A stretch of 64,000 nucleotides of DNA from Cellulomonas sp. S1-8 (GTDB taxonomy: Bacteria > Actinomycetota > Actinomycetes > Actinomycetales > Cellulomonadaceae). The position numbers and the translations under genes are program-made. The stretch spans positions 4,030,001 through 4,094,000 of the forward strand of contig NZ_CP110806.1 of NCBI RefSeq assembly GCF_026184235.1, given 5' to 3'. This document shows, piece after piece, positions 1 through 64,000 of the stretch. Positions within the stretch are counted from its first letter, which is position 1; every line of letters starts with the position of its first letter. The notes under the pieces are model-generated. The model did no database searches. It was not told the DNA's origin and was given only the letters and a program-made list of their open reading frames with translations.

Positions 1-447
1 CTGCAGCGCGTTGGCCGCGGGCATCAGGCGCGGCTCGAGCAGCCGCGGGATGATCGCCGACCGCGCCGGGGCGTTGACCGCGCCCGCCGCCGACTGCACG
101 GCGACCAGCGCGTACAGCAGCCCGACGTGCTCGTTGCCGACCGCGGCCTGCGCGACGAGCCCGAGCACCGCGACCCACGACACCACCGACGCGACGAGCG
201 CGACCGTACGCCGGTCGTAGTGGTCGACGATCGCCCCGCCGTACAGCCCGAAGACGATCAGCGGCAGCAGCGCCGCGATGCCGAGGACCCCGACCGCCAG
301 GGTCGATCCCGTCAGCGCGTAGACCTGCAGCCCGACCGCGACGACCGTGAGCTGCGCGCCGAGGTTCGCCACCGACAGGCCGAGCCACAGCCGCCGGAAC
401 GCCGGGTTGGTCCGCACCGGGGTCAGGTCGACGAGCAGCGAACGCAC
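1..447 (-). CDS. MFS transporter, EntS-like exporter (partial, C-terminus off the left edge)
   Basis: The N-terminal 149 codons of a major facilitator superfamily protein are present; the frame stays open to base 1. It starts with GTG and reads through a short cytoplasmic leader (TPVRTNPAFRRLWLG), typical of the EntS/MFS_3 exporter group. Hydrophobic helices follow, and a loop HYDRRTVAL between helices 2 and 3 matches the MFS loop motif. A PARSAIIPRL stretch near residue 130 is also typical of this group. The likely role is efflux of a small molecule such as a siderophore or drug across the cytoplasmic membrane; the substrate cannot be read. The gene is transcribed leftwards away from gluconokinase, from which a repeat-rich spacer separates it. 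Confidence 0.85.
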   Translation of the reverse strand, partial: MRSLLVDLTPVRTNPAFRRLWLGLSVANLGAQLTVVAVGLQVYALTGSTLAVGVLGIAALLPLIVFGLYGGAIVDHYDRRTVALVASVVSWVAVLGLVAQAAVGNEHVGLLYALVAVQSAAGAVNAPARSAIIPRLLEPRLMPAANALQ

Positions 448-500
448 CGCAGCACCCTACGTTGCCTGGGTCAACCCGCCCGTTCCCGCTCGGGGCCGCA

Positions 501-600
501 CTGGATTGCTCTCTCGCGGGCACGAGGGGCGGGCTGATGACTGGATTGCTCTCTCGCGGGCACGAGGGGCGGGCTGATGACTGGATCGCTCTCTCGCGGG
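501..600. repeat. 40-bp tandem repeat, 2.5 copies
   Basis: Two identical 40-base units lie at 501-540 and 541-580. A third, partial copy at 581-600 has one substitution (GGATTGC becomes GGATCGC). The third copy forms the left arm of the hairpin at 581-612. The repeat sits between the gluconokinase stop and the MFS start and encodes nothing obvious. Confidence 0.9.
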
Positions 601-612
601 AGGGCGATCCAG
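581..612 (-). terminator. hairpin terminator after gluconokinase
   Basis: The arms CTGGATCGC (581-589) and GCGATCCAG (604-612) are perfectly complementary around a 14-base loop. The hairpin begins four bases beyond the gluconokinase stop codon in the minus direction. No T-run follows, as is usual in very high-GC actinobacteria. Confidence 0.6.
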
Positions 613-616
613 CCCG

Positions 617-1117
617 TCAGGCCAGGGCGGCGAGGGCGTCGGCGATGACCTCGTCCGGGGGGCCCGTGACCAGCAGGATCGTCCCGTCCTCGTCGGCCTG
701 CAGGGGTTCGAGCGTCGCGAGCTGGGACTCCAGCAGGCTGGGCGGCATCCAGTGGCCCGACCGGTGCACGATGCGGTCGCGCAGCGCACCGGGCGCCACG
801 TCGAGCAGGACGAACCGCACGCGACCGTCGGCCTCGCGCAGCACATCGCGGTAGGGGCGTCGCAGCGCGGAGCAGGCGACGACGGTCGACGTGCCGTCCG
901 CCGCGTGCCCGCTCATGGCGTCACGCACGGCCCGCAGCCAGGGCCACCGGTCGTCGTCGCCGAGCGGGACGCCGGCGCTCATCTTGGCGACGTTGGCCTC
1001 GGGGTGCAGCGCGTCACCCTCGAGGAACGGCCTGCCCAGCAGGTCGGCGAGCGCCTGCCCCACGGTCGACTTGCCCGTCCCGGAGACGCCCATGACCACC
1101 ACGTGTTCGACTCGCAC
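617..1117 (-). CDS. gntK: gluconokinase
   Basis: This 166-residue P-loop kinase phosphorylates D-gluconate to 6-phosphogluconate, feeding the pentose phosphate pathway. The Walker A GVSGTGKST is at residues 10-18, followed by LGRPFLEGDALHPEANVAKMSAGVPLGDDDRWPWL-type family sequence (about 28-62). The later ACSALRRPYRD and SGHWMPPSLLESQ segments are hallmarks of the GntK/thermoresistant gluconokinase family. The length matches the family. The GTG start at 1117 gives the sequence VRVEHVVVMG. No other gluconate gene (transporter or GntR regulator) is adjacent, so its regulation is unknown. A hairpin directly follows the stop. Confidence 0.95.
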   Translation of the reverse strand: MRVEHVVVMGVSGTGKSTVGQALADLLGRPFLEGDALHPEANVAKMSAGVPLGDDDRWPWLRAVRDAMSGHAADGTSTVVACSALRRPYRDVLREADGRVRFVLLDVAPGALRDRIVHRSGHWMPPSLLESQLATLEPLQADEDGTILLVTGPPDEVIADALAALA

Positions 1118-1191
1118 GGGCCCAGCCTGCCATCCCCGCCGCGTCCGGGACATCGGCGGGGCGGGGACGGCGGGGCGGTCAGGCGGGGCGG

Positions 1192-1518
1192 TCAGTGGCG
1201 GGGGGTGTCGGGGTTCGCGTCGTCGGCGTCGACCAGGGGGCCGTCGGTGGGCTCCCAGGTCGCCGAGGTGTCCTCGGAGCCGGTGCTGCTGAAGGTGGCC
1301 TTCGCGGTCGAGACCGCCTTGTCCTTCAGCGCGCCGCCCTGGGTCTTCGCGAAGTCGGTGGCCGCCTGCTCGGCCTCCTGCACGTACCCCTGCACGCGCG
1401 GGTCGTGCCACGTGTCCGACGCCCAGGTCTTGATCTTCTCGAACTGCTGACGGCCGGCACGGGTGCCGAGCAGGTAGCCGACTCCGGCGCCGGCGACGAA
1501 CGCGAGCTTGCCCTTCAT
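1192..1518 (-). CDS. YtxH-like small membrane-associated protein
   Basis: A 108-residue protein of unknown function. It starts MKGKLAFVAGAGVGYLLGTRAG, a short hydrophobic segment ending in the GYLLGTRAGR pattern common in actinobacterial YtxH-domain proteins. A charged, probably helical region follows (about 22-70: QQFEKIKTWASDTWHDPRVQ), then an acidic, Thr/Ser-rich tail. A strong GGAGGACACC ribosome site precedes the ATG at 1518. It is likely a single-pass membrane protein, perhaps stress related as in the Bacillus family. Its promoter must lie in the 230-base spacer shared with the divergent antiporter gene. Confidence 0.8.
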   Translation of the reverse strand: MKGKLAFVAGAGVGYLLGTRAGRQQFEKIKTWASDTWHDPRVQGYVQEAEQAATDFAKTQGGALKDKAVSTAKATFSSTGSEDTSATWEPTDGPLVDADDANPDTPRH

Positions 1519-1748
1519 GGGGTGTCCTCCTTCGCACCGGCCGCTGCGGGCCGGTGGTCGTGTGGTGCGTACGCGGGCGGGCGAGCGGCTCGGAGCGGCG
1601 CGCGACGAGCGGCGCCTCACCGGGCCACGTCGCCGAGCAACCGAGCGTAGGACGGCCCGGGCGCGCCCGCGCGGCGAACCCGCGCGGGGTCGAGGTCGTA
1701 GGTTCGACCCGGGCCCCGCCGCCCTCCGACCTGCCCGTGAGGTGACCC

Positions 1749-3479
1749 ATGGATCCGCTCGTCGCCGCGGTCCTCGCCGTGCTCCTCGTCGTGGTCGTGA
1801 CGTCGATCGCGCCGCGCGTCGGCGTCGCCGCCCCGCTGCTGCTCGTCCTCGCTGGGATCGGCGTGAGCGTGCTGCCGTTCGTGCCACCCGTCGAGGTCCA
1901 GCCCGAGTGGGTGCTCGGCGTCGTGCTCCCCCCGCTGCTGTACTCGTCGGCGACGAACGTCCCGGCGATGGACTTCCGGCGGGACCTGCGCACGATCTCG
2001 GCGTTCTCGGTCGTGCTCGTCGTGGTCTCGGCCGTCGTCGTCGGGCTCGTGCTCGACGCCGTCGTGCCGGACCTCGGCCTCGCCACCGCCATCGCGATCG
2101 GTGCCGTCGTCAGCCCGACGGACGCCGTGGCCACGTCGATCGTCCGGCAGGCCGGGGTGTCCCCGCGGATCGTCACGGTCCTCGAGGGCGAGTCGCTGCT
2201 CAACGACGCCTCCGCGCTGGTCCTGCTGCGCTCCGCGATCGTCGCGGCCGCCGGGACGGTGTCGCTGTGGGGGGTGGCGGGCGACTTCGTGTTCGCGGTG
2301 GTCGTCGCGGTCGTCGTCGGCTACGTCGTGGGCCGGCTGCACGTCTGGGCCCGCGGCCACCTCACGCAGACGACGTCGAACGTGGCGTTGTCGTTCGTCG
2401 TGCCGTTCGTCGCGTTCCTGCCCGCCGAGCACCTGGGCGCGTCCGGGCTGGTCGCCGCCGTGACCGCCGGGCTCGTCACGGGCCACGCCGCGCCGCGCGC
2501 CCTGCGTGCCCAGGACCGGGTCACCGAGCAGGCCGTGTGGCGCACGATCGAGCTCCTGCTCGAGGGCGCGGTGTTCCTGCTGATGGGGCTCGAGGTGTTC
2601 GCGCTCGTCGAGGACGTGCGCGCCGCGCACGGCAGCGTGTGGGTCGCGCTGGGCCTCGGCGTGCTCACCGCGACGGTGGTGGTCGCGCTGCGCTCGGTGT
2701 TCGTCGCGTGGTCCGTCTGGGAGCTGGCGCGCCGCTCGCGCCGGGCACCGCAGGTGCGCGACTGGTTGACGCACGCGCAGGAGCGGCTCGACGCGGGCGG
2801 GTCGGTGCCACCCCCCGCGGGCCGGACCCGCGGGCCTGTCGGTCCGGACGTCGCCCACGGCGCGGAGGCCGCCGGGCGCCGCGTGCGTCGCAAGATCGCC
2901 GACATCGACTACCTGACGGCCGAGCGGTTCGGGCCGCGGGAGGGCGTCGTGCTCGTCTGGGCCGGCATGCGGGGCGTGGTGACGCTCGCCGCCGCGCAGT
3001 CGCTGCCGTCGGGCACGCCGCAGCGCTCGCTGCTCGTGCTCGTGGCGTTCGTCGTCGCTGCGGGCACGCTGCTCGTGCAGGGGTCCACCCTGCCGTGGGT
3101 CACGCGGCGCCTCGGCGTGACGGGCCGGGACGAGGACGACGCCGCGGCGTCGGTCGCGCTGCACGCCGAGCTGCACCGGGCGGCGCGCGCACGGCTCGAC
3201 GACCCGACGCTGCGCCAGCCCGACGGGACCCCGTACCCGCCGACGGTCGTCGAGCGGGAGCGGGAGCGGATCGCGGCCCTCGACGTGTCGACGTCGGAGG
3301 ACTCCGAGCTGCACGCCCGGGACCTCGCCGCCGACCTGCGGCTGCGCGTGGTCCTGCTGACGGCGCAGCGCAGGGAGCTGCTGCGCCTGCGGGACCTGGG
3401 GACGTACCCGTCGGGGACGCTGCGTCAGGCGCTGGCGGAGCTCGACGCGGCGCAGATCGGCATCGAGCTGCGGTCCTGA
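1749..3479 (+). CDS. Na+/H+ antiporter, CPA1 family
   Basis: A 576-residue cation/proton antiporter of the NhaP/CPA1 type that would exchange Na+ (or K+) for H+ across the cytoplasmic membrane. About 12 hydrophobic helices fill residues 1-330 and 385-450. Family features are LPPLLYSSATNVPAMDFRRDLR (about 62-83), the ion-binding region GAVVSPTDAVATSIVR (about 117-132) with its Asp, and GESLLNDASALVLLR (about 145-160). A hydrophilic stretch with RTRGPVGPDVAHG interrupts the helices before the last bundle (WAGMRGVVTLAAAQSLP). The C-terminal cytoplasmic tail of about 120 residues is charged and probably coiled. The ATG follows a GAGGTG ribosome site. Confidence 0.92.
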   Translation: MDPLVAAVLAVLLVVVVTSIAPRVGVAAPLLLVLAGIGVSVLPFVPPVEVQPEWVLGVVLPPLLYSSATNVPAMDFRRDLRTISAFSVVLVVVSAVVVGLVLDAVVPDLGLATAIAIGAVVSPTDAVATSIVRQAGVSPRIVTVLEGESLLNDASALVLLRSAIVAAAGTVSLWGVAGDFVFAVVVAVVVGYVVGRLHVWARGHLTQTTSNVALSFVVPFVAFLPAEHLGASGLVAAVTAGLVTGHAAPRALRAQDRVTEQAVWRTIELLLEGAVFLLMGLEVFALVEDVRAAHGSVWVALGLGVLTATVVVALRSVFVAWSVWELARRSRRAPQVRDWLTHAQERLDAGGSVPPPAGRTRGPVGPDVAHGAEAAGRRVRRKIADIDYLTAERFGPREGVVLVWAGMRGVVTLAAAQSLPSGTPQRSLLVLVAFVVAAGTLLVQGSTLPWVTRRLGVTGRDEDDAAASVALHAELHRAARARLDDPTLRQPDGTPYPPTVVERERERIAALDVSTSEDSELHARDLAADLRLRVVLLTAQRRELLRLRDLGTYPSGTLRQALAELDAAQIGIELRS

Positions 3480-3486
3480 CGCGCGG

Positions 3487-3804
3487 TCACGGCCACGGCA
3501 GGTCGGCCCACCACCCGCGTGCGACGGTCTGCCAGCCCTGCAGCAGCTCGATCAGCGCGGCGCGCGTCTCCGGGTCGAGGTGCAGCAGGCCCAGGACGAC
3601 GGCCGCGGCGACCGCGAGCGTGAGGACAGCCAGGCCCAGGTCCCGCCAGACCTGCCCCCGATGACCGGCGGCATGCCGGACCGCGTGGGGGGCGTCGGTG
3701 TCGCGGGTGTGCTGCGGTGGGCGGGACCACGACCTGTCGCGGGCGTGGTGCGCCGTGCCGCGCGCTGCGCGGCCGGGTCCACGGCGGTCGACGATGGTCG
3801 CCAT
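3487..3804 (-). CDS. small single-pass membrane protein, function unknown
   Basis: A 105-residue open frame convergent with the antiporter, seven bases from its stop. The N-terminal half is hydrophilic and rich in Arg, His and Pro. One hydrophobic helix follows (LGLAVLTLAVAAAVVLGLLHL, written here in two parts: residues about 57-67 and 68-77), then a tail ending in WWADLPWP. Third-position GC is as high as in neighbouring genes, which supports coding. The ribosome site before the ATG is weak (CCGGA), and I do not recognise the family. It could be mis-started, with the helix and tail being the conserved part. Confidence 0.5.
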   Translation of the reverse strand: MATIVDRRGPGRAARGTAHHARDRSWSRPPQHTRDTDAPHAVRHAAGHRGQVWRDLGLAVLTLAVAAAVVLGLLHLDPETRAALIELLQGWQTVARGWWADLPWP

Positions 3805-4259
3805 TCCGGCAAACTAGACATTTCGTGCGGCCGTGGCGACCACCGAACGGGTGTGTGGTGGTGAGATCACCTGGACGAGTGACCAGAGCGTTCGCGATCA
3901 GTCGAGGTCAGCGACCAGGAGTCTGCTTGCCAGCCTCTAGCCGCCTCTACCCCGCTCCGCGCCGGCCGCACTCTCCATCGATCTTGACCTGCCGCGCTCT
4001 TCGCATCGATGGCAACACCTGATGGAGGTCGGCCAACGACCGTCCGCACGCCGGAGCCGCGTCCCTATCTAGCCACCTCGGCCCGGCTCAACGGAAGGCG
4101 AGCCGGTCCGGTCAATGGACGACCACGTAGCGGTACCCTGCCCATCAAGACCAGTGGCAGCTCGCAGCACGTTGCTCCAGAAATGAGTACGCGGGGCGAT
4201 TCGAGTCGTGAGCCATGTGTGCGCTGGTGGATGCGTGCCGTCGAGAGTAGGGCGTAACC
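3805..4259. other. 455-base non-coding spacer at the edge of a lower-GC block
   Basis: No convincing gene was found on either strand. From about 3890 the composition falls away from that of the surrounding genes, and the drop continues into the ATPase gene at 4260. I looked for flanking direct repeats, a tRNA end or an integrase remnant and saw none. The promoter of the ATPase gene should lie in the last 150 bases. Confidence 0.6.
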
Positions 4260-5858
4260 ATGACTAGACCGCGCTACGGCGATCTGTATTTCGGCCTGTC
4301 CGACTCGCGCAACGAGGCGAACCAGGATCGCGACTCGTTCCTCCAAACTTATGTCGACCTGAACGGCTCTACGAAGCGAGTAGTCCGAGGAGATAAATTT
4401 CTCGTCCTCGGACCGAAGGGCACCGGTAAGTCCGCGCTCGCCTGGTACCTACAGTTCGCAGAACCTGAGGGGGCTCATCTTGCCCTTGTGCGCGACGCTT
4501 CGAGTCTGCCTCTGGCCGAGGTTCCACGCCTTCAAACTGGCCAGGAGCCCGGACCAGAGCGCACTGTCGTTGCCTGGAAATTCATCCTTCTCTGCAACTA
4601 TCTAGAGCTTCTGATGCGCGATCAGGGATGCTCAATCAATCGGAACCCAGAAGTGGTCCGAGTCGCCCGCCTGTTGCGGGATTTTGGATTCATGGGTGAC
4701 GCGTCAGGGCGAGCCCTGCTCAAGTTCTCGACAACGACCGTAACTATACCGGTGCCGAAACTGGGAACTATTTACAAGCGCGAGAGCAGCTCGGCACTCA
4801 ACATCTTTAACCTCATTCCCTATCTTGAGATGTGGGTTGCCGAGGCAGAGTCGGCGGTGCGACACATTCTACTCATTGATGGCCTCGACTCAATATTCCT
4901 AAATGACGCCAAGTACGACGAGAGCCTTTCCTCGCTCGTTCAGGCCGCATACACTCTCAACCAGAAACTAATGGAGAACCGGGCCACTGGTAGTGTTGTA
5001 CTTCTTCTGAGAAACGATATATTTTCACGCATCGCCCTGTCGCTCCCTGACTCGCAGAAGATGCGTGACGACCTCGCGCTCGAACTAGACTGGCGTGTGC
5101 TATCGGGAAAAGCCGGCGTGGGAGCGCCTCTTATGCGCCTCGTCAATACCAAAGCGGGTCGCGCCCTGGGTGTGGACAACTTCGAGGTGCTCAAATACTT
5201 CCCCGATTCCATCGAGGTTGGCTCACGAGAACTCGGCGTCCGCAAGATACCAACCTTTCAGTACCTGCTGAATATGACGCGCCACACGCCTCGCGACATG
5301 CTGCGCCTATTCGAGGAGATCCGTCGGGTCGAAGCGTCAGGAATCTTTGAAGAGAGCGGGGACCGACTCCGTCAGGAGGTCATTCATGAAGGAGTGCTTC
5401 AATACTCGACGAAATACTTCGTCGGCGCGATCAGTAACGAGTTTGCTGGGTATGCGGGCGGGCCGGAAAGGGCGGCCGCTGCACTCACAGCACTCAAGGC
5501 GATAAACAAGCAGTCGTTCGACGGCGATGAGTTTCGAGAGAGCCTAGCAAGCGTGGCCTCTGGTATCGAGGTGGATCACCGTGATCTATTGCGTTTGCTA
5601 TTTTACGCAGGAGCTATCGGCAACTCGATCGGCGGCTATCGAGAGAAGAGCTACATGCAGTTCTACCACCGACGAGACGAGTCAGAGATTTATCTCCAAG
5701 GCAACTTCATGCTCCACAACGCGCTGATCCACGCATGGGGCCTGCGTCGAACGCTCGGAAATGAGCCCGAGAGTCAAACTGGCGCTATTCCGCTCATCGA
5801 TCGGGGCGCAGCGAGACCGCGGCGCCGGCGCCGAAAGTGGGAAGAGCGCAAAAAGTAA
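4260..5858 (+). CDS. P-loop ATPase, Sll1717-like, in a horizontally acquired low-GC block
   Basis: A 532-residue soluble ATPase. It begins YGDLYFGLSDSRNEA, then a Walker A GPKGTGKS at residues 51-58. A Walker B HILLIDGLD lies at 202-210 and a sensor-like strand VVLLLRNDIF at 246-255. This order (aromatic FG motif, then GPKGTGKSA) resembles proteins called Sll1717-family P-loop ATPases; the assignment is from memory. The C-terminal half (about 330-500) is helical with no domain I recognise, and the last 20 residues are strongly basic (RPRRRRRKWEERKK). Codon use differs sharply from all neighbours, with many A/T third positions, so recent transfer is likely. The gene stands alone, without visible partner, transposase or integrase. 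A defence or stress role is possible but not shown by the sequence. Confidence 0.85.
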   Translation: MTRPRYGDLYFGLSDSRNEANQDRDSFLQTYVDLNGSTKRVVRGDKFLVLGPKGTGKSALAWYLQFAEPEGAHLALVRDASSLPLAEVPRLQTGQEPGPERTVVAWKFILLCNYLELLMRDQGCSINRNPEVVRVARLLRDFGFMGDASGRALLKFSTTTVTIPVPKLGTIYKRESSSALNIFNLIPYLEMWVAEAESAVRHILLIDGLDSIFLNDAKYDESLSSLVQAAYTLNQKLMENRATGSVVLLLRNDIFSRIALSLPDSQKMRDDLALELDWRVLSGKAGVGAPLMRLVNTKAGRALGVDNFEVLKYFPDSIEVGSRELGVRKIPTFQYLLNMTRHTPRDMLRLFEEIRRVEASGIFEESGDRLRQEVIHEGVLQYSTKYFVGAISNEFAGYAGGPERAAAALTALKAINKQSFDGDEFRESLASVASGIEVDHRDLLRLLFYAGAIGNSIGGYREKSYMQFYHRRDESEIYLQGNFMLHNALIHAWGLRRTLGNEPESQTGAIPLIDRGAARPRRRRRKWEERKK

Positions 5859-5880
5859 ACCGCTCCGCGCGTGCCCCTTC

Positions 5881-8247
<2,367 letters not shown>

Positions 8248-8383
8248 CTGACCTCCAGGGCGGGAGCGGGCAGAGCCAGCGTAGGACCGACCGCCGACAG
8301 GGCGACGCGGACGCTCGCCTCGCCTCAGGCCCACGCGCGTGGCACGCTCCGGTGCACGCACGCCTGCGAGGAGAGGAGAGCAC

Positions 8384-10501
8384 ATGCCCGCATCGGCGGA
8401 CGACGCGAACGGCACCCTGCGACCGGTCGACGCGCAGACGGCCCGGCTGTCGCTGCTCGACTCGGCCGCGCAGGCGGCCGGTCTGGGCACGTTCCAGTGG
8501 AACCTCACCACCGGGGAGCTGACCTGGGACGCGACGCTCCTGGAGGTCTTCGGCTACGACGAGAGCACGTTCGGCGGCACGATCGAGTCCTTCGACGCGC
8601 GGCTGCACCCGGGCGACGTCGGGCCGGTCTCGGCCGCGCTGGAGTCCGCCGTCGCGACGTGCGGCGTCTACGAGGCCGAGTTCCGCGTGCTGCGGCCCGA
8701 CGGCACGGTGCGCTGGCTGACGGCGCGCGGCCGCGCGCTCGCGGGCCCGTCCGGGCAGGCCGCGCACCTCATCGGCGTCACGACGGACACCACGGCGCTG
8801 CGGGAGCGGGACCTGCGCGTCCGGCAGATCCTCGAGGACATGTCGACCGCCTACTACTGGGTCGACGCGGGCTGGCGCTTCGGTTACGTCAACGCCGAGG
8901 CGGAGCGCCTCCTGGCCCGCACGCGCGAGGACCTGCTGGGCGTGGTGATCTGGGACCTCTTCCCGGGCGCCGTCGGCACCGCCTTCGAGGAGCGCTACCG
9001 CGCGGCCGCACGCACCGGCGAGCCCCAGGTCTTCGACGCCTACTACCCCGCGCCGCTGGACGGCTGGTACGAGGTCCGGGCCATCCCCGAGCGCGGCGGC
9101 GTCGCCGCGTACTTCACCGAGATCACCGAGCGCCGGCGCGCCCTCGACCTGGCGGAGCAGGAGCGCGCGCGGTCCGACCTGCGCGCCAGGGTCGCCGACG
9201 AGCTCGCCGACGCCGTCGACCCCGTGCGGGCCCTGGAGTCCGTGCTGGCGCACCTCGTGCCCGACGTGGCCGACTTCGCGATCGCGAGCATCCTCGACGA
9301 GGGCACGGGCTCGTGGCGCGCGCGCCTCCGCGACGTCGCCGCACGGCACTCCGAGGCGGACCTGCAGCCCGTCCTCGACGAGTACCGGTCGTTGCGGGTG
9401 CCGGCCCTGGCCCGCACGTCCCTCGTCGCGGAGGTGCTGGCGACGTCCCGGCCCGCGGTCCGGTACGGCTCGCCGCCGCTGCACGACATCGTGCAGGACG
9501 GCCCCGCACGCGACCTGCTCGAGCGGCTCGCACCCGAGACGCTCATGGTGCTGCCGCTGCGGGGGCGGGGGCGCACCCGGGGGCTGATCACGCTGGACCG
9601 CAGCGCCGCGCGCGGCGAGTTCACCGACGCCGAGGTGACCGCGCTGCGCGACGTGACGGCCCAGATCGGCCTCGCGCTCGACAACGCGCACCTGAACTCC
9701 GCGCAGCGCGACCTCGCCGAGGAGCTGCAGCGCAGCCTGCTCACCGAGCTGCCCGAGCCGGACCACCTGCACCTGGTCGCGCGGTACGTGCCCGCGTCGA
9801 CCGGCACGCAGATCGGCGGTGACTGGTACGACGCGTTCCTGCTGCGCGACGGCTGCACCTGCCTGGTGATCGGCGACGTGACGGGTCACGACCTGCACGC
9901 GGCGGTCAAGATGGCGCAGATCCGCAACGTCCTGCGGGGCGGCGCGCACGCGGTCGCGCAGCCGCCGGCGGCGATCCTCTCCGCGTTCGACTGGGCCGCG
10001 CACGACCTCGCGATCGGGGCGTTCAGCACCGCGATCCTCGCGCGGATCGAGCAGCCCGACGAGCTGGGGGCGCGGGGCATGCGGCTGCTGCGCTGGTCGA
10101 ACGCCGGCCACCCGCCGCCGCTGCTGGTGCACCCCGACGGGCGCGCGGAGCTGCTGCGCCGGCCGAGCGACCTGCTGCTCGGTCTGCGCAAGCACACCGT
10201 GCGCCAGGACCACACGCAGCTGATCGCGCCCGGGGCCACCGTGCTGCTCTACACCGACGGTCTCGTCGAGCGTCGCGGCGAGCGTCTGGAGGTCGGCCTG
10301 GAGCGGCTGCGCCGGTGCGCGGAGCGGCTGCACCACCTGCCGCTGGAGGAGTTCTGCGACGCGGTGGTCGAGGAGCTCGCGAGGACGAGCGAGGACGACG
10401 TCGCGCTGCTGGCGGTCCGCGCCTTCCCCGAGGACGAGCCGCGGCCGGCGGAGGCGGGCCCGGAGCAGGTCCCGGGGGACCACGCGCCGTCGGCCTCCTG
10501 A
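8384..10501 (+). CDS. PAS-PAS-GAF PP2C-type serine phosphatase (RsbU/SpoIIE-like)
   Basis: A 705-residue signalling protein that probably dephosphorylates an anti-sigma factor antagonist in a partner-switching pathway. The first PAS domain covers about 28-135 (FQWNLTTGELTWDATLLEVFGY ... RWLTARGRAL), the second about 145-260 (AYYWVDAGWRFGYVNAEAERLL). A GAF domain spans about 285-445, and a SpoIIE/PP2C domain lies at about 455-680. Metal-binding signatures are IGGDWYDAF and VIGDVTGHD, with TDGLVERRGE later. No membrane helix is visible, so it should be cytoplasmic. A GAGGAGAG site precedes the ATG. No anti-sigma or antagonist gene is next to it, so its target lies elsewhere. Confidence 0.93.
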   Translation: MPASADDANGTLRPVDAQTARLSLLDSAAQAAGLGTFQWNLTTGELTWDATLLEVFGYDESTFGGTIESFDARLHPGDVGPVSAALESAVATCGVYEAEFRVLRPDGTVRWLTARGRALAGPSGQAAHLIGVTTDTTALRERDLRVRQILEDMSTAYYWVDAGWRFGYVNAEAERLLARTREDLLGVVIWDLFPGAVGTAFEERYRAAARTGEPQVFDAYYPAPLDGWYEVRAIPERGGVAAYFTEITERRRALDLAEQERARSDLRARVADELADAVDPVRALESVLAHLVPDVADFAIASILDEGTGSWRARLRDVAARHSEADLQPVLDEYRSLRVPALARTSLVAEVLATSRPAVRYGSPPLHDIVQDGPARDLLERLAPETLMVLPLRGRGRTRGLITLDRSAARGEFTDAEVTALRDVTAQIGLALDNAHLNSAQRDLAEELQRSLLTELPEPDHLHLVARYVPASTGTQIGGDWYDAFLLRDGCTCLVIGDVTGHDLHAAVKMAQIRNVLRGGAHAVAQPPAAILSAFDWAAHDLAIGAFSTAILARIEQPDELGARGMRLLRWSNAGHPPPLLVHPDGRAELLRRPSDLLLGLRKHTVRQDHTQLIAPGATVLLYTDGLVERRGERLEVGLERLRRCAERLHHLPLEEFCDAVVEELARTSEDDVALLAVRAFPEDEPRPAEAGPEQVPGDHAPSAS

Positions 10502-10510
10502 GACGCTCGC

Positions 10511-10557
10511 TTGAAGGATCAACCTTCTGGGCGTAGCCTTCAGTTGTAGTAACAACT
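10511..10557 (+). promoter_or_regulatory. promoter with two operator-like dyads before the VOC gene
   Basis: A -35-like TTGAAG (10511-10516) is separated by 17 bases from a -10-like TAGCCT (10534-10539). The -35 region lies in the dyad GAAGG-ATCAA-CCTTC (10513-10527). A second, perfect 16-base dyad AGTTGTAGTAACAACT (10542-10557) sits just downstream, where it would overlap the transcription start. This fits repression by a MarR- or HxlR-type dimer; no such regulator gene is adjacent. Confidence 0.55.
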
Positions 10558-10573
10558 TTCATCTGGAGGCCCC

Positions 10574-11515
10574 GTGCCCACCCCGACCTCGCCCACTGAG
10601 CTCATCGAGCCCGCCGACGAGCGCGTCCTGGCGCCCAGCACCGCGATGGACGCCGTCACGCTGCACGTCGGCGACCTCGAGGCCATGTCCACCTACTACG
10701 CGGCCGCCATCGCGCTCGAGCCGCTCGAGGAGCGCAGCCGAGGGCAGCAGGTGCACCGCGTCCTCGGCCGCGGCACCACCCCGATGCTGCGCCTCGTCCA
10801 CACCCCCGGGCTGCCCGCCGTCGACCAGCGCCAGGCCGGCCTGTTCCACACCGCGTTCCTCTTCGACGACGCCCCGAGCCTCGCCGCGACCGTCTACCGC
10901 GCCGCGCAGGACCCGCGCAGCCGGTTCGTCGGCTCCAGCGACCACCTCGTCTCCGAGGCGTTCTACTTCACCGACCCCGAGGGCAACGGCATCGAGCTGT
11001 ACACCGACCGCGACCGCGACCTGTGGCTGCACCGCGACGGCACCCTCGTCATGGGCACCGAGCCCCTCGACCCGAACGCCTACCTGCGCGCCCACGTCAC
11101 GCAGGAGGCGCTCGACGCCGGCCCCGCGCTGGCCGGGCGCGTCGGCCACGTGCACCTGCAGGTCGGGGACATCGCCGTGGCCGAGGCGTTCTACCTCGAC
11201 GCGCTCGGCTTCGAGGCCACCGTCCGCGGGTACCCCGGTGCGCTGTTCGCGTCCGCGGGCGGCTACCACCACCACGTCGCGATGAACGTGTGGAACAGCC
11301 GCGGCGCCGGCCCGCGCGCCTCGACGCTGGGCCTGGGCGACGTCGCCGTCACCGTCCCGGGCCGGGCCGACCTCGACGCCCTGGCCGGCCGCCTGCGCGC
11401 CCGGGCCCTGCCGTACGCCGACGACGGCCGCTCGATCACGCTGCGCGACCCGTGGGACACCCAGGTGACGGTCTCGGTCCCCGGCACGACGACGGCCGAC
11501 CTCCTGACCCGCTGA
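10574..11515 (+). CDS. VOC-family (glyoxalase/catechol 2,3-dioxygenase-like) protein
   Basis: A 313-residue protein with two vicinal-oxygen-chelate halves. The first (about 30-150) begins MDAVTLHVGDLEAMSTYY, with the ligand His in TLHVGDL and a Glu in FYFTDPEGNGIELYTDR. The second (about 190-305) begins GHVHLQVGDIAVAEAFY and contains GGYHHHVAMNVWNS. The arrangement resembles catechol-2,3-dioxygenase-like proteins of the Bacillus CatE/MhqO type, where the enzyme opens catechol or quinone rings using a divalent metal. The true substrate is unknown. The GTG start has a GGAGG site eight bases upstream. The operator-like dyads before it suggest induction by an electrophile or aromatic compound. 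Confidence 0.85.
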   Translation: MPTPTSPTELIEPADERVLAPSTAMDAVTLHVGDLEAMSTYYAAAIALEPLEERSRGQQVHRVLGRGTTPMLRLVHTPGLPAVDQRQAGLFHTAFLFDDAPSLAATVYRAAQDPRSRFVGSSDHLVSEAFYFTDPEGNGIELYTDRDRDLWLHRDGTLVMGTEPLDPNAYLRAHVTQEALDAGPALAGRVGHVHLQVGDIAVAEAFYLDALGFEATVRGYPGALFASAGGYHHHVAMNVWNSRGAGPRASTLGLGDVAVTVPGRADLDALAGRLRARALPYADDGRSITLRDPWDTQVTVSVPGTTTADLLTR

Positions 11516-11560
11516 CCCGGTCGCCACCCCCTCAGCCCGCCGAGCTCCGGCCCGTCGGGG

Positions 11561-12352
11561 TCAGGCGCGGTTCGAGGCCGCCGTCAGCCGGAGCGCGAGG
11601 TTGCGCGGGATCGCGCGGCTCGCCCCGGCGATGAGGCGGTTGCGCCAGCCCGAGACCACGGCCGCGGGCGGGGCCGTGCGGTCCAGCGTGCGCAGCGTGA
11701 CGTCGACGACGGCGGCCGCGTCCTGCACGCCCCCCGGCGAGTTCGACGGCCCGCCGTAGCCGGCGAAGAACTCGGTGCGCGTGACGCCCGGCGACAGCGC
11801 GAGCACCCGCAGCCCGCTGCCGGCCGACTCGAGCCACAGCGCCTCGGTGAGGTGCAGCACGTACGCCTTGGTGGCGGCGTAGACGGCGGACGACGGCAGG
11901 GGCAGGTACGCGACGATGCTCGCGACGTTGACCAGCACACCCGTGCCCGCGTCGCGCAGGCCCTCGATGAAGACGCGGGTGACGTCGGTCAGGGCGACGA
12001 CGTTGAGCTGGACCATGTCGTTCACGCGCTGCGGGTCGGAGGTGTGGAAGTCGCCGTGCAGCCCGAAGCCGGCGTTGTTGAACAGGCTCGTGACCCGCAG
12101 CCCGCGACGCTCGACCTCGGCGGCGAGCCGGTCGGCTGCACCGGGCTCGACGAGGTCCGCGGTGACCACGTCGACCCGCACGCCGTGCGCCGTGCGGATC
12201 TCGGTCGCGAGCGCCTCGAGCAGGTCGGTGCGGCGGGCGACGAGGACGAGCGCGGAGCCCCGGGCGGCGAGCCGACGGGCCAGCTCGGCGCCGATGCCGG
12301 AGCTGGCGCCGGTGACGAGCGTGGTCTGGGTGCGGTAGTCGACGGCGGCCAT
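11561..12352 (-). CDS. short-chain dehydrogenase/reductase (SDR)
   Basis: A 263-residue classical SDR. The NAD(P)-binding motif TGASSGIG is at 14-21, NNAG at about 92-95, catalytic Ser145 in the VNVASIVAYLP segment, and Tyr158-x3-Lys162 in VYAATKAYV. An Arg-rich region after strand 2 (VARRTDLLE) suggests NADP preference. It resembles the DltE/YqjQ-like group of general oxidoreductases; the substrate is unknown. A GAGGAG site precedes the ATG. It is divergent from a TetR gene, with a perfect palindrome between them, so the TetR protein very likely represses it. Confidence 0.92.
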   Translation of the reverse strand: MAAVDYRTQTTLVTGASSGIGAELARRLAARGSALVLVARRTDLLEALATEIRTAHGVRVDVVTADLVEPGAADRLAAEVERRGLRVTSLFNNAGFGLHGDFHTSDPQRVNDMVQLNVVALTDVTRVFIEGLRDAGTGVLVNVASIVAYLPLPSSAVYAATKAYVLHLTEALWLESAGSGLRVLALSPGVTRTEFFAGYGGPSNSPGGVQDAAAVVDVTLRTLDRTAPPAAVVSGWRNRLIAGASRAIPRNLALRLTAASNRA

Positions 12353-12399
12353 GCGGGTCTCCTCGGTGCGTCGGGCGGTCGTGACACTGTAGGCCGCTC

Positions 12400-12414
12400 T
12401 GGCACCTGGTGCCA
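12400..12414. promoter_or_regulatory. TetR operator candidate between SDR and TetR genes
   Basis: A perfect 15-base palindrome, TGGCACC-t-GGTGCCA, lies 48 bases upstream of the SDR start and 40 bases upstream of the TetR start. Its half-site recurs as GGTGCC a little further on (about 12427-12432). Position and symmetry fit an operator that controls both divergent promoters. Confidence 0.7.
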
Positions 12415-12453
12415 CCTTGGCCTCCGGTGCCGCTCGCGGGTAGACTCACCTGC

Positions 12454-13053
12454 ATGACCGACGCCCCTGCCACCCGGCTCGTCGAGCGCAGCCGCCAGGC
12501 CGCCCGCGCCGAGGTCGCCCGCACCGGCGTCGCGCTCTTCCTCACCCGCGGCTTCGACGCCACCACGATGGACGACGTCGCCGCGGCCGCCGGCGTCTCC
12601 CGACGCACCCTCTTCCGGTACTTCGGCTCCAAGGAGGAGGTCGCGCTCGGGCACCTGGGCGGCCTGGGCGACGAGCTCGCCGCCGCCGTCCGCGCGCAGC
12701 CCGCCGACGTCGACGTGTGGGTCGCCCTCGTCACGGCCTTCGAGCAGACGCTGCCCGGCGCGCTCGCCACCGACGACGGCGCCGCGCGCGCGCTCGCCCA
12801 GCTCGTCGAGACGACGGCGTCCCTGCGCGCCGCGCACGCCGAGAAGCACCGCCGCTGGACCGACGCGCTCACCCCCGCGGTCGCGGAGCGGCTCGGCGAC
12901 GCACCTGACGCGGAGCTGGCCGCGCGGGCCGTCGTCGGCACCGTCCTGGCGTGCCTCGAGGCCGCGACCCACGCGTGGCTGTGCACGGACGACGACCGCG
13001 ACGTCCACGCGCTCGCGCTCGCCGCCCTCGCCGCGGTCCGCAGCACCGTCTGA
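12454..13053 (+). CDS. TetR-family transcriptional regulator
   Basis: A 199-residue regulator. The N-terminal helix-turn-helix (about 20-65) reads GVALFLTRGFDATTMDDVAAAAGVSRRTLFRYFGSKEE, here cited only by its key parts TTMDDVAAAAGVSRRTLFRYF. The rest is the variable ligand-binding and dimerisation region. It is divergent from the SDR gene across a perfect 15-base palindrome, the expected autoregulated arrangement. The ligand is unknown. The ATG at 12454 lacks a clear ribosome site and could be leaderless. Confidence 0.92.
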   Translation: MTDAPATRLVERSRQAARAEVARTGVALFLTRGFDATTMDDVAAAAGVSRRTLFRYFGSKEEVALGHLGGLGDELAAAVRAQPADVDVWVALVTAFEQTLPGALATDDGAARALAQLVETTASLRAAHAEKHRRWTDALTPAVAERLGDAPDAELAARAVVGTVLACLEAATHAWLCTDDDRDVHALALAALAAVRSTV

Positions 13054-13087
13054 CCACCCGACCGTCCCCACCCCCCGGGAGGCACCC

Positions 13088-15130
13088 GTGCCCCACCTGC
13101 GCACCGACGGCAGCCGCCTGACCTGGACGGGCGACGGCGAGACCCTCGTCGTCGAGCCCTGGGGCACCGACGCCGTCCGCGTCCGCTCGTCCGTCACCGG
13201 CGACGTCGTCGACACCGACTGGGCCCTGCTGCCCGCGCCGACGACCCAGCCCCCCGCCCTGCCCCCGACGATCGACGGCGACACGGCCACCCTCGTGCAG
13301 GGCCGGCTCACCGTCGAGCTCACGACGGGTCAGCACCGGGACTGGCAGGTCGGCCACCACGTCGCGTGGTGCCGCGTGACGTTCCGCGACCGCACCGGCC
13401 GGGTGCTGCTGCGCGAGCACGAGTCCGGCGGTGCGCTCAAGCTGCGAGCCCGCGACTTCCGCGCGCACGTCGGCGGCGACCACCGGCTCGTCGCACGCTT
13501 CGAGTCCGACCCCGACGAGCACCTGGCCGGGATGGGGCTCTACCAGCAGGAGCTCGTCGACCTCAAGGGCAGCACGTTCGAGCTGGCGCACCGCAACTCC
13601 CAGGCGTCCGTGCCGTTCGTCGTCTCCAGCGCCGGCTACGGCATGCTCTGGCACAACCCGGCCGTGGGGACGGCCACCTTCGGGCGCAACCGCACCGAGT
13701 GGGTCGCCGACAGCACCCGCCAGCTCGACTACTGGGTCACCGCAGGCGACACCCCCGCGCAGATCGCGTCGGCGTACGCGGACGCCACCGGGCACGTCCC
13801 GATGATGCCCGAGCACGGCCTGGGCCTGTGGCAGAGCCGGCTGCGCTACACCACGCAGGACGAGCTGCTCGACGTCGCGCGCGAGCACAGGCGTCGCGGG
13901 CTGCCGCTCGACGTCGTCGTCGCCGACTTCTTCCACTGGCCGCACCTGGGCGACTACCGGTTCGAGGACGAGTTCTGGCCCGACCCCGCGGCCATGACCG
14001 CCGAGCTGCGCGGGCTCGGCGTCGAGCTCATGGTGTCCGTCTGGCCGCAGGTCGGGGTCGACTCGGAGAACTTCCCGCAGCTCGCAGGCGAGAACCACCT
14101 GGTTCGCACCGACCGCGGCCTCGAGGTGCAGATGGCGTTCGGCGGGCCGAGCATGTTCGTCGACGTCACCCACCCCGGCGCCCGCGCCGCGCTGTGGGAG
14201 CTGTGCCGGCGCAGCTACCACGAGCACGGCGTGCGGATCTTCTGGCTGGACGAGGCCGAGCCGGAGTACGGGCGCTACGACCTCGACAACTACCGGTTCC
14301 ACGCCGGCCCCGGCGCCCAGGTGAGCAACCTGTACCCCCAGCTGTTCTCGCGGGTCTTCCACGACGGGCTGACCGCCGCCGGCGAGCAGGACGTGGTCAA
14401 CCTGGTGCGGTGCGCGTGGGCCGGCAGCCAGCGCTACGGCGCGCTCGTGTGGTCGGGCGACATCGCGTGCACGTGGCAGGCGCTGCGCCGTCAGCTCGTC
14501 GCCGGGGTGCACATGGGCGTCGCGGGCATCCCGTGGTTCACCACCGACATCGGCGGGTTCCACGGCGGCGACGTGCGTGACCCGGCGTTCCACGAGCTGC
14601 TGGTGCGCTGGTTCCAGGTCGGCACCTTCAGCCCCGTCCTGCGCATGCACGGCGACCGGCAGCCGAGTCGCTCGGTGACCGCAGCCGACGGGTCCGCGCG
14701 CATGGACGCCGGAGCCGACAACGAGCTGTGGAGCTACGGCGCGGACGTCGAGCGGGTGCTCGTCGGCCACCTGCGCGTGCGAGAGGCGCTGCGCCCGCGC
14801 CTGCGGGCTCTCATGCGCGAGGCGCACGAGGACGGGCAGCCGGTGCTGCGCGGCCTGTTCCACGAGTTCGGCGACGACCCGCGCGCGTGGCAGGTCACCG
14901 ACCAGTACCTCCTGGGTGCCGACCTGCTCGTCGCCCCGGTGGTGCACCCCGGGGCGACGTCGCGCACCGTGCACCTGCCGGCCGGCGCGACGTGGACCGA
15001 CCTGCGCACGGGCGAGCGGCACGCCGGCGGGGCGGACGTCGAGGTCGACGCGCCGCTGCACGTCGTGCCGGTCTTCGGACGCGACGGTGCCGGGGGCGAG
15101 CTGGGCGACGCGCTGCGCGCGATCGGCTGA
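13088..15130 (+). CDS. glycoside hydrolase family 31 (alpha-glucosidase/alpha-xylosidase type)
   Basis: A 680-residue retaining alpha-glycosidase. An N-terminal beta-sandwich (about 1-215) precedes the TIM barrel. The nucleophile is Asp388 in IFWLDEAEPEYG and the likely acid/base is Asp458 in VWSGDIACTW, with downstream HGDRQPSR. The WLDEAEPE form of the nucleophile motif is found in alpha-xylosidase-like and related GH31 members, so alpha-xyloside or isoprimeverose-type substrates are as likely as maltose. No signal peptide is visible; it should act on imported oligosaccharides. A GGGAGG site precedes the GTG start. The gene stands alone, without a sugar transporter beside it. Confidence 0.92.
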   Translation: MPHLRTDGSRLTWTGDGETLVVEPWGTDAVRVRSSVTGDVVDTDWALLPAPTTQPPALPPTIDGDTATLVQGRLTVELTTGQHRDWQVGHHVAWCRVTFRDRTGRVLLREHESGGALKLRARDFRAHVGGDHRLVARFESDPDEHLAGMGLYQQELVDLKGSTFELAHRNSQASVPFVVSSAGYGMLWHNPAVGTATFGRNRTEWVADSTRQLDYWVTAGDTPAQIASAYADATGHVPMMPEHGLGLWQSRLRYTTQDELLDVAREHRRRGLPLDVVVADFFHWPHLGDYRFEDEFWPDPAAMTAELRGLGVELMVSVWPQVGVDSENFPQLAGENHLVRTDRGLEVQMAFGGPSMFVDVTHPGARAALWELCRRSYHEHGVRIFWLDEAEPEYGRYDLDNYRFHAGPGAQVSNLYPQLFSRVFHDGLTAAGEQDVVNLVRCAWAGSQRYGALVWSGDIACTWQALRRQLVAGVHMGVAGIPWFTTDIGGFHGGDVRDPAFHELLVRWFQVGTFSPVLRMHGDRQPSRSVTAADGSARMDAGADNELWSYGADVERVLVGHLRVREALRPRLRALMREAHEDGQPVLRGLFHEFGDDPRAWQVTDQYLLGADLLVAPVVHPGATSRTVHLPAGATWTDLRTGERHAGGADVEVDAPLHVVPVFGRDGAGGELGDALRAIG

Positions 15131-15134
15131 CGGG

Positions 15135-16118
15135 TCAGGCCGGGTCGTCGGGGGGTGCCGACGCCGCGAGCCGGCGGGCGAGCACCGCGCACACCACGAT
15201 CTGCAGCTGGTGGAACGCGATGACCGGCAGCGCCACGCTCGCGGCCACCGCGGGCGCGAAGAGCACCGCCGCCATCGGCAGCCCCGTCGCGGCCGACTTC
15301 TTCGACCCGCACATCAGCAGCGCGATCCGGTCCCCGCGGTCGAGGCCCAGCGCCGCTCCCCCGCGCCACGTCACGACGAGCATCACGGTCAGGACGACGG
15401 CGCACACGACGAGCAGCACCGCGAGCGCCCCGACGGTCAGGTCGTCCCACGCGCCCTGGGCCTGCGCCTCGCTCACCGACGTGAACACCACCAGCAGGAT
15501 GGTCGAGCGGTCGGTGACGCGCGTCAGCGGCCCGTGGCGGCGCAGCCACGCACCGATCCACGGCTGCACGCACTGCCCCACGACGAACGGCAGCAGCAGC
15601 TGCAGCAGGATGCCCGTCACCGCGCTCCCGTCGAGGCCCGCGCCCGTCGCGCCCAGCAGCACGGCGACCAGCAACGGTGTCAGCAGGACGCCGAGCACGT
15701 TGGAGATCGTCGCCCCCGTGATGGCCCCCGCGACGTTGCCGCGGGCGATCGACGTCATCACGACGGAGGACTGCACGGTCGACGGCAGCACCGACAGGTA
15801 CAGCAGCCCGCGCTGCAGGTCGGGGGCGAGGACCGCGTCGGGCAGCAGCTGCACCGCCAGGCCCAGCAGCGGGAACAGCAGGAACGTGGCCGCGAGCATC
15901 GACCCCTGCAGCCGGAACCGCCGCAGCCCGTCGACGACCTCCCGGGTCGGCATCCGCGCGCCGTACAGGAAGAACAGCAGCACGATCGCGACGGTGCGCA
16001 CGGTGTCGAGCAGCGCGCCGACGTCGTCGGACACGGGCACCAGCAGCCCGAGGACCAGGACGGCCACGATCATGACCGTCAGCGGGTCGAGCCACCGCAG
16101 CCAGGCCGGTGCCCTCAT
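15135..16118 (-). CDS. SBF/bile acid:sodium symporter-like transporter
   Basis: A 327-residue integral membrane protein with about nine or ten hydrophobic helices. It matches the prokaryotic SBF-like family (YfeH/Rch1 type): LLFFLYGARMPTREVVDGL (about 48-66), LPSTVQSSVVMTSIARGNVAGA (about 111-132) and the late MCGSKKSAATGLPMA (about 268-282). It probably carries an organic anion with Na+; the substrate is unknown. It converges with the GH31 gene four bases away. The ATG at 16118 is preceded by a weak ribosome site. Confidence 0.88.
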   Translation of the reverse strand: MRAPAWLRWLDPLTVMIVAVLVLGLLVPVSDDVGALLDTVRTVAIVLLFFLYGARMPTREVVDGLRRFRLQGSMLAATFLLFPLLGLAVQLLPDAVLAPDLQRGLLYLSVLPSTVQSSVVMTSIARGNVAGAITGATISNVLGVLLTPLLVAVLLGATGAGLDGSAVTGILLQLLLPFVVGQCVQPWIGAWLRRHGPLTRVTDRSTILLVVFTSVSEAQAQGAWDDLTVGALAVLLVVCAVVLTVMLVVTWRGGAALGLDRGDRIALLMCGSKKSAATGLPMAAVLFAPAVAASVALPVIAFHQLQIVVCAVLARRLAASAPPDDPA

Positions 16119-16225
16119 GCGGTCCGGCCCGAGGGCGAGGCGTGCGGCGTCACGGCCACATCCTCACCCACGAACGGCGCCCACCGCGGCGACATGGTCA
16201 CGCAGACGCACCCGACGTCGGGTGA

Positions 16226-16281
16226 CGAGCAGCACCTCCGGCGGCTCGACGGACCTCATGAGCCGCCGAAGGTGCTGCTCG
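16226..16281. repeat. long imperfect hairpin between divergent genes
   Basis: Arms of 22 bases at 16226-16247 and 16260-16281 pair with a single mismatch around a 12-base loop. It resembles a strong terminator or a REP-like element but lies between the starts of two divergent genes (16118 minus, 16350 plus). Confidence 0.75.
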
Positions 16282-16349
16282 ATCGCGCCGTACCGGGGGC
16301 CCCTACGATCGGGGACGTGCAGGCACATCCAGCGGGGGTCGAGGGCGCG

Positions 16350-16787
16350 ATGACGAGCGACGACGCGAGCCGGTCCGACGGCCGACCCGGGCGCCCGCGG
16401 CTCGCTCCCGAGCACGTCGTCGACGTGTTCGTCTACGTCGTCGTCCTCAACCTCGCGGTGCAGTACGCGCCGCAGGTCATCACGGAGTCGTTCTCGATGT
16501 CCCTGCTGGTCGCGGTGCTGCTCAAGCTCGTGCTCGAGGCCGTGCTGGCCGTCAAGACGTGGGCGCGTCGGCGGTTCGCCGCCGCGCAGACCGCGGTCGG
16601 CAAGGTCGTCGGGGCGCTGACGCTGCTCGTGGTCCTGCCGGGCTCGAAGCTCGTGGTGCTGGAGGCCACCGACCTGGTGTTCGGTGACGCGGTGAGCCTC
16701 GGCGGGTTCTTCCTGGTCACGGCCCTGATCGTCGTGCTGCTGCTGGCGCGGCTGGGGGTGCGCAGGCTGCTGCTCGCCCCGGCGTGA
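16350..16787 (+). CDS. four-helix membrane protein, function unknown
   Basis: A 145-residue membrane protein. After a hydrophilic leader (to about residue 20) there are four hydrophobic segments, near 24-42 (VDVFVYVVVLNLAVQYA), 46-64, 88-105 and 118-135, and a short basic loop KTWARRRFAAAQ. I do not recognise a named domain. GAGGG lies seven bases before the ATG at 16350. An in-frame GTG at 16317 would add 11 residues and is less well supported. The gene may be transcribed alone, as it ends convergently with the HD-hydrolase gene. Confidence 0.7.
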   Translation: MTSDDASRSDGRPGRPRLAPEHVVDVFVYVVVLNLAVQYAPQVITESFSMSLLVAVLLKLVLEAVLAVKTWARRRFAAAQTAVGKVVGALTLLVVLPGSKLVVLEATDLVFGDAVSLGGFFLVTALIVVLLLARLGVRRLLLAPA

Positions 16788-16801
16788 CGCGAGCCGTCGG
16801 G

Positions 16802-17818
16802 TCAGTCGCGTCGCACCACCCAGTGGGCGGGGCCGGGCTCGGGGTCCGCGTCGACGGGGACGGGCTCCCCCGCCACGAGCGTCCGCACCAGGTACGGACG
16901 GGCGGCCTCGACGAGCTCCGCACCCGCCGGCGCGGACGTGGCGGCGGACGCGAGCACGACGTCCCACGCCAGCGGGTCCCGCAGGAACCGTCGTGCGTCG
17001 TCGCGCGTGGCGGGGTGCGCGAGGAGTGCCGCCACCAGCTCGCCGTCGGTCATCGCGGCGACGGCGGCCGCGTCCGGGACGCCGTCCCACCGGCGCACGA
17101 GCTGCCGGACGACGCCCACGGCCAGGACGTTCAGGGGCGAGCGGTGGTACGCGACCTCGGCTGCGACCAGCCGGTCGAGCACGCGGGCGCTCGCCGGCGT
17201 CGTGCGCACGGCCCCGTCGACGACCTCCAGGGTCCGCAGCAGCGCCGCGGGTGACGGCATCGGCCGGCCGTGCGCGCGTGCGCTGCGCACGTAGGAGTCG
17301 AGGTGGTCCAGCGTCATCAGCCCCGGCCGCGGCGCGATCACGCAGGCTCGTCGGCCGTCGAGGGTCGCCTGGACGTCGTCGACGTCCACGCCGTGCTCCC
17401 CCAGCACGTCCCGCAGCCCGTGCACCCGCTCGACGCCCAGCGCATGGTGGTCGATCCCGTCGATCCCCTCCAGCGTGTGGCTCAGCGGGGCGTGCCCGAC
17501 GTCGTGCAGCAGGGCGGCCGCGCGGGCGACGGCGTCGTCCTCGGCCATCCGGGCCGCGAGCCCCAGGAGCCCCAGCGAGTGCTCGAGGCGGGAGTACGTC
17601 TGCGTCGTGACCGTCGCGACCGCGCCCGCGTGCGCGACGAGCCCGAGGCGACGCACCGGCCACGTCCGCAGCAGGGCGGCCTCGAGCGGACGCAGCACGG
17701 TGACCGTGCCCCACAGCGGGTCGACGTGCCGCCCGCCGAGCCCGACGGTGTCGGCGACGGCCGCGCGCCGTGCCCGCTCAGCCACGGCCGGCCGGGCACT
17801 GGAGGGCTGGACGTCCAC
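16802..17818 (-). CDS. HD-domain phosphohydrolase (dGTPase/YdhJ-like)
   Basis: A 338-residue protein with the metal-binding HD domain. Key residues are in TQTYSRLEHSLGLLGLA (His), AALLHDVGHAPLSHTLEG (His-Asp pair and a second His) and LDHLDSYVRSA (Asp). This set is typical of the HD superfamily hydrolases related to dGTP triphosphohydrolases and YdhJ. The substrate, a nucleotide or cyclic nucleotide, is not known. The GTG start at 17818 is fixed by a GGAGG six bases upstream; a nearer ATG in another frame is only one base from that site and gives no family sequence. Confidence 0.88.
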   Translation of the reverse strand: MDVQPSSARPAVAERARRAAVADTVGLGGRHVDPLWGTVTVLRPLEAALLRTWPVRRLGLVAHAGAVATVTTQTYSRLEHSLGLLGLAARMAEDDAVARAAALLHDVGHAPLSHTLEGIDGIDHHALGVERVHGLRDVLGEHGVDVDDVQATLDGRRACVIAPRPGLMTLDHLDSYVRSARAHGRPMPSPAALLRTLEVVDGAVRTTPASARVLDRLVAAEVAYHRSPLNVLAVGVVRQLVRRWDGVPDAAAVAAMTDGELVAALLAHPATRDDARRFLRDPLAWDVVLASAATSAPAGAELVEAARPYLVRTLVAGEPVPVDADPEPGPAHWVVRRD

Positions 17819-18175
17819 GGCATGCCTCCGGGGATCAGGTCCCCCCGCGGGTCGGGGGTCGTGGTCGTGGGTCGTGGCGATGCTAGGCGCGAGCAGGGCG
17901 GGGGGCACGGCGACGCCCTCCGGTCGCCCGCCGGGACGCCCACCGCTAGCGTGTCGTGCCCGCGGACGACGACGCCGCGGCCGGCCGGGCGAGGGGGTGA
18001 CGATGCCGCGACGCGATGCCGCGGACGTGGTGGGCGCGCACTCACCCGCGACCCCGAGCAATGCCCGGCAACCGCGCCGGAACCCCTCGCCACCGCCATT
18101 CCCCACTGGGCCGCGACCGTCGTTCCACGCCTTTCCCGGCGTCCCTTTCCTCGACGCCCCCGGACGGAGCCACGG
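17819..18175. other. 357-base intergenic region with divergent promoters
   Basis: This stretch separates the HD-hydrolase start (minus) from the small leader-like frame at 18176 (plus). I found no convincing gene. Short AT-richer words occur, but I cannot assign -35 and -10 boxes with confidence. Confidence 0.5.
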
Positions 18176-18274
18176 ATGACCACGACCGCGTCCCGGCGGG
18201 CGCCCGCACCGCGGCGGCCGACCGCTCTCGGCCGCGCATTCTCCGGTGCATTCCCGAGGGGGTGCCGGGTATGA
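18176..18274 (+). CDS. possible 32-residue leader peptide coupled to the next gene
   Basis: A short frame starts at an ATG seven bases after GGAG and ends in a TGA that overlaps the ATG of the next gene in an ATGA junction. The product begins MTTTASRRAPAPRRP and is rich in Arg and Pro. Translational coupling is plausible, but the frame could also be chance in such GC-rich DNA. Confidence 0.35.
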   Translation: MTTTASRRAPAPRRPTALGRAFSGAFPRGCRV

Positions 18275-19413
18275 CGACGCCCCGGGTCGCGGTGTCGGTG
18301 ATGGCCCATCCGCGGCGCGCCGCGGCCGCGGCCGACATCGCGCGCGCGTGCGGCACGCTGCCCGCGCGCGTCGTCCTCGACCCCGAGCCCCACGGGCCGC
18401 CGAGCACGGTCCGGACCGCGCGCCTCGCCTGGCTGCCCTGGCAGCGGGACGCGACGCACCACCTCGTGCTCCAGGACGACGTCCTGCTCCGCGCGGACTT
18501 CGACCGTCACGTCACCGCGGCCGTCGCGGCGCGGCCCGCCGCGGCCCTCAGCCTCTTCACGGAGTGGGGCTCGTTCACCTCGCACGCGCTGCGCATCGCC
18601 GCGTTCGGCGGCCACCCGTGGGCCCGGCAGCCCGACACCTACCTCGGCACGCAGGCGCTCGTCATGCCCGCCGGCCACGCGCGGGCGTTCGCCGAACGGC
18701 TGGCCGCGGTCGACCTCGCCGTCCCCGACGACCACGCCGTCCACGCGTACACCCACGAGGCCGGTCTGGAGCACCTCGTGAGCAACCCCAACCTGGTGCA
18801 GCACGAGGTCGGCACGAGCATGGTCGGCAACGTCGCGATGGGCGCCCGGCGCGCCACCGTCACCCTCCCCGACGACGTGCCGCTGCCCGCCGACTGGTGG
18901 CAGGGCGAGGCCCTGACGGAGCTGACGCGGATCCCCAGCGTCTTCTGGCGCGACGCGGGGCCGTCGTCCTACGAACGTCGCCCGACGCCCGGCGCGCCGT
19001 GGACGGTCGCGCCGGTCCGGCCGACGTTCGGCCACCGGCAGGACGAGGTCGAGGCGCGCGTGCGTGCCCTGCTGCGCGCGGACGACGCCGGGACCGGGGG
19101 CACCGCGGTGGGCGCCGCGCTCACCGGTGTCGCGGTGACGATGACCGCTCAGCTGGCGGTCGCGCGGTCGCTGCGCCGACGCCCGACCTCGGCCGCGGCG
19201 GAGGCGTGCGCGGCCGACGCGGCGCGCACGATCGCACCCGGTGGTCTGCGCACCCTCACCACCGCAGGCCCGCACCCCGTCGACTGGCCGCGCGTCTCCG
19301 ACGCGTTCGCGCGCCTGGCGCGGCGTGTCGAGACCGAGCTGCTGCCCGGGCTCGACCTGGAGCACCTGGCCGCCGACCACACCGCGGGCGTCGCGGCGGC
19401 ACGGGCCCGGTGA
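18271..19413 (+). CDS. glycosyltransferase-like protein
   Basis: A 380-residue cytosolic protein. The N-terminus VAVSVMAHPRR and the motif HHLVLQDDVLL (about 64-73, with an acidic pair at 69-70) look like the Rossmann-type core and DxD-like metal site of GT-A glycosyltransferases. A GHPWARQPDTYLGTQALVMP segment follows. The C-terminal 130 residues are helical, with no recognised domain. I would place it among unassigned GT-A-like proteins. It faces the formyltransferase gene convergently and belongs by location to the sugar-modifying cluster that continues to 24466. Confidence 0.55.
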   Translation: MTTPRVAVSVMAHPRRAAAAADIARACGTLPARVVLDPEPHGPPSTVRTARLAWLPWQRDATHHLVLQDDVLLRADFDRHVTAAVAARPAAALSLFTEWGSFTSHALRIAAFGGHPWARQPDTYLGTQALVMPAGHARAFAERLAAVDLAVPDDHAVHAYTHEAGLEHLVSNPNLVQHEVGTSMVGNVAMGARRATVTLPDDVPLPADWWQGEALTELTRIPSVFWRDAGPSSYERRPTPGAPWTVAPVRPTFGHRQDEVEARVRALLRADDAGTGGTAVGAALTGVAVTMTAQLAVARSLRRRPTSAAAEACAADAARTIAPGGLRTLTTAGPHPVDWPRVSDAFARLARRVETELLPGLDLEHLAADHTAGVAAARAR

Positions 19414-19443
19414 GCGGCCGCGCGCCGCGCGCGGGACCGCCGC

Positions 19444-20229
19444 TCAGCCGTCGGCCGCGGGCCCGTCGTCCTGGCCCAGGGTGACCACGAGCCGGTTGCC
19501 GTTCGCGGCGCGGACGTACGGCTCGGACCCCGGCCGCCAGGACAGCGCCCGCACGGTCCGGTCGACCAGCTCGACGTCGTCGAGCGAGGCCAGCTCCTGC
19601 ATGCCGTCCAGCGCGTCACGCGTGTAGAGGACCGACCGGGACTGCTCGTACCCGGGCCACAGCGCCTGCGGCGTCGCCGTGATCTCCCCCGCGAGCGCGC
19701 GGGGGAACGCCTCCCGGAACAGCTCGTACGCCTCGTCGAGCAGCAGCGGCATCAGCTGGGCGACCGTGCGGTCGTGCGGCAGCGGGAAGTCGCGGCGGGC
19801 GAGGACGTCCCCGGTGTCGATGCCGGCGTCCATGCGGTGCAGGGTGACACCGAACTCGTCCTCGCCGCGCAGCACCGCGAACGACAGCGAGGTCAGCGCC
19901 CCCCGGTACCAGGGCAGGGGCGCGAGGTGCAGGTTCATCACGCCGGAGGCGAAGAGGTCCAGCGTCCGCTGCGGCAGGATGCGGGGGTACCCGATCGCCA
20001 CCGCCGCGGCCTCGACGGGGCCGTCCAGGTCGTCGACGGCGATCACCGGGACGCCCGCCGCCTCCGCCGCGCGCACCAGGGCGGGGTCGACGTCGGGCTG
20101 CGCGGCCGACGGCGCCACCACGGCCTGCAGCTGCGCGCACCCGGTCGTCCGGACGAGGTCCACGCAGCGCGCCGTCAGCGCGGTCACCCCGAGCACGTAC
20201 AGGCGGGTCGGGTCCGCCTCGGCGCTCAT
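19444..20229 (-). CDS. formyltransferase (Fmt-like, probably amino-sugar N-formyltransferase)
   Basis: A 261-residue enzyme using N10-formyltetrahydrofolate. The catalytic triad of the family is present: Asn99 and His101 in VMNLHLAPLPWYRG and Asp138 in GIDTGDVL. The catalytic core is complete, but at 261 residues it is shorter than methionyl-tRNA formyltransferase (about 310), and the tRNA-binding C-terminal domain appears reduced. With a DegT aminotransferase directly upstream and translationally coupled to it (ATGA overlap at 20226-20229), the likely acceptor is an amino sugar or aminocyclitol, not Met-tRNA. Confidence 0.85.
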   Translation of the reverse strand: MSAEADPTRLYVLGVTALTARCVDLVRTTGCAQLQAVVAPSAAQPDVDPALVRAAEAAGVPVIAVDDLDGPVEAAAVAIGYPRILPQRTLDLFASGVMNLHLAPLPWYRGALTSLSFAVLRGEDEFGVTLHRMDAGIDTGDVLARRDFPLPHDRTVAQLMPLLLDEAYELFREAFPRALAGEITATPQALWPGYEQSRSVLYTRDALDGMQELASLDDVELVDRTVRALSWRPGSEPYVRAANGNRLVVTLGQDDGPAADG

Positions 20230-21572
20230 CGGCCGTGGCTCGCGGCGTCGCGAGGGGCGGGCGGGCGCGCACCCGCCGCGGCACCGGCCGGCACCGCCGC
20301 GAGCCGGTCGAGATGGGCGTCGACCTTCGCGAACGCGTCGAGGTACTGCTCGACAACCCCCCGGTCGTCCGGCCACCGGTAGAAGGTGGGCAGCGAGAGC
20401 GCGTTCGCCTCGAGGAAGCACCCGCGCGGGAAGCGCTCCGCGACCTCCTCGTCGGGCATCGGCGACGGCTCGTCCCCGGCGGCGGCACGCCAGGGGGCGT
20501 CGTCGGCGGCGAACAGCGGCAGCCGGGCCAGCAGGCGGCCCGACGGGGCGTCGACCTCCACACCCTCCGCGCGCAGCGCCTCGACGACACGGTCCCGACC
20601 GACCGCGACGCCCGCGTCGCTGAGGTACGGCTTGTACCCGTACCAGGCGCCCATGTCGCGCCGGTCGGGCACCTCGACAGGGACGACGGTCGACGACGCG
20701 ACGAGCGCGTCGTTGAGGTGGCCGAGCGCGTCCTGACGCTGCCGGGCCAGGTCGTCGAAGCGGCGCAGCGACTCCAGGGCGACGATGGCGTTGAACGGCG
20801 ACATCCGCAGCTTGAGCCCGTACCCGGACTCCCAGAACGCGCGCAGGCCCGCGTCGCGGACGTCCGCCCTGGCACGGTCCCGGTAGTGCCCGGCCAGGAT
20901 CGCGCGGTCCGCGATCCCGTCGTCGTCGGTGACGAGGATCCCGCCCTCCCCCGCGTACACCGCCTTGTTCGCCTGCAACGAGAAGATCGCGACGTCGCCC
21001 CACGTGCCGACCGGACGTCCGTCGTAGCGGCTGCCGTGCGCGTGCGAGCAGTCCTCGATGACGGCCAGGCCGTGCTCGGCGGCGACGGCGAGGATCTCGC
21101 GCAGCGCCGCCGCGCGCCCCCACTGGTGCACCACGACGACCGCCCGCGTCCGCGGGGTGATCGCGGCGCGGACCGCCGCCGGGTCCAGGCACCGCGACCC
21201 CAGCTCGACGTCGGCGAAGCGGACGCCCGCCCCCAGCGCACGGGCCGGGCTCACGGCTGCGTGGTAGGTCAGGACCGGCGCGATGACCTCGTCGCCCGGT
21301 CCGACGCCGACGGCCATCATCGCCGCGAGCATCGCGGACGTCCCCGAGTTGTAGGCGATGCTGTGCGTCCTCCCGGGCGTCAGGTGGTCGCGGAACTCCC
21401 GCTCCAGCTCACCGATGGGCCCGGCGTTGCCGCGGATGCCGATGTCGTCGGTCCGCTGCCGGGCCAGGCGCTCCAGCTCCCCGGGCAGGGGCGCCGGCGG
21501 CCAGGGCTCGTGGGGGTGGGGCGTGGTGACGGCAGGCTCCCCGCCGACGAGGGCGAGCTCGTTGCTCCGCAC
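20226..21572 (-). CDS. DegT/DnrJ/EryC1/StrS-family PLP aminotransferase
   Basis: A 448-residue aminotransferase of the sugar/aminocyclitol class. Sequence landmarks are YNSGTSAML (about 74-82), the Asp/Ser-containing IEDCSHAHGSRY (about 172-183) and the PLP-binding Lys203 in SLQANKAVYAGEGG. It would move an amino group, commonly from L-Glu or L-Gln, to a keto sugar or ketocyclitol. The GTG start follows AAGGAGA. Its end overlaps the formyltransferase start by four bases, so the two act together: amination, then N-formylation. A 13-base tandem repeat lies directly upstream. Confidence 0.92.
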   Translation of the reverse strand: MRSNELALVGGEPAVTTPHPHEPWPPAPLPGELERLARQRTDDIGIRGNAGPIGELEREFRDHLTPGRTHSIAYNSGTSAMLAAMMAVGVGPGDEVIAPVLTYHAAVSPARALGAGVRFADVELGSRCLDPAAVRAAITPRTRAVVVVHQWGRAAALREILAVAAEHGLAVIEDCSHAHGSRYDGRPVGTWGDVAIFSLQANKAVYAGEGGILVTDDDGIADRAILAGHYRDRARADVRDAGLRAFWESGYGLKLRMSPFNAIVALESLRRFDDLARQRQDALGHLNDALVASSTVVPVEVPDRRDMGAWYGYKPYLSDAGVAVGRDRVVEALRAEGVEVDAPSGRLLARLPLFAADDAPWRAAAGDEPSPMPDEEVAERFPRGCFLEANALSLPTFYRWPDDRGVVEQYLDAFAKVDAHLDRLAAVPAGAAAGARPPAPRDAASHGR

Positions 21573-21605
21573 GGCGTCTCCTTCTCTCAGCCGGGTCTCT
21601 CGGCC

Positions 21606-21678
21606 GGTTCGCTGGGCTGGTTCTCTGGGCTGGTTCGCTGGGCCGGTTCGCTGGGCCGGCTCTCTGGGCTGGTTCGCT
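21606..21678. repeat. 13-base tandem repeat, about 5.6 copies
   Basis: Units such as GGTTCGCTGGGCC run head to tail with one or two substitutions per copy (units at 21606, 21619, 21632, 21645 and 21658, and a partial one at 21671). The array fills most of the 104-base gap between the oxidoreductase stop and the aminotransferase start and touches the stop codon. The variants at fixed positions suggest slippage or copy-number change. Confidence 0.9.
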
Positions 21679-22678
21679 ACGCCGGGGCAACCGCGGACGG
21701 GGTGTGGGCCGCGGACTGGTAGATCTCCTCGCAGGTGCGCACGACGGCGATGTGGTGCCGCAGGTGCGACAACGCGCGCTCGGGGTCGCGGGCCACGTCG
21801 AGGAACGAGCTGAGGACGACGGCCGGCGAGTCGGTGCACCGCTCGGGGCCCTGGTACTCGTCGAGCAGACGGCCGTCCTCCGCGTGCACGGTGACGTGCG
21901 CGGCACGGACGTCGACCGTCGCGACACCGAGGGTGCCGTGCACCTCGAACGTCTCGCGCTTCTCGTGCGCGTGCCGGGCGACGAACAGGTGGCAGCCGAC
22001 CTGGCCGTCCCCGAACTCCAGCGAGGCCGACACGAGGTCCTCGAGGTCCTGCTCGCGCGAGCCGGGGTAGCGGAAGTGCTTGCTGGCCCCCAGCACCTCG
22101 GCCGGCCCGAAGACGTCGGTGAGCACGTCGAGCGCGTGGTACCCCATGTCGAGGAGCACGCCACCCCGCGCGTGCTCCCACTCGGAGCGCCACCCGCTGG
22201 TCGGTGCGGCGAACGCCATGCTGTAGCACCACTCCGCCCAGTACGGCTCGCCGATCGTGTCCAGCACGTGGCGCAGGTAGCGGAACTCCGGGCGGATCGG
22301 CCGCTGCGTGAGCGTCACGATGCTCCTGCCGCTGCGCTCGGCGAGCTCCAGCAGGGACGTCGCGGACTCGACGTCGGGCACCAGCGGCTTCTCGATCAGC
22401 ACGTGCGACCCGGCCTCGACGCACTGCCGGATCACCTCGTAGTGCTGCCCGTGCGGGAGCGTCACCAGGACGACGTCGGGCACGTGGTCGGCCAGCAGGT
22501 CGTCGACGCGGTCGAAGAGGCGGGGAGAGTGCCGCAGCAGGCGCGGCAGGCCCCCGTCCGCCGGGTCGACGAGACCGGTCAGGCGCACGCCCGTGAGCGT
22601 GTCGAGGGCCTGCACGTACTCGGAGCCCTGGTGACCCCGGTACCCGATGCAGGCCATCGTCGTCGGTGACGACAGCAT
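21677..22678 (-). CDS. Gfo/Idh/MocA-family oxidoreductase
   Basis: A 333-residue NAD(P)-dependent sugar or cyclitol dehydrogenase. The N-terminal Rossmann fold starts near CIGYRGHQGSEYV (a relaxed GxGxxG), and the family motif EKP is at residues 96-98 in HVLIEKPLVPD. The C-terminal substrate domain (about 125-330) includes GGVLLDMGYHALDVL with the catalytic His. In this cluster it may generate the keto group used by the aminotransferase downstream. AAGGGGG precedes the ATG at 22678. It is divergent from the MGT glycosyltransferase gene. Confidence 0.9.
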   Translation of the reverse strand: MLSSPTTMACIGYRGHQGSEYVQALDTLTGVRLTGLVDPADGGLPRLLRHSPRLFDRVDDLLADHVPDVVLVTLPHGQHYEVIRQCVEAGSHVLIEKPLVPDVESATSLLELAERSGRSIVTLTQRPIRPEFRYLRHVLDTIGEPYWAEWCYSMAFAAPTSGWRSEWEHARGGVLLDMGYHALDVLTDVFGPAEVLGASKHFRYPGSREQDLEDLVSASLEFGDGQVGCHLFVARHAHEKRETFEVHGTLGVATVDVRAAHVTVHAEDGRLLDEYQGPERCTDSPAVVLSSFLDVARDPERALSHLRHHIAVVRTCEEIYQSAAHTPSAVAPA

Positions 22679-22775
22679 TTTCGTGCCCCCTTTGCGGTCG
22701 TGCTCACCTGAAAGAGCGAGGCCGTCCACTCGCGTGTAACGTCCCTTTTGACCGATCGTCCAGGAGGCTAACACC

Positions 22776-24032
22776 ATGGAAATACGGCAGCGACCCGAGA
22801 GCGTTCTCTTCGCACCGTGGGGCAATGGGATGGGACATCTGATGCGGATGGTCGTCCTCGCCGTCGAGGCGGAGAAGACGGGCTGCCGCGCGACCATTGC
22901 GGTGATGGACGACGAGCAGGAGGACGCGGTCCGCGCGCGCGGCGTGGACTGCGTGCGGTACCTCGACTGGTCCGAGGCGCTGGACCCGTGGCTCGTGTGG
23001 TCCGACCCCGGGTACTGGCTCACCGCGATCGGCAACGACCGCGTGACGCTGCGCGAGACGGGGGCGGACCTGGTCGTCGTCGACAGCCGCCTCAGCATGA
23101 CCGTCGCCGCCGGGCTCGAGGACTGCCGGGCGGTCGCCGTGGTCCAGGACATGGACTTCCCCGACTACGTCTACCCGGGGCGGGGGCGCCGCGAGGACCT
23201 CTGGGACGGCGTGAGCGTGGCGCTGAGGGAGGCGCTGCGCGCGCACGGGATCGACTGGACCCACGACGACCCCCGTGAGGTCGTCGTCGACGCCGGTGTC
23301 GTGGTCCCCGGCACCCCCGAGTCGGACGACGTCCCCGCGCGGCACCGGGGGTCGGCGCGGTTCGTCGGTCCCCTCACGGGGTACGCCGACGCGCCGTCCG
23401 ACGACGGGCTGCCGGAGCGCGGCGCCGTCCTGCTCTACAAGACGCTGTCCACCCGGAGCGACCTGGGTGCGTTCCGCGCGGCCTTCGAGGACCTCATGCC
23501 GCGGGTGCACGTGGCCACGGGGTCCGCGCGGGAGGCCCAGGCCCTCGCCGCGGCACCCGAGCTCGCAGGTGCTCACGTCGCCGAGTCGTGGAACGTGACG
23601 GGCCCCCACGCGGCACGTCTGGCCGCCGCGGTGATCCACGGCGGGCACGGCACGATGCTGCACATGGCCCAGGCCGGCGTGCCGTGCCTCGTCGTGCCGG
23701 ACCTCAGCCCCGAGCGGTACGCCAACGCGTGCAAGGCCGGCCGGTTCGGGTCGATGCGCGCCGTGCTCGACGGCCTCGACCCCGCCGACCTGACGTGGTC
23801 GGCCCAGTCGTCCTCCGACGGCGCCGCGGACTTCGCCGCCGTCCGGCGCGAGCTCGACGCCCTCCTGCAGGACGCCGGGGCACACGCACGGGCCGCGCAC
23901 CTCGCCACCGCCTACGCCGACCACACCGTCGAGCGCGCCTGGCGCGAGGTGCTCGACGTGGCCACGGTGCCCCGCACGGCGCGTCTGCCCGTCGACGCCA
24001 CGGCCGCCGCAGGCCCCCGGGACGCCGGGTGA
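22776..24032 (+). CDS. MGT-type glycosyltransferase (GT1-like)
   Basis: A 418-residue GT-B fold enzyme. The N-terminus FAPWGNGMGHLMRM carries the Gly-rich loop and catalytic-region His of the family. The C-terminal donor-binding motif near residue 288 is HGGHGTMLHMAQAGVPCLVV, followed by PDLSPERYANA. It would transfer a nucleotide-activated sugar to a small acceptor. The ATG has a strong AGGAGG site. Its stop overlaps the GTG of the Nudix gene. Together with the divergent oxidoreductase, aminotransferase and formyltransferase it points to assembly of a formamido-sugar glycoside. Confidence 0.85.
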   Translation: MEIRQRPESVLFAPWGNGMGHLMRMVVLAVEAEKTGCRATIAVMDDEQEDAVRARGVDCVRYLDWSEALDPWLVWSDPGYWLTAIGNDRVTLRETGADLVVVDSRLSMTVAAGLEDCRAVAVVQDMDFPDYVYPGRGRREDLWDGVSVALREALRAHGIDWTHDDPREVVVDAGVVVPGTPESDDVPARHRGSARFVGPLTGYADAPSDDGLPERGAVLLYKTLSTRSDLGAFRAAFEDLMPRVHVATGSAREAQALAAAPELAGAHVAESWNVTGPHAARLAAAVIHGGHGTMLHMAQAGVPCLVVPDLSPERYANACKAGRFGSMRAVLDGLDPADLTWSAQSSSDGAADFAAVRRELDALLQDAGAHARAAHLATAYADHTVERAWREVLDVATVPRTARLPVDATAAAGPRDAG

Positions 24033-24466
24033 CCGACGGCGTCACGCACGTCGCCGCCCTCGTGGTGATCGACGGCGCGCTGCTCATCCAACGACGGGCC
24101 GCGACCCGCCGCTTCCTGCCGTCCGCCTGGGACGTCGTCGGCGGTGCGGTCGAGCCGTCGGAGAGCCTGGAGGACGCCCTGCGGCGCGAGGTCCGGGAGG
24201 AGACGGGGCTGGAGGTCGTGGGCATCGGGCCGTGGGTGTGCGACGTGCGGTTCGACGAGGACGGGCTCGCGCGCCGCGAGCGCGGTGCGATCACCTACGT
24301 CGCCGCGGGCCTGCCCCGCCCCGAGCCGGGCAAGGCAGACGCGCTCGCCCTGGTCACGCGGTTGGAGGCGTTCGTCGAGGACAACCGGAGCCGCGGCTAC
24401 GGGGACCACCTCGCGCGCACCGCCGGGGCCGGTCTCGCGTGGCTCGCGGCGGCGTCGAGCGGCTAG
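24029..24466 (+). CDS. Nudix hydrolase
   Basis: A 145-residue protein with a complete Nudix box at residues 39-61 (GAVEPSE...REVREETGL), the Mg2+ site that hydrolyses a nucleoside diphosphate bond. The N-terminal ALVVIDGALLIQRRA is the usual first strand. It overlaps the glycosyltransferase by four bases (GTGA), so it is coupled to it. A role in trimming nucleotide sugars or sanitising dNTPs is possible. Confidence 0.92.
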   Translation: MTDGVTHVAALVVIDGALLIQRRAATRRFLPSAWDVVGGAVEPSESLEDALRREVREETGLEVVGIGPWVCDVRFDEDGLARRERGAITYVAAGLPRPEPGKADALALVTRLEAFVEDNRSRGYGDHLARTAGAGLAWLAAASSG

Positions 24467-24581
24467 CACCGGGGGTCCCGGCCCGCCGGGGGGCCTTGCG
24501 CGGATCCGACGAAACGCTCATGGTGGAGGGCCAGGCGCGCGACGACGGGCGCCTGACGTCGCACAGCCCGGGGGGGCGGAC

Positions 24582-25175
24582 ATGGATCCAGCACGTGCAC
24601 GCAAGGTCAAGGTCGGACTGGCGGGGCTGGCGGTGCTGGGGCTCGGCGCGGCCCTGACGAGCGCCCAGTGGACCGACCAGGTCTTCTTCCAGGCCGACGT
24701 GGCCACGGGCGTCTTCAACATCCAGGGCGCCGTCCCGGACGACCCGACGGCGCCGGCGCTCCCCGCCGACCCGGAGTGGCTCGAGTCGGCCACCTGGGGT
24801 CCGCCGCAGGACGCGACCACCGTCGCCGCCCTCGAGCTCGACCTGGGCACCCTGCAGATCGCGCCGGACGAGACGGTCACCTTCACCGGCTACGTCCGCA
24901 ACGACCCGACGAGCACCTGGACGGCCGACGTCACGGACCTCACGGTGGCGGGGGACTTCCTGCCCGACGGGATCACGGCGGGCACGCCCGAGTACGCCGA
25001 CCCGATCGGTGCGGCCGAGCTCGACCCGGGCGCCGTCGCGACGTTCACGGTGGACGTCACGGCCGGTCCCGCCGAGGTGACGCCCGGGGACGGCGGCGTG
25101 GTCCAGGGTGCAGCCGGGAGCATCGTCGTGCTCGTGAACGGCGAGTCCGTCGCGCCGTTCGTCGGCATCCCCTGA
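24582..25175 (+). CDS. exported protein with SipW-type signal peptide (TasA/camelysin-like)
   Basis: A 197-residue secreted protein. Residues 1-32 form a signal peptide with the ARKVKVGLAGLAVLGLGAAL core, followed at once by TSAQWTDQVFF. This is the pattern of proteins cleaved by SipW-type peptidases. The mature part is a beta-rich, Thr/Asp-rich domain (about 45-195) like alternate-signal exported fibre or matrix proteins. A GGGGGGG stretch lies before the ATG. It opens an operon of four genes ending with a SipW-type peptidase, which should process it. Confidence 0.8.
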   Translation: MDPARARKVKVGLAGLAVLGLGAALTSAQWTDQVFFQADVATGVFNIQGAVPDDPTAPALPADPEWLESATWGPPQDATTVAALELDLGTLQIAPDETVTFTGYVRNDPTSTWTADVTDLTVAGDFLPDGITAGTPEYADPIGAAELDPGAVATFTVDVTAGPAEVTPGDGGVVQGAAGSIVVLVNGESVAPFVGIP

Positions 25176-25192
25176 CGCGCCGCACGACGACC

Positions 25193-25843
25193 GTGCCCCG
25201 CGTCGGCGGCAGGCTGCCGCGTGCGCTGATCGTGACCGGCCTGGCGCTCGCCGGGTCGGTCGCGGTCGCGCCCGCGGCGGGCGCCGCCGCCGTGGACGTC
25301 CAGCCGGCGCGGCTGACGTTCGCGGCCCTCGCCGCCGGCGAGGTCGCGTACGCCACGACGCAGCTGACGGCGGTCCCGGCGGACCGGGTCGTCGTGGTGC
25401 GGGCCACCGTCACCGGCACCGGGCCGCTCGCGTCGTCCGTCACGACGAGCGTCGAGTCCTGCGCCGCCGCCTGGACGGAGGCCGGGTGCGCCGCCGGTGC
25501 GGCGGTGCTGGTCGACGGCTGGGTACCGGCCGACGGCCGCAGCGAGGCGCTGGACGTGCCGGTCCCGGCGGGCGGCACCGCGTACCTGCGGGTGGGTGTG
25601 CGCGTCGCGGCGGACGCACCGCCGAGCACCGCGGGCGTGCTCACGTACGCCCTCGACCTCGTCGGGCCAGACGCCCCCGGCCCGTCGCCCGCCCCCCCGG
25701 GAGGGGCGGGAGGGGCGGGCGTGGGCGCGCTGCCCACGACCGGCACCGACGTGCTGGCCGCGGGGGTCGCGGCCGCCGCCCTGGTCGCGCTGGGGCGGGC
25801 GCTGCGTGCGGCCGCGCGCCGCCGTACGGGGGCGGCGCGGTGA
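25193..25843 (+). CDS. LPXTG-anchored surface protein
   Basis: A 216-residue cell-wall protein. A signal peptide (about 1-34: LIVTGLALAGSVAVAPAAGAAA) is followed by a beta-rich domain, VDVQPARLTFAALAAGEVAY and a single Cys pair (CAAAWTEAGC). A Pro/Gly-rich linker comes next, then LPTTG at about residue 180 with a hydrophobic helix and a basic tail (RAAARRR). It should be fixed to peptidoglycan by a sortase, but no sortase gene is in the window. The GTG start lacks a strong ribosome site. Its stop overlaps the next gene by four bases. Confidence 0.8.
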   Translation: MPRVGGRLPRALIVTGLALAGSVAVAPAAGAAAVDVQPARLTFAALAAGEVAYATTQLTAVPADRVVVVRATVTGTGPLASSVTTSVESCAAAWTEAGCAAGAAVLVDGWVPADGRSEALDVPVPAGGTAYLRVGVRVAADAPPSTAGVLTYALDLVGPDAPGPSPAPPGGAGGAGVGALPTTGTDVLAAGVAAAALVALGRALRAAARRRTGAAR

Positions 25844-27219
25844 CGGGCGCGCGGACGACGACGCGTGCGCGGGCCGCTCTCGCGGCGGCGGTCACGCTCG
25901 GTGTCGCGCTCGCGCTGACCGCCCTGGCCACCGGTCCGACGTCCGCCCGCTGGACGGACGAGGTCCACGCCCGCGGCCTGGTGGCGGTCGTCATCCCCGT
26001 GGCCGCGGTCACGGAGGTGACCACGGGGGACTCCTACGCCTGCGCGGTCGTCGAGGGGCGGGGGTGGTGCTGGGGCAACGGCCAGGGCGGCGTGCTCGGC
26101 GACGGGACCGCCACGTCGCGCATGACGCCCGTCGCCGTGGGCGACGGGACCGACGCGATGGCGGGGCTCACGGTCACCGACATCGACGCGTCCACCCGGC
26201 TGACCTGCGCGGTCGCGGGCGCGCGTGCGTTCTGCTGGGGTGCGAGCAACCTCGGCGACTACGACACCTTCAGCCCGTGGATGGCCGGTCAGCAGAACGC
26301 CCCCGTCGCCGTGTACGACGGCACGCCCGCCACGGACCCCGGACCGTACGCCTACGACTCCCCGCTGGCCGGCGTGGCGGTGCAGGACATCGACGCCGGC
26401 GAGTGGCTGAGCTGCGCCGTGGGCCTGCCGGGCACGGGCGCCTGCTGGGGCGTGGTCACGGGACTCTCGTGGCCCGTGCCCGGCCCGAACCCGGCGTGGC
26501 GGGACAACGCGCCGATCCGCATCCCGACCGTCGGGCAGGACCCGCTCAGCCAGCTCCCGGACGGGTCGGCCCTCACCCGTGTGTCGGCCGACTTCGAGAC
26601 CGGGTGCGTGCTCGCCGCCGGCACCGGGTACTGCTGGGGCATGAACGCCGAGGGCCAGGTCGGCAACGGGCTGACGGGCGTCCCGGAGCCGGCGCCGCAC
26701 CTCGTCTCCGCCGGCCAGATGGGCCAGGGCGGCGTCACCGACATCGCGGTCGCGGTGTTCCACGCCTGCGCGGCGTCCGGCGGGTCCGCGTACTGCTGGG
26801 GGCTGCGCTCGTCCGGGGCGATCGGCGACGGCGGCGGGCCCAACGGGTCGCAGACCACCCCGTCCGCCGTCCTGCTGCCCGGCGGCACCACGGTCACGGA
26901 CGTCTCCACGGGGGGCGGCTCCTCGTGCGCGCTGACGTCGGACGGCGAGATCTGGTGCTGGGGCTCCAACAGCGACGGGCAGCTCGGCTCGACGAGCGTC
27001 CCCCCGGGCACGACCAGCGAGCTGCCGGTGCTCGTCGACCGCGCCCTGATGCCCCCGGGTGTCACGTTCACCGCGGTGAGCATCGGCACCCGCCACACCT
27101 GCGCGATCGGCACCGACGACCAGGTGTACTGCTGGGGCCTCGGGACCGCGCTCGGGTACGTCGGGGCGTCGAGCACCAACCGCCCCCAGGTGCCCGTGAC
27201 CGCGGCCTGGGCGCCGTGA
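25840..27219 (+). CDS. exported RCC1-repeat protein
   Basis: A 459-residue secreted protein with a signal-like N-terminus ending TSARWTDEVHARG. That motif is almost the same as TSAQWTDQ in the first gene of the operon, so the same SipW-type peptidase should cut both. The rest contains seven RCC1-like repeats, each ending with a Cys-x(n)-CWG core (GWCWGNGQGG, AFCWGASNLG, ACWGVVTG, YCWGMNAEG, YCWGLRSSG, WCWGSNSDG, YCWGLGTAL), which suggests a seven-bladed beta propeller tied by disulfides. Its ligand is unknown. The GTG start overlaps the LPXTG gene by GTGA. Confidence 0.85.
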   Translation: MTGARTTTRARAALAAAVTLGVALALTALATGPTSARWTDEVHARGLVAVVIPVAAVTEVTTGDSYACAVVEGRGWCWGNGQGGVLGDGTATSRMTPVAVGDGTDAMAGLTVTDIDASTRLTCAVAGARAFCWGASNLGDYDTFSPWMAGQQNAPVAVYDGTPATDPGPYAYDSPLAGVAVQDIDAGEWLSCAVGLPGTGACWGVVTGLSWPVPGPNPAWRDNAPIRIPTVGQDPLSQLPDGSALTRVSADFETGCVLAAGTGYCWGMNAEGQVGNGLTGVPEPAPHLVSAGQMGQGGVTDIAVAVFHACAASGGSAYCWGLRSSGAIGDGGGPNGSQTTPSAVLLPGGTTVTDVSTGGGSSCALTSDGEIWCWGSNSDGQLGSTSVPPGTTSELPVLVDRALMPPGVTFTAVSIGTRHTCAIGTDDQVYCWGLGTALGYVGASSTNRPQVPVTAAWAP

Positions 27220-27779
27220 GCGCGCTGCGCCGGCTCGGGGACGCGCTGCTGAGCGTCGCGGCCGCGGCGGGCGTCGTCGGGCTGGCCCTGTTCGTCGCGG
27301 TGCAGGCCGGCGCCGTGCAGTCGCTCGTGGTGACGTCGGGGTCGATGCGCCCCGCGTACGACGTGGGCGACGTGATCCTCGCGCGGGAGGTGCGGGCCAC
27401 CGCGTTGGACGTCGGGGACGTAGCGACGCTCGACGACGGCACCGGGCGGCTCGTCACGCACCGGGTCGTGGCCGTCGAGCCGGGTGCGGGCCCCGGGGTC
27501 GTGACCGTGGGCATGCAGGGCGACGCCAACGCGTCCGCCGACGCCGCGCCGTACGTCGTGGACTCCGCCCTCGTGCCGCTGCTGCGGGTGCCGGCGGTCG
27601 GGCCGGTGGTGGCCGCCGTGCAGCGGCCCACGGTGTACGTGCCCGGGCTGGTCGCGGTCCTCGCGCTCGTCCTGGTCGCGCTGCTGCCGAGCGGCCGGCC
27701 CGACGCGGGTGACGGCACGGCGGAGGGCGCAGCGGTCGTCGGCGACCTGCAGCGCCTGGACGGGCGTCGGCCGTCCTGA
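27216..27779 (+). CDS. SipW-type signal peptidase I
   Basis: A 187-residue membrane signal peptidase of the ER/archaeal/SipW kind. The catalytic Ser43 is in VTSGSMRPAYDVGDVIL, and His82 (in LVTHRVVAV) takes the place of the Lys found in ordinary LepB. This Ser/His pair is what separates SipW types. Hydrophobic helices lie at about 12-35 and 145-162. The gene overlaps the RCC1 gene by four bases and is the last of the export operon. Its natural substrates should be the two TSA-x-WTD proteins upstream. Confidence 0.93.
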   Translation: MSALRRLGDALLSVAAAAGVVGLALFVAVQAGAVQSLVVTSGSMRPAYDVGDVILAREVRATALDVGDVATLDDGTGRLVTHRVVAVEPGAGPGVVTVGMQGDANASADAAPYVVDSALVPLLRVPAVGPVVAAVQRPTVYVPGLVAVLALVLVALLPSGRPDAGDGTAEGAAVVGDLQRLDGRRPS

Positions 27780-27828
27780 CCGGACGCGGCTACCGTCGGA
27801 CCCCCCGCCACCTGGACGAAGGAGTGCC

Positions 27829-29160
27829 ATGCGCGCGACGCCCCCGATGGGCTGGAACAGCTGGGACTGCTACGGCACCACGGTCACCGAGGCCGAGGTG
27901 CTGGCCAACGCCGCGTTCATGGCCGAGCACCTGCTGCCCTACGGCTGGGACACCGTGGTCGTCGACATCGACTGGTCCGACCCGACGGCCCGCTCGCACG
28001 GCTACAACGCCGACGCCCCGCTCGCGATGGACGCGCACGGCCGCCTGCTGCCGGACCCCGGGCGGTTCCCCAGCGCCGCCGACGGCGCCGGGTTCGGCCC
28101 GCTGGCCGCGCGCGTCCACGCCCTCGGCCTGCGCTTCGGCATCCACACGATGCGCGGCATCCCCCGCCGGGCCGTCGAGGCCGGCACCCCGGTGCTCGGG
28201 ACGGACGTGCGCGCGGCCGACGTCGCCGACCGGGCCAACGTCTGCGAGTGGAACCCCGACATGGTCGGGCTCGACCACACCCACCCCGGTGCGCAGGCGT
28301 ACTACGACTCGACGCTCGACCTGTACGCCGGCTGGGGCGTGGACTTCCTCAAGTCCGACGACATGCTCTGGCCGTACCAGGCGCAGGACATCGAGGCGTA
28401 CGCCCGCGCGATCGCCCGCACCGGCCGGGACATCGAGCTGAGCCTGTCCCCCGGCCGCGACCTGTCCCTCACGCGCCTGGCGCACCTGCGGGAGCACGCG
28501 ACGATGTGGCGCATCTGCGACGACCTGTGGGACGACTGGGACCAGGTCGTCGCCAACTTCGCGCGCTTCGCCCGCTGGGCGCCGCACGCGTCACCCGCCG
28601 GGTGGCCCGACGGGGACATGCTCCCGCTCGGCCGCATCGGCCTGCGCGCCGAGCGCGGCGAGCCCCGCGACGACCGCCTCACGCCCGCCGAGCGGGTGTC
28701 CCTCATGACGCTGTGGCTGATCGCCCGCTCCCCGCTCATGATCGGCGGGGACCTGCCCACGACCGACCCCGCGACGATCGCCCTGTTCACGCACGCCGAC
28801 GCGCTCGCCGTGCTGCGGTCGTCGGGCAACCGCGAGGTGTTCCGCGAGGGCGGGCTGGTGGTGTGGTCGGCGCAGGGCGACGGCGGGGAGCAGTACGTCG
28901 CGGTGTTCAACCTCGACGACGCCCCGCGGTCCGTCACGCTCGACGCCGCGGACACCGGGCTGCCCGCGGTGCTCGACGGCGAGCTGCGCGAGGTCTGGAC
29001 CGGGGAGGCCGTCGGGACGTTCCGGGCCCGGGCCGGGGACCCGGCCGCGCGCGGCGTGGCACCGGGCAGCACGGCCGTGCCGCTCACGCTCGCGCCGCAC
29101 GGCGCCGCGCTCCTGCGGCACGTCGCGGACCGGCCCGGCCGCGCCGACGGCCTACGCTGA
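27829..29160 (+). CDS. glycoside hydrolase family 27, alpha-galactosidase type
   Basis: A 443-residue retaining glycosidase. It starts ATPPMGWNSWDCYGTTV, the classic GH27 opening. The nucleophile is the first Asp of KSDDMLW (about residue 177), and the acid/base lies in MWRICDDLWDDW (about 231-232). A C-terminal beta-sandwich follows (about 345-440). In place of the usual YDNC the site reads SDDM, so the substrate specificity could differ from standard alpha-galactosidase (for example beta-L-arabinopyranoside in related enzymes). No signal peptide is present. GGAG precedes the ATG. It stands alone. Confidence 0.92.
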   Translation: MRATPPMGWNSWDCYGTTVTEAEVLANAAFMAEHLLPYGWDTVVVDIDWSDPTARSHGYNADAPLAMDAHGRLLPDPGRFPSAADGAGFGPLAARVHALGLRFGIHTMRGIPRRAVEAGTPVLGTDVRAADVADRANVCEWNPDMVGLDHTHPGAQAYYDSTLDLYAGWGVDFLKSDDMLWPYQAQDIEAYARAIARTGRDIELSLSPGRDLSLTRLAHLREHATMWRICDDLWDDWDQVVANFARFARWAPHASPAGWPDGDMLPLGRIGLRAERGEPRDDRLTPAERVSLMTLWLIARSPLMIGGDLPTTDPATIALFTHADALAVLRSSGNREVFREGGLVVWSAQGDGGEQYVAVFNLDDAPRSVTLDAADTGLPAVLDGELREVWTGEAVGTFRARAGDPAARGVAPGSTAVPLTLAPHGAALLRHVADRPGRADGLR

Positions 29161-29207
29161 GACCACCTCCGAGGGAAGGACGCCGAGCGGCGGTGCCGCT
29201 CGTCCCC

Positions 29208-30239
29208 ATGACGCAGACCCTGCTGGCCGTCGACGGCAACTCGCTCCTCCACCGGTCGTTCCACGCCCTGCTCGGGTCGCAGCTGCACACGCGCGACGGG
29301 CGCCCCACGTGGGCCGTCAAGGGTGCGCTGTCGCAGATCCTCGGGGCCGTGGACCGCGCGGGCGCCGACGCCGTCGTCATCGGGTTCGACGACGCGGGCA
29401 ACAACCACCGCAAGCTCACGCACCCGCACTACAAGGCGCACCGCACCGCCAAGCCGGACGACCTGGTCACGCAGCTCGCGCTCGCGGTCGACGTGTTCTG
29501 GTCCGCCGGTCTGCACGTCGTGATCCCGGACGGCCTCGAGGCCGACGACGTCCTGGCGACCGCCGCCGCGACCGCGACCGCCGCCGGGTGGCACACCGTG
29601 GTCTGCACGTCGGACCGGGACGCGTTCGCGCTGGTCAACGACACCACGTCCGTGCTGCGGATCATCAACGGCGGCGTCGAGGCCTCCCCCGTCCTGACCC
29701 CCGAGCGGCTGCGCCTCATGCTCGGCATCGACCCGTGGCAGTACCGCCAGTACGCGGCCATGCGCGGCGACGCGTCCGACAACCTCACGGGTATCCGCGG
29801 GATCGGCCCGAAGACGGGCGTCGCGCTGCTCGCCGCATTCGGGTCCGTCGAGGCCGCGTTCGCGGACGTCGACACCAACGAGGGCCGCCGCGTCGCCGAG
29901 GTCATCGGCAAGGCGTGCGTGACCAAGCTCGCGGACCCCGACGGGCGGGCGGCGTTCTGGCAGAACGTCGAGCTCATGACGATGCGCACCGACGTGGACC
30001 TGGGGATGGACCTGGGCGCCGGGTCAGGGCCCGGGGTGCTGCCGATCGACGCGCGGCAGGTGCACGACGCGCTCGCCGCGGTGGAGTTCGGCTCGCTGCA
30101 GTGGTTGGCGGCGCGGATGCTCACGTCGGGGACGGCGAACGAGGCCGTGCAGCCGGCGGTGACGGCGCCGGATCGCACCGCAGTGCTGGCGGCGGCGGCC
30201 CCGGTGGCGGCCGTCGAGGAGGAGCTCACGCTCTTCTGA
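29208..30239 (+). CDS. stand-alone 5'-3' exonuclease (Pol I N-terminal domain type)
   Basis: A 343-residue FEN-like nuclease. TLLAVDGNSLLHRSFHAL, DDAGNNHRK and DGLEADDVLATAA carry the acidic metal ligands, and the helix-hairpin-helix GIRGIGPKTGVALLAAFGS binds DNA. CTSDRDAFALV contains further Asp ligands. It lacks polymerase and 3'-5' domains, like the free-standing enzymes of other actinobacteria. An in-frame GTG at 29193 lies closer to the GGAAGGA site (12 bases) and could be the real start, adding five residues. Role: removal of RNA primers or flaps during replication and repair. Confidence 0.88.
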   Translation: MTQTLLAVDGNSLLHRSFHALLGSQLHTRDGRPTWAVKGALSQILGAVDRAGADAVVIGFDDAGNNHRKLTHPHYKAHRTAKPDDLVTQLALAVDVFWSAGLHVVIPDGLEADDVLATAAATATAAGWHTVVCTSDRDAFALVNDTTSVLRIINGGVEASPVLTPERLRLMLGIDPWQYRQYAAMRGDASDNLTGIRGIGPKTGVALLAAFGSVEAAFADVDTNEGRRVAEVIGKACVTKLADPDGRAAFWQNVELMTMRTDVDLGMDLGAGSGPGVLPIDARQVHDALAAVEFGSLQWLAARMLTSGTANEAVQPAVTAPDRTAVLAAAAPVAAVEEELTLF

Positions 30240-30255
30240 GCGACCGGAGCGACGG

Positions 30256-30273
30256 CGACTCAGCCCGGTCTCG
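30256..30273 (+). repeat. half of a dispersed inverted-repeat element
   Basis: The 18 bases CGACTCAGCCCGGTCTCG are identical to the right arm of the hairpin at 40466-40520. Here the complementary arm is missing, so it forms no stem. Confidence 0.7.
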
Positions 30274-30284
30274 CGGACGGCGAG

Positions 30285-30376
30285 TCCACAATCTGCGGAC
30301 GCTGTGCTCCACAATCTGCGGACGCTGTGCTCCATAATCTGCGGATGCTACGCTCTATATTCTGCGGAAGTTGCGA
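30285..30376 (+). repeat. four 23-bp direct repeats upstream of the DUF4143-type ATPase
   Basis: Units start at 30285, 30308, 30331 and 30354. The first two are identical and the last two diverge progressively, while all keep TCTGCGG. The array ends 24 bases before the ATG at 30401. The fourth copy contains TATATT (30356-30361), a good -10 box. This looks like a set of binding sites for a regulator, perhaps the gene product itself. Confidence 0.88.
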
Positions 30377-30400
30377 GAACTCGCAGGTCAGGAGCATGGC

Positions 30401-31651
30401 ATGGAGTACACACCCCGCGTCGCGGATGCGCAGCTCGCCGACGCCCTGCGCACTGCTGGGGCGGTCCTCGTCGAGGGCCCCAAGGCCTGCGGCAAGACGG
30501 AGACCGCGAAGCGGGTCGCCGCGACGGTGACGTACCTCGACACCGACTCCCAGGCGCGGGCCGCGATCGACATCGACCCCGAGCTGGTGCTGCAGGGACC
30601 CTCCCCGCACCTGCTCGACGAGTGGCAGGAGTACCCGCAGCTCTGGAACCACGTCCGTCGCGCCGTCGATGCGGCGGGCGAGCCCGGCCAGTTCGTCCTC
30701 ACCGGTTCGTCCGTGCCCACCGACGACGTGCGCCGGCACTCGGGCGCCGGACGGTTCGCCCGGCTGCGGATGCGCCCCCTGTCCCTGTACGAGGCGGGCC
30801 ACTCCACCGGCGGGGTGTCGCTCGCGGCGCTCCTGCACGGCGAGCCGGCACGGTCGCCCGCCGCCGACCTCCCGGTACCGCGCCTTGCCGAGCTCGCCGT
30901 CGCGGGCGGGTGGCCCGCGCGCCAGGGTGCGCGCGTCCAGGAGGCCGCGGCCTACGTCCGCGAGTACGTCGCATTCACCTGCGAGGTCGACGTGCCGCGG
31001 ATCGGCGGACCCCGACGGGACCCTGCCCGGGTACGGCGACTGATGATGTCACTCGCCCGCAACGTGGCGACCGAGGCCCCGATCGCGACGCTGTCCGCCG
31101 ACACCGCCGGGAAAGACGCGGCCATCGACCGCGAGACCGTCGCCGACTACCTCGACGTCCTCGGGAATCTCCTGCTCGTCGAGGACCAGCCGCCGTGGGC
31201 ACCGCACCTGCGCTCGTCGTCCGTGCTCCGCAAGTCCGCGAAACGCCACTTCACCGACCCGTCCATCGCCCTCGCCGCACTCGGGGCAGGCCCGGAACGA
31301 CTCCTCGCGGACCTCAACTACTTCGGCTTCGTCTTCGAGTCCCTCGTGGTGCGCGATCTGCGCGTCCTGTCCGGCCCGCTGCACGGCGAGGTGCTGCACT
31401 ACCGAGACAGCTCCGGGCTCGAGGTCGACGCGATCGTCGTGCTGCCCGACGGCACGTGGGGCGCGTTCGAGGTCAAGCTCGGCGCCGGTCACGTGGAGAG
31501 CGCCGCCGCATCGCTGCGCAAGTTCGCCGCGACCGTCGACCAACGGAAGTCGGGGCCACCCGCGGTGCTGGGTGTCATCACGCCGGGTGGGTACGGGTAC
31601 CGGCGTGAGGACGGGGTCGACGTGGTGCCGTTGGCGGCGCTGGGGCCGTGA
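30401..31651 (+). CDS. AAA-type ATPase with DUF4143 C-terminal domain
   Basis: A 416-residue cytoplasmic protein of the AAA/DUF4143 family. Walker A is GPKACGKT (26-33), Walker B LLDEWQ (71-76), and the sensor-like strand FVLTGSS is at about 98-104. The C-terminal domain has GLEVDAIVVLPDGTWGAFEVK, whose Asp and ExK pattern resembles PD-(D/E)xK nuclease-like folds. Members are common, variable accessory genes of unknown role. AGGAG six bases upstream fixes the ATG at 30401. A set of four 23-base repeats precedes it. Confidence 0.9.
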   Translation: MEYTPRVADAQLADALRTAGAVLVEGPKACGKTETAKRVAATVTYLDTDSQARAAIDIDPELVLQGPSPHLLDEWQEYPQLWNHVRRAVDAAGEPGQFVLTGSSVPTDDVRRHSGAGRFARLRMRPLSLYEAGHSTGGVSLAALLHGEPARSPAADLPVPRLAELAVAGGWPARQGARVQEAAAYVREYVAFTCEVDVPRIGGPRRDPARVRRLMMSLARNVATEAPIATLSADTAGKDAAIDRETVADYLDVLGNLLLVEDQPPWAPHLRSSSVLRKSAKRHFTDPSIALAALGAGPERLLADLNYFGFVFESLVVRDLRVLSGPLHGEVLHYRDSSGLEVDAIVVLPDGTWGAFEVKLGAGHVESAAASLRKFAATVDQRKSGPPAVLGVITPGGYGYRREDGVDVVPLAALGP

Positions 31652-31663
31652 CTCCAGCGGACC

Positions 31664-32629
31664 TCAGTTCGCCTCGCACTTCCCCCGGCGCCAGTACCCC
31701 ATGAACGCGACGGCCTTGCGGTCGACGCCGCACTCGCTGACCAGGTGGCGGCGCAGGGTCTTGATGACGCCGGCCTCGCCTGCGAGCCACGCGTACAGGT
31801 GGGCCTCGGCCGTGAGCGCGGCGCCGGTCGTGTAGTCGATCGGCACCTCCCACAGCATGTCGTGGTCGACGTCGACGTCCTCGAGCTGGACGTCGGGGGT
31901 CGGTGCCTGACCCGGCAGCAGGCGCGCGCACGCGGCCTGGACGGCCGGGACGAGCAGGTCGCCGTGGGCGCGGCCGTCGCGGCCGAGCCAATGCACGCGC
32001 ACGCCGTCAGGGGCGTCGAGCGGGAGGCGGTCGTCGGACCAGGGCATCTCGATGAGGACCTCGCCGCGGGCGTCGCGCGGCAGGCGCTCGACGATGCCGG
32101 CGATGGCGGGCAGCGCGGTCTCGTCGCCCGCGATGAGCAGGCGGTCCGTGCGGGCCGGCGGGACGAAGTCGACGCCGCCGTGCGGGCCGTGGTGGTCGGC
32201 GTTGGGGCCCATGACGACCAGGTCGTCGCCGACCTGCGCGGTCGTCGCCCAGCGCGACGCGGGGCCGGTGTCGCCGTGCAGGACGATGTCGACGTCGAGC
32301 TCGCGGGGCGTGGGGCGCACGCCGCGGGCCGTGTAGGTGCGCATGGGGTGGCGGCGGTCGTCGGGCAGCGCGCGCCACGAGCCGTACCAGTCGCCGGTGC
32401 GGCCCATGTCGATGAGCTCGGTGTACGGCGAGCCGTGGACGGGCAGGAAGAACTTGATGCGCTGGTCGAACCCGTTGTCCGCGAAGCGGTCCAGGTCGTG
32501 ACCCGTGAACGTCACGCGCAGGACGCTGGGGCAGAGCCGCTGCAGCGCGGCGACCTGCACGTGGAACATGCGGAACGGGGACGCCGCGGGTGCGGACGTC
32601 TCGACGGTCGTCGTGCTCTGCTCGGTCAC
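31664..32629 (-). CDS. siderophore-interacting protein (FAD-binding, ViuB-like ferric reductase)
   Basis: A 321-residue SIP-family enzyme that reduces ferric siderophores to release iron. The FAD-binding domain (about 20-140) includes DQRIKFFLPV and PMRTYTARGVRPTPRELDVDIVLHG, the RxYT flavin motif. The C-terminal NAD(P)-binding half (about 150-320) has LLIAGDETALPAIAGIVERLP and AWLAGEAGVIKTLRRHL. The GTG start lies 11 bases from a near-consensus iron box, so expression should rise in iron shortage through a DtxR/IdeR repressor. Confidence 0.93.
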   Translation of the reverse strand: MTEQSTTTVETSAPAASPFRMFHVQVAALQRLCPSVLRVTFTGHDLDRFADNGFDQRIKFFLPVHGSPYTELIDMGRTGDWYGSWRALPDDRRHPMRTYTARGVRPTPRELDVDIVLHGDTGPASRWATTAQVGDDLVVMGPNADHHGPHGGVDFVPPARTDRLLIAGDETALPAIAGIVERLPRDARGEVLIEMPWSDDRLPLDAPDGVRVHWLGRDGRAHGDLLVPAVQAACARLLPGQAPTPDVQLEDVDVDHDMLWEVPIDYTTGAALTAEAHLYAWLAGEAGVIKTLRRHLVSECGVDRKAVAFMGYWRRGKCEAN

Positions 32630-32639
32630 GGCGTCAGCA

Positions 32640-32658
32640 TAAGGTGAGGCTTACCTGA
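32640..32658 (-). promoter_or_regulatory. DtxR/IdeR iron box
   Basis: TAAGGTGAGGCTTACCTGA matches the actinobacterial iron-box consensus (TTAGGTTAGGCTAACCTAA) at 15 of 19 positions by eye. It lies just upstream of the siderophore-interacting gene. Confidence 0.8.
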
Positions 32659-32679
32659 TTCCGCAACCCCCTGGGCGCG

Positions 32680-33978
32680 TCAGGTGGCACACACTCCCGG
32701 CAGCACCTCGTCGCCGAGCGGGTCGACACCCGCGCCGGACCCTGCGCCCGACCCGGCGTCCGCCCCCGGTGCCGGGTCCGGCGGCGACTCGCCCTCGCCC
32801 GCCGGGGGCGTCCGCTCGGCCCCGTGGCCGGGCTCCCCCGTCCCGCCCGCGCCCGGGTCAGGCTCACCCGTCGTTGCGGGGGGCGGCACCAGCGCCGCGG
32901 GCGGCGTGTCCGACGCCAGCCGCTGCCAGATCTCGTCGGCGGCGGACGTCCACTCGACGCGGTTCTTGTCGCTCGCGGCGGTGGCCACGGGCACGTCCGT
33001 GAACACGACGCGCGAGCGGTCCAGCCCTCGCAGCGAGTACCCGAACGCGGCGAGCCGCACCGGGTCCGCGAGCAGCGGGTCCGCCCGGAGCGCCCCCAGC
33101 GTCGCGCGCGCGACGCCGTACAGCTCGTCGGCGTCCCCGAGGACGTCCTTGCCGAGCAGCTCGCGCACCGCGGCCTGCACGAACGCCTGCTGCCGGGTGA
33201 TCCGCGTCAGGTCGCTGCCCAGCTCCAGGCCCATGCCGGTGCCGTGCCGCGCCCGCAGGAACCCGATGGCCTGCCACCCGTCGAGCCGCTGCTCACCCGC
33301 CGGCAGGTGCAGGTCGCCGTAGTCGGGGTCCTCGTCGACGGGCTCCGGCAGGCACATCCGCACGCCGTCGAGCGCGTCGACGACGTCGATCACACCCGTC
33401 ATCCGCACCACCAGGTGGTGCGTCACCGTCACGCCCGTCAGCGCCTGGACGGTCCCGATGGTGCAGGCGGCGGCATGGTCGACGTCCTGCTCGGCACCGG
33501 CGCCGATCGAGAACGCCTCGTTGAACATCGTGGACCGCGGTCGCGACGTGCCGCCGTCCGGCAGCAGGCACTCCGGCACGTCGACCAGCGAGTCGCGCGG
33601 GATCGACACGACCTCCGCCCACGACCGGTCCCCCGCCACGTGCACGAGCATCGTGGAGTCGGACCGCATGCCGTCGGCGGCGCCGGCGAGCGCCGCGTTC
33701 TCGGCGTCGCGCAGGTCGGTGCCCATGACGAGGATGTTCATCGCGGCGCCCGCGAACGGGTCGTCGGGCGCGTGCGTGGTGGCTACGGGCTCCGGCGTGG
33801 CGAGCACCAGGCTGCCGGCGTCGCTGACGTCCAGCTGCGACCGCAGGTCCAGGTAGACGGCCCCGGCGACCGACGCGAACGTCACGACCACCGCGGTCAG
33901 GACGAGCGCGGGCCCGCGCGCGGCGGTCACCGGCACCCGCGCGTGGCGGGGGCCTGCCCGGTCGTCGTCGGTGCTCAC
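32680..33978 (-). CDS. LytR-CpsA-Psr (LCP) family protein
   Basis: A 432-residue membrane-anchored protein. One hydrophobic helix lies near 22-42 (ALVLTAVVVTFASVAGAVYL). The LCP domain (about 80-300) has MNILVMGTDLR, GMRSDSTMLVHVAGDRSWAEVVSIPRDS (with the conserved Asp and Arg residues), FNEAFSIGG-like sequence and FLRARHGTGMGLELGSDLTRITRQQ. It attaches phospho-linked polymers to peptidoglycan. The C-terminal 70 residues are a Gly/Pro-rich, low-complexity tail. The GTG start at 33978 has a weak ribosome site, so a start a few codons upstream is possible. Confidence 0.9.
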   Translation of the reverse strand: MSTDDDRAGPRHARVPVTAARGPALVLTAVVVTFASVAGAVYLDLRSQLDVSDAGSLVLATPEPVATTHAPDDPFAGAAMNILVMGTDLRDAENAALAGAADGMRSDSTMLVHVAGDRSWAEVVSIPRDSLVDVPECLLPDGGTSRPRSTMFNEAFSIGAGAEQDVDHAAACTIGTVQALTGVTVTHHLVVRMTGVIDVVDALDGVRMCLPEPVDEDPDYGDLHLPAGEQRLDGWQAIGFLRARHGTGMGLELGSDLTRITRQQAFVQAAVRELLGKDVLGDADELYGVARATLGALRADPLLADPVRLAAFGYSLRGLDRSRVVFTDVPVATAASDKNRVEWTSAADEIWQRLASDTPPAALVPPPATTGEPDPGAGGTGEPGHGAERTPPAGEGESPPDPAPGADAGSGAGSGAGVDPLGDEVLPGVCAT

Positions 33979-34061
33979 GCTCGTGACGCTAGGGCTCCGG
34001 TCGGGGTGCGCGGGGCCGGTCGTGGGGCGGGTGCGTGAAGGTCTCGCGGAGGGCGGATGTG

Positions 34062-35066
34062 TCAGTCGCTCGGCGCCGCCGCGCGCAGCCGCTCCAGCAG
34101 CGGGCCGGCGGCCTCGTCGAGGAACCTCTGCTGCAGCGCGTCGCCCACCTGCACGACCGCGACGTCCGTGAAGCCCGCCTCCCAGTAGGCGCTGACGGCC
34201 TCCACGATCGCGTCGAGGTCCGGCCCGCACGGGATCGCCTCGGCGACGTCCTCGGGGCGCACGAACTGGCTGGCGGCGTCGAACGCCTCCGTGGTCGGCA
34301 GGTCGGCGTTGACCTTCCACCCGCCGCCGAACCACCGGAACTGCTCGTGCGCACGCGCGACGGCCTCGTCGCGGTCCGGACCCCACGAGATCGGGAGCTG
34401 CCCGATCTTTCGCGACGGCCCGATCGCCTTGATCGCCGGCTCCAGGCCCTCGCGCGCCTCGTCCCACCGCCGCACCAGGTCCGCGTCCGGCTCGACGGCG
34501 ACCAGGTGGTCGGCCAGGCCGGAGAACCGCACCACGGACTGTGCGCCGGACACCGCGACGGCGATCGGCACGGGCACCTCCGGGATGTCCCAGAGCTTCG
34601 CGGAGTCGACGCGGAAGTGCGCGCCGTCGTAGGTGACGCGGTCGCCCGTGAGGAGCGCGTGGATGATCTCCAGCGCCTCCTCCAGCATGTCGTGCCGCTC
34701 GCCCACGGCCGGCCAGCGCTCGCCGACGACGTGCTCGTTGAGGTTCTCGCCCGAGCCGATCCCGAGCGTGAACCGGTCCTGCGAGAGCAGCGCCATCGTC
34801 GACGCCTTCTGCGCGACGACCGCCGGGTGGTACCGGATGGTCGGGCAGGTCACGTACGTCATGAGCTGGAGGTGCTCCGTCGCCTGCGCGACCGCACCGA
34901 GCACGCTCCACGCGTACGGCGAGTGGCCCTGCTCGTCGAGCCACGGGAAGAAGTGGTCCGACGACACGGCGAAGTCGAAGCCCAGCCGGTCGGCGTGCTG
35001 CGCGTACCGGACGAGCTCGCGGGGGCCGGACTGCTCGGTCATGAGGGTGTACCCGAATCGCGTCAC
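34062..35066 (-). CDS. LLM-class (F420-dependent) oxidoreductase
   Basis: A 334-residue (beta/alpha)8 luciferase-like flavin enzyme of the F420-dependent glucose-6-phosphate dehydrogenase-like branch. Features are GYTLMTEQSGPRELVRYAQHADRLGFDF, the ligand region SSDHFFPWLDEQGHSPYAW and GIGSGENLNEHVVG. F420 use is inferred from the family. The GTG start at 35066 fits the usual family N-terminus (MTRFGYTLM). The physiological substrate is not visible. Confidence 0.87.
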   Translation of the reverse strand: MTRFGYTLMTEQSGPRELVRYAQHADRLGFDFAVSSDHFFPWLDEQGHSPYAWSVLGAVAQATEHLQLMTYVTCPTIRYHPAVVAQKASTMALLSQDRFTLGIGSGENLNEHVVGERWPAVGERHDMLEEALEIIHALLTGDRVTYDGAHFRVDSAKLWDIPEVPVPIAVAVSGAQSVVRFSGLADHLVAVEPDADLVRRWDEAREGLEPAIKAIGPSRKIGQLPISWGPDRDEAVARAHEQFRWFGGGWKVNADLPTTEAFDAASQFVRPEDVAEAIPCGPDLDAIVEAVSAYWEAGFTDVAVVQVGDALQQRFLDEAAGPLLERLRAAAPSD

Positions 35067-35106
35067 CCCCCGAGCCTCACCCCGCGCCGCGGATCCGGCA
35101 TCCGGA

Positions 35107-35122
35107 GGCCGGCGTGCCGGCC
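35107..35122 (-). terminator. GC hairpin after the VIT1-type gene
   Basis: GGCCGG (35107-35112) pairs with CCGGCC (35117-35122) around a four-base loop, just beyond the stop of the transporter gene at 35127. It is short and has no T-run, so confidence is modest. Confidence 0.4.
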
Positions 35123-35126
35123 GCCG

Positions 35127-36362
35127 TCAGACCGCCGACGTGCCGAACGCGAGCCCCAGCAGGTACGTCACCGCGGCGGCGCCGAACCCGATGCCGAGCT
35201 GCCGCAGCGCCCGGCGCCCCGGCGACGCCCCGGACAGCAACCCGACGACCGACCCCGTCCCCAGCAGCGCGACGCCCACGAGCCCGGCCGACCACGCGAC
35301 GGCCGTCACGCCCGACGCCCCCAGCAGGTACGGCAGGACGGGGACCAGCGCGCCGGAGGCGAAGAAGCAGAAGCTCGCGACCGCCGCCCCCCACGCCGTG
35401 CCGACGGACTCGTGCTCGTCGCGCTCGGGCGCCGGGCGGCGGTCGGCCGGCGGGTCGTCGACGCCGTCGACCGCGATCCCGTCGGCCGGCCCGTCGCCCG
35501 GCCCGTCGCCCGGCCGTGCGGGCAGCGTCGTCGACGTCCGCAGCAGGGAGGCGTCGAGCGCCTGCTGCGCGTCGTACTGCGCGAGGGACGCCAGCACGAC
35601 GTCGGCGCGCGCGTGCGCGTCGGCGGCGCTCATGCCGCGCGCCCGGTAGACCAGCGCGAGCTCGTTGCCGGACACGTCGAGGTGGGTGAGCGCGGTCGCC
35701 GCGTCGGCGTCGGGCCGCGACGCCTCCAGCAGCTCGCGCTGCGAGCGCACCGACACGTACTCCCCGGCCCCCATCGACAGCGCCCCCGCGAGCAGCCCGG
35801 CGAGCCCCGTGAGCAGCACCGTGCCCGTCGCGACGCCGCTCGCACCGATGCCCAGGACGAGCGCCAGGTTCGACACGAGCCCGTCGTTCGCGCCGAACAC
35901 GGCCGCGCGGAACGTCCCGGAGATCTGCTGCCGCCCGCGCATCGCCAGGCCGCGGACGACCTCCTCGTGGATCTGCTCGTCGGCGGCCATGCGCGCCGTC
36001 GCCTCGGCGTCCTGCCCGTACACCGACCGCGCCTCGGCGCGCTGCGCGAGCGCGTACACCCACACCGACCCGAAGCGGCGGGCGAACCAGCCGAGCAGCC
36101 GCGTGCGCCAGTCCCCGCGCAGCGGCTTGCCCGCGTCGTCGCCGAGCAGGTCCAGCCAGTGCGCCTCGTGCCGCCGCTCGGCCTCCGCGAGCGCGAGCAG
36201 GATCTCGCGCTCCTCGCCCGTGCGACGCGACGCGAGGTCCCGGTAGACGGCCGCCTCGGCACGCTCGTCGGCCAGGTTGCGGCGCCAGCGGCGCACCTGC
36301 GCGGCCGTGGGCGGCGCGTTCGCGGCGGGTGCGCCCGGCGCGGCGGGGACGGGGGTGGGCAT
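35127..36362 (-). CDS. VIT1/CCC1-family transporter with N-terminal ferritin-like domain
   Basis: A 411-residue protein. The N-terminal 135 residues are a helical ferritin- or rubrerythrin-like domain with repeated acidic/His metal ligands (DERAEAAVYRDLAS, ALAEAERRHEAHW, AADEQIHEEVVRGL). The membrane part follows: GTFRAAVFGANDGLVSNLALVLG, GLLAGALSMGAGEYVSVRSQ and helices near the C-terminus. Members move Fe2+ or Mn2+ out of the cytosol, and the ferritin-like part probably senses or hands over the metal. No iron box was seen upstream, unlike the siderophore gene at 32629. Confidence 0.9.
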   Translation of the reverse strand: MPTPVPAAPGAPAANAPPTAAQVRRWRRNLADERAEAAVYRDLASRRTGEEREILLALAEAERRHEAHWLDLLGDDAGKPLRGDWRTRLLGWFARRFGSVWVYALAQRAEARSVYGQDAEATARMAADEQIHEEVVRGLAMRGRQQISGTFRAAVFGANDGLVSNLALVLGIGASGVATGTVLLTGLAGLLAGALSMGAGEYVSVRSQRELLEASRPDADAATALTHLDVSGNELALVYRARGMSAADAHARADVVLASLAQYDAQQALDASLLRTSTTLPARPGDGPGDGPADGIAVDGVDDPPADRRPAPERDEHESVGTAWGAAVASFCFFASGALVPVLPYLLGASGVTAVAWSAGLVGVALLGTGSVVGLLSGASPGRRALRQLGIGFGAAAVTYLLGLAFGTSAV

Positions 36363-36552
36363 GCGGCTCCGATGCGACGACGGGGAGGGGTGCAGCCGAA
36401 CGCTAGAGGGCGGCGCGAGGTTGCGATAACGGGCGGCGCGGGAGTGCCGACGGCCCGCGCCGCACGTTTCGGGCGTCCGAACCGCGGGACGCCGACGGCT
36501 TCACCCGCGCGGCGCGAGCACACGGGGCGTCGGGCACCAGATACTGGCGGAC

Positions 36553-39228
36553 ATGACGGCCAGGGGGTCGCCGCCCGGGGACGACCGGCGCGGTGGCGGG
36601 GTGGTCGGCACGCCGGCGTGGGCGTTGCCGCAGGGGCCCGTGAACGCGGTCGTCCGCTCGCGCCTGCTCGACCGCCTCGACCGGCTCGAGCGGGTGGCGA
36701 TCATCCGCGCTGCGACCGGCTACGGCCGCACCGTGCTGGCAGCGCAGTGGGCGTCCGCGCAGCGCGCCGCCGGCCGCCCCGTGGCGTGGACAGCCCGCCC
36801 GTGGCACCAGGACGATCCGTGGTCGGTGGTGCGCGACGCGCTGACCGTCGCGCTGCGGGCGCGGGGCGTCGACGTCCCCGACGCGGCGTCGCCGGGTGCG
36901 CTCGCGGCGGCGGTCGACGCGGCCGCCACGCTGGTGGTGCTCGTCGTCGACGACGCCGACGAGCTGGACGATCCCGCCGCCGTGACGGCGGTCGCCGAGC
37001 TGCTCGCGACGGCACCGGCGCTGCGCCTCGTCCTCGTCACCGGCCCGCGGTACCCGCTGCTCCCCGCCGGTGCGCAGCACCCGGTCCTGGCGGCCGTGGG
37101 CAGTCCGCTGCCCGTCGTCACCGTCACGGCGCGCGACCTGGCCTTCACGGCCGAGGAGCTGCGCGCGGCGGCCGCCTCGTGGGGCCATCCGGTGGACGAC
37201 GCCCGCCTGGCGGGCCTGGTGGCCCTCGTCGGCGGTTGGCCGCGCCTGGCACGCGAGGTCCTCGACGACACCCGTCCGGACGACGACCAGCTCGCGACCG
37301 CAGGCGCGTACGCGTTCGCGCGGGACGTCGTCCTGCCGTCGCTCGGGGACGCGCCGCTGCTCGAGACGGCGATGCTCGTGGCCGCGGACGCCGACCCGAC
37401 ACCCGAGACCGTGCGCCTCACGCTCGACTCCGCGGGGCGTCGGTCGACCGACGACGCCGTCGCCGTCCTGCTGGAGCTCGAGAACGTCGGCTGCCTGCTG
37501 CGCGACCGCACCGCGGGCAGCCCCAGCCGGTGGCACTACCCGGTGCTGCTGCGCGAGGCCCTGCGGCAGGAGCTGGACCGGCGCGACCCCGCGCTCGTCG
37601 CCCGGGTGCACAGCGCGCTGGCCCGTACCGCGCTGACCGCGGACCCTCCCGACCCGCGCCGCGCGGTCGAGCACGCCGCCGGCGCCCGCGACTGGACCCT
37701 GCTCGAGACCTGCTGGCTCGACTACGGCCCGTACCTGGTCGCGGCGGGCGGCCCCACGGTCGACGCCGCGTACGCCGCGATCCCCGACGAGGTCGCCGAG
37801 ACGTCGACCGTGCTGACCATGGCGCGGGCGATGGCGCGCCGCGGGCGGGACGGGCGCGACGACGTGCGCGCGGTGGTCCTGCGGCTCATGAAGGAGCTCG
37901 GGGTCCTCGCGCTCGACGGCGCCTGGCGCAGCCGCACGCCTGCGGGCCGCTGGATCGGTGCGGCGTCCGCGCTCGTCACGGCGCGCAGCCGCGGTGACAT
38001 GGCACGCGCCATGGCCGTGCTGCGCGACACCGAGGTCGCCGCGGCGCGGGCGGGACGGGCAGGCGACACGGCGAGCCGGCCGTACTGGTGGTTCCTCGTG
38101 CAGGCCGCCCGCACGGCCCTGGTCGACGGTGACCCGGGCGGGTCGCTCGAGCTGGGGACGCGCGCGTACGAGCTGGCGAACCCGGCCCTCGCGCCGGACG
38201 TGCGCTCGGCGGCGGCCGCGCACGTCGCGCTGGCGCACGCCCTCGACGGCGCGCTCCTCGACGCGGACCGGTGGCTCGTGCGCTACGTCGAGGCGCTGGA
38301 TCCCGACTGGGAGGAGGTCATGCGCGACGACGCCGCCGCCGTGGCCGAGGCGCTGCTCGCCGTCGACCAGCTCGACCTGGCGGCTGTGGACGCGGCCCTG
38401 TCCCGGCTCGACATCGAGGTGCACGCACCCGACCCGACGTGGCCGCTGGTGCTGCGCGCGCGCGCCCGCCGGGCCGTGCTGTTCGGTGACGCGGAGACCG
38501 CGCTCGCGCAGCTCGAGCACGTCGAGCGCACGCAGCCCGTCTGGGTGGAGCAGCCCGCGTGGGTGCGGGGGACGGTGCTGCGCATCCGGACCGAGCTGCT
38601 CCTCGCGCTCGGCGAGCTGCACCGGGCGTCGGACCTGCTGGACCAGGTCGACCCGTCGGCCGCGTGGGCCGACGTCCCGCGGACGCGGTGGCACCTGCTG
38701 ACCGGGGACCCGCACGCGGCCGTGCGCCTGGCCGCGCGCGGCACACGCCGGCGCGGCAACAGCCTGGCCGACCGCAGGGACCTGCTGGTGCTCGAGGCCT
38801 GGGCTGCGCACGAGAGCGGGCAGCCGGATCGCGCCGTCACGGCCTTCCGCAGCGCGCGACGGCTCGCCGGCCCGCAGGGTGCGCTGAGCAGCTTCGCGCA
38901 GCTGCCGGGCGCGGTCCGCGAGTCGCTCGTCGACGCGACGGACCTGCCGTTCGACGACATCGCGCTGGCGCGGCTGGCCGCGACGGGTCGGGTTGGGGAC
39001 GACCCGGTGCGCCTGGTCCCGCTGACCCCGCGCGAGCGCACCGTCCTGACGCTGCTGAACGACCACGGCACGACCCGCGACGTCGCGGACGCGCTGGGCG
39101 TGTCCGTCAACACCGTGCGCAAGCAGGTGCTGGCCACGTACGCGAAGCTCGGCGTCCACGACCGCGAGGCCGCGCTGCGTCGCGGGCACGACCTGGGGAT
39201 CCTCGGCACGCACGACCCGCCGCGCTGA
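36553..39228 (+). CDS. large LuxR-family (MalT/LAL-like) regulator with degenerate Walker A
   Basis: An 891-residue regulator. The NTPase-like N-terminus has AATGYGRTVLAAQWA near residues 53-67, where the MalT-type motif would read GYGKT; the essential Lys is Arg. A Walker B-like VVLVVDDADELDDP follows (about 132-145). The middle is helical, TPR-like. The C-terminal LuxR helix-turn-helix begins LTPRERTVLTLL (about 826) and includes GVSVNTVRKQVLATYAKLG. ATP binding may be lost or weak. Its targets are unknown. It is divergent from the VIT1 gene across 190 bases, where the promoters lie. Confidence 0.88.
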   Translation: MTARGSPPGDDRRGGGVVGTPAWALPQGPVNAVVRSRLLDRLDRLERVAIIRAATGYGRTVLAAQWASAQRAAGRPVAWTARPWHQDDPWSVVRDALTVALRARGVDVPDAASPGALAAAVDAAATLVVLVVDDADELDDPAAVTAVAELLATAPALRLVLVTGPRYPLLPAGAQHPVLAAVGSPLPVVTVTARDLAFTAEELRAAAASWGHPVDDARLAGLVALVGGWPRLAREVLDDTRPDDDQLATAGAYAFARDVVLPSLGDAPLLETAMLVAADADPTPETVRLTLDSAGRRSTDDAVAVLLELENVGCLLRDRTAGSPSRWHYPVLLREALRQELDRRDPALVARVHSALARTALTADPPDPRRAVEHAAGARDWTLLETCWLDYGPYLVAAGGPTVDAAYAAIPDEVAETSTVLTMARAMARRGRDGRDDVRAVVLRLMKELGVLALDGAWRSRTPAGRWIGAASALVTARSRGDMARAMAVLRDTEVAAARAGRAGDTASRPYWWFLVQAARTALVDGDPGGSLELGTRAYELANPALAPDVRSAAAAHVALAHALDGALLDADRWLVRYVEALDPDWEEVMRDDAAAVAEALLAVDQLDLAAVDAALSRLDIEVHAPDPTWPLVLRARARRAVLFGDAETALAQLEHVERTQPVWVEQPAWVRGTVLRIRTELLLALGELHRASDLLDQVDPSAAWADVPRTRWHLLTGDPHAAVRLAARGTRRRGNSLADRRDLLVLEAWAAHESGQPDRAVTAFRSARRLAGPQGALSSFAQLPGAVRESLVDATDLPFDDIALARLAATGRVGDDPVRLVPLTPRERTVLTLLNDHGTTRDVADALGVSVNTVRKQVLATYAKLGVHDREAALRRGHDLGILGTHDPPR

Positions 39229-39277
39229 GCCGCCGACCCGGCGGGCTAGGGTCGACCGCGAGGACGAGGAGGTCCGC

Positions 39278-40399
39278 GTGACGCAGCAGCAACCGATCCG
39301 TTTCGGGGTCGTGGGGTCGGGGTGGCGGGCCGAGTTCTTCGTGCGGGTGGCACGCCTGATGCCGGAGCAGTTCCGGTGCGTGGGCGTCGTGACGCGCACC
39401 GCGGAGCGTGGGGCCCAGGTCGAGGCGGCGTGGGGCGTGCCGACGGTGCGGACCGTCGAGGAGCTCGTCACGGGCGCCCTGCCGGGTGCGGGCGCCGCGC
39501 CGGACCGCCCCGAGGTCGTCGTCACGGCGACGCCGTGGCCCGTGACGCCCGACGTGGTCCGGGAGGTCGTCGACGCGGCCGTCCCCGTGCTCGCCGAGAC
39601 CCCGCCCGCCCCCGACGTCGCCGGGCTGCGCGCCCTGTGGGCCGATGTGGGTGCGACGGGGCTCGTGCAGGTGGCGGAGCACTCGCCGTCGATGCCGGCG
39701 CACCGCGCGCGGCGGGCCGTGGTCGAGGCCGGGACGATCGGCGAGCCGACGAGCGTGCAGATCTCGTCGACGCACCTCTACCACGCGGTCGGGCTGGGGC
39801 GGTACCTGCTCGGCGCGGGGCGCGGCCCGGTGACCGTGCGCGCGCAGGCGTTCACCGCACCGTTGCTCGACCCCGTCGGGCGCGACGGGTGGACGGGCGC
39901 GACGGCGGCCGCGCCGGTGCGCGCGATCCTCGCGACGCTCGACCTGGGCGACGGGCGCACGATCCTCTACGACTTCACCGACAACCAGTGGTACAACCCG
40001 CTGCGCACCAACCGGGTCCTGGTGCGCGGGTCCCACGGCGAGATCGTCGACGACGCCGTGACGCGCTGGGTCGACGAGCGGACCGTGCTGACGTCGCGGA
40101 TCGTCCGCGGGCAGTCGGGGATCGAGCAGAACCTCGACGGGTTCGACCTCGAGCACCTGTCCCTCGACGGGCGGGTGCTGTACCGCAACCCGTTCGCCGG
40201 TGCGCGCCTGGCGGACGACGACCTCGCCGTCGCGCACCTGCTCGCCGACACCGGCGCGTGGCTCCGCGGCGACGCCCCGCCGCCGTACCCCCTGGCCGAC
40301 GGTTGCCAGGACCACCTGCTGGGGCTCGCGATCGAGGAGTCCGCCCGCACGGGCGACCCGGTGACGACGGCGGCGGAGGCCTGGTCGGACGCGGTCTGA
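39278..40399 (+). CDS. Gfo/Idh/MocA-like oxidoreductase lacking the EKP lysine
   Basis: A 373-residue protein with a Rossmann N-terminus FGVVGSGWRAEFFVRVA. Where the family has EKP (here at about 107-109) it reads AETPPAPD, so the Lys that normally contacts NAD(P) and substrate is Thr. Otherwise it has the two-domain layout of the family (EHSPSMPAHRARRAVVEAGTIGEPT). GAGGAGG precedes the GTG start. A strong hairpin lies between it and the convergent NmrA-like gene. It may be a diverged dehydrogenase or a non-catalytic member. Confidence 0.85.
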   Translation: MTQQQPIRFGVVGSGWRAEFFVRVARLMPEQFRCVGVVTRTAERGAQVEAAWGVPTVRTVEELVTGALPGAGAAPDRPEVVVTATPWPVTPDVVREVVDAAVPVLAETPPAPDVAGLRALWADVGATGLVQVAEHSPSMPAHRARRAVVEAGTIGEPTSVQISSTHLYHAVGLGRYLLGAGRGPVTVRAQAFTAPLLDPVGRDGWTGATAAAPVRAILATLDLGDGRTILYDFTDNQWYNPLRTNRVLVRGSHGEIVDDAVTRWVDERTVLTSRIVRGQSGIEQNLDGFDLEHLSLDGRVLYRNPFAGARLADDDLAVAHLLADTGAWLRGDAPPPYPLADGCQDHLLGLAIEESARTGDPVTTAAEAWSDAV

Positions 40400-40465
40400 C
40401 GCGGCGGGCCGCCGCCACCGGACGTCCGCGGCCGGACCAGCCCACCCCTCGAGACGCGGTTCCAT

Positions 40466-40520
40466 CGAGACCGGGCTGAGTCGTCGTCCGGGACTCTGAG
40501 CACGACTCAGCCCGGTCTCG
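40466..40520. terminator. bidirectional terminator-like hairpin
   Basis: Arms CGAGACCGGGCTGAGTCGT (40466-40484) and its exact complement (40502-40520) form a 19-base-pair stem with a 17-base loop. It sits between two convergent genes. An 18-base part of the right arm recurs at 30256-30273. Confidence 0.8.
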
Positions 40521-40563
40521 GTGCCGGCGCGTCCCGAGGAGCGGACGCCGACCGGCCGAGGCG

Positions 40564-41421
40564 TCAGGCCGAGGCCGACCAGGCGGCGGTCAGGCCGTCG
40601 ACGAGGGGGGTCGTCGGGCGGCCGAGCAGCGTGCGCAGCGTGTCCGTCGCGTCGGCGAGCGCGCCCGTCGCGATGTTCCGGTCGAGCGCGACGACGAATC
40701 CGGCGGTGCCCTCGTCGAGCCCGGCCGCGAGCAGACCCGCGCGCTGCTCGTCGGGCGTGACGTCGCGGTAGACCACCGGCCGGCCCACGAGGTGGGACGC
40801 GACCAGCGCGAGCTCGTGGTGCGTCCACGCGTGGTCGCCGGTGAGCTCGTACGTGCGGCCGTCGTGCCCGCCACCCGTCAGCACCGCGACGGCACCCGCG
40901 GCGAGGTCCGCGCGCGTCGCCGACGCCACGCGCCCCAGCCCGACCGACCCGACGATCTCGCCCGTCGCGGCCGCCTGCTGCAGCGTCCGCACGTAGTTCT
41001 CGGTGTACCAGTTGTTGCGCAGCACGGTCGTGACCAGGCCCGATGCCGCGAGCAGGTCCTCCGTGGCCTTGTGCTCCGGGGCCAGGACCAGGTCCGTGGC
41101 GTCCGCGTGCGGCGCCGACGTGTAGACGACGCGTCGTACCCCTGCGGCCTTCGCGGCGTCGATCGCGGCACCGTGCTGCTCGACGCGCCGGCCGACCTCC
41201 GAGCCGGAGACGAGCATGAGCGTGTCCGCGCCCGCGAGCGCGTCCGCCAGCGTGCCGGGGCGGTCGTAGTCGATCTCGACGACGCGCGCACCGCGCCCGG
41301 CGAGGTCGGCGACCCGCTCCGTGCGGCGTCCGCCCGCGACCACGTCGACACCGGCGTCGAGCAGCCCCTCCGCGATGAGACGACCCAGGTGACCGGTGGC
41401 TCCGGTGACGACGACGGACAT
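40564..41421 (-). CDS. NmrA-like/SDR-family NAD(P)H oxidoreductase
   Basis: A 285-residue atypical SDR. It starts MSVVVTGATGHLGRLIAEGL, with the GxxGxxG pattern of the NmrA/QorB group. The rest fits quinone oxidoreductase 2 (YtfG-like) proteins: YTSAPHADATDLVLAPEHKATEDLLAASGL and NNWYTENY. These reduce quinones with NADPH or sense the NADP ratio. AGGAGGA precedes the ATG. No regulator is adjacent. Confidence 0.88.
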   Translation of the reverse strand: MSVVVTGATGHLGRLIAEGLLDAGVDVVAGGRRTERVADLAGRGARVVEIDYDRPGTLADALAGADTLMLVSGSEVGRRVEQHGAAIDAAKAAGVRRVVYTSAPHADATDLVLAPEHKATEDLLAASGLVTTVLRNNWYTENYVRTLQQAAATGEIVGSVGLGRVASATRADLAAGAVAVLTGGGHDGRTYELTGDHAWTHHELALVASHLVGRPVVYRDVTPDEQRAGLLAAGLDEGTAGFVVALDRNIATGALADATDTLRTLLGRPTTPLVDGLTAAWSASA

Positions 41422-41554
41422 GCGTTCCTCCTGCGACGTAGGCGACGCCGACGGCACCGCTCCCGTGACGGAACCACCCGCCGCCCCGATCCCTTCCCAC
41501 CAGGCGGGACACGCGCCGGACGAGGTCGACGGGGGTGGCGGGGGGTGGGGTGGG

Positions 41555-42178
41555 TCAGGGGCGGTGGTCGGACCTGAGGAGGGCCGGAGCCGGGGCGTCG
41601 TCGTGGTCGGGGACGGGGTCCGGGCCGTCGACGAACAGCTGCCACACCGGACCCGTGACCAGCCAGATCACCAGGACCACCGACGCGCGGCCGATCCACC
41701 CGAGCAGCACCGCGCGCTGCTCCGGCTCGGACGCGATGAGCATGAGGACCCCGAGGATCGCGACGGCCACCGCCCACGCGAGCAGCACGCGCAGCCACAG
41801 CTGCCACTCGTGCACCAGGCGGGCCCGCCCGTGCTTCGGTGCCCGCTCCGGCTGCGGGCCGTCGAACCAGCGCCACGCGACCCACGCGTCGACGTGGTGC
41901 ACCGTCCACCTCCCGAACGCGACGGTGTAGCCGAGGTAGACGGCCGCCAGCCCGTGCGTCCACTGCGGCTCGGACCCGCGCAGCAGGTCGCCGACGGTGG
42001 CCACGAGCAGGACGACCTCGATGGCCGGCTCGCACAGCAGCAGCACGGTCGACAGGCGCCGGCGCCGCAGCACGTACCGGGCGACGATCGCGGCGGCGAG
42101 GAACACCCAGAACGCGATCTCGCACGCGAGCACGAGCGCGCCGACGGGGTTGTCGAGGATCCACGAGAGCGGTGACAT
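41555..42178 (-). CDS. multi-pass membrane protein, function unknown
   Basis: A 207-residue membrane protein with about five hydrophobic segments (near 10-32, 47-65, 78-92, 125-148 and 158-178). The loop WTVHHVDAWVAWRWFDGPQPERAPKHGRARLVHEWQLWLRVL lies in the middle. I do not recognise a named family. The C-terminal tail is hydrophilic (DPVPDHDDAPAPA). It is divergent from the histidine kinase gene, and the start is placed at the ATG at 42178. Confidence 0.7.
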   Translation of the reverse strand: MSPLSWILDNPVGALVLACEIAFWVFLAAAIVARYVLRRRRLSTVLLLCEPAIEVVLLVATVGDLLRGSEPQWTHGLAAVYLGYTVAFGRWTVHHVDAWVAWRWFDGPQPERAPKHGRARLVHEWQLWLRVLLAWAVAVAILGVLMLIASEPEQRAVLLGWIGRASVVLVIWLVTGPVWQLFVDGPDPVPDHDDAPAPALLRSDHRP

Positions 42179-42295
42179 GCCCCGAGCGTGGCGTCGCCCC
42201 CTGCGTCGCCGCGTCCGGCGGACGGACCGACCCGTCCGGCAGGCCTCCTCCGTCCGGACGAGAGCCGTGGGCGCGGCGCGTGCTGGGATGGGCAC

Positions 42296-43537
42296 ATGCT
42301 CACCGCCCTGCGCAGCCGCTTCGACGTGCAGGGCTGGCTGGCGCGCGAGTCCCCGCAGTCCGCGCGGTGGGACTCGGTCGGCCTGCTGCTGGTCGGGCTG
42401 TTCCTGCTGGTGGTCGACGTGCAGATGGTCGGGGCGGACACCTCGCTCGTGGAGCTGCCCGGCGGGGTCCGGCCGTGGCAGGCGTTGCTGCTGCTGCTCG
42501 GCACGTCCGTCCTGCTGGCCAAGCGCCGTCGCCCCGTCGCGGTGCTCGGGGCGGTCGCGGTCCTCACCGTCGCGGACGCGGCCCTGGGCGGCAGCCTCGG
42601 CATGTACCTCGTGCTGTTCGACGCCCTGTTCACGGTGGCGGTCCGGGCGACGCCGCGCGCGCGGTCCGCGGTGCTGCGGGTGCTGCTGGGGCTCGTCGGC
42701 GCCGTGCTGGTCGCGACGACCGCCGTGGGCATGCGCGCGCAGGACGTCGTGCAGCTCACGCTCGTCGCCGTCGCGCTGCTGCTGCCGCCGTGGTGGTGGG
42801 GTGCGGACGTGCGCCGCTCGAGCGAGCTGGCCGCCGAGCAGTCCCGCCGGGCGGACGCGGAGGGCGCGCGGGCCGACCTGGCGCGGGCGCACGCGGACGA
42901 CGTCGCGCGCATCGCGGCCCTCGACCGGGAGCGGGCCGTGCAGGACGAGCGGGCGCGCGTGGCCCGGGACCTGCACGACGTCGTCGCGGGGCACCTGTCG
43001 GCCGTCGCGATCCACGCCGAGGCGGCGCTCGCTGGCCCGCCCGCGGAGGCCCGGGACCGCGCGGCGCTGGCCGCGGCACGCGCCGGGTCGCTCGACGCGC
43101 TGGCCGAGATGCGCTCGATGATCCTGGTGCTGCGTCAGGGTGCGGACGCCGACGCCGCGACGGCCCCGGCGGGTCTGGCGCGCGTCGCGGACCTCGACGT
43201 GGACGTCGTCGGGGACGTGCCCGCCGGGCTGCCCACCGCGGTGGACCAGGCGGCGTTCCGGATCCTGCAGGAGGCGGCGACCAACGCGCACAAGCACGGC
43301 GCCGGGCGGGCGACCGCGCGGTGCACGGCCGACGACGAGGCGCTGGAGCTCGTCGTCGAGAACGCGGTGGCGTCCGACGCCGCGACGGTGGACCCGGCCC
43401 TGACGTCGTCGACGGGCCTGCAGACGATGCGCGAGCGGGCGACCGCGCTGGGCGGGTCGTTCACCGCCGGACCCGACGGCGCGACGTGGCGCGTCCACGC
43501 CCGCCTTCCCCTGCAGCGCGAGAGTGTGGAGCCCTGA
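42296..43537 (+). CDS. sensor histidine kinase (HPK7/NarL-partner type)
   Basis: A 413-residue membrane kinase. Four or five hydrophobic helices fill residues 25-165. A coiled region follows (about 175-215), then the HisKA_3 dimerisation domain with phospho-His227 in ERARVARDLHDVVAGHLSAVAIH. The ATPase domain lies near 330-405, with QEAATNAHKHG as its N-box and TGLQTMRERATALGGSF as its G-box. It pairs with the response regulator that starts one base inside its stop codon (TGATGA). The signal is not known. Confidence 0.93.
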   Translation: MLTALRSRFDVQGWLARESPQSARWDSVGLLLVGLFLLVVDVQMVGADTSLVELPGGVRPWQALLLLLGTSVLLAKRRRPVAVLGAVAVLTVADAALGGSLGMYLVLFDALFTVAVRATPRARSAVLRVLLGLVGAVLVATTAVGMRAQDVVQLTLVAVALLLPPWWWGADVRRSSELAAEQSRRADAEGARADLARAHADDVARIAALDRERAVQDERARVARDLHDVVAGHLSAVAIHAEAALAGPPAEARDRAALAAARAGSLDALAEMRSMILVLRQGADADAATAPAGLARVADLDVDVVGDVPAGLPTAVDQAAFRILQEAATNAHKHGAGRATARCTADDEALELVVENAVASDAATVDPALTSSTGLQTMRERATALGGSFTAGPDGATWRVHARLPLQRESVEP

Positions 43538-44238
43538 TGACGCCCAGCGGCAACAACCCTTCACACTCTGTCGGCTCCGCGCGCGTGCGCGTGGTGGTGG
43601 CCGACGATCACGCTGCCATTCGGGCTGGGTTGCGGCTCATGCTCGAGCAGTCCGGGCGGGTCGAGGTGGTCGGGGAGGCCGCGGACGGCGACGTGGCCGT
43701 GCGGCAGGCGCGCGCCCTGCGGCCCGACGTCGTCCTCATGGACGTGCGGATGCCCGGCACGGACGGCATCACGGCGACCGCGACTGTCGTCGGCGAGCGG
43801 CTCGCCGAGGTCGTCGCGCTCACCACCTTCGACCTCGACGAGTACGTGCTCGGCATGGTGCGGGCGGGCGCCGCCGGGTTCCTCCTCAAGACGGTGGGGG
43901 CGCACGAGCTCGTCGACGCGGTCTGCCGGGTGGCGGCCGGCGAGGGCGTGCTGGCACCCGAGGTCACGCGTCGACTGCTCGACGCCGTCGCCGCCCACGT
44001 CCCCGACCCGGCCGCACCGACCCCGCCGCCCGTCGTCGACGAGCGCCTCGCCACGCTCACTGCCCGCGAGCGTGACGTCCTCGACGCCCTCGGCGACGGG
44101 CTGTCCAACGCGGACATCGCCGCGCGGCTCGTGGTGTCGGAGACGACCGTGAAGTCCCACGTCAGCCACCTGCTGGCCAAGCTGGGCGTGCGGACGCGGC
44201 TGCAGGCGGGGGTGCTGGCGAGGGACGCGCGGCCCTGA
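43537..44238 (+). CDS. NarL/FixJ-family response regulator
   Basis: A 233-residue DNA-binding regulator. The receiver domain (about 17-135) has the acidic pair Asp23-Asp24, phospho-acceptor Asp69 in VVLMDVRMPG, and the Lys in FLLKTVG. A LuxR helix-turn-helix follows (about 170-228: LTARERDVLDALGDGLSNADIAARLVVSETTVKSHVSHL). The start overlaps the kinase stop, so the two are made together. The first 15 residues are not conserved in the family, so a later start is possible. Confidence 0.93.
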   Translation: MTPSGNNPSHSVGSARVRVVVADDHAAIRAGLRLMLEQSGRVEVVGEAADGDVAVRQARALRPDVVLMDVRMPGTDGITATATVVGERLAEVVALTTFDLDEYVLGMVRAGAAGFLLKTVGAHELVDAVCRVAAGEGVLAPEVTRRLLDAVAAHVPDPAAPTPPPVVDERLATLTARERDVLDALGDGLSNADIAARLVVSETTVKSHVSHLLAKLGVRTRLQAGVLARDARP

Positions 44239-44314
44239 CGCGACGCACGCCGGGCCGGCACCGGCGACCCGCTCGACGCGCGCCGCGCCCCTCCAACCGG
44301 TAGGAAAGGGCGAC

Positions 44315-45346
44315 ATGGTGCGCGTCGGATTCCACAACTCACACGAGCAGGTCCATCCCTCCGCGTTGCTCGCGGCGACCCAGCTGGCCGAGCAGCGCGG
44401 CTTCGACGCCGCGATGTGCTCGGACCACTGGGCCCCCTGGCAGTCGACGCAGGGGCACTCCGGGTTCGCGTGGACGTGGCTGGGGTCCGCCCTGGCGACC
44501 ACGCAGCTGCCGTTCGGCGTGGTCAACGCGCCGGGCCAGCGCTACCACCCGGCGATCATCGCGCAGGCCGCGGCGACTCTCGCGGCGATGTACCCGGGGC
44601 GGTTCTGGGTGGCGCTCGGCTCGGGCGAGAACATGAACGAGCACATCACCGGTGACGGCTGGCTGCCCAAGCCCGTGCGCGACGCCCGCCTGGTCGAGTG
44701 CGTCGAGGTCATCCGCGCGCTGCTCGACGGCGAGGAGGTCACGCACGACGGCCTGGTGAAGGTCGACCGGGCCAAGCTCTGGACGCTCCCGGACGTGAAG
44801 CCGCTGCTCATCGGCCCGGCCGTCACCGAGGCGACCGCCGCCAACCACGCGCGCTGGGCCGACGGGCTCGTCACCGTCAACCAGCCGGACGAGAAGCTGA
44901 AGCGCGTCATCGGCGCGTACCGCGACGCGGGCGGCCGGGGCGACATCTCCCTGCAGGTCCACGTGTCGTACGCACCCACCGACGCCGACGCGCTGCGCCT
45001 GGCGCGCGAGCAGTGGGCAGGCAACGCGATCGGCCCGCCCGTCGCGTGGGACCTGGACACCCCCGAGGCGTTCGACCAGATCGCCGACAAGGTCAGCGAC
45101 GACCTGCTGCGGTCGTCCGTGCTCGTCGAGCACGACCCGCACCGCCTGGCCGACCGGCTCGTCGCACTGGCCGAGCTCGGCTTCGACGCCGTCTACCTGC
45201 ACCAGATCGCGACCGACGTGGTCCCGTCCGACGACAAGCACCCCGACGCGGAGGCCACGGCGACGCAGCCCGCGTCGTCGCTCGAGGCGTTCGTCGACAT
45301 GGCCGCCGAGCACCTGATCCCCGCCCTGAAGGCGGTGCACGCGTGA
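44315..45346 (+). CDS. LLM-class flavin oxidoreductase (TIGR03885-like, non-F420 type)
   Basis: A 343-residue luciferase-like enzyme. It opens with VGFHNSHEQVHPSALL and carries AAMCSDHWAPWQSTQGHSGFAWTWLGSALA, GVVNAPGQRYHPAIIAQA and ALGSGENMNEHITG. These are recognised from memory as TIGR03885-type FMN-dependent members. It overlaps the GH13 gene by four bases, so the pair is coupled. A carbohydrate-linked oxidation is possible but not shown. AGGAAAGGG precedes the ATG. Confidence 0.85.
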   Translation: MVRVGFHNSHEQVHPSALLAATQLAEQRGFDAAMCSDHWAPWQSTQGHSGFAWTWLGSALATTQLPFGVVNAPGQRYHPAIIAQAAATLAAMYPGRFWVALGSGENMNEHITGDGWLPKPVRDARLVECVEVIRALLDGEEVTHDGLVKVDRAKLWTLPDVKPLLIGPAVTEATAANHARWADGLVTVNQPDEKLKRVIGAYRDAGGRGDISLQVHVSYAPTDADALRLAREQWAGNAIGPPVAWDLDTPEAFDQIADKVSDDLLRSSVLVEHDPHRLADRLVALAELGFDAVYLHQIATDVVPSDDKHPDAEATATQPASSLEAFVDMAAEHLIPALKAVHA

Positions 45347-47037
45347 AGATCCGCGACACCGGCGACCTGTGGTGGAAGTCCGCGGTCATCTACTGCCTCG
45401 ACGTCGAGACGTACATGGACTGGGACGACGACGGCATCGGCGACCTGCCCGGCCTCGTGCAGCGCATCGACCACCTGGCGGAGCTGGGCGTCACGTGCCT
45501 GTGGCTCATGCCGTTCTACCCGACGGCCGACCTCGACGACGGCTACGACATCACCGACTACTACGGCGTGGACCCCCGCCTGGGCGACGCGGGCGACCTC
45601 GTCGAGCTGGTCCGCACCGCCAACGACCGCGGCATCCGGGTCATCGCCGACCTCGTCGTCAACCACACCTCCGACCGGCACCCGTGGTTCCGCAGCGCGC
45701 GCCGCTCGAAGGACAGCCCGTACCGCGACTGGTACGTGTGGCGCGAGGACGCCCCGCCGGACACGTCGGCCGAGGTGGTCTTCCCCGACCAGGAGAAGGG
45801 CATCTGGACGTTCGACGAGCAGGCGGGCGCCTGGTACCGGCACCGCTTCTACCGCCACCAGCCGGACCTCAACACCGCGAACCCGCAGGTCCGTGACGCG
45901 ATCGCGAAGGTCGTGGGCTACTGGGCGCAGATGGGCCTGGACGGGTTCCGCGTCGACGCGGTGCCGTTCTTCCTGCTGGACGCCGCCAAGACCAAGGGCG
46001 ACGAGGTCGACCACCCGCACGAGTTCCTGCAGCAGCTGCGCGCGTTCCTGTCCCGCCGCACGGGCGACTCGATCCTCATGGGCGAGGTCAACCTGCCGTA
46101 CGACGAGCAGCGCCTGTTCTTCGGGGACCACTCGGGCGACGGCGAGGACGAGGGCAAGGAGCTGAACCTGCAGTTCGACTTCGTCCTCATGCAGCAGATG
46201 TACCTGGCCCTCGCGCGTCAGGACGCCGGCCCGATCGCGGCCACGCTGGAGTCCCGCCCCGAGATCCCGTCGGACGCCCAGTGGGCGACGTTCGTGCGCA
46301 ACCACGACGAGCTGACGCTGGACAAGCTGTCCGACGACGAGCGGCAGGAGGTGTTCGACGCCTTCGGCCCGGACCCGGACATGCAGCTCTACGACCGCGG
46401 CCTGCGCCGCCGGCTGCCCCCGATGCTCGACGGGGACCCGCGCCGCGTCCGGATGGTCTACTCGCTGCTGTTCAGCCTGCCCGGCACGCCGGTGCTGTTC
46501 TACGGCGAGGAGATCGGCATGGGCGAGAACCTCGCCATCGAGGGCCGCATGGCGGTGCGGACGCCGATGCAGTGGACGTCCGGCAAGAACGGCGGGTACT
46601 CGAAGGCGGCACCGTCGAAGCTGTCGGGGCAGGTCACGGAGGGTGCGTTCGGACCGGACCACGTCAACGTGTCGGACCAGCGCCGCGACCCGGACTCGCT
46701 GCTCAACTTCGTCCAGAAGCTCGCACGCCGCTACCGCGAGAGCCCCGAGCTGGGCTGGACCAAGCGCGTCGAGATCCTCGACCAGCCGCACGCCGCGGTC
46801 CTCGCGCACCGCTCCACATGGCAGGACGGGTCCATGGTGGCGCTGCACAACCTGGGCCCCGACGCGGTCCGCGTGCCGCTGCACCTGCCCGACACCGACG
46901 ACTCCTGCAGGCTCATCGACCTGCTGCAGGACGACGACCACGTGCCGGACGCGCGGGGGCGCCTCGAGATCGAGCTCGACGGGTACGGCTACCGCTGGCT
47001 GCGGGTCGTCCACCCGGACTCGCGGCGGCTGCTGTGA
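45343..47037 (+). CDS. GH13 alpha-amylase-family enzyme (trehalose synthase/amylosucrase-like)
   Basis: A 564-residue alpha-glucan enzyme. The TIM barrel has all GH13 regions: VIADLVVNHTSDRHPWF, the nucleophile Asp in GFRVDAVPF, the acid/base Glu in ILMGEVNLP and the stabiliser in FVRNHDELTLD. The start WWKSAVIYCLDVETYMDWDDDGIGDL resembles trehalose synthases and related transglycosylases. The barrel ends near residue 470, and a C-terminal beta domain follows. No signal peptide is present. Coupling with the LLM gene is by a GTGA overlap. Confidence 0.92.
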   Translation: MKIRDTGDLWWKSAVIYCLDVETYMDWDDDGIGDLPGLVQRIDHLAELGVTCLWLMPFYPTADLDDGYDITDYYGVDPRLGDAGDLVELVRTANDRGIRVIADLVVNHTSDRHPWFRSARRSKDSPYRDWYVWREDAPPDTSAEVVFPDQEKGIWTFDEQAGAWYRHRFYRHQPDLNTANPQVRDAIAKVVGYWAQMGLDGFRVDAVPFFLLDAAKTKGDEVDHPHEFLQQLRAFLSRRTGDSILMGEVNLPYDEQRLFFGDHSGDGEDEGKELNLQFDFVLMQQMYLALARQDAGPIAATLESRPEIPSDAQWATFVRNHDELTLDKLSDDERQEVFDAFGPDPDMQLYDRGLRRRLPPMLDGDPRRVRMVYSLLFSLPGTPVLFYGEEIGMGENLAIEGRMAVRTPMQWTSGKNGGYSKAAPSKLSGQVTEGAFGPDHVNVSDQRRDPDSLLNFVQKLARRYRESPELGWTKRVEILDQPHAAVLAHRSTWQDGSMVALHNLGPDAVRVPLHLPDTDDSCRLIDLLQDDDHVPDARGRLEIELDGYGYRWLRVVHPDSRRLL

Positions 47038-47171
47038 GCCCCACCCGGCGGCGCGCGGCGGCTGAAGCGTTTCGGCTCATGGTCCGTCCAGCAGGCGCTC
47101 AGGAAGGTCGCGTACCGTTCCGGAGGCCGTCCCCCGTTCCGGGCCGGTCTCCCGACCCCCGGAGGATCTCC

Positions 47172-48161
47172 GTGCGACGCCCCACCACCGCCCGCACCGC
47201 GCTGCGCGCCGCAGCCGCGACGCTGGCGCTCAGCCTCACGCTTGCCGCCTGCTCCGGCGGCGGCGGGAGCGACGACCCGACGACTCCGGCATCGGAGGAC
47301 ACCGCCGCGGCGTCCACCGATGCGCCCGAGGAGGCGCCCACCCCGACCGCCGAGGACATCGCCGCGCTCGAGGCCGTGACCGTCGACGGTGCCCCCGGCG
47401 CCCAGCCGACCGTGACGCTGGGTGCCACGCCGTTCAGCGTGACGGCCGCCGTGGCCCGCGTCCTCGACGAGGGCACGGGCGAGGAGATCGCCGACGGCGA
47501 CCTCGTCGACCTGCACTCGCTGTGGATCAAGGGCCTCGACGGCAGCCAGCTCTCCTCGACGTGGGAGTCCAGCACCCCCGAGCAGATCGTCGTCAGCGAG
47601 GCCTCGCTCGCCCCCGTGCTCACCGACATCCTCGTCGGCGGCAAGGTGGGCACCCGCTTCGTGTTCGCGGTCCCGTCGGGCGAGGACGAGTCGTCCCTCG
47701 CCGTCGCCGAGGTCGTCTCCAAGCGCCCCGGCCGCGCCGACGGCACCGCCGTCGCCCCCGCGGACGGCCTGCCGACCGTGACGCTCGCCGACAACGGCGC
47801 GCCGTCGATCGAGACCGTCGCGGGTGACCCGCCCGCCGCCCTGACCGTGCAGCCGCTCATCGAGGGCGCCGGACCCGCGGTCACCGCCGGGCAGACCGTG
47901 CTCGTGCACTACACCGGCTGGCTGTGGGACGGCACGCAGTTCGACTCCTCATGGGAGCGCAGCACGCCCTACCCGGTCGAGAACATCGGCCAGGGCCAGG
48001 TCATCGCCGGTTGGAACGAGGGCCTCGTCGGCCAGAAGGTCGGCAGCCAGGTCCTGCTCGTCGTGCCGCCGGACAAGGGGTACGGCGCCGAGGGCTCGGG
48101 CGAGACGATCCCGCCCGACTCCACGCTCGTGTTCGTCGTCGACATCCTCGCGGCGTCCTGA
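47172..48161 (+). CDS. FKBP-type peptidyl-prolyl isomerase lipoprotein
   Basis: A 329-residue exported lipoprotein. The lipobox LTLAACSGG (Cys about residue 27) is followed by a long Thr/Ala/Glu-rich linker. A degenerate FKBP-like region lies at about 65-190 and a complete FKBP domain at about 235-328 (VLVHYTGWLWDGTQFDSSWERSTPYPVENIGQGQVIAGWNEGLVGQKVGSQVLLVVPPDKGYG). It would help folding of proteins outside the membrane. GGAGG before the GTG fixes the start. Confidence 0.92.
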   Translation: MRRPTTARTALRAAAATLALSLTLAACSGGGGSDDPTTPASEDTAAASTDAPEEAPTPTAEDIAALEAVTVDGAPGAQPTVTLGATPFSVTAAVARVLDEGTGEEIADGDLVDLHSLWIKGLDGSQLSSTWESSTPEQIVVSEASLAPVLTDILVGGKVGTRFVFAVPSGEDESSLAVAEVVSKRPGRADGTAVAPADGLPTVTLADNGAPSIETVAGDPPAALTVQPLIEGAGPAVTAGQTVLVHYTGWLWDGTQFDSSWERSTPYPVENIGQGQVIAGWNEGLVGQKVGSQVLLVVPPDKGYGAEGSGETIPPDSTLVFVVDILAAS

Positions 48162-48182
48162 GCACCCGCACCTGAACCACCC

Positions 48183-48217
48183 CTCGGGGTCCGCACCGCT
48201 CCGGTGCGGACCCCGAG
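48183..48217. terminator. bidirectional hairpin terminator
   Basis: CTCGGGGTCCGCACC (48183-48197) pairs perfectly with GGTGCGGACCCCGAG (48203-48217) around a five-base loop, between convergent genes ending at 48161 and 48223. Confidence 0.88.
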
Positions 48218-48222
48218 GTCGT

Positions 48223-49542
48223 TCAGCGGAGGTAGTAGTTCAGCGTCGTCGTGCTCGTGTACGGCGTGTGGTTCGGGCCGTGCGTGTACAGGCCGGCCTG
48301 GCCCCACTTGGACGTGAGCGTCGTCGCCCCCGACTTGTAGGCCGAGTGGTCACCGTTGACGTAGCTGACGCGGTGGCCGATGACGAGCGGTGACAGCGCG
48401 TTGGTCGCCGTCGCGTAGGACTGGCTGGACGAGAAGCGGTAGCTGCCGTCCGTCCAGTACTTCGCGGTGTAGTTCATCCACCGGTTGTTCGACGTCGACT
48501 GGCTGTACCAGGCGTACGAGTGGCAGTTGTACTTGGCGGTCGCGCTGCGCACCCGCGTGGCCCGCGGGTACGAGCTCGCCATCTGGTTGTTGATCTGGGT
48601 GATCTGCGACGACGTGAGGTCGCCGCTGACCGTCAGGGTCGCGACCGTGCTGCCGTTGGGGGTCTTGACCGAGCTGTTGGTGTAGCTCGGGGCGTCGGGC
48701 GTGACGCCGCCGCCGACCGTGGGCAAGCGGGAGGTCGAGCCCGCCTCCAGCCGGTACGTGCGCTGCAGGTCGCCGTCGAGGCCCTGCAGCAGGTCCTTCC
48801 ACTGCGACGGCGCGAGTGCGCTGACCAGACCGCCCTCGAGGAACGTCGCGACGCCGGCCGACTCACCCGACAGCCGGTCGAGCGCGGCCGGGTCGTCCTG
48901 CGCGAGCGCCCGCAGCGCGACGAGCGCCGACCCGGACGTGTCGTAGTGCGTGCCACCCGCGATGCGCTGCTTCTGGCGCCACTTCTCGACGACCACGCCG
49001 ACGGCGTCCGCGCGCCGCTCGACGTCGCCCTGGCCGAGCACCTCGGGCTGCGCGAGCACCAGCTCGACGAAGCCGACGTGCAGGGTCGAGATCGCGTCGG
49101 TCGCCGCGACGGCGGCGAGGTCCGCGGAGCCGTACGTCGCCAGGACGACGTCGAGCACGTCGGGCCGTCGGATCAGCTCGTCGATGACCGGGCTCTTCGC
49201 CCGCAGCGCGTCGAGGCCCTGCTGCGGGGTCGAGTAGGCGACGTAGTCGCCCACGTACGGGTAGTCGAGCGCGGCCTCGAGCAGGGCCGCGGTCGTCATG
49301 CCCGCGACGTCGGCGTCGGGGACGTCGAGGGCCGCCACCAGGTCCGCCGGGGCGGCGTCCGCCCAGGCGTCGGGCGCGGTCTGCGGGGTGAGCGCGTACT
49401 CGATCCCCGCGTCGGTGGTGCCGTACCAGGACTCGCCTGTCGTCGCACCCTGTGCGGGTGCGGCGCCGACCAGCACGCTCGCTGCGAGGACGACGGCGGC
49501 CGCCGCCCCGCCGACGGTGCATCTCGTCTTGCCACTGCTCAT
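48223..49542 (-). CDS. secreted protein with putative Cys/His catalytic C-terminal domain
   Basis: A 439-residue exported protein. Residues 1-32 are a signal peptide (AAAAVVLAASVLVGAAPAQGA). The middle is helical with no recognised domain. The last 102 residues start YNCHSYAWY (Cys340) and contain GDHSAYKSG (His399) and TSKWGQAGLYTHGPNHTPY. The Cys-His order and spacing look like an NlpC/P60- or CHAP-like papain fold, but the signatures are not canonical. Similar C-termini occur in uncharacterised secreted proteins of Firmicutes and actinobacteria (from memory). It could be a wall or protein hydrolase. The function is open. Confidence 0.75.
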   Translation of the reverse strand: MSSGKTRCTVGGAAAAVVLAASVLVGAAPAQGATTGESWYGTTDAGIEYALTPQTAPDAWADAAPADLVAALDVPDADVAGMTTAALLEAALDYPYVGDYVAYSTPQQGLDALRAKSPVIDELIRRPDVLDVVLATYGSADLAAVAATDAISTLHVGFVELVLAQPEVLGQGDVERRADAVGVVVEKWRQKQRIAGGTHYDTSGSALVALRALAQDDPAALDRLSGESAGVATFLEGGLVSALAPSQWKDLLQGLDGDLQRTYRLEAGSTSRLPTVGGGVTPDAPSYTNSSVKTPNGSTVATLTVSGDLTSSQITQINNQMASSYPRATRVRSATAKYNCHSYAWYSQSTSNNRWMNYTAKYWTDGSYRFSSSQSYATATNALSPLVIGHRVSYVNGDHSAYKSGATTLTSKWGQAGLYTHGPNHTPYTSTTTLNYYLR

Positions 49543-49560
49543 GTCGGAACCCCCTGTGCC

Positions 49561-49594
49561 CGGACCTCGTCGTCCGTCCGGACCTCGTCGTCCG
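49561..49594. repeat. 17-base direct repeat, two copies
   Basis: CGGACCTCGTCGTCCG occurs twice in tandem within the 241-base gap between the secreted protein start and the EF-G2-like gene. Confidence 0.7.
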
Positions 49595-49783
49595 CGACCG
49601 CCGACCGGCGCCCGCCGGCCCCAGCGTAGAGGCGCGGTGACCTCAGTGAGGGTGGTTTGTGACTCCGACTTGCGGCCGTGGGGACGACGTGCCGCCGGCC
49701 CGTCCAGGGACGCACGTCCTGTTCCTCCCGGCCGCCTCGGCCTACGCTGGCCGGACGATCACCTCCAGCGCGGGAGGGTCCTC

Positions 49784-51841
49784 ATGGACCAGGCATCGTC
49801 GGTCGCCGTCCGTACCGTCGCCCTGCTGGGCGCGTCGGGATCCGGCAAGACCACCCTCACCGAGGCCCTGCTGCTGCGGGCCGGCGCGATCCCCCGCGCC
49901 GGCCGCGTCGAGGACGGCAGCACGGTCACGGACCACGAGCCCGAGGAGATCGCCCGCGGCATCTCCCTGGCGCTCGGCGTCGCGCACCTGCCGTGGCAGG
50001 CCGACGACGGGCACACGTACGACCTCACCGTGCTCGACACCCCCGGCTTCCTCGACTTCGCCGGTGCCGTCGACGCGGCCCTGAGCGCCGCCGACCTGGC
50101 CGTCGTCGTCGTCAGCGCCGTCGACGGCGTGCAGGCGGGCACGCACCTGGCATGGCGGGCCGCGGCCGACGCGGGCGTGCCGCGCGTCGTCGTCGTCACC
50201 AAGGAGGACAAGGTGCGCGCCGACTTCCACCGCACCCTGGCCCAGCTGCGCGCGGCGTTCGGGGACACGCTCGTCCCGCTCGAGCTGCCGTTCGGCGACG
50301 AGGCCGCGTTCACCGGTGTCGCCGACGTGCTCTCCGAGGAGGGCTACGTCTACGACGCGGACGGCCACCACCACAGCGAGCCGCTGCCGTCGGGCGTCGC
50401 GGAGGAGGAGCACCGCCTGCACGAGGAGGTCACCGAGGAGATCGTCGCGCACGACGACGAGCAGCTCGAGCGGTACCTCGCGGGCGACGTGCCGTCCGCC
50501 GCGGACCTCGGCCGGACCCTCGCGCAGGAGGTCTGCGACGGCCGCGCCGTGCCGGTGCTGGTCGCGTCCGGGACGACGGGTGTCGGTGTCGACCGCCTCG
50601 CCGACCTGCTGTGCGCGCTGTGCCCCGGCCCCGACGCACGGGCCCGCACCGTGCTCGCGGGCGCCGTCGAGGTGCAGGTCGCGCCGGACCCGCACGGCCC
50701 GACGCTCGTGCACGTCTTCCGGACCGTGGCCGACCCGTTCGTCGGGCAGGTCACGGTGTTCCGCGTGCTGTCGGGGACGGTGCGGCCCGGCGACCGGCTG
50801 GTCAACACCACGACGCGCACCGAGGAGCGGGTGCCCGGGCTGTTCCGGCTGCGCGGCAAGGAGCACACGCCACTCGACGCGGCGGTCGCGGGGCAGGTCG
50901 CGGCGGTGGCGAAGCTCACCGGCACGCCGACGGGGTCGCTGCTCGCCGCCCGCGGCACGCCGGGCGTGGGCATGACCGCAGCACCCGCACCCGTGCGGCC
51001 CGGCGTGTACGCGCTCGCGCTGGACCCCGTCACGCAGTCCGACGACGACCGGCTGTCCGCCGCCCTCGCCCGCCTCTGCGCCGAGGACCCCACCCTGACC
51101 GTCGACCGGACGGGCGACCGCACCGTGCTGCGCGGCCTGGGCGACACGCACCTGGCGGTCGCGCTCGAGCGCCTCGCGCGCGTCTTCGGTGTGCACGTCA
51201 CCACGGCGCCCGTCCCCGTCGGGTACCGCGAGACCGTCGCGCGGCCCGTCGCCGCCGAGGGCCGCGTCAAGAAGCAGTCCGGCGGCCACGGGCAGTACGC
51301 GGTCGTGCACCTGCGGGTCTCCCCGTTGCCCCCCGGGTCCGGCTTCGAGTTCGTCGACTCGGTCGTCGGCGGCGCGATCCCCCGGTCCTACCTGCCGGCC
51401 GTCGAGCGCGGCGTCCGCGAGGCGATGGCCGCGGGCGGCCCCCACGGCTACCCGGTCGTGGACCTGCGCGTCGAGGTTCACGACGGCCGCGCGCACGCCG
51501 TCGACTCCTCCGACATGGCGTTCCGCACGGCCGCGGCCGCGGGGCTCAAGGAGGCGCTGGCCACGGCCGGGACGGTCGTCCTCGAGCCCGTGTGCCGCGT
51601 GCAGATCACCGTGCCGACGGCCGCGCAGGGCGACGTCATGAGCGACCTGTCCGCACGCCGCGGCCGCATCACCGACACCATGTCGCTCGACGGCGGCGAG
51701 GTGGTCGTCGAGGCCGTCGTCCCCGAGGCCGAGCTGCGGCGCTACGTGCTCGACCTGCGCTCGCTCACCGGGGGCCGCGGCGGCCTGACCGTCGCACCCG
51801 ACCACTACGCACCCTGCCCGGACCACCTCGCCCCGGTCTGA
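49784..51841 (+). CDS. elongation factor G-like GTPase (EF-G2 type)
   Basis: A 685-residue translational GTPase paralogue. G1 reads GASGSGKTT (about 16-24), where canonical EF-G has GHVDHGKTT. G3 is LDTPGFLDF and G4 VTKEDK. Domains II to V follow, with the domain IV hallmark RVKKQSGGHGQYAVV (about 488-502) and a complete domain V. The switch I region carries EEIARGISLAL. Such EF-G2 proteins exist beside the main EF-G in actinobacteria. The role may be ribosome recycling or stress translation. A GGGAGGG site precedes the ATG. Confidence 0.9.
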   Translation: MDQASSVAVRTVALLGASGSGKTTLTEALLLRAGAIPRAGRVEDGSTVTDHEPEEIARGISLALGVAHLPWQADDGHTYDLTVLDTPGFLDFAGAVDAALSAADLAVVVVSAVDGVQAGTHLAWRAAADAGVPRVVVVTKEDKVRADFHRTLAQLRAAFGDTLVPLELPFGDEAAFTGVADVLSEEGYVYDADGHHHSEPLPSGVAEEEHRLHEEVTEEIVAHDDEQLERYLAGDVPSAADLGRTLAQEVCDGRAVPVLVASGTTGVGVDRLADLLCALCPGPDARARTVLAGAVEVQVAPDPHGPTLVHVFRTVADPFVGQVTVFRVLSGTVRPGDRLVNTTTRTEERVPGLFRLRGKEHTPLDAAVAGQVAAVAKLTGTPTGSLLAARGTPGVGMTAAPAPVRPGVYALALDPVTQSDDDRLSAALARLCAEDPTLTVDRTGDRTVLRGLGDTHLAVALERLARVFGVHVTTAPVPVGYRETVARPVAAEGRVKKQSGGHGQYAVVHLRVSPLPPGSGFEFVDSVVGGAIPRSYLPAVERGVREAMAAGGPHGYPVVDLRVEVHDGRAHAVDSSDMAFRTAAAAGLKEALATAGTVVLEPVCRVQITVPTAAQGDVMSDLSARRGRITDTMSLDGGEVVVEAVVPEAELRRYVLDLRSLTGGRGGLTVAPDHYAPCPDHLAPV

Positions 51842-51914
51842 GGGCCGGCCGGATCGACCTCTCGCGGCGGGGTGGCGGCCCGACGCACCGGCGCGTGCCG
51901 GCGCGTGCCGGGCG

Positions 51915-52910
51915 TCAGCTCCCGGCGGGGCCGCTGCTCGCGCGGACGACGAGCTCGGGGACCAGGGTGGTGCCGACGACCGGGCCCTGCGCGACGACGA
52001 GCTGCGCGGTCAGGGCGGCGATCTCGGCGGTCGGCTGGCGCACCGTCGTCAGCGGCACCGCGGCCGTCCGGGCGAGGTCGACGTCGTCGTGCCCGACGAT
52101 CGCGACGTCCTGCGGGACGCGCACCCCCGCCGCGAGCAGCTCCTGCAGGATGCCGACCGCGAGCACGTCGTTGCCCGCGAGCACACCGTCGGGCCGGCGC
52201 GAGGCGGGCTGCGCCGCGAGGTCCGCACCGATGCGCCGTCCCTCGTCGAGGTCCAGGCGCGCGACCTCCACGACGCGCAGCTCGACCCCGTGGGCCGTCG
52301 CGACGCCGCGCGCCCCCGCGAGCCGGTCGGCGACCTGCGTGACCCGTTCCGGGCCGGGCACGGCGACGAGCCGTCGGCGCCCGCCGTCGACGAGGTGCTG
52401 GGCCGCGAGCCGGCCGCCCGCGACGTGGTCGAGCGTCACCGAGGGCAGCACACCGGTGGGGTCCGCGGCGTCGACGAGGACGACGGCCGTGCCGCGGCGC
52501 TGCAGGTCGTGCAGGGTCGACAGGTCCGCGTCGCAGGGCGTGACGACGACGCCGTCGAGCCGCAGCTGCTCGAACAGGCCGAGGAGCGAGCGCTGGCGGT
52601 CCGCCGAGCCGTGGCTCGACGCGACCAGCGCGGTCATGCCCTGCGGGTCGAGGCGCTGCTCGACCGCCCGGACGACCGACGCGAGGAACGGGTCGGCGGC
52701 GTCGACGACGCACACGCCGACCAGCTGGGACCGGCCGCGGCGCAGCTGCTGCGCCGGCAGGTGCGGGACGTACCCGAGCTCGTCGACCGCGCGCTCGATG
52801 CGGGTGTGCAGCTCGCGGGACATGCGCTCGGGGCGGTTGAGGAAGTTGGAGACGCTCGCGGCGGAGGCGCGCGCGTGCCGGGCCACGTCCTGGATCGTCG
52901 CGCGCCCCAC
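51915..52910 (-). CDS. LacI-family transcriptional regulator
   Basis: A 331-residue repressor. The N-terminal helix-turn-helix begins ATIQDVARHARASAASVSNFLNRPERMS, with a hinge near LRRGRSQLVGVCVVD. The periplasmic-binding-like domain (about 60-330) binds an effector, probably a sugar. The GTG start at 52910 gives the family N-terminus; an alternative GTG at 52919 adds three residues. The regulated genes are not clear, as the divergent neighbour is a nucleotide hydrolase. An inverted repeat at 53067-53094 may be its operator. Confidence 0.9.
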   Translation of the reverse strand: MGRATIQDVARHARASAASVSNFLNRPERMSRELHTRIERAVDELGYVPHLPAQQLRRGRSQLVGVCVVDAADPFLASVVRAVEQRLDPQGMTALVASSHGSADRQRSLLGLFEQLRLDGVVVTPCDADLSTLHDLQRRGTAVVLVDAADPTGVLPSVTLDHVAGGRLAAQHLVDGGRRRLVAVPGPERVTQVADRLAGARGVATAHGVELRVVEVARLDLDEGRRIGADLAAQPASRRPDGVLAGNDVLAVGILQELLAAGVRVPQDVAIVGHDDVDLARTAAVPLTTVRQPTAEIAALTAQLVVAQGPVVGTTLVPELVVRASSGPAGS

Positions 52911-53066
52911 CCTGCCCACCCCCTCGAGCCACGTCGGCACAGCGGCACCGGACCCCTGCGGGCCGGCGCACCGCGGTTGACGTGCAGGAACGGCGGCGCG
53001 CCAGTCTGCCACCGGGTGCCGTCGGCCCGCGCGTCCAGTCCACGGCCCCCCGCGCATCCGGGGGAA

Positions 53067-53094
53067 GGAAATGGGCAGATACGCGCCCACTTCC
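53067..53094. promoter_or_regulatory. inverted repeat between LacI and MazG-like genes
   Basis: GGAAATGGGC (53067-53076) and GCCCACTTCC (53085-53094) pair at nine of ten positions around eight bases. CGCCCACT recurs at about 53113-53120. It lies 157 to 184 bases upstream of the LacI start and could be its operator. Confidence 0.35.
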
Positions 53095-53176
53095 CCGGGC
53101 GGTGTCGGATTTCTTCGCCCACTGTGCGGTTCACGCGCCGGGCGAGGGCGGGTACCGCGGGGCGGATGATGGGGGC

Positions 53177-53524
53177 GTGGCGGAGATCGCGGAGCTGGCG
53201 GCGGCGGTGCGGGAGTTCTCGCAGGAGCGCGACTGGGAGCAGTTCCACGACCCCAAGTCGCTCGTGCTCGCGCTCGTCGGGGAGGTCGGGGAGCTGGCCG
53301 AGCTCTTCCAGTGGGTGCCTGCCGACCAGGCCGTCGAGCGGTTCGCCGCCCCCGACCGGCGGGCCCGCGCGGCGCAGGAGATGGCCGACGTGCTCGTCTA
53401 CCTGGTCCGCCTCGCGGACGTCCTCGGCGTCGACCTGGGCGCCGCGGCCCGCGCCAAGCTGGCGGACTCCCACACCCGCTTCCCCCCGGAGCACCACCGC
53501 GGCGTCGCCCCCCACAAACCCTGA
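53177..53524 (+). CDS. MazG-like nucleotide pyrophosphohydrolase
   Basis: A 115-residue all-alpha NTP pyrophosphatase. The ExxE and ExxD metal motifs are in LVGEVGELAELFQW and AQEMADVLVYLVRLADVLG, with WEQFHDPKSLVLAL before them (dCTPase/RS21-C6 type). It would hydrolyse non-canonical or excess NTPs. The GTG start is the only in-frame one after the GGGGG stretch; two earlier ATGs are in other frames. Confidence 0.92.
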   Translation: MAEIAELAAAVREFSQERDWEQFHDPKSLVLALVGEVGELAELFQWVPADQAVERFAAPDRRARAAQEMADVLVYLVRLADVLGVDLGAAARAKLADSHTRFPPEHHRGVAPHKP

Positions 53525-53545
53525 CCCCCGTCGTCGAGTGGCGGG

Positions 53546-56134
53546 TCAGTCGGGGGTGGCGATGGCGTCGAGGACGCGGAGGCGGGCCGCGCGGGCTGCC
53601 GGCCACGCCGCGGCCAGCACGCCCACCACGAGTGCCAGGGTCATCATCACGGCCAGGCCGTCCCACGGGACGACCAGCGTGTCCAGGCCCTCCTCGGCGT
53701 AGACGCGCGGCAGCACGGACGCCAGCCCCACCCCGACGACGAGCCCGACGACCGTGCCGAACACGGCCGTCAGCACCGACTCGACCGTCACCACCCCGGC
53801 GAGCTGCAGCCGCCCCAGCCCGACGGCCCGCAGCAGCCCGATCTCCCGGGTCCGCTCGATCACGGACAGCGCGAGCGTGTTGACGATCCCGAGCACGGCG
53901 ATGACGAGCGAGAGCCCCAGCAGCGCGTAGAGGATGACGAGGAGCTGGTCGACCTGCGCGGCCATCTGGTCGACGAACTCGTCGCGGTCCTGCACGGACA
54001 CCACGACGTACGGCGCGACGGCGGCCGCGACGGCCGTGCGCAGCTCCGCGGGCGTGACCCCGGACGCGGCGTCCACGAACACGGTGTCCGTGGTCTGCGC
54101 GAGCCCGGGCGCCATCGCGTCGAGGACGTCCTGCGTGACGACGACCGACCCGCTCATGACCCGCGTGTCGATGACGGCAGCCACCTCCAGGGTCCGCTCG
54201 GCGGTCGCGGTGGTCACGGTCAGCTCGTCGCCGACCGCCCAGCCGTCCCCGGCGACGCTCGCGTTGACGACGGCATGGGTGTCGTCGAGGTCGTCGACGT
54301 CGCCGTCCAGCACCTCGACGACGAGAGCCGAGCCCAGCACGTCGGGCCGCAGCCCCACGACGACCGCGCCGTCGCCGTCGCCCGGGGCGACGCCCGGCGC
54401 CGGCGACGCGCCGCCGAACGTGAACGCGATCGCGTCCGCGCGGCCGACCTCGGGCAGCGCGTCGACGTCGGTGACGGCACCCGCCGGGATCGCGGAGGTC
54501 GCGGACCGCAGCACGAGGTCCGCGTTCGTCGCGCTCTGGACGACCTGCACGAGCGAGGCCTGCGCGGTCGCGGCGATCACGGACACGGCGCCCACGAGCG
54601 CCATGCCGATGACCAGCGCACCCGCGGTCGCCGCGGTGCGCCGGGGGTTGCGCACGACGTTGCCCTGCGCGAGCCGGCCCACCGGCGGCAGCGTCCTCGC
54701 GAGCGGCACGGCGAGCACCCGCAGCACGGCGTGCGCCAGCGTCGGCGACGCGATCAGCACCCCGACCAGGACGACGGCCGCGCCGCCGCCCAGCAGCGTC
54801 TCGGCGGCCGCGGCGCCGGGACGCAGCGCCGCGTACGCGACCCCGGCGACGCCGAGCGCCACGACGACGCCACCGGCCAGCCCGCGGCGGTGCAGCGACC
54901 GCTCCGGCACGCTGGTCTCGCCGCGCATCGCCTCGACGGGGGCGACCAGCGCGGCCCGGCGCGCGGGGACGGCGGCGGCCACGGCCGACACCAGGGTGCC
55001 GAGCACGAGGCACGTGACCACGGTCGTCGCGTCGAGCGGGACGTCGCCGACGAGGTCCATGCCCACGCGCTCGAACACGACGCGCAGCACGCCGACCAGC
55101 GCGACGCCACCCGCGACGCCCAGCGCCGACCCGACGAGCCCGACGACGGCCGCCTGCCCCACGACGACGCCGAACACCTGCGCGGGTGACGCCCCGACGG
55201 CGCGCAGCAGCGCGAACTCGCGGACCCGCTGGCGCACCGACATCGCGAACGTGTTGGCGATGAGGAACCCGCCGACGAACAGCGAGACGACCGCGAAGAT
55301 CAGCAGGAACGACGTGATGAACCCGAGGCTCTGGTCGATGTCGGCGCTCAGCTCGTCGCGCAGGGACTGCCCGGTGACGACCTGGGTGCCGGCCGCGTCC
55401 GCCACCGTGCCGTCGTCGAGCGCGGCGGCCACGCGGTCGGCCAGCGTCTGCTCGTCCACCCCGTCCTGCGCGTGGACGGCGATGCTCGCGACCGTGCCCT
55501 CGGGCGCGAAGGCGGCCGTGACCACGTCGACCGGCAGGTACACCAGCGTCGCGCCCGCCAGGGGGCCGCCCGCGTCGACCTCGCCGACGACGGTCACGTC
55601 GCGCACCTCGCCCGAGATCACCACCCGGGTCGCGTCCCCCAGCGCCAGCCCCGAGGACTCGAGCGTCGCCGACTCCACGGCGATCTCGTCGGCGGCGACG
55701 GGCCCGCGCCCGGCGCGCAGGTCGAGCCCCGGGTCGCGCTCGTCGAACGCGACGCCGAACGACGGCGCCTGCGTGGACTGCACGGCCGTGCCGTCGGCGC
55801 CGACGAGGACGATCGGCCCGGCCAGGTCCGGCAGCGCGACCCGCACACCGTCGAGGCCCGACAGCTCCGGGGCGAGCGCCGCCGGCACGGGCGTGCGCTG
55901 CTCCCCCAGGGTCGTGCCGCCGCCCGTGTCCCCGCCGCCGGGCAGGACCCCGTCGCCGCGGACGTACACGGCGGCGGGCGCCTGGGCGTCGACGATGCCG
56001 TGGAACGTGTCGGACAGCATGGTCCGCAGCGCGAACGTCCCGGCGACGAACGCGACACCGAGCGCCACGGCCAGCACGGACAGCGCGAACCGCACCGCGT
56101 GCGCGCGGACCCCGCGCAGCGTGACCCGCAGCAT
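53546..56134 (-). CDS. ABC transporter permease (MacB/FtsX family)
   Basis: An 862-residue permease with two FtsX modules. A first helix near 18-37 (ALSVLAVALGVAFVAGTFAL) leads into an extracellular domain (about 45-255). Helices at about 270-290, 320-345 and 360-380 carry RVREFALLRAVGASPAQVFGV. The second half repeats this order (about 500-862, with RTREIGLLRAVGLGRLQLAGV). It probably exports a peptide, lipid or antibiotic with the ATPase gene upstream, whose stop overlaps its ATG by one base. Confidence 0.92.
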   Translation of the reverse strand: MLRVTLRGVRAHAVRFALSVLAVALGVAFVAGTFALRTMLSDTFHGIVDAQAPAAVYVRGDGVLPGGGDTGGGTTLGEQRTPVPAALAPELSGLDGVRVALPDLAGPIVLVGADGTAVQSTQAPSFGVAFDERDPGLDLRAGRGPVAADEIAVESATLESSGLALGDATRVVISGEVRDVTVVGEVDAGGPLAGATLVYLPVDVVTAAFAPEGTVASIAVHAQDGVDEQTLADRVAAALDDGTVADAAGTQVVTGQSLRDELSADIDQSLGFITSFLLIFAVVSLFVGGFLIANTFAMSVRQRVREFALLRAVGASPAQVFGVVVGQAAVVGLVGSALGVAGGVALVGVLRVVFERVGMDLVGDVPLDATTVVTCLVLGTLVSAVAAAVPARRAALVAPVEAMRGETSVPERSLHRRGLAGGVVVALGVAGVAYAALRPGAAAAETLLGGGAAVVLVGVLIASPTLAHAVLRVLAVPLARTLPPVGRLAQGNVVRNPRRTAATAGALVIGMALVGAVSVIAATAQASLVQVVQSATNADLVLRSATSAIPAGAVTDVDALPEVGRADAIAFTFGGASPAPGVAPGDGDGAVVVGLRPDVLGSALVVEVLDGDVDDLDDTHAVVNASVAGDGWAVGDELTVTTATAERTLEVAAVIDTRVMSGSVVVTQDVLDAMAPGLAQTTDTVFVDAASGVTPAELRTAVAAAVAPYVVVSVQDRDEFVDQMAAQVDQLLVILYALLGLSLVIAVLGIVNTLALSVIERTREIGLLRAVGLGRLQLAGVVTVESVLTAVFGTVVGLVVGVGLASVLPRVYAEEGLDTLVVPWDGLAVMMTLALVVGVLAAAWPAARAARLRVLDAIATPD

Positions 56135-56952
56135 CAGCGCACCTCGGTGGGGGCGGAGCCGGCGGAGGCGCCGGCGGGGGCGGCGGACGGGCGCCGGGTC
56201 AGCGCCCCGAGCCGCTCGAGGACCGCCGCGGGCGTCGGGTCGGCGAGCTCGTCGACGATGCGGCCGTCGGCGAGGAACAGGACGCGGTCGGCGTACGACG
56301 CGGCCGTCGGGTCGTGCGTCACCATGACGACGGACTGCCCGAGCTCGTCGACGCTGCGCCGCAGGAACGACAGCACCTCGTGCGCGGACACCGAGTCCAG
56401 GTTGCCCGTCGGCTCGTCGGCGAAGACCACGGCGGGCCGGGTGACCAGCGCCCGCGCGCAGGCGACGCGCTGCTGCTGCCCGCCGGACAGCTCGCCCGGC
56501 TTGTGGTGCAGCCGGTCCGCGAGTCCGACGGCCTGCACGACGGCGTCGAGGTGGTCGCGGTCGACGGGCCGGCGCGCGATGTCCAGGGGCAGGGTGATGT
56601 TCTCGAGGGCCGTGAGCGTCGGCACCAGGTTGTACGCCTGGAACACGAAGCCGATGCGATCGCGTCGCAGCCGCGTGAGGCGCCGCTCCGACATCGACGA
56701 CACCTCCTCGCCGTCGACGACGACCGTGCCCGCGGTGGGCCGGTCGAGACCCGCGAGACAGTGCATGAGGGTCGACTTGCCGGACCCGGAGGGGCCCATG
56801 GTCGCGGTCAGACGGCCGCGCTGGACGTCGAGGTCGACGCCCGCGAGCGCGTGCACCGCGGTCGGGCCGGAGCCGTACGTGCGGACGAGGCCCCGGGCCG
56901 TGGCGATGGGGGCGTCGAGCCGGGCGCTGTCGGTGGTGGTCACGTGGATCAT
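56134..56952 (-). CDS. ABC transporter ATPase (MacB/LolD-like)
   Basis: A 272-residue ATPase. Walker A is GPSGSGKST (53-61), the signature LSGGQQQR, and Walker B AVVFADEPTGNLDS. It powers the FtsX-type permease encoded directly downstream (one-base overlap). The N-terminal 20 residues and the C-terminal 30, rich in Ala and Pro, are not conserved. An in-frame GTG at 56943 would drop three residues. A hairpin-like dyad lies in the upstream region (57001-57032). Confidence 0.93.
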   Translation of the reverse strand: MIHVTTTDSARLDAPIATARGLVRTYGSGPTAVHALAGVDLDVQRGRLTATMGPSGSGKSTLMHCLAGLDRPTAGTVVVDGEEVSSMSERRLTRLRRDRIGFVFQAYNLVPTLTALENITLPLDIARRPVDRDHLDAVVQAVGLADRLHHKPGELSGGQQQRVACARALVTRPAVVFADEPTGNLDSVSAHEVLSFLRRSVDELGQSVVMVTHDPTAASYADRVLFLADGRIVDELADPTPAAVLERLGALTRRPSAAPAGASAGSAPTEVR

Positions 56953-57000
56953 CGTGCCGCCGCGGCGCCGGGCACGACACCCTGGACGCGCCCGGAACCG

Positions 57001-57032
57001 ACCCTGAGCGTGCGGGCGTCCGCACTCAGGGT
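57001..57032. promoter_or_regulatory. inverted repeat upstream of the ABC operon
   Basis: ACCCTGAG-CG-TGCGG pairs with CCGCA-CTCAGGGT around four bases, with a two-base bulge. It lies 49 to 80 bases upstream of the ATPase start and could be an operator or a hairpin in the mRNA leader. Confidence 0.4.
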
Positions 57033-57230
57033 GCCCGGCCGGACGAAAGGCCTGGTCAGGGGGCTGTGACGCCGTGCTACCGCGACGCCGACACACCGAG
57101 GCGACCCCGGGTCCGGTAGGGCTACCTCCCGGGACGGACCGGGGGTCTCCCCGGTTCCGCCGGGTGCGGTGCACGCAGCAGGCTGGTCCCGACGGGCCGC
57201 ACCGCGCGGCCCGCCGACCCGGAGGTCCCC

Positions 57231-57368
57231 ATGTTCGTGCTCCGCCGCACCGCACGCGTCGCCGGCGCCGTCGTCCTCGGCGGGGGCCTGGCGTTCGCCG
57301 CGCAGCCGACGCTCCTCAGCGAGCTGGCCCGTCCGCTGGTCGCGACGCTGCTCGGGCTCGGCGGCTGA
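57231..57368 (+). CDS. 45-residue single-pass membrane peptide
   Basis: A short gene with strong start evidence: GGAGG seven bases before the ATG. The product begins MFVLRRTARVAGAVVLGGG, has one hydrophobic helix (about 9-23) and a second weaker one at the end (LARPLVATLLGLGG). It is divergent from the ABC operon. Its last 53 bases overlap the end of the convergent gene at 57316. No family was recognised. Confidence 0.5.
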   Translation: MFVLRRTARVAGAVVLGGGLAFAAQPTLLSELARPLVATLLGLGG

Positions 57369-58491
57369 GCCGCTCGTCCGCGCCTGTTCCGCCCGACGTG
57401 AGCGCGAACGTCCCGCCCGGCGCGGACGCGAACGTCCCGACCGTCACCCCCACGACGGTGGCGCGCTGCTGCAGCAGCGGCACGGCGGGCGCCGCGCACG
57501 CGCGGGGGACGGTGGGTGGGGCGGGCCGGCCGAGGCCGAGCAGGTCGAGCGCGCCCCGCACCAGCGCCTCGAGGTCCGCGACGTCGGGACCGGGGCCCAG
57601 GGCGTTCATCGGGGCCGGCTCGACGGTCAGCGTGGGCGGTCCGCTCAGCAGGACGCCGACGACCTGCCCCAGGTCGCCCCCGTCGACCACCGAGCCGGGG
57701 GTGTACGCGGGGGGCGCGACGAACGCGTACCCCGACGACGTGCCGGCGCCGCGCGCGTACGCCTGGCCCACGGGGTCCGGCGCGTACCAGCCGCGCCCCG
57801 TCGTGGGCTGCCACGCGGACGGCGCGACGGGGACCATCGTGCAGCACGGGTAGGTGAGCGTGACGACGCTGCCGTACGGGCCGGCGACGCGGACGACGAC
57901 CGTGCTGCCGCCGCCCTGCAGGGAGTCCGCGAGCGCCGCGAGCGCGGTGTTCACGGCGTAGGCCGGCACGGTGCCGGCGGGGATCGCGCCCGTCACGGGG
58001 TCGACGGTCCGCATGCCGCCCGCGCCGTCGGGCGGGTCCGCGAGGACGGCCCGCAGCCGCGCGAGCCCGGCCAGCGCCGCGGCGGCCTGCCGGGCGGCCG
58101 CGGGCGACCCGGCGTCGGCGGCCGCGACGGTCCACGTGAGGTCGGCCAGGAGCGCCGCGTACGCGTCGGGGAACCCGCCCGACGGCGTCAGCGCCACGAG
58201 CCCCGGGGCGTCGCCCGGCACGACCCGGGCGCTGACCCAGTCGTAGGTGGCGGCGTTGAACACCTGGTTCGGGTTCTGGTACCACCAGGCGAAGTCCCCC
58301 TGCGCCGGGTACTGCACGAGCTCGACCGCCGCGTGGTAGAGCAACCAGGTCTGGGCGTTGATCGCGTCCCGCACGTCGGTGTACGCGGGCAGACCGGACG
58401 CCCCGGCGCAGATCGTTGCCGACCTGCCCCGGGGCGCCGACCCGCGACCCGCGCCCGGGAGGGCACCCGGGCCGGTCGCGGCGTCCGTCAC
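57316..58491 (-). CDS. unrecognised protein, paralogue of the 58913-60382 product (gene C of cassette)
   Basis: A 391-residue protein without signal peptide or membrane helix. Residues about 59-125 align with the first gene of the cassette: YPAQGDFAWWYQNPNQVFNAATYDWV here against FPAQGDFSWNWQNGNQVLNDATYQYV there. Both then have DPxTGAxxPG, and MVPVAPSAWQ...GWYAPDPVGQA matches MVGVAPTPWQ...GFYSPDPVAQA. The shared frame is clear, but the central beta-rich segment of the first gene (about 265-330) is missing here and the C-terminus is Ala/Pro-rich. It overlaps the middle gene by four bases (GTGA). Confidence 0.75.
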   Translation of the reverse strand: MTDAATGPGALPGAGRGSAPRGRSATICAGASGLPAYTDVRDAINAQTWLLYHAAVELVQYPAQGDFAWWYQNPNQVFNAATYDWVSARVVPGDAPGLVALTPSGGFPDAYAALLADLTWTVAAADAGSPAAARQAAAALAGLARLRAVLADPPDGAGGMRTVDPVTGAIPAGTVPAYAVNTALAALADSLQGGGSTVVVRVAGPYGSVVTLTYPCCTMVPVAPSAWQPTTGRGWYAPDPVGQAYARGAGTSSGYAFVAPPAYTPGSVVDGGDLGQVVGVLLSGPPTLTVEPAPMNALGPGPDVADLEALVRGALDLLGLGRPAPPTVPRACAAPAVPLLQQRATVVGVTVGTFASAPGGTFALTSGGTGADERLSRRARAASRPADGPAR

Positions 58492-58898
58492 GACGACGGG
58501 GCCCCGGCGACGAGCCAGATGAACGGCGCGCCCACCTCCCAGGCGTCGAGGCTGCGGAACAGCGCGCTCTTGACGTTGCGGAGGATCTCCGTCTGCTGCG
58601 CGGTGCGCCGCGGACCGGGCGTGACGATCGCCTGCGCCGTCGGGTTGACCAGCACGGTGGACATCGTGCTCGGCGCCGGCACCCCGTTGCGCTGGATCTG
58701 CAGGTTCGCGTGGCCGGTGGCCGTGTACCCCTGCAGGTCGAGCCGGGTGGTCCCGATCGAGACGATCAGACCGACCGCACCCCAGACGTCCGCGTAGTCG
58801 AGCGCGTGGATGCACGCGCTGGCGTCGGCGTAGAGGGCGTTGCCGTGGGCCGGCGACGGACCTGCCATGACCGCGCCCTGTGCGATGTTGATGGGCAT
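58488..58898 (-). CDS. unrecognised 136-residue protein (gene B of cassette)
   Basis: A small soluble protein with no recognised domain. Near its N-terminus it has NALYADASACIHALDYADVWGAVGLIVSIG, and TGHANLQIQRNG follows. The second half is helical (TAQQTEILRNVKSALFRSLDAWEVGAPFIW). A GGAGG site precedes the ATG. It sits between the two paralogues: 14 bases after the first gene and overlapping the third by four, so all three are made from one transcript, probably in fixed ratio. Confidence 0.7.
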   Translation of the reverse strand: MPINIAQGAVMAGPSPAHGNALYADASACIHALDYADVWGAVGLIVSIGTTRLDLQGYTATGHANLQIQRNGVPAPSTMSTVLVNPTAQAIVTPGPRRTAQQTEILRNVKSALFRSLDAWEVGAPFIWLVAGAPSS

Positions 58899-58912
58899 CG
58901 TCCTACCTCCTT

Positions 58913-60382
58913 CTAGCGGGTGACGCCGGGGTTGGCGACCGCAGCACCGATGACGTACGCGGTCTTCTGGGCCTGCGGGACGCTCGTGACCTCGGGCGAG
59001 GCGGAGAACGTGACCGTGAACGAGCTGTCGTCGGAGCCCTTCTCGAAGGAGCTGCCGTACGCGCCCTGGCTGAAGCTGCCGAGCTTGATGAACCCGAACA
59101 GCGTCAGGTTGCCGCTGACGTGCTCGTCCCACGACTGCTCGAAGCTCGAGAAGTCGGCCTTCTCGTAGTGGATGGTGATGGTCGGGTAGTTGGCGATCAG
59201 GACGTTCGTCAGCAGCCCGAACCCGCCGCCGTCGGCGACGGGACCCAGCGCGTACGGCGGCGGGTTGAGGAACGTGAAGCCCGTGACGTCCTTGCCCTCG
59301 TTGGCGACGGCCTGGGCGACGGGGTCCGGGGAGTAGAACCCGACGTTCGTCGCCTGCTGCCACGGCGTGGGCGCCACGCCGACCATCGAGTAGCCCGCGT
59401 AGCTGATCGTCACGGAGCACTCCGTGCTCGTCCCCGACGACTTCGCCATGTCGTAGCTCGCACCCGCCTCGGTGCTGAACTCCAGCCACGAGCCCACCGA
59501 GAACCCGACCTGCCCCTCGACGTCGACGTTGACGCTGCTGCCCGACGACTGGGTCGTCGTCATCGAGATGTCGATCGTGCGACCGGTGTTGCTGAGGTCG
59601 TTGTTGATCTGCGCGATCGACGAGGACACCGACCAGCCGACGTTCACGCCCGGCACCAGGGCACCGGTGTTCGGGTCGAACGTCGAGATGCCGCCCGTCG
59701 CGGCGCTCGGCGACTGCGTGTTGGCCTTGAGCTGCCGCAGCACCCACGCGCCGTTCTGGATCTGGTCGGTCAGCCCGAGGACCGGCTGCATGATGCTGAG
59801 GTACAGCGACACGTCCGTGAGCACCTGGTCGGCGCCTGCCGGAGCGGCCGGCAGCAGGGTGCGCAGGTTGCGGGCCTGCGACATCTGCGTGTACGTCACG
59901 GGGGTCGCCGTCCCGCTCCACAGGGTCCCCAGGACGTGACCGATGACGTAGTCGATGTTGGTGGTGACGTTGGCGGCGGTCCGCTGCGCGTCGGTGATGG
60001 TGCCGAACTGCGTCTGGTAGTCCGCGACGACGGTGCCGCCCTGGACGGACGCGTCGGACTGCGCCTTGGTCAGCCGTGCCTGATCCGCGGTGCTCAGCGT
60101 GAACACGAGGGCGTTCAGCACCGTGGAGTAGGCGTTCGCGAAGCTGCCGCCGGTCGACAGCGCGACCGTGCCGTCGATCTGCCCCGGCGTGACGAGCGCG
60201 TTGACGTACTGGTAGGTGGCGTCGTTGAGCACCTGGTTGCCGTTCTGCCAGTTCCACGAGAAGTCGCCCTGTGCCGGGAACTGCACCGGGTACAGCGTCG
60301 ACTTGAACGTGTCCTGGACGGCGGCCATCGCCTTGGACTGGAGTGCGGAGTAGAACTGCGTTCCACCCGTGGTGTCGACCAT
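58913..60382 (-). CDS. unrecognised protein, first gene of a three-gene cassette (gene A)
   Basis: A 489-residue protein without signal peptide. The N-terminal part (about 35-100) is QFPAQGDFSWNWQNGNQ... with many Asn, Gln and Tyr. The central region (about 265-330) alternates polar and hydrophobic residues (GRTIDISMTTTQSS, SVNVDVEGQVGFSVGSWLEF), as in amphipathic beta strands. The MVGVAPTPWQ and SPDPVAQAV region (about 333-360) is shared with gene C. The end again shows beta-type alternation (FSSFEQSWDEHVSGNLTLFGF). A G-rich ribosome site precedes the ATG. A pore-forming or shell-like beta protein is one possibility. I do not recognise the family. Confidence 0.8.
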   Translation of the reverse strand: MVDTTGGTQFYSALQSKAMAAVQDTFKSTLYPVQFPAQGDFSWNWQNGNQVLNDATYQYVNALVTPGQIDGTVALSTGGSFANAYSTVLNALVFTLSTADQARLTKAQSDASVQGGTVVADYQTQFGTITDAQRTAANVTTNIDYVIGHVLGTLWSGTATPVTYTQMSQARNLRTLLPAAPAGADQVLTDVSLYLSIMQPVLGLTDQIQNGAWVLRQLKANTQSPSAATGGISTFDPNTGALVPGVNVGWSVSSSIAQINNDLSNTGRTIDISMTTTQSSGSSVNVDVEGQVGFSVGSWLEFSTEAGASYDMAKSSGTSTECSVTISYAGYSMVGVAPTPWQQATNVGFYSPDPVAQAVANEGKDVTGFTFLNPPPYALGPVADGGGFGLLTNVLIANYPTITIHYEKADFSSFEQSWDEHVSGNLTLFGFIKLGSFSQGAYGSSFEKGSDDSSFTVTFSASPEVTSVPQAQKTAYVIGAAVANPGVTR

Positions 60383-60492
60383 GTCGGTCCCCCCTGCATC
60401 TGCCGGGACCCCCCCTGACGGCGACCCCGTGCACCTCCCACCGTCGTGACCGACGACGCGCGCGACATCGTCAAGACTGATGTGGCGTCGCC

Positions 60493-61179
60493 TCACAGGT
60501 CGTGCAGGTGCCGCCGGGCGGCGTCGATCGCCGGCACCGCGCCGAACGCGTGGGCGCGCGCGACCGCCGCGAGCTGCGAGGTGGTCCCCGTCTTGTCCAG
60601 GACCGCGCGGATGTGCGAGCGCACGGTCGGCAGCGCCACGTGGTCCGCACGGGCGATGTCCGCGGCCGACATCCCCCGCATGAGGGCGCCCAGCACGTCG
60701 AGCTCGCGCGGCGTGAGGGACGCGAGCGCCGCCGCGTGCGCGACACGGCGCCGCAGCCGCGCCAGCAGCCCACGCCGGTCCGGCCACGTCGCCGGGTCGC
60801 CGAGCAGACCGTCGAGCGCGCGCACGAGGTCCGGGAGCGGCTGGTCGCCGTCGAGGGCCGCGACCGCGCCCCGCTCGACCGCCGCGGTCAGCACCCGCAG
60901 GTCGGCGCGCCGCCCCACGACGACGACGGGTGCCTCCGCGCTGCGCAGCGACGCCGGCGGCGGACCCGGCGGCAGACGTCCGCGCGCGTCGACGACCAGC
61001 ACCACCCCCGCCTCGTGGTCCTGCCGGACCTCGTCGTCGAGCAGCTCCCAGTGCTCCGTGCGCACCGCTCTCCAGCCCGTCGCCGCGAGCGCCGGTGCGA
61101 GCGCCGCACCCAGCACGACGTGCTCGGACACCACCACGACCGTTCTCGACCGGGCACGCGGTCCCCCCCTGCGTGTCAC
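60493..61179 (-). CDS. LuxR-family regulator with atypical receiver-like domain
   Basis: A 228-residue regulator. The N-terminal domain (about 12-125) has the alternating strand pattern of a receiver (TVVVVSEHVVL, VVLVVDARG), but the usual acidic pair is replaced by Ser-Glu at 18-19. An Asp at about 64 could be the phosphorylation site, or the domain may be non-phosphorylated. The C-terminal LuxR helix-turn-helix is at 154-212 (LTPRELDVLGALMRGMSAADIARADHVALPTVRSHI). It is 110 bases upstream of, and co-directional with, the three-gene cassette at 57316-60382, which it probably controls. The GTG start at 61179 has no strong site. Confidence 0.85.
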   Translation of the reverse strand: MTRRGGPRARSRTVVVVSEHVVLGAALAPALAATGWRAVRTEHWELLDDEVRQDHEAGVVLVVDARGRLPPGPPPASLRSAEAPVVVVGRRADLRVLTAAVERGAVAALDGDQPLPDLVRALDGLLGDPATWPDRRGLLARLRRRVAHAAALASLTPRELDVLGALMRGMSAADIARADHVALPTVRSHIRAVLDKTGTTSQLAAVARAHAFGAVPAIDAARRHLHDL

Positions 61180-61264
61180 CCTGCGAACGTCTCGCGCTCC
61201 CCGGTCGATCCGTCCGAGGCGCGGCGCGGGAGCCGGCAGGGCCGTCCCCTCCTAGGCTGGTGCC

Positions 61265-61882
61265 ATGGCCCGGTACCTCGACGTGCACCCCACGGACCCG
61301 CAGCCCCGGTCGATCGCGCAGGTCGTGGCGATGCTGCGCGACGACGCCGTCATCGCCTACCCGACCGACTCGATGTACGCGCTGGGGACGCGCCTGGAGA
61401 ACCACGACGGGGCGGACCGCATCCGCCGCATCCGGCACCTCGACGACACCCACCACTTCACGCTGGTGTGCGCGGACTTCGCGCAGCTCGGGCAGCTCGT
61501 GCACCTCGACAACAGCGCGTTCCGTGCGATCAAGTCCGCGACGCCCGGGCCGTACACGTTCATCCTGCTGGCGACGCCCGAGGTGCCGCGGCGCCTCGCG
61601 CACGCGAAGAAGCGGTCCGTGGGCGTGCGCATCCCCGACGACCCGGTGGCCCTCGCGATCCTGCGGGAGCTGGGCGAGCCGCTGCTGTCGTCGTCGCTGC
61701 TGATGCCGGGCCACGACTGGCCGATGACGGAGGGCTGGCAGATCAAGGAGGAGCTCGACGACGTGCTCGACGCGGTCGTGGACGCGGGCGACCGCGGCAC
61801 CGAGCCGACGACGGTCGTCGACTGGACGTCCGGTGCGCCGGAGGTCGTCCGCGTGGGCGCGGGCGACCCGTCACGGTTCTGA
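61265..61882 (+). CDS. YciO/Sua5-YrdC-family protein
   Basis: A 205-residue YrdC-fold protein. PTDSMYALG, KKRSVGVRIPDDPVA and the LSSSLLMPG region are typical of the YciO branch, related to threonylcarbamoyl-AMP synthases (tRNA t6A pathway). YciO-type members have been reported with weak activity, so the role here is open. An ATG at 61265 gives the family N-terminus. It is divergent from the LuxR regulator. Confidence 0.88.
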   Translation: MARYLDVHPTDPQPRSIAQVVAMLRDDAVIAYPTDSMYALGTRLENHDGADRIRRIRHLDDTHHFTLVCADFAQLGQLVHLDNSAFRAIKSATPGPYTFILLATPEVPRRLAHAKKRSVGVRIPDDPVALAILRELGEPLLSSSLLMPGHDWPMTEGWQIKEELDDVLDAVVDAGDRGTEPTTVVDWTSGAPEVVRVGAGDPSRF

Positions 61883-61921
61883 CGCGGGAGGCGTGGTGAC
61901 CCGGTCCGCGTCAGGACGCGC

Positions 61922-62686
61922 GTGGTGACCCCGGGCGGCGGCGCGGCACCCGGGCCCACGTCCCCCGCGGGCGTCGCGGCCGCGGCCACCGCCGCCCCCG
62001 ACCTGGCGACCCTCGACCACGCGGTGACGACGTGCCGCGCGTGCCCGCGGCTCGTCGCGTGGCGCGAGGCGGTGGCGGCCGACCCACCGGCGCGGTACCG
62101 CGGGCAGACGTACTGGGCGCGCCCCGTCCCCGGGTTCGGTGACCCGCGGGCGCGCGTCGTCGTCGTCGGGCTGGCGCCCGCCGCGCACGGCGCCAACCGG
62201 ACGGGCCGGATGTTCACGGGCGACCGGTCCGGGGACTTCCTGTTCGCAGGCCTGCACCGCGCGGGCCTGGCGTCGCAGCCCACGTCGACGGCCGCGGACG
62301 ACGGCCTGACGCTGCACGACGTGCGCGTCACGGCACCCGTGCGCTGCGCTCCCCCCGCCAACGTCCCGACGCCCGACGAGCGCCGCACCTGCGGGCCGTG
62401 GCTGGCCCGCGAGCTCGCGCTCGTCGCGCCGCGGGTCGCGGTCGTGCTCGGCGGGTTCGGGTGGCAGGCGCTGCTGACGACGCTCGCCGAGCAGGGCTGG
62501 ACGGTGCCGCGACCCCGCCCGGCCTTCGCGCACGGCGCCGAGGTGACGCTGCACCACGCGGCCCAGGCGCGGGATCTCACCCTCCTCGGGTGCTACCACG
62601 TGAGCCAGCAGAACACCTTCACGGGGCGGCTCACCCCCGCGATGCTCGATGCGGTGCTGCACCGCGCCCGGGAGGTCATCCCATGA
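61922..62686 (+). CDS. uracil-DNA glycosylase, family 5 (UdgB) type
   Basis: A 254-residue repair enzyme. The 4Fe-4S ligands begin with CRACPRLV (about 38-45); the motif GLAPAAHGANRTGRMFTGDRSGDFL (active-site region, with Ala-His) and VRCAPPANVPTPDERRTC hold more Cys. HVSQQNTFTGRL is the C-terminal loop (HxSxxN type). It removes uracil and other deaminated bases. The GTG start at 61922 has a weak site; an adjacent GTG at 61925 is possible. A hairpin follows the stop. Confidence 0.9.
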   Translation: MVTPGGGAAPGPTSPAGVAAAATAAPDLATLDHAVTTCRACPRLVAWREAVAADPPARYRGQTYWARPVPGFGDPRARVVVVGLAPAAHGANRTGRMFTGDRSGDFLFAGLHRAGLASQPTSTAADDGLTLHDVRVTAPVRCAPPANVPTPDERRTCGPWLARELALVAPRVAVVLGGFGWQALLTTLAEQGWTVPRPRPAFAHGAEVTLHHAAQARDLTLLGCYHVSQQNTFTGRLTPAMLDAVLHRAREVIP

Positions 62687-62694
62687 GCGGACCC

Positions 62695-62716
62695 GGGTCC
62701 TCCTGAGGGGGGACCC
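62695..62716 (+). terminator. hairpin after the uracil-DNA glycosylase gene
   Basis: GGGTCCTCC (62695-62703) pairs with GGGGGACCC (62708-62716), with one G-T pair and a four-base loop, starting nine bases after the stop. Confidence 0.5.
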
Positions 62717-62749
62717 GCCGCACGGCCCTCACGCTCTACGCTCGCGGCC

Positions 62750-63778
62750 GTGAACGTGCTGGTGACCGGAGGAGCCGGATACATCGGGGCGCACGTCGTC
62801 GACGCGCTGCTGCGCAGCGGCCGCGGCGTCGTGGTGGTCGACGACCTGTCGACGGGGCGCGCGGACCGGGTGCCCGGCCTGCCGCTCGTCCAGGTCGACC
62901 TCGCGACCCCCGGGTCGCCCGACGTGCTCGTCGAGACGATGGACACCTGGGACGTCACCGCCGTCGTGCACCTCGCCGGCCGCAAGAAGGTCGGCGAGTC
63001 GGTCGCGCGGCCCGCGTGGTACCACGAGCAGAACGTCGGCGGCACGGCGCACGTCCTGCGCGCGATGGCGTCCGCCGGCGTCCCGCACCTGGTGTTCTCG
63101 TCGTCCGCCGCCGTGTACGGCAGCCCCGCCGTGGCGCTCGTCGACGAGGACACGCCGACGCACCCCATCAGCCCCTACGGCGCGACCAAGCTCGCGTGCG
63201 AGGACCTCGCCGCGCGCGCCGTGACCGACGGCGTCGGGTCGTTCTCGCTGCGCTACTTCAACGTCGCCGGCGCCGGCTCGTGGTTGCTGCGCGACGACGA
63301 GGAGGCGAACCTCGTGACGACCGTGCTCGGCCGCCTGGCGCGGGGCGAGGCCCCGCAGGTCAACGGCGACGACTACCCGACGCCCGACGGCACGTGCGTG
63401 CGCGACCTGGTCGACGTGCGGGACGTCGCCGACGCGCACGTCGCTGCCCTGCGCGCGCTGGAGGGCGCGGCCACGCCCGCCGCGGAGGTCCTCAACGTGG
63501 GGACCGGGTCCGGGGTGTCGGTGCGCGAGGTCGTCGACCGGCTGTGCGCGCTCGACGGGCACGGCCTGCCGGTCGAGGTGCTGCCGCGGCGTGCCGGTGA
63601 CCCCGCGACGGTCGTCGCCGCGGTGGGCCGCGCGCGCGACCGGCTGGGCTGGCAGGCGTCGTACGGCCTGGACGACGTGCTGCGCAGCGCCTGGTCGGCG
63701 GCCCGCGGCGAGCAGGCGGGCGCCGAGCAGGCGGGCGCCGAGCAGGCGGGCGCCGAGCAGGTCAGTCGTGCGCGCTGA
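62750..63778 (+). CDS. galE: UDP-glucose 4-epimerase (GalE type)
   Basis: A 342-residue extended SDR. VTGGAGYIGAHVVDALL is the NAD-binding start. Catalytic Ser and Tyr-x3-Lys lie in SSSAAVYGSP and PYGATKLACEDL. RYFNVAGA and the GTCVRDLVDVRDVADAHVAAL segments match GalE. It interconverts UDP-glucose and UDP-galactose for cell-wall or capsule sugars. The start is a GTG at 62750. The C-terminal 22 residues are an in-frame repeat of EQAGA, not part of the fold. Confidence 0.9.
   Translation: MNVLVTGGAGYIGAHVVDALLRSGRGVVVVDDLSTGRADRVPGLPLVQVDLATPGSPDVLVETMDTWDVTAVVHLAGRKKVGESVARPAWYHEQNVGGTAHVLRAMASAGVPHLVFSSSAAVYGSPAVALVDEDTPTHPISPYGATKLACEDLAARAVTDGVGSFSLRYFNVAGAGSWLLRDDEEANLVTTVLGRLARGEAPQVNGDDYPTPDGTCVRDLVDVRDVADAHVAALRALEGAATPAAEVLNVGTGSGVSVREVVDRLCALDGHGLPVEVLPRRAGDPATVVAAVGRARDRLGWQASYGLDDVLRSAWSAARGEQAGAEQAGAEQAGAEQVSRAR
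63710..63760 (+). repeat. 15-base in-frame tandem repeat in the GalE C-terminus
   Basis: GAGCAGGCGGGCGCC repeats three times with a partial fourth copy, encoding EQAGA units. It ends just before the stop of the convergent transporter gene (63762). Confidence 0.92.
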
Positions 63779-64000
63779 CCTGATCGGGCTCGGCGAGGGT
63801 GTCGGCGGCACCGAAGCGGGCGACCGTCAGCGCACCCCCCAGGACCAGCGCGAACGCGACGGCGGCCAGCACGCCGCGACCGGGCAGCGCGCGGTCGCCG
63901 ACGAGCAGCAGCCCGAGCGCCGCGCCCAGGCACGTCTCGGTCGCGACGGTCGCCGCGGTCACGGGCACGACGGGGGCGCGCCGCAGCGCGAGCGCGGTCA
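63762..64000 (-). CDS. C-terminal part of a DMT/EamA-type transporter (partial)
   Basis: The frame is open to the right edge; 78 residues are present. They hold two hydrophobic helices (PVTAATVATETCLGAALGLLLVGD and VLAAVAFALVLGGALTVARFG), as at the end of DMT- or EamA-type transporters. The segment then ends in a short hydrophilic tail (ADTLAEPDQVSAHD). The last 17 bases of galE overlap its end in the convergent sense. The family call rests on helix layout only. Confidence 0.55.
   Translation of the reverse strand, partial: TALALRRAPVVPVTAATVATETCLGAALGLLLVGDRALPGRGVLAAVAFALVLGGALTVARFGAADTLAEPDQVSAHD

Follow-up and report, generated by a model that had tools for sequence, protein, structure and literature searches.

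An inserted four-gene cassette in Cellulomonas and its possible pore-forming protein

The analysis of a 64,000-nucleotide stretch of Cellulomonas sp. S1-8 (NZ_CP110806.1, positions 4,030,001 to 4,094,000; hereafter the window) revealed that four genes, R, A, B and C, constitute a precise insertion between host genes. The four-gene block is thinly scattered over unrelated bacteria, and A and B each represent a conserved protein family with no assigned function, the two moving together. No paper describing A, B or C was found by titles or abstract openings, the literature not being searchable by sequence. Our leading reading, held tentatively, is that A is a membrane perforator of the giant-pore type, C its hairpin-less modulator, B a targeting partner and R a transcriptional gate.

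The original prediction had missed the insertion. In the relative L029, the positions corresponding to 57371 and 61251 of the window lie only 3 nt apart (blastn), which places the cassette R-A-B-C at 57372..61250 (3879 bases). The right border falls at 61248-61252 in six of nine other relatives, and the remaining three match from 61264 only (blastn). As judged by reading, the cassette has a YciO-like gene on one flank and an ABC transporter on the other. The right-border gene (61265..61882, plus strand), which we take to be YciO/Sua5-like, was matched in all 40 genus genomes searched, closely in 38 (73-100%) and only distantly in two. An ABC ATPase adjoins the YciO-like gene without the cassette in 10 of 29 loci of other genomes; in the other 19, the stretch compared held no ATPase match. 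The left border is marked by a small host ORF (57231..57368, plus strand), for which tblastn gave a match next to YciO in both L029 and L030. The end of C overlaps this ORF in antisense, the final ~18 codons of C (57316..57371) consisting of host flank DNA, with the border at residue 374; the C homologues have different ends. The GC content is 0.676 in the 1-kb segment 59001-60000, inside A, compared with roughly 0.75-0.78 in the DNA flanking the cassette, and reading revealed no transposase or integrase within it. Horizontal movement as a unit is the best explanation for the cassette. Elsewhere in the window, at 4001..6000, GC falls to 0.58-0.60 against about 0.72-0.75 in the surroundings, marking a possible foreign stretch.

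All four genes are encoded on the minus strand, R at 60493..61179, A at 58913..60382 (489 aa), B at 58488..58898 (136 aa) and C at 57316..58491, separated by 110 bases (R-A), 14 bases (A-B) and an overlap of 4 bases (B-C, GTGA), so that the tight packing of A, B and C described in the original prediction is borne out by the coordinates. For C, a start at 58491 fits the homologues P0115 and P0116, and the database entry P0114 for this genome (352 aa) begins later. The same prediction placed a LuxR-type regulator with an atypical receiver 110 bases upstream of A, and this also held. R contains the GerE helix-turn-helix of LuxR/NarL-type proteins (Pfam, E 4.8e-10, residues 154-207), and a receiver model is absent among its seven Pfam rows at E <= 10. 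Its N-terminus is receiver-like and degenerate. Some NCBIfam response-regulator models extend back to about residue 80; by reading, the acidic pair and the lysine of receivers are absent, and R of C. terrae lacks the acceptor Asp. The PADLOC matches of R, to CARF3 models, cover its C-terminal helix-turn-helix part.

Whole-genome searches with A or its alignment as the query found A in one of 58 relatives, in three of the 221 family genomes, in one of 396 genomes of the order and in one of 396 genomes of the phylum; every count includes the genome of the window itself. A protein search in which 8000 candidates were scored gave 113 matches to A, carrying names that include Cellulomonas, Nostocoides, Jatrophihabitans, Polyangium, Nostoc, Labilibaculum (54% identity), Aminicenantes and Thermoanaerobaculia. 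The search for B in 396 phylum genomes returned only its own genome. All three Cellulomonas that have A, the others being C. terrae (L005) and C. biazotea (A split over the contigs L016 and L004), retain the order R-A-B with an identical 14-base A-B gap; R occupies the equivalent position in both, with 44% identity in C. terrae. The search of the 221 family genomes found no second A-like gene in C. terrae or C. biazotea. The idea of a single multiprotein system, put forward in the original prediction, thus stands for R-A-B, which the shared order and the insertion as a unit support as one system, whereas C is optional. Sizes of contigs point indirectly to A-C and A-B linkage elsewhere. Six of the seven relatives of C (itself not counted; one of the seven, P0113, came from the protein search with A) have a longest contig of the same size as that of an A protein (9241, 69652, 13780, 4558, 6054 and 8655), the seventh being on a 1.8-kb contig, and among the 12 relatives of B this coincidence with A occurs twice (69652 and 5292). 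Between C. terrae and C. biazotea, dN/dS values of 0.029/0.21 for the C-terminal part of A and 0.031/0.31 for B make both look to be under purifying selection; a comparison of the window with C. terrae gives higher values (A 0.215/0.45, B 0.43/0.59, R 0.57/0.88). A as a phage or plasmid gene was rejected, as it had no match at 1e-5 among 50,697 phage records or 72,556 plasmid records. The homologue P0106 as a query against plasmids likewise gave none, the scan of viral contigs with B was empty, and scans of viral contigs with the A of L009 (described below) and with its neighbour S returned only L009's own contig.

C is a paralogue of A. The two proteins share 43% identity over A residues 25-113 and 323-405, in agreement with the shared blocks noted before. 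The loss of a central stretch of A, at about residues 265-330, from C was likewise confirmed, but it is wider than had been claimed: C lacks A 117-214 (helical), 272-285, 294-321 and 432-448. The alignment A7, comprising eight C-type rows and 41 A-type rows (the window and 40 chosen matches), separates the segments. A 280-320 is mostly absent from all eight C-type rows (8 of 41 positions filled), whereas 40 of the 41 A-type rows keep it whole, P0108 having 25 of the 41 positions, and fill the other two segments but for 0-2 positions. The helical insert is absent from seven of the eight C-type rows (P0119 retains it), and the region A 407-461 is short in some C-type rows and full in others. The C model (pLDDT 84.6, pTM 0.81) has a short confident hairpin in place of the long segment of A.

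The A model, built from the window and 63 of the 113 matches (pLDDT 86.9, pTM 0.80), is a predicted beta-rich protein in which helices 98-126 and 182-223 form an insert (residues 98-223; 59714..60091, minus strand). Confidence drops over residues 271-320 (block pLDDT 57-78) and 421-440. The first of these regions lies within a Ser/Thr/Gly-rich segment, residues 265-330 (59393..59590, minus strand; 47% Ser/Thr/Gly), which we regard as candidate membrane hairpin 1; the second lies within residues 407-461 (59000..59164, minus strand; 38% Ser/Thr/Gly over 400-460), candidate membrane hairpin 2, shortened in the window's C. The amphipathic beta character attributed earlier to residues 265-330 holds: with a mean beta moment of 0.40 against 0.25 elsewhere, reached by four of 480 circular shifts, the segment carries the strongest such signal of A. 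By reading, none of A, B and C has a signal peptide, as had been stated; the top 19-residue hydropathy values, scored on B and the 352-aa form of C and not on the window's A, are 1.35 and 1.34, respectively.

A, B and C fall below every Pfam and NCBIfam cut-off. Only A among them has rows at E <= 10 (Imm6 0.16, HUGP 0.21). The best Pfam matches of the 64 A1 members are weak and scattered; OmpH (0.0033) and MspA (0.01), which have the lowest E-values listed, each occur in one member. A known anti-phage defence system was rejected, as PADLOC models gave no family for A, B or C, and so was an enzymatic role of A, which has no conserved catalytic-looking set and no family match above cut-off. Foldseek alone returned no significant row for the A or C model. 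In structure comparison, rows of bacterial gasdermins (Vitiosangium 7n51, Runella 7n52, Bradyrhizobium 7n50) covered most of both models at low Z, which may reflect a similar predicted core arrangement; several unrelated rows score equally high for A. The DNA polymerase, Vip3, BID domain, Arp2/3, RNA polymerase, phage neck/baseplate and RseB/MucB fold rows were set aside as weak and mutually unrelated, and beyond the weak baseplate and neck rows nothing was found for the shell, contractile or secretion accessory considered in the original prediction. Its membrane-active A with a truncated partner C survives as a lead, given the fold comparison and the fact that all eight C-type proteins examined have lost the amphipathic segment.

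Gasdermins carry a cleavable C-terminal autoinhibitory peptide and form oligomeric pores. The likeness of A to the bacterial ones may extend to its two flexible beta segments, which lie where membrane hairpins could be. The solved bacterial chains, however, comprise 240-263 residues against 489 aa with a helical insert in A, and there is no sequence match: no gasdermin Pfam model was hit by A or C at E <= 10, or appeared among the 25 families listed, out of 31, for the 64 members of A1. A protease gene is often adjacent to bacterial gasdermins, and the majority of them have an N-terminal cysteine for palmitoylation (PMC9612521). In contrast, there is no protease gene in the cassette, which holds R, A, B and C only, or, by reading, in its flanks, and the single Cys of A lies outside its first 30 residues. 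Unlike gasdermins, the cassette has a paralogue without hairpin 1, a B gene and its own LuxR-type regulator. A and C also lack a match to PF01823/PF22693, the models of MACPF/CDC/CDCL proteins (C8 2rd7, intermedilysin 1s3r), a group whose fold is a bent sheet with two regions that form hairpins. The absence of the sequence profile, the adjacent protease and the N-terminal cysteine speaks against classing A with gasdermins or MACPF proteins, and A may still work like either.

In L009 a distant yet full-length A (99.7% probability, 23% identity) follows, after 63 bases, the gene of a 112-aa protein, S; a flagellin gene lies upstream. In this locus (L009:2663-8684), A and S stand between the flagellin gene and a gene without a Pfam match, presumably flagellin N-methylase-like. 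S relatives occur on five Paracoccus plasmids, and in both that were read S directly follows a large gene; in L014 this gene matches both MACPF models, PF01823 and PF22693, at 7e-11 and 5e-8. The Nostoc protein P0109 combines a sigma-70 factor with the C-terminal half of A, a hint that this half can stand alone as a domain and that in other bacteria, too, A is linked to the control of transcription. One homologue of A has a C-terminal hydrophobic helix. B has no Pfam or PADLOC match, and its best PHROG row (E 9e-4) belongs to a family of unknown function. A Chroococcidiopsis plasmid protein (L019:6791-7768) with a signal-like N-terminus joins a B-like domain to a cyanovirin-type (CVNH) domain, and because of this fusion the proposed adaptor role of B is plausible; the likeness to cyanovirin-N lectins is confined to the fusion partner. 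B-like domains occur also on rhizobial and Variovorax plasmids, with A absent from the stretches read. Stand-alone B-like proteins were seen on the rhizobial plasmids L020, L021, L022 and L024, one record being near nif genes. A small gene beside a large pore-former gene (B by A; S by A or MACPF) recalls the aegerolysin and MACPF pores of pleurotolysin/ostreolysin, but B and S match no aegerolysin Pfam model. B and S as one family was rejected, as they share no similarity.

In the reading we tentatively favour, A would fold as a gasdermin/MACPF/CDC core carrying a helical insert, and once A has oligomerised, its two flexible, amphipathic segments rich in Ser, Thr and Gly would turn into membrane hairpins. 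Since C keeps the core and not the first hairpin, it should associate with A but not enter the membrane, and so serve as a governor, either a poison subunit or an assembly cap; B would most likely target or dock A, and R would gate expression. As A, B and C have no signal peptide, they are likelier to act on the membrane of their own cell, causing its death, or to be freed by lysis than to be secreted classically. It is a more doubtful step to see A as founding an additional bacterial branch of the gasdermin/MACPF/CDC giant-pore superfamily, a cross-phylum cassette controlled by transcription and by hairpin-less C as a dominant-negative governor and not by protease cleavage.

Three other explanations deserve weighing. 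In the first, somewhat improbable, A forms no pore and belongs to the cell surface or a matrix, as an adhesin or shell subunit, its gasdermin likeness being a generic twisted-sheet arrangement and C a shortened structural variant. It is unlikely that A, with B as a receptor binder and C as a second pore subunit, is a multi-component toxin released against other cells in the manner of aegerolysin/MACPF or long/short CDCL pairs. The A/C pair does resemble the latter (PMC11952106), S stands next to a MACPF gene in Paracoccus and next to A in L009, and signal-like N-termini occur in the B-like fusion and in three A homologues. However, A, B and C of the window have no signal peptide by reading, neither C. 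terrae nor C. biazotea yielded a C gene, and the short CDCL subunit makes the pore (PMC11952106), whereas eight of eight C-type proteins here lack most of the candidate first hairpin. Least probable of all is that C is an immunity protein capping A to protect the producer and that the cassette is a toxin-antitoxin or addiction unit. Such behaviour would explain the sporadic spread, and the retained core, the lost candidate hairpin and the insertion as a unit agree with it. Nevertheless, C. terrae and C. biazotea keep A and B in the absence of C, so C seems not to be needed for tolerance there, and since the window's C terminates in host DNA, its tail is not under old selection.

If A is not a pore former, A and B are still conserved families without known function that move together. 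If it is, A would represent an unrecognised and widely scattered branch of the giant-pore proteins behind pyroptosis and complement, and in the A/C pair nature would have supplied an experiment on the pore-making segment and on protease-free control.
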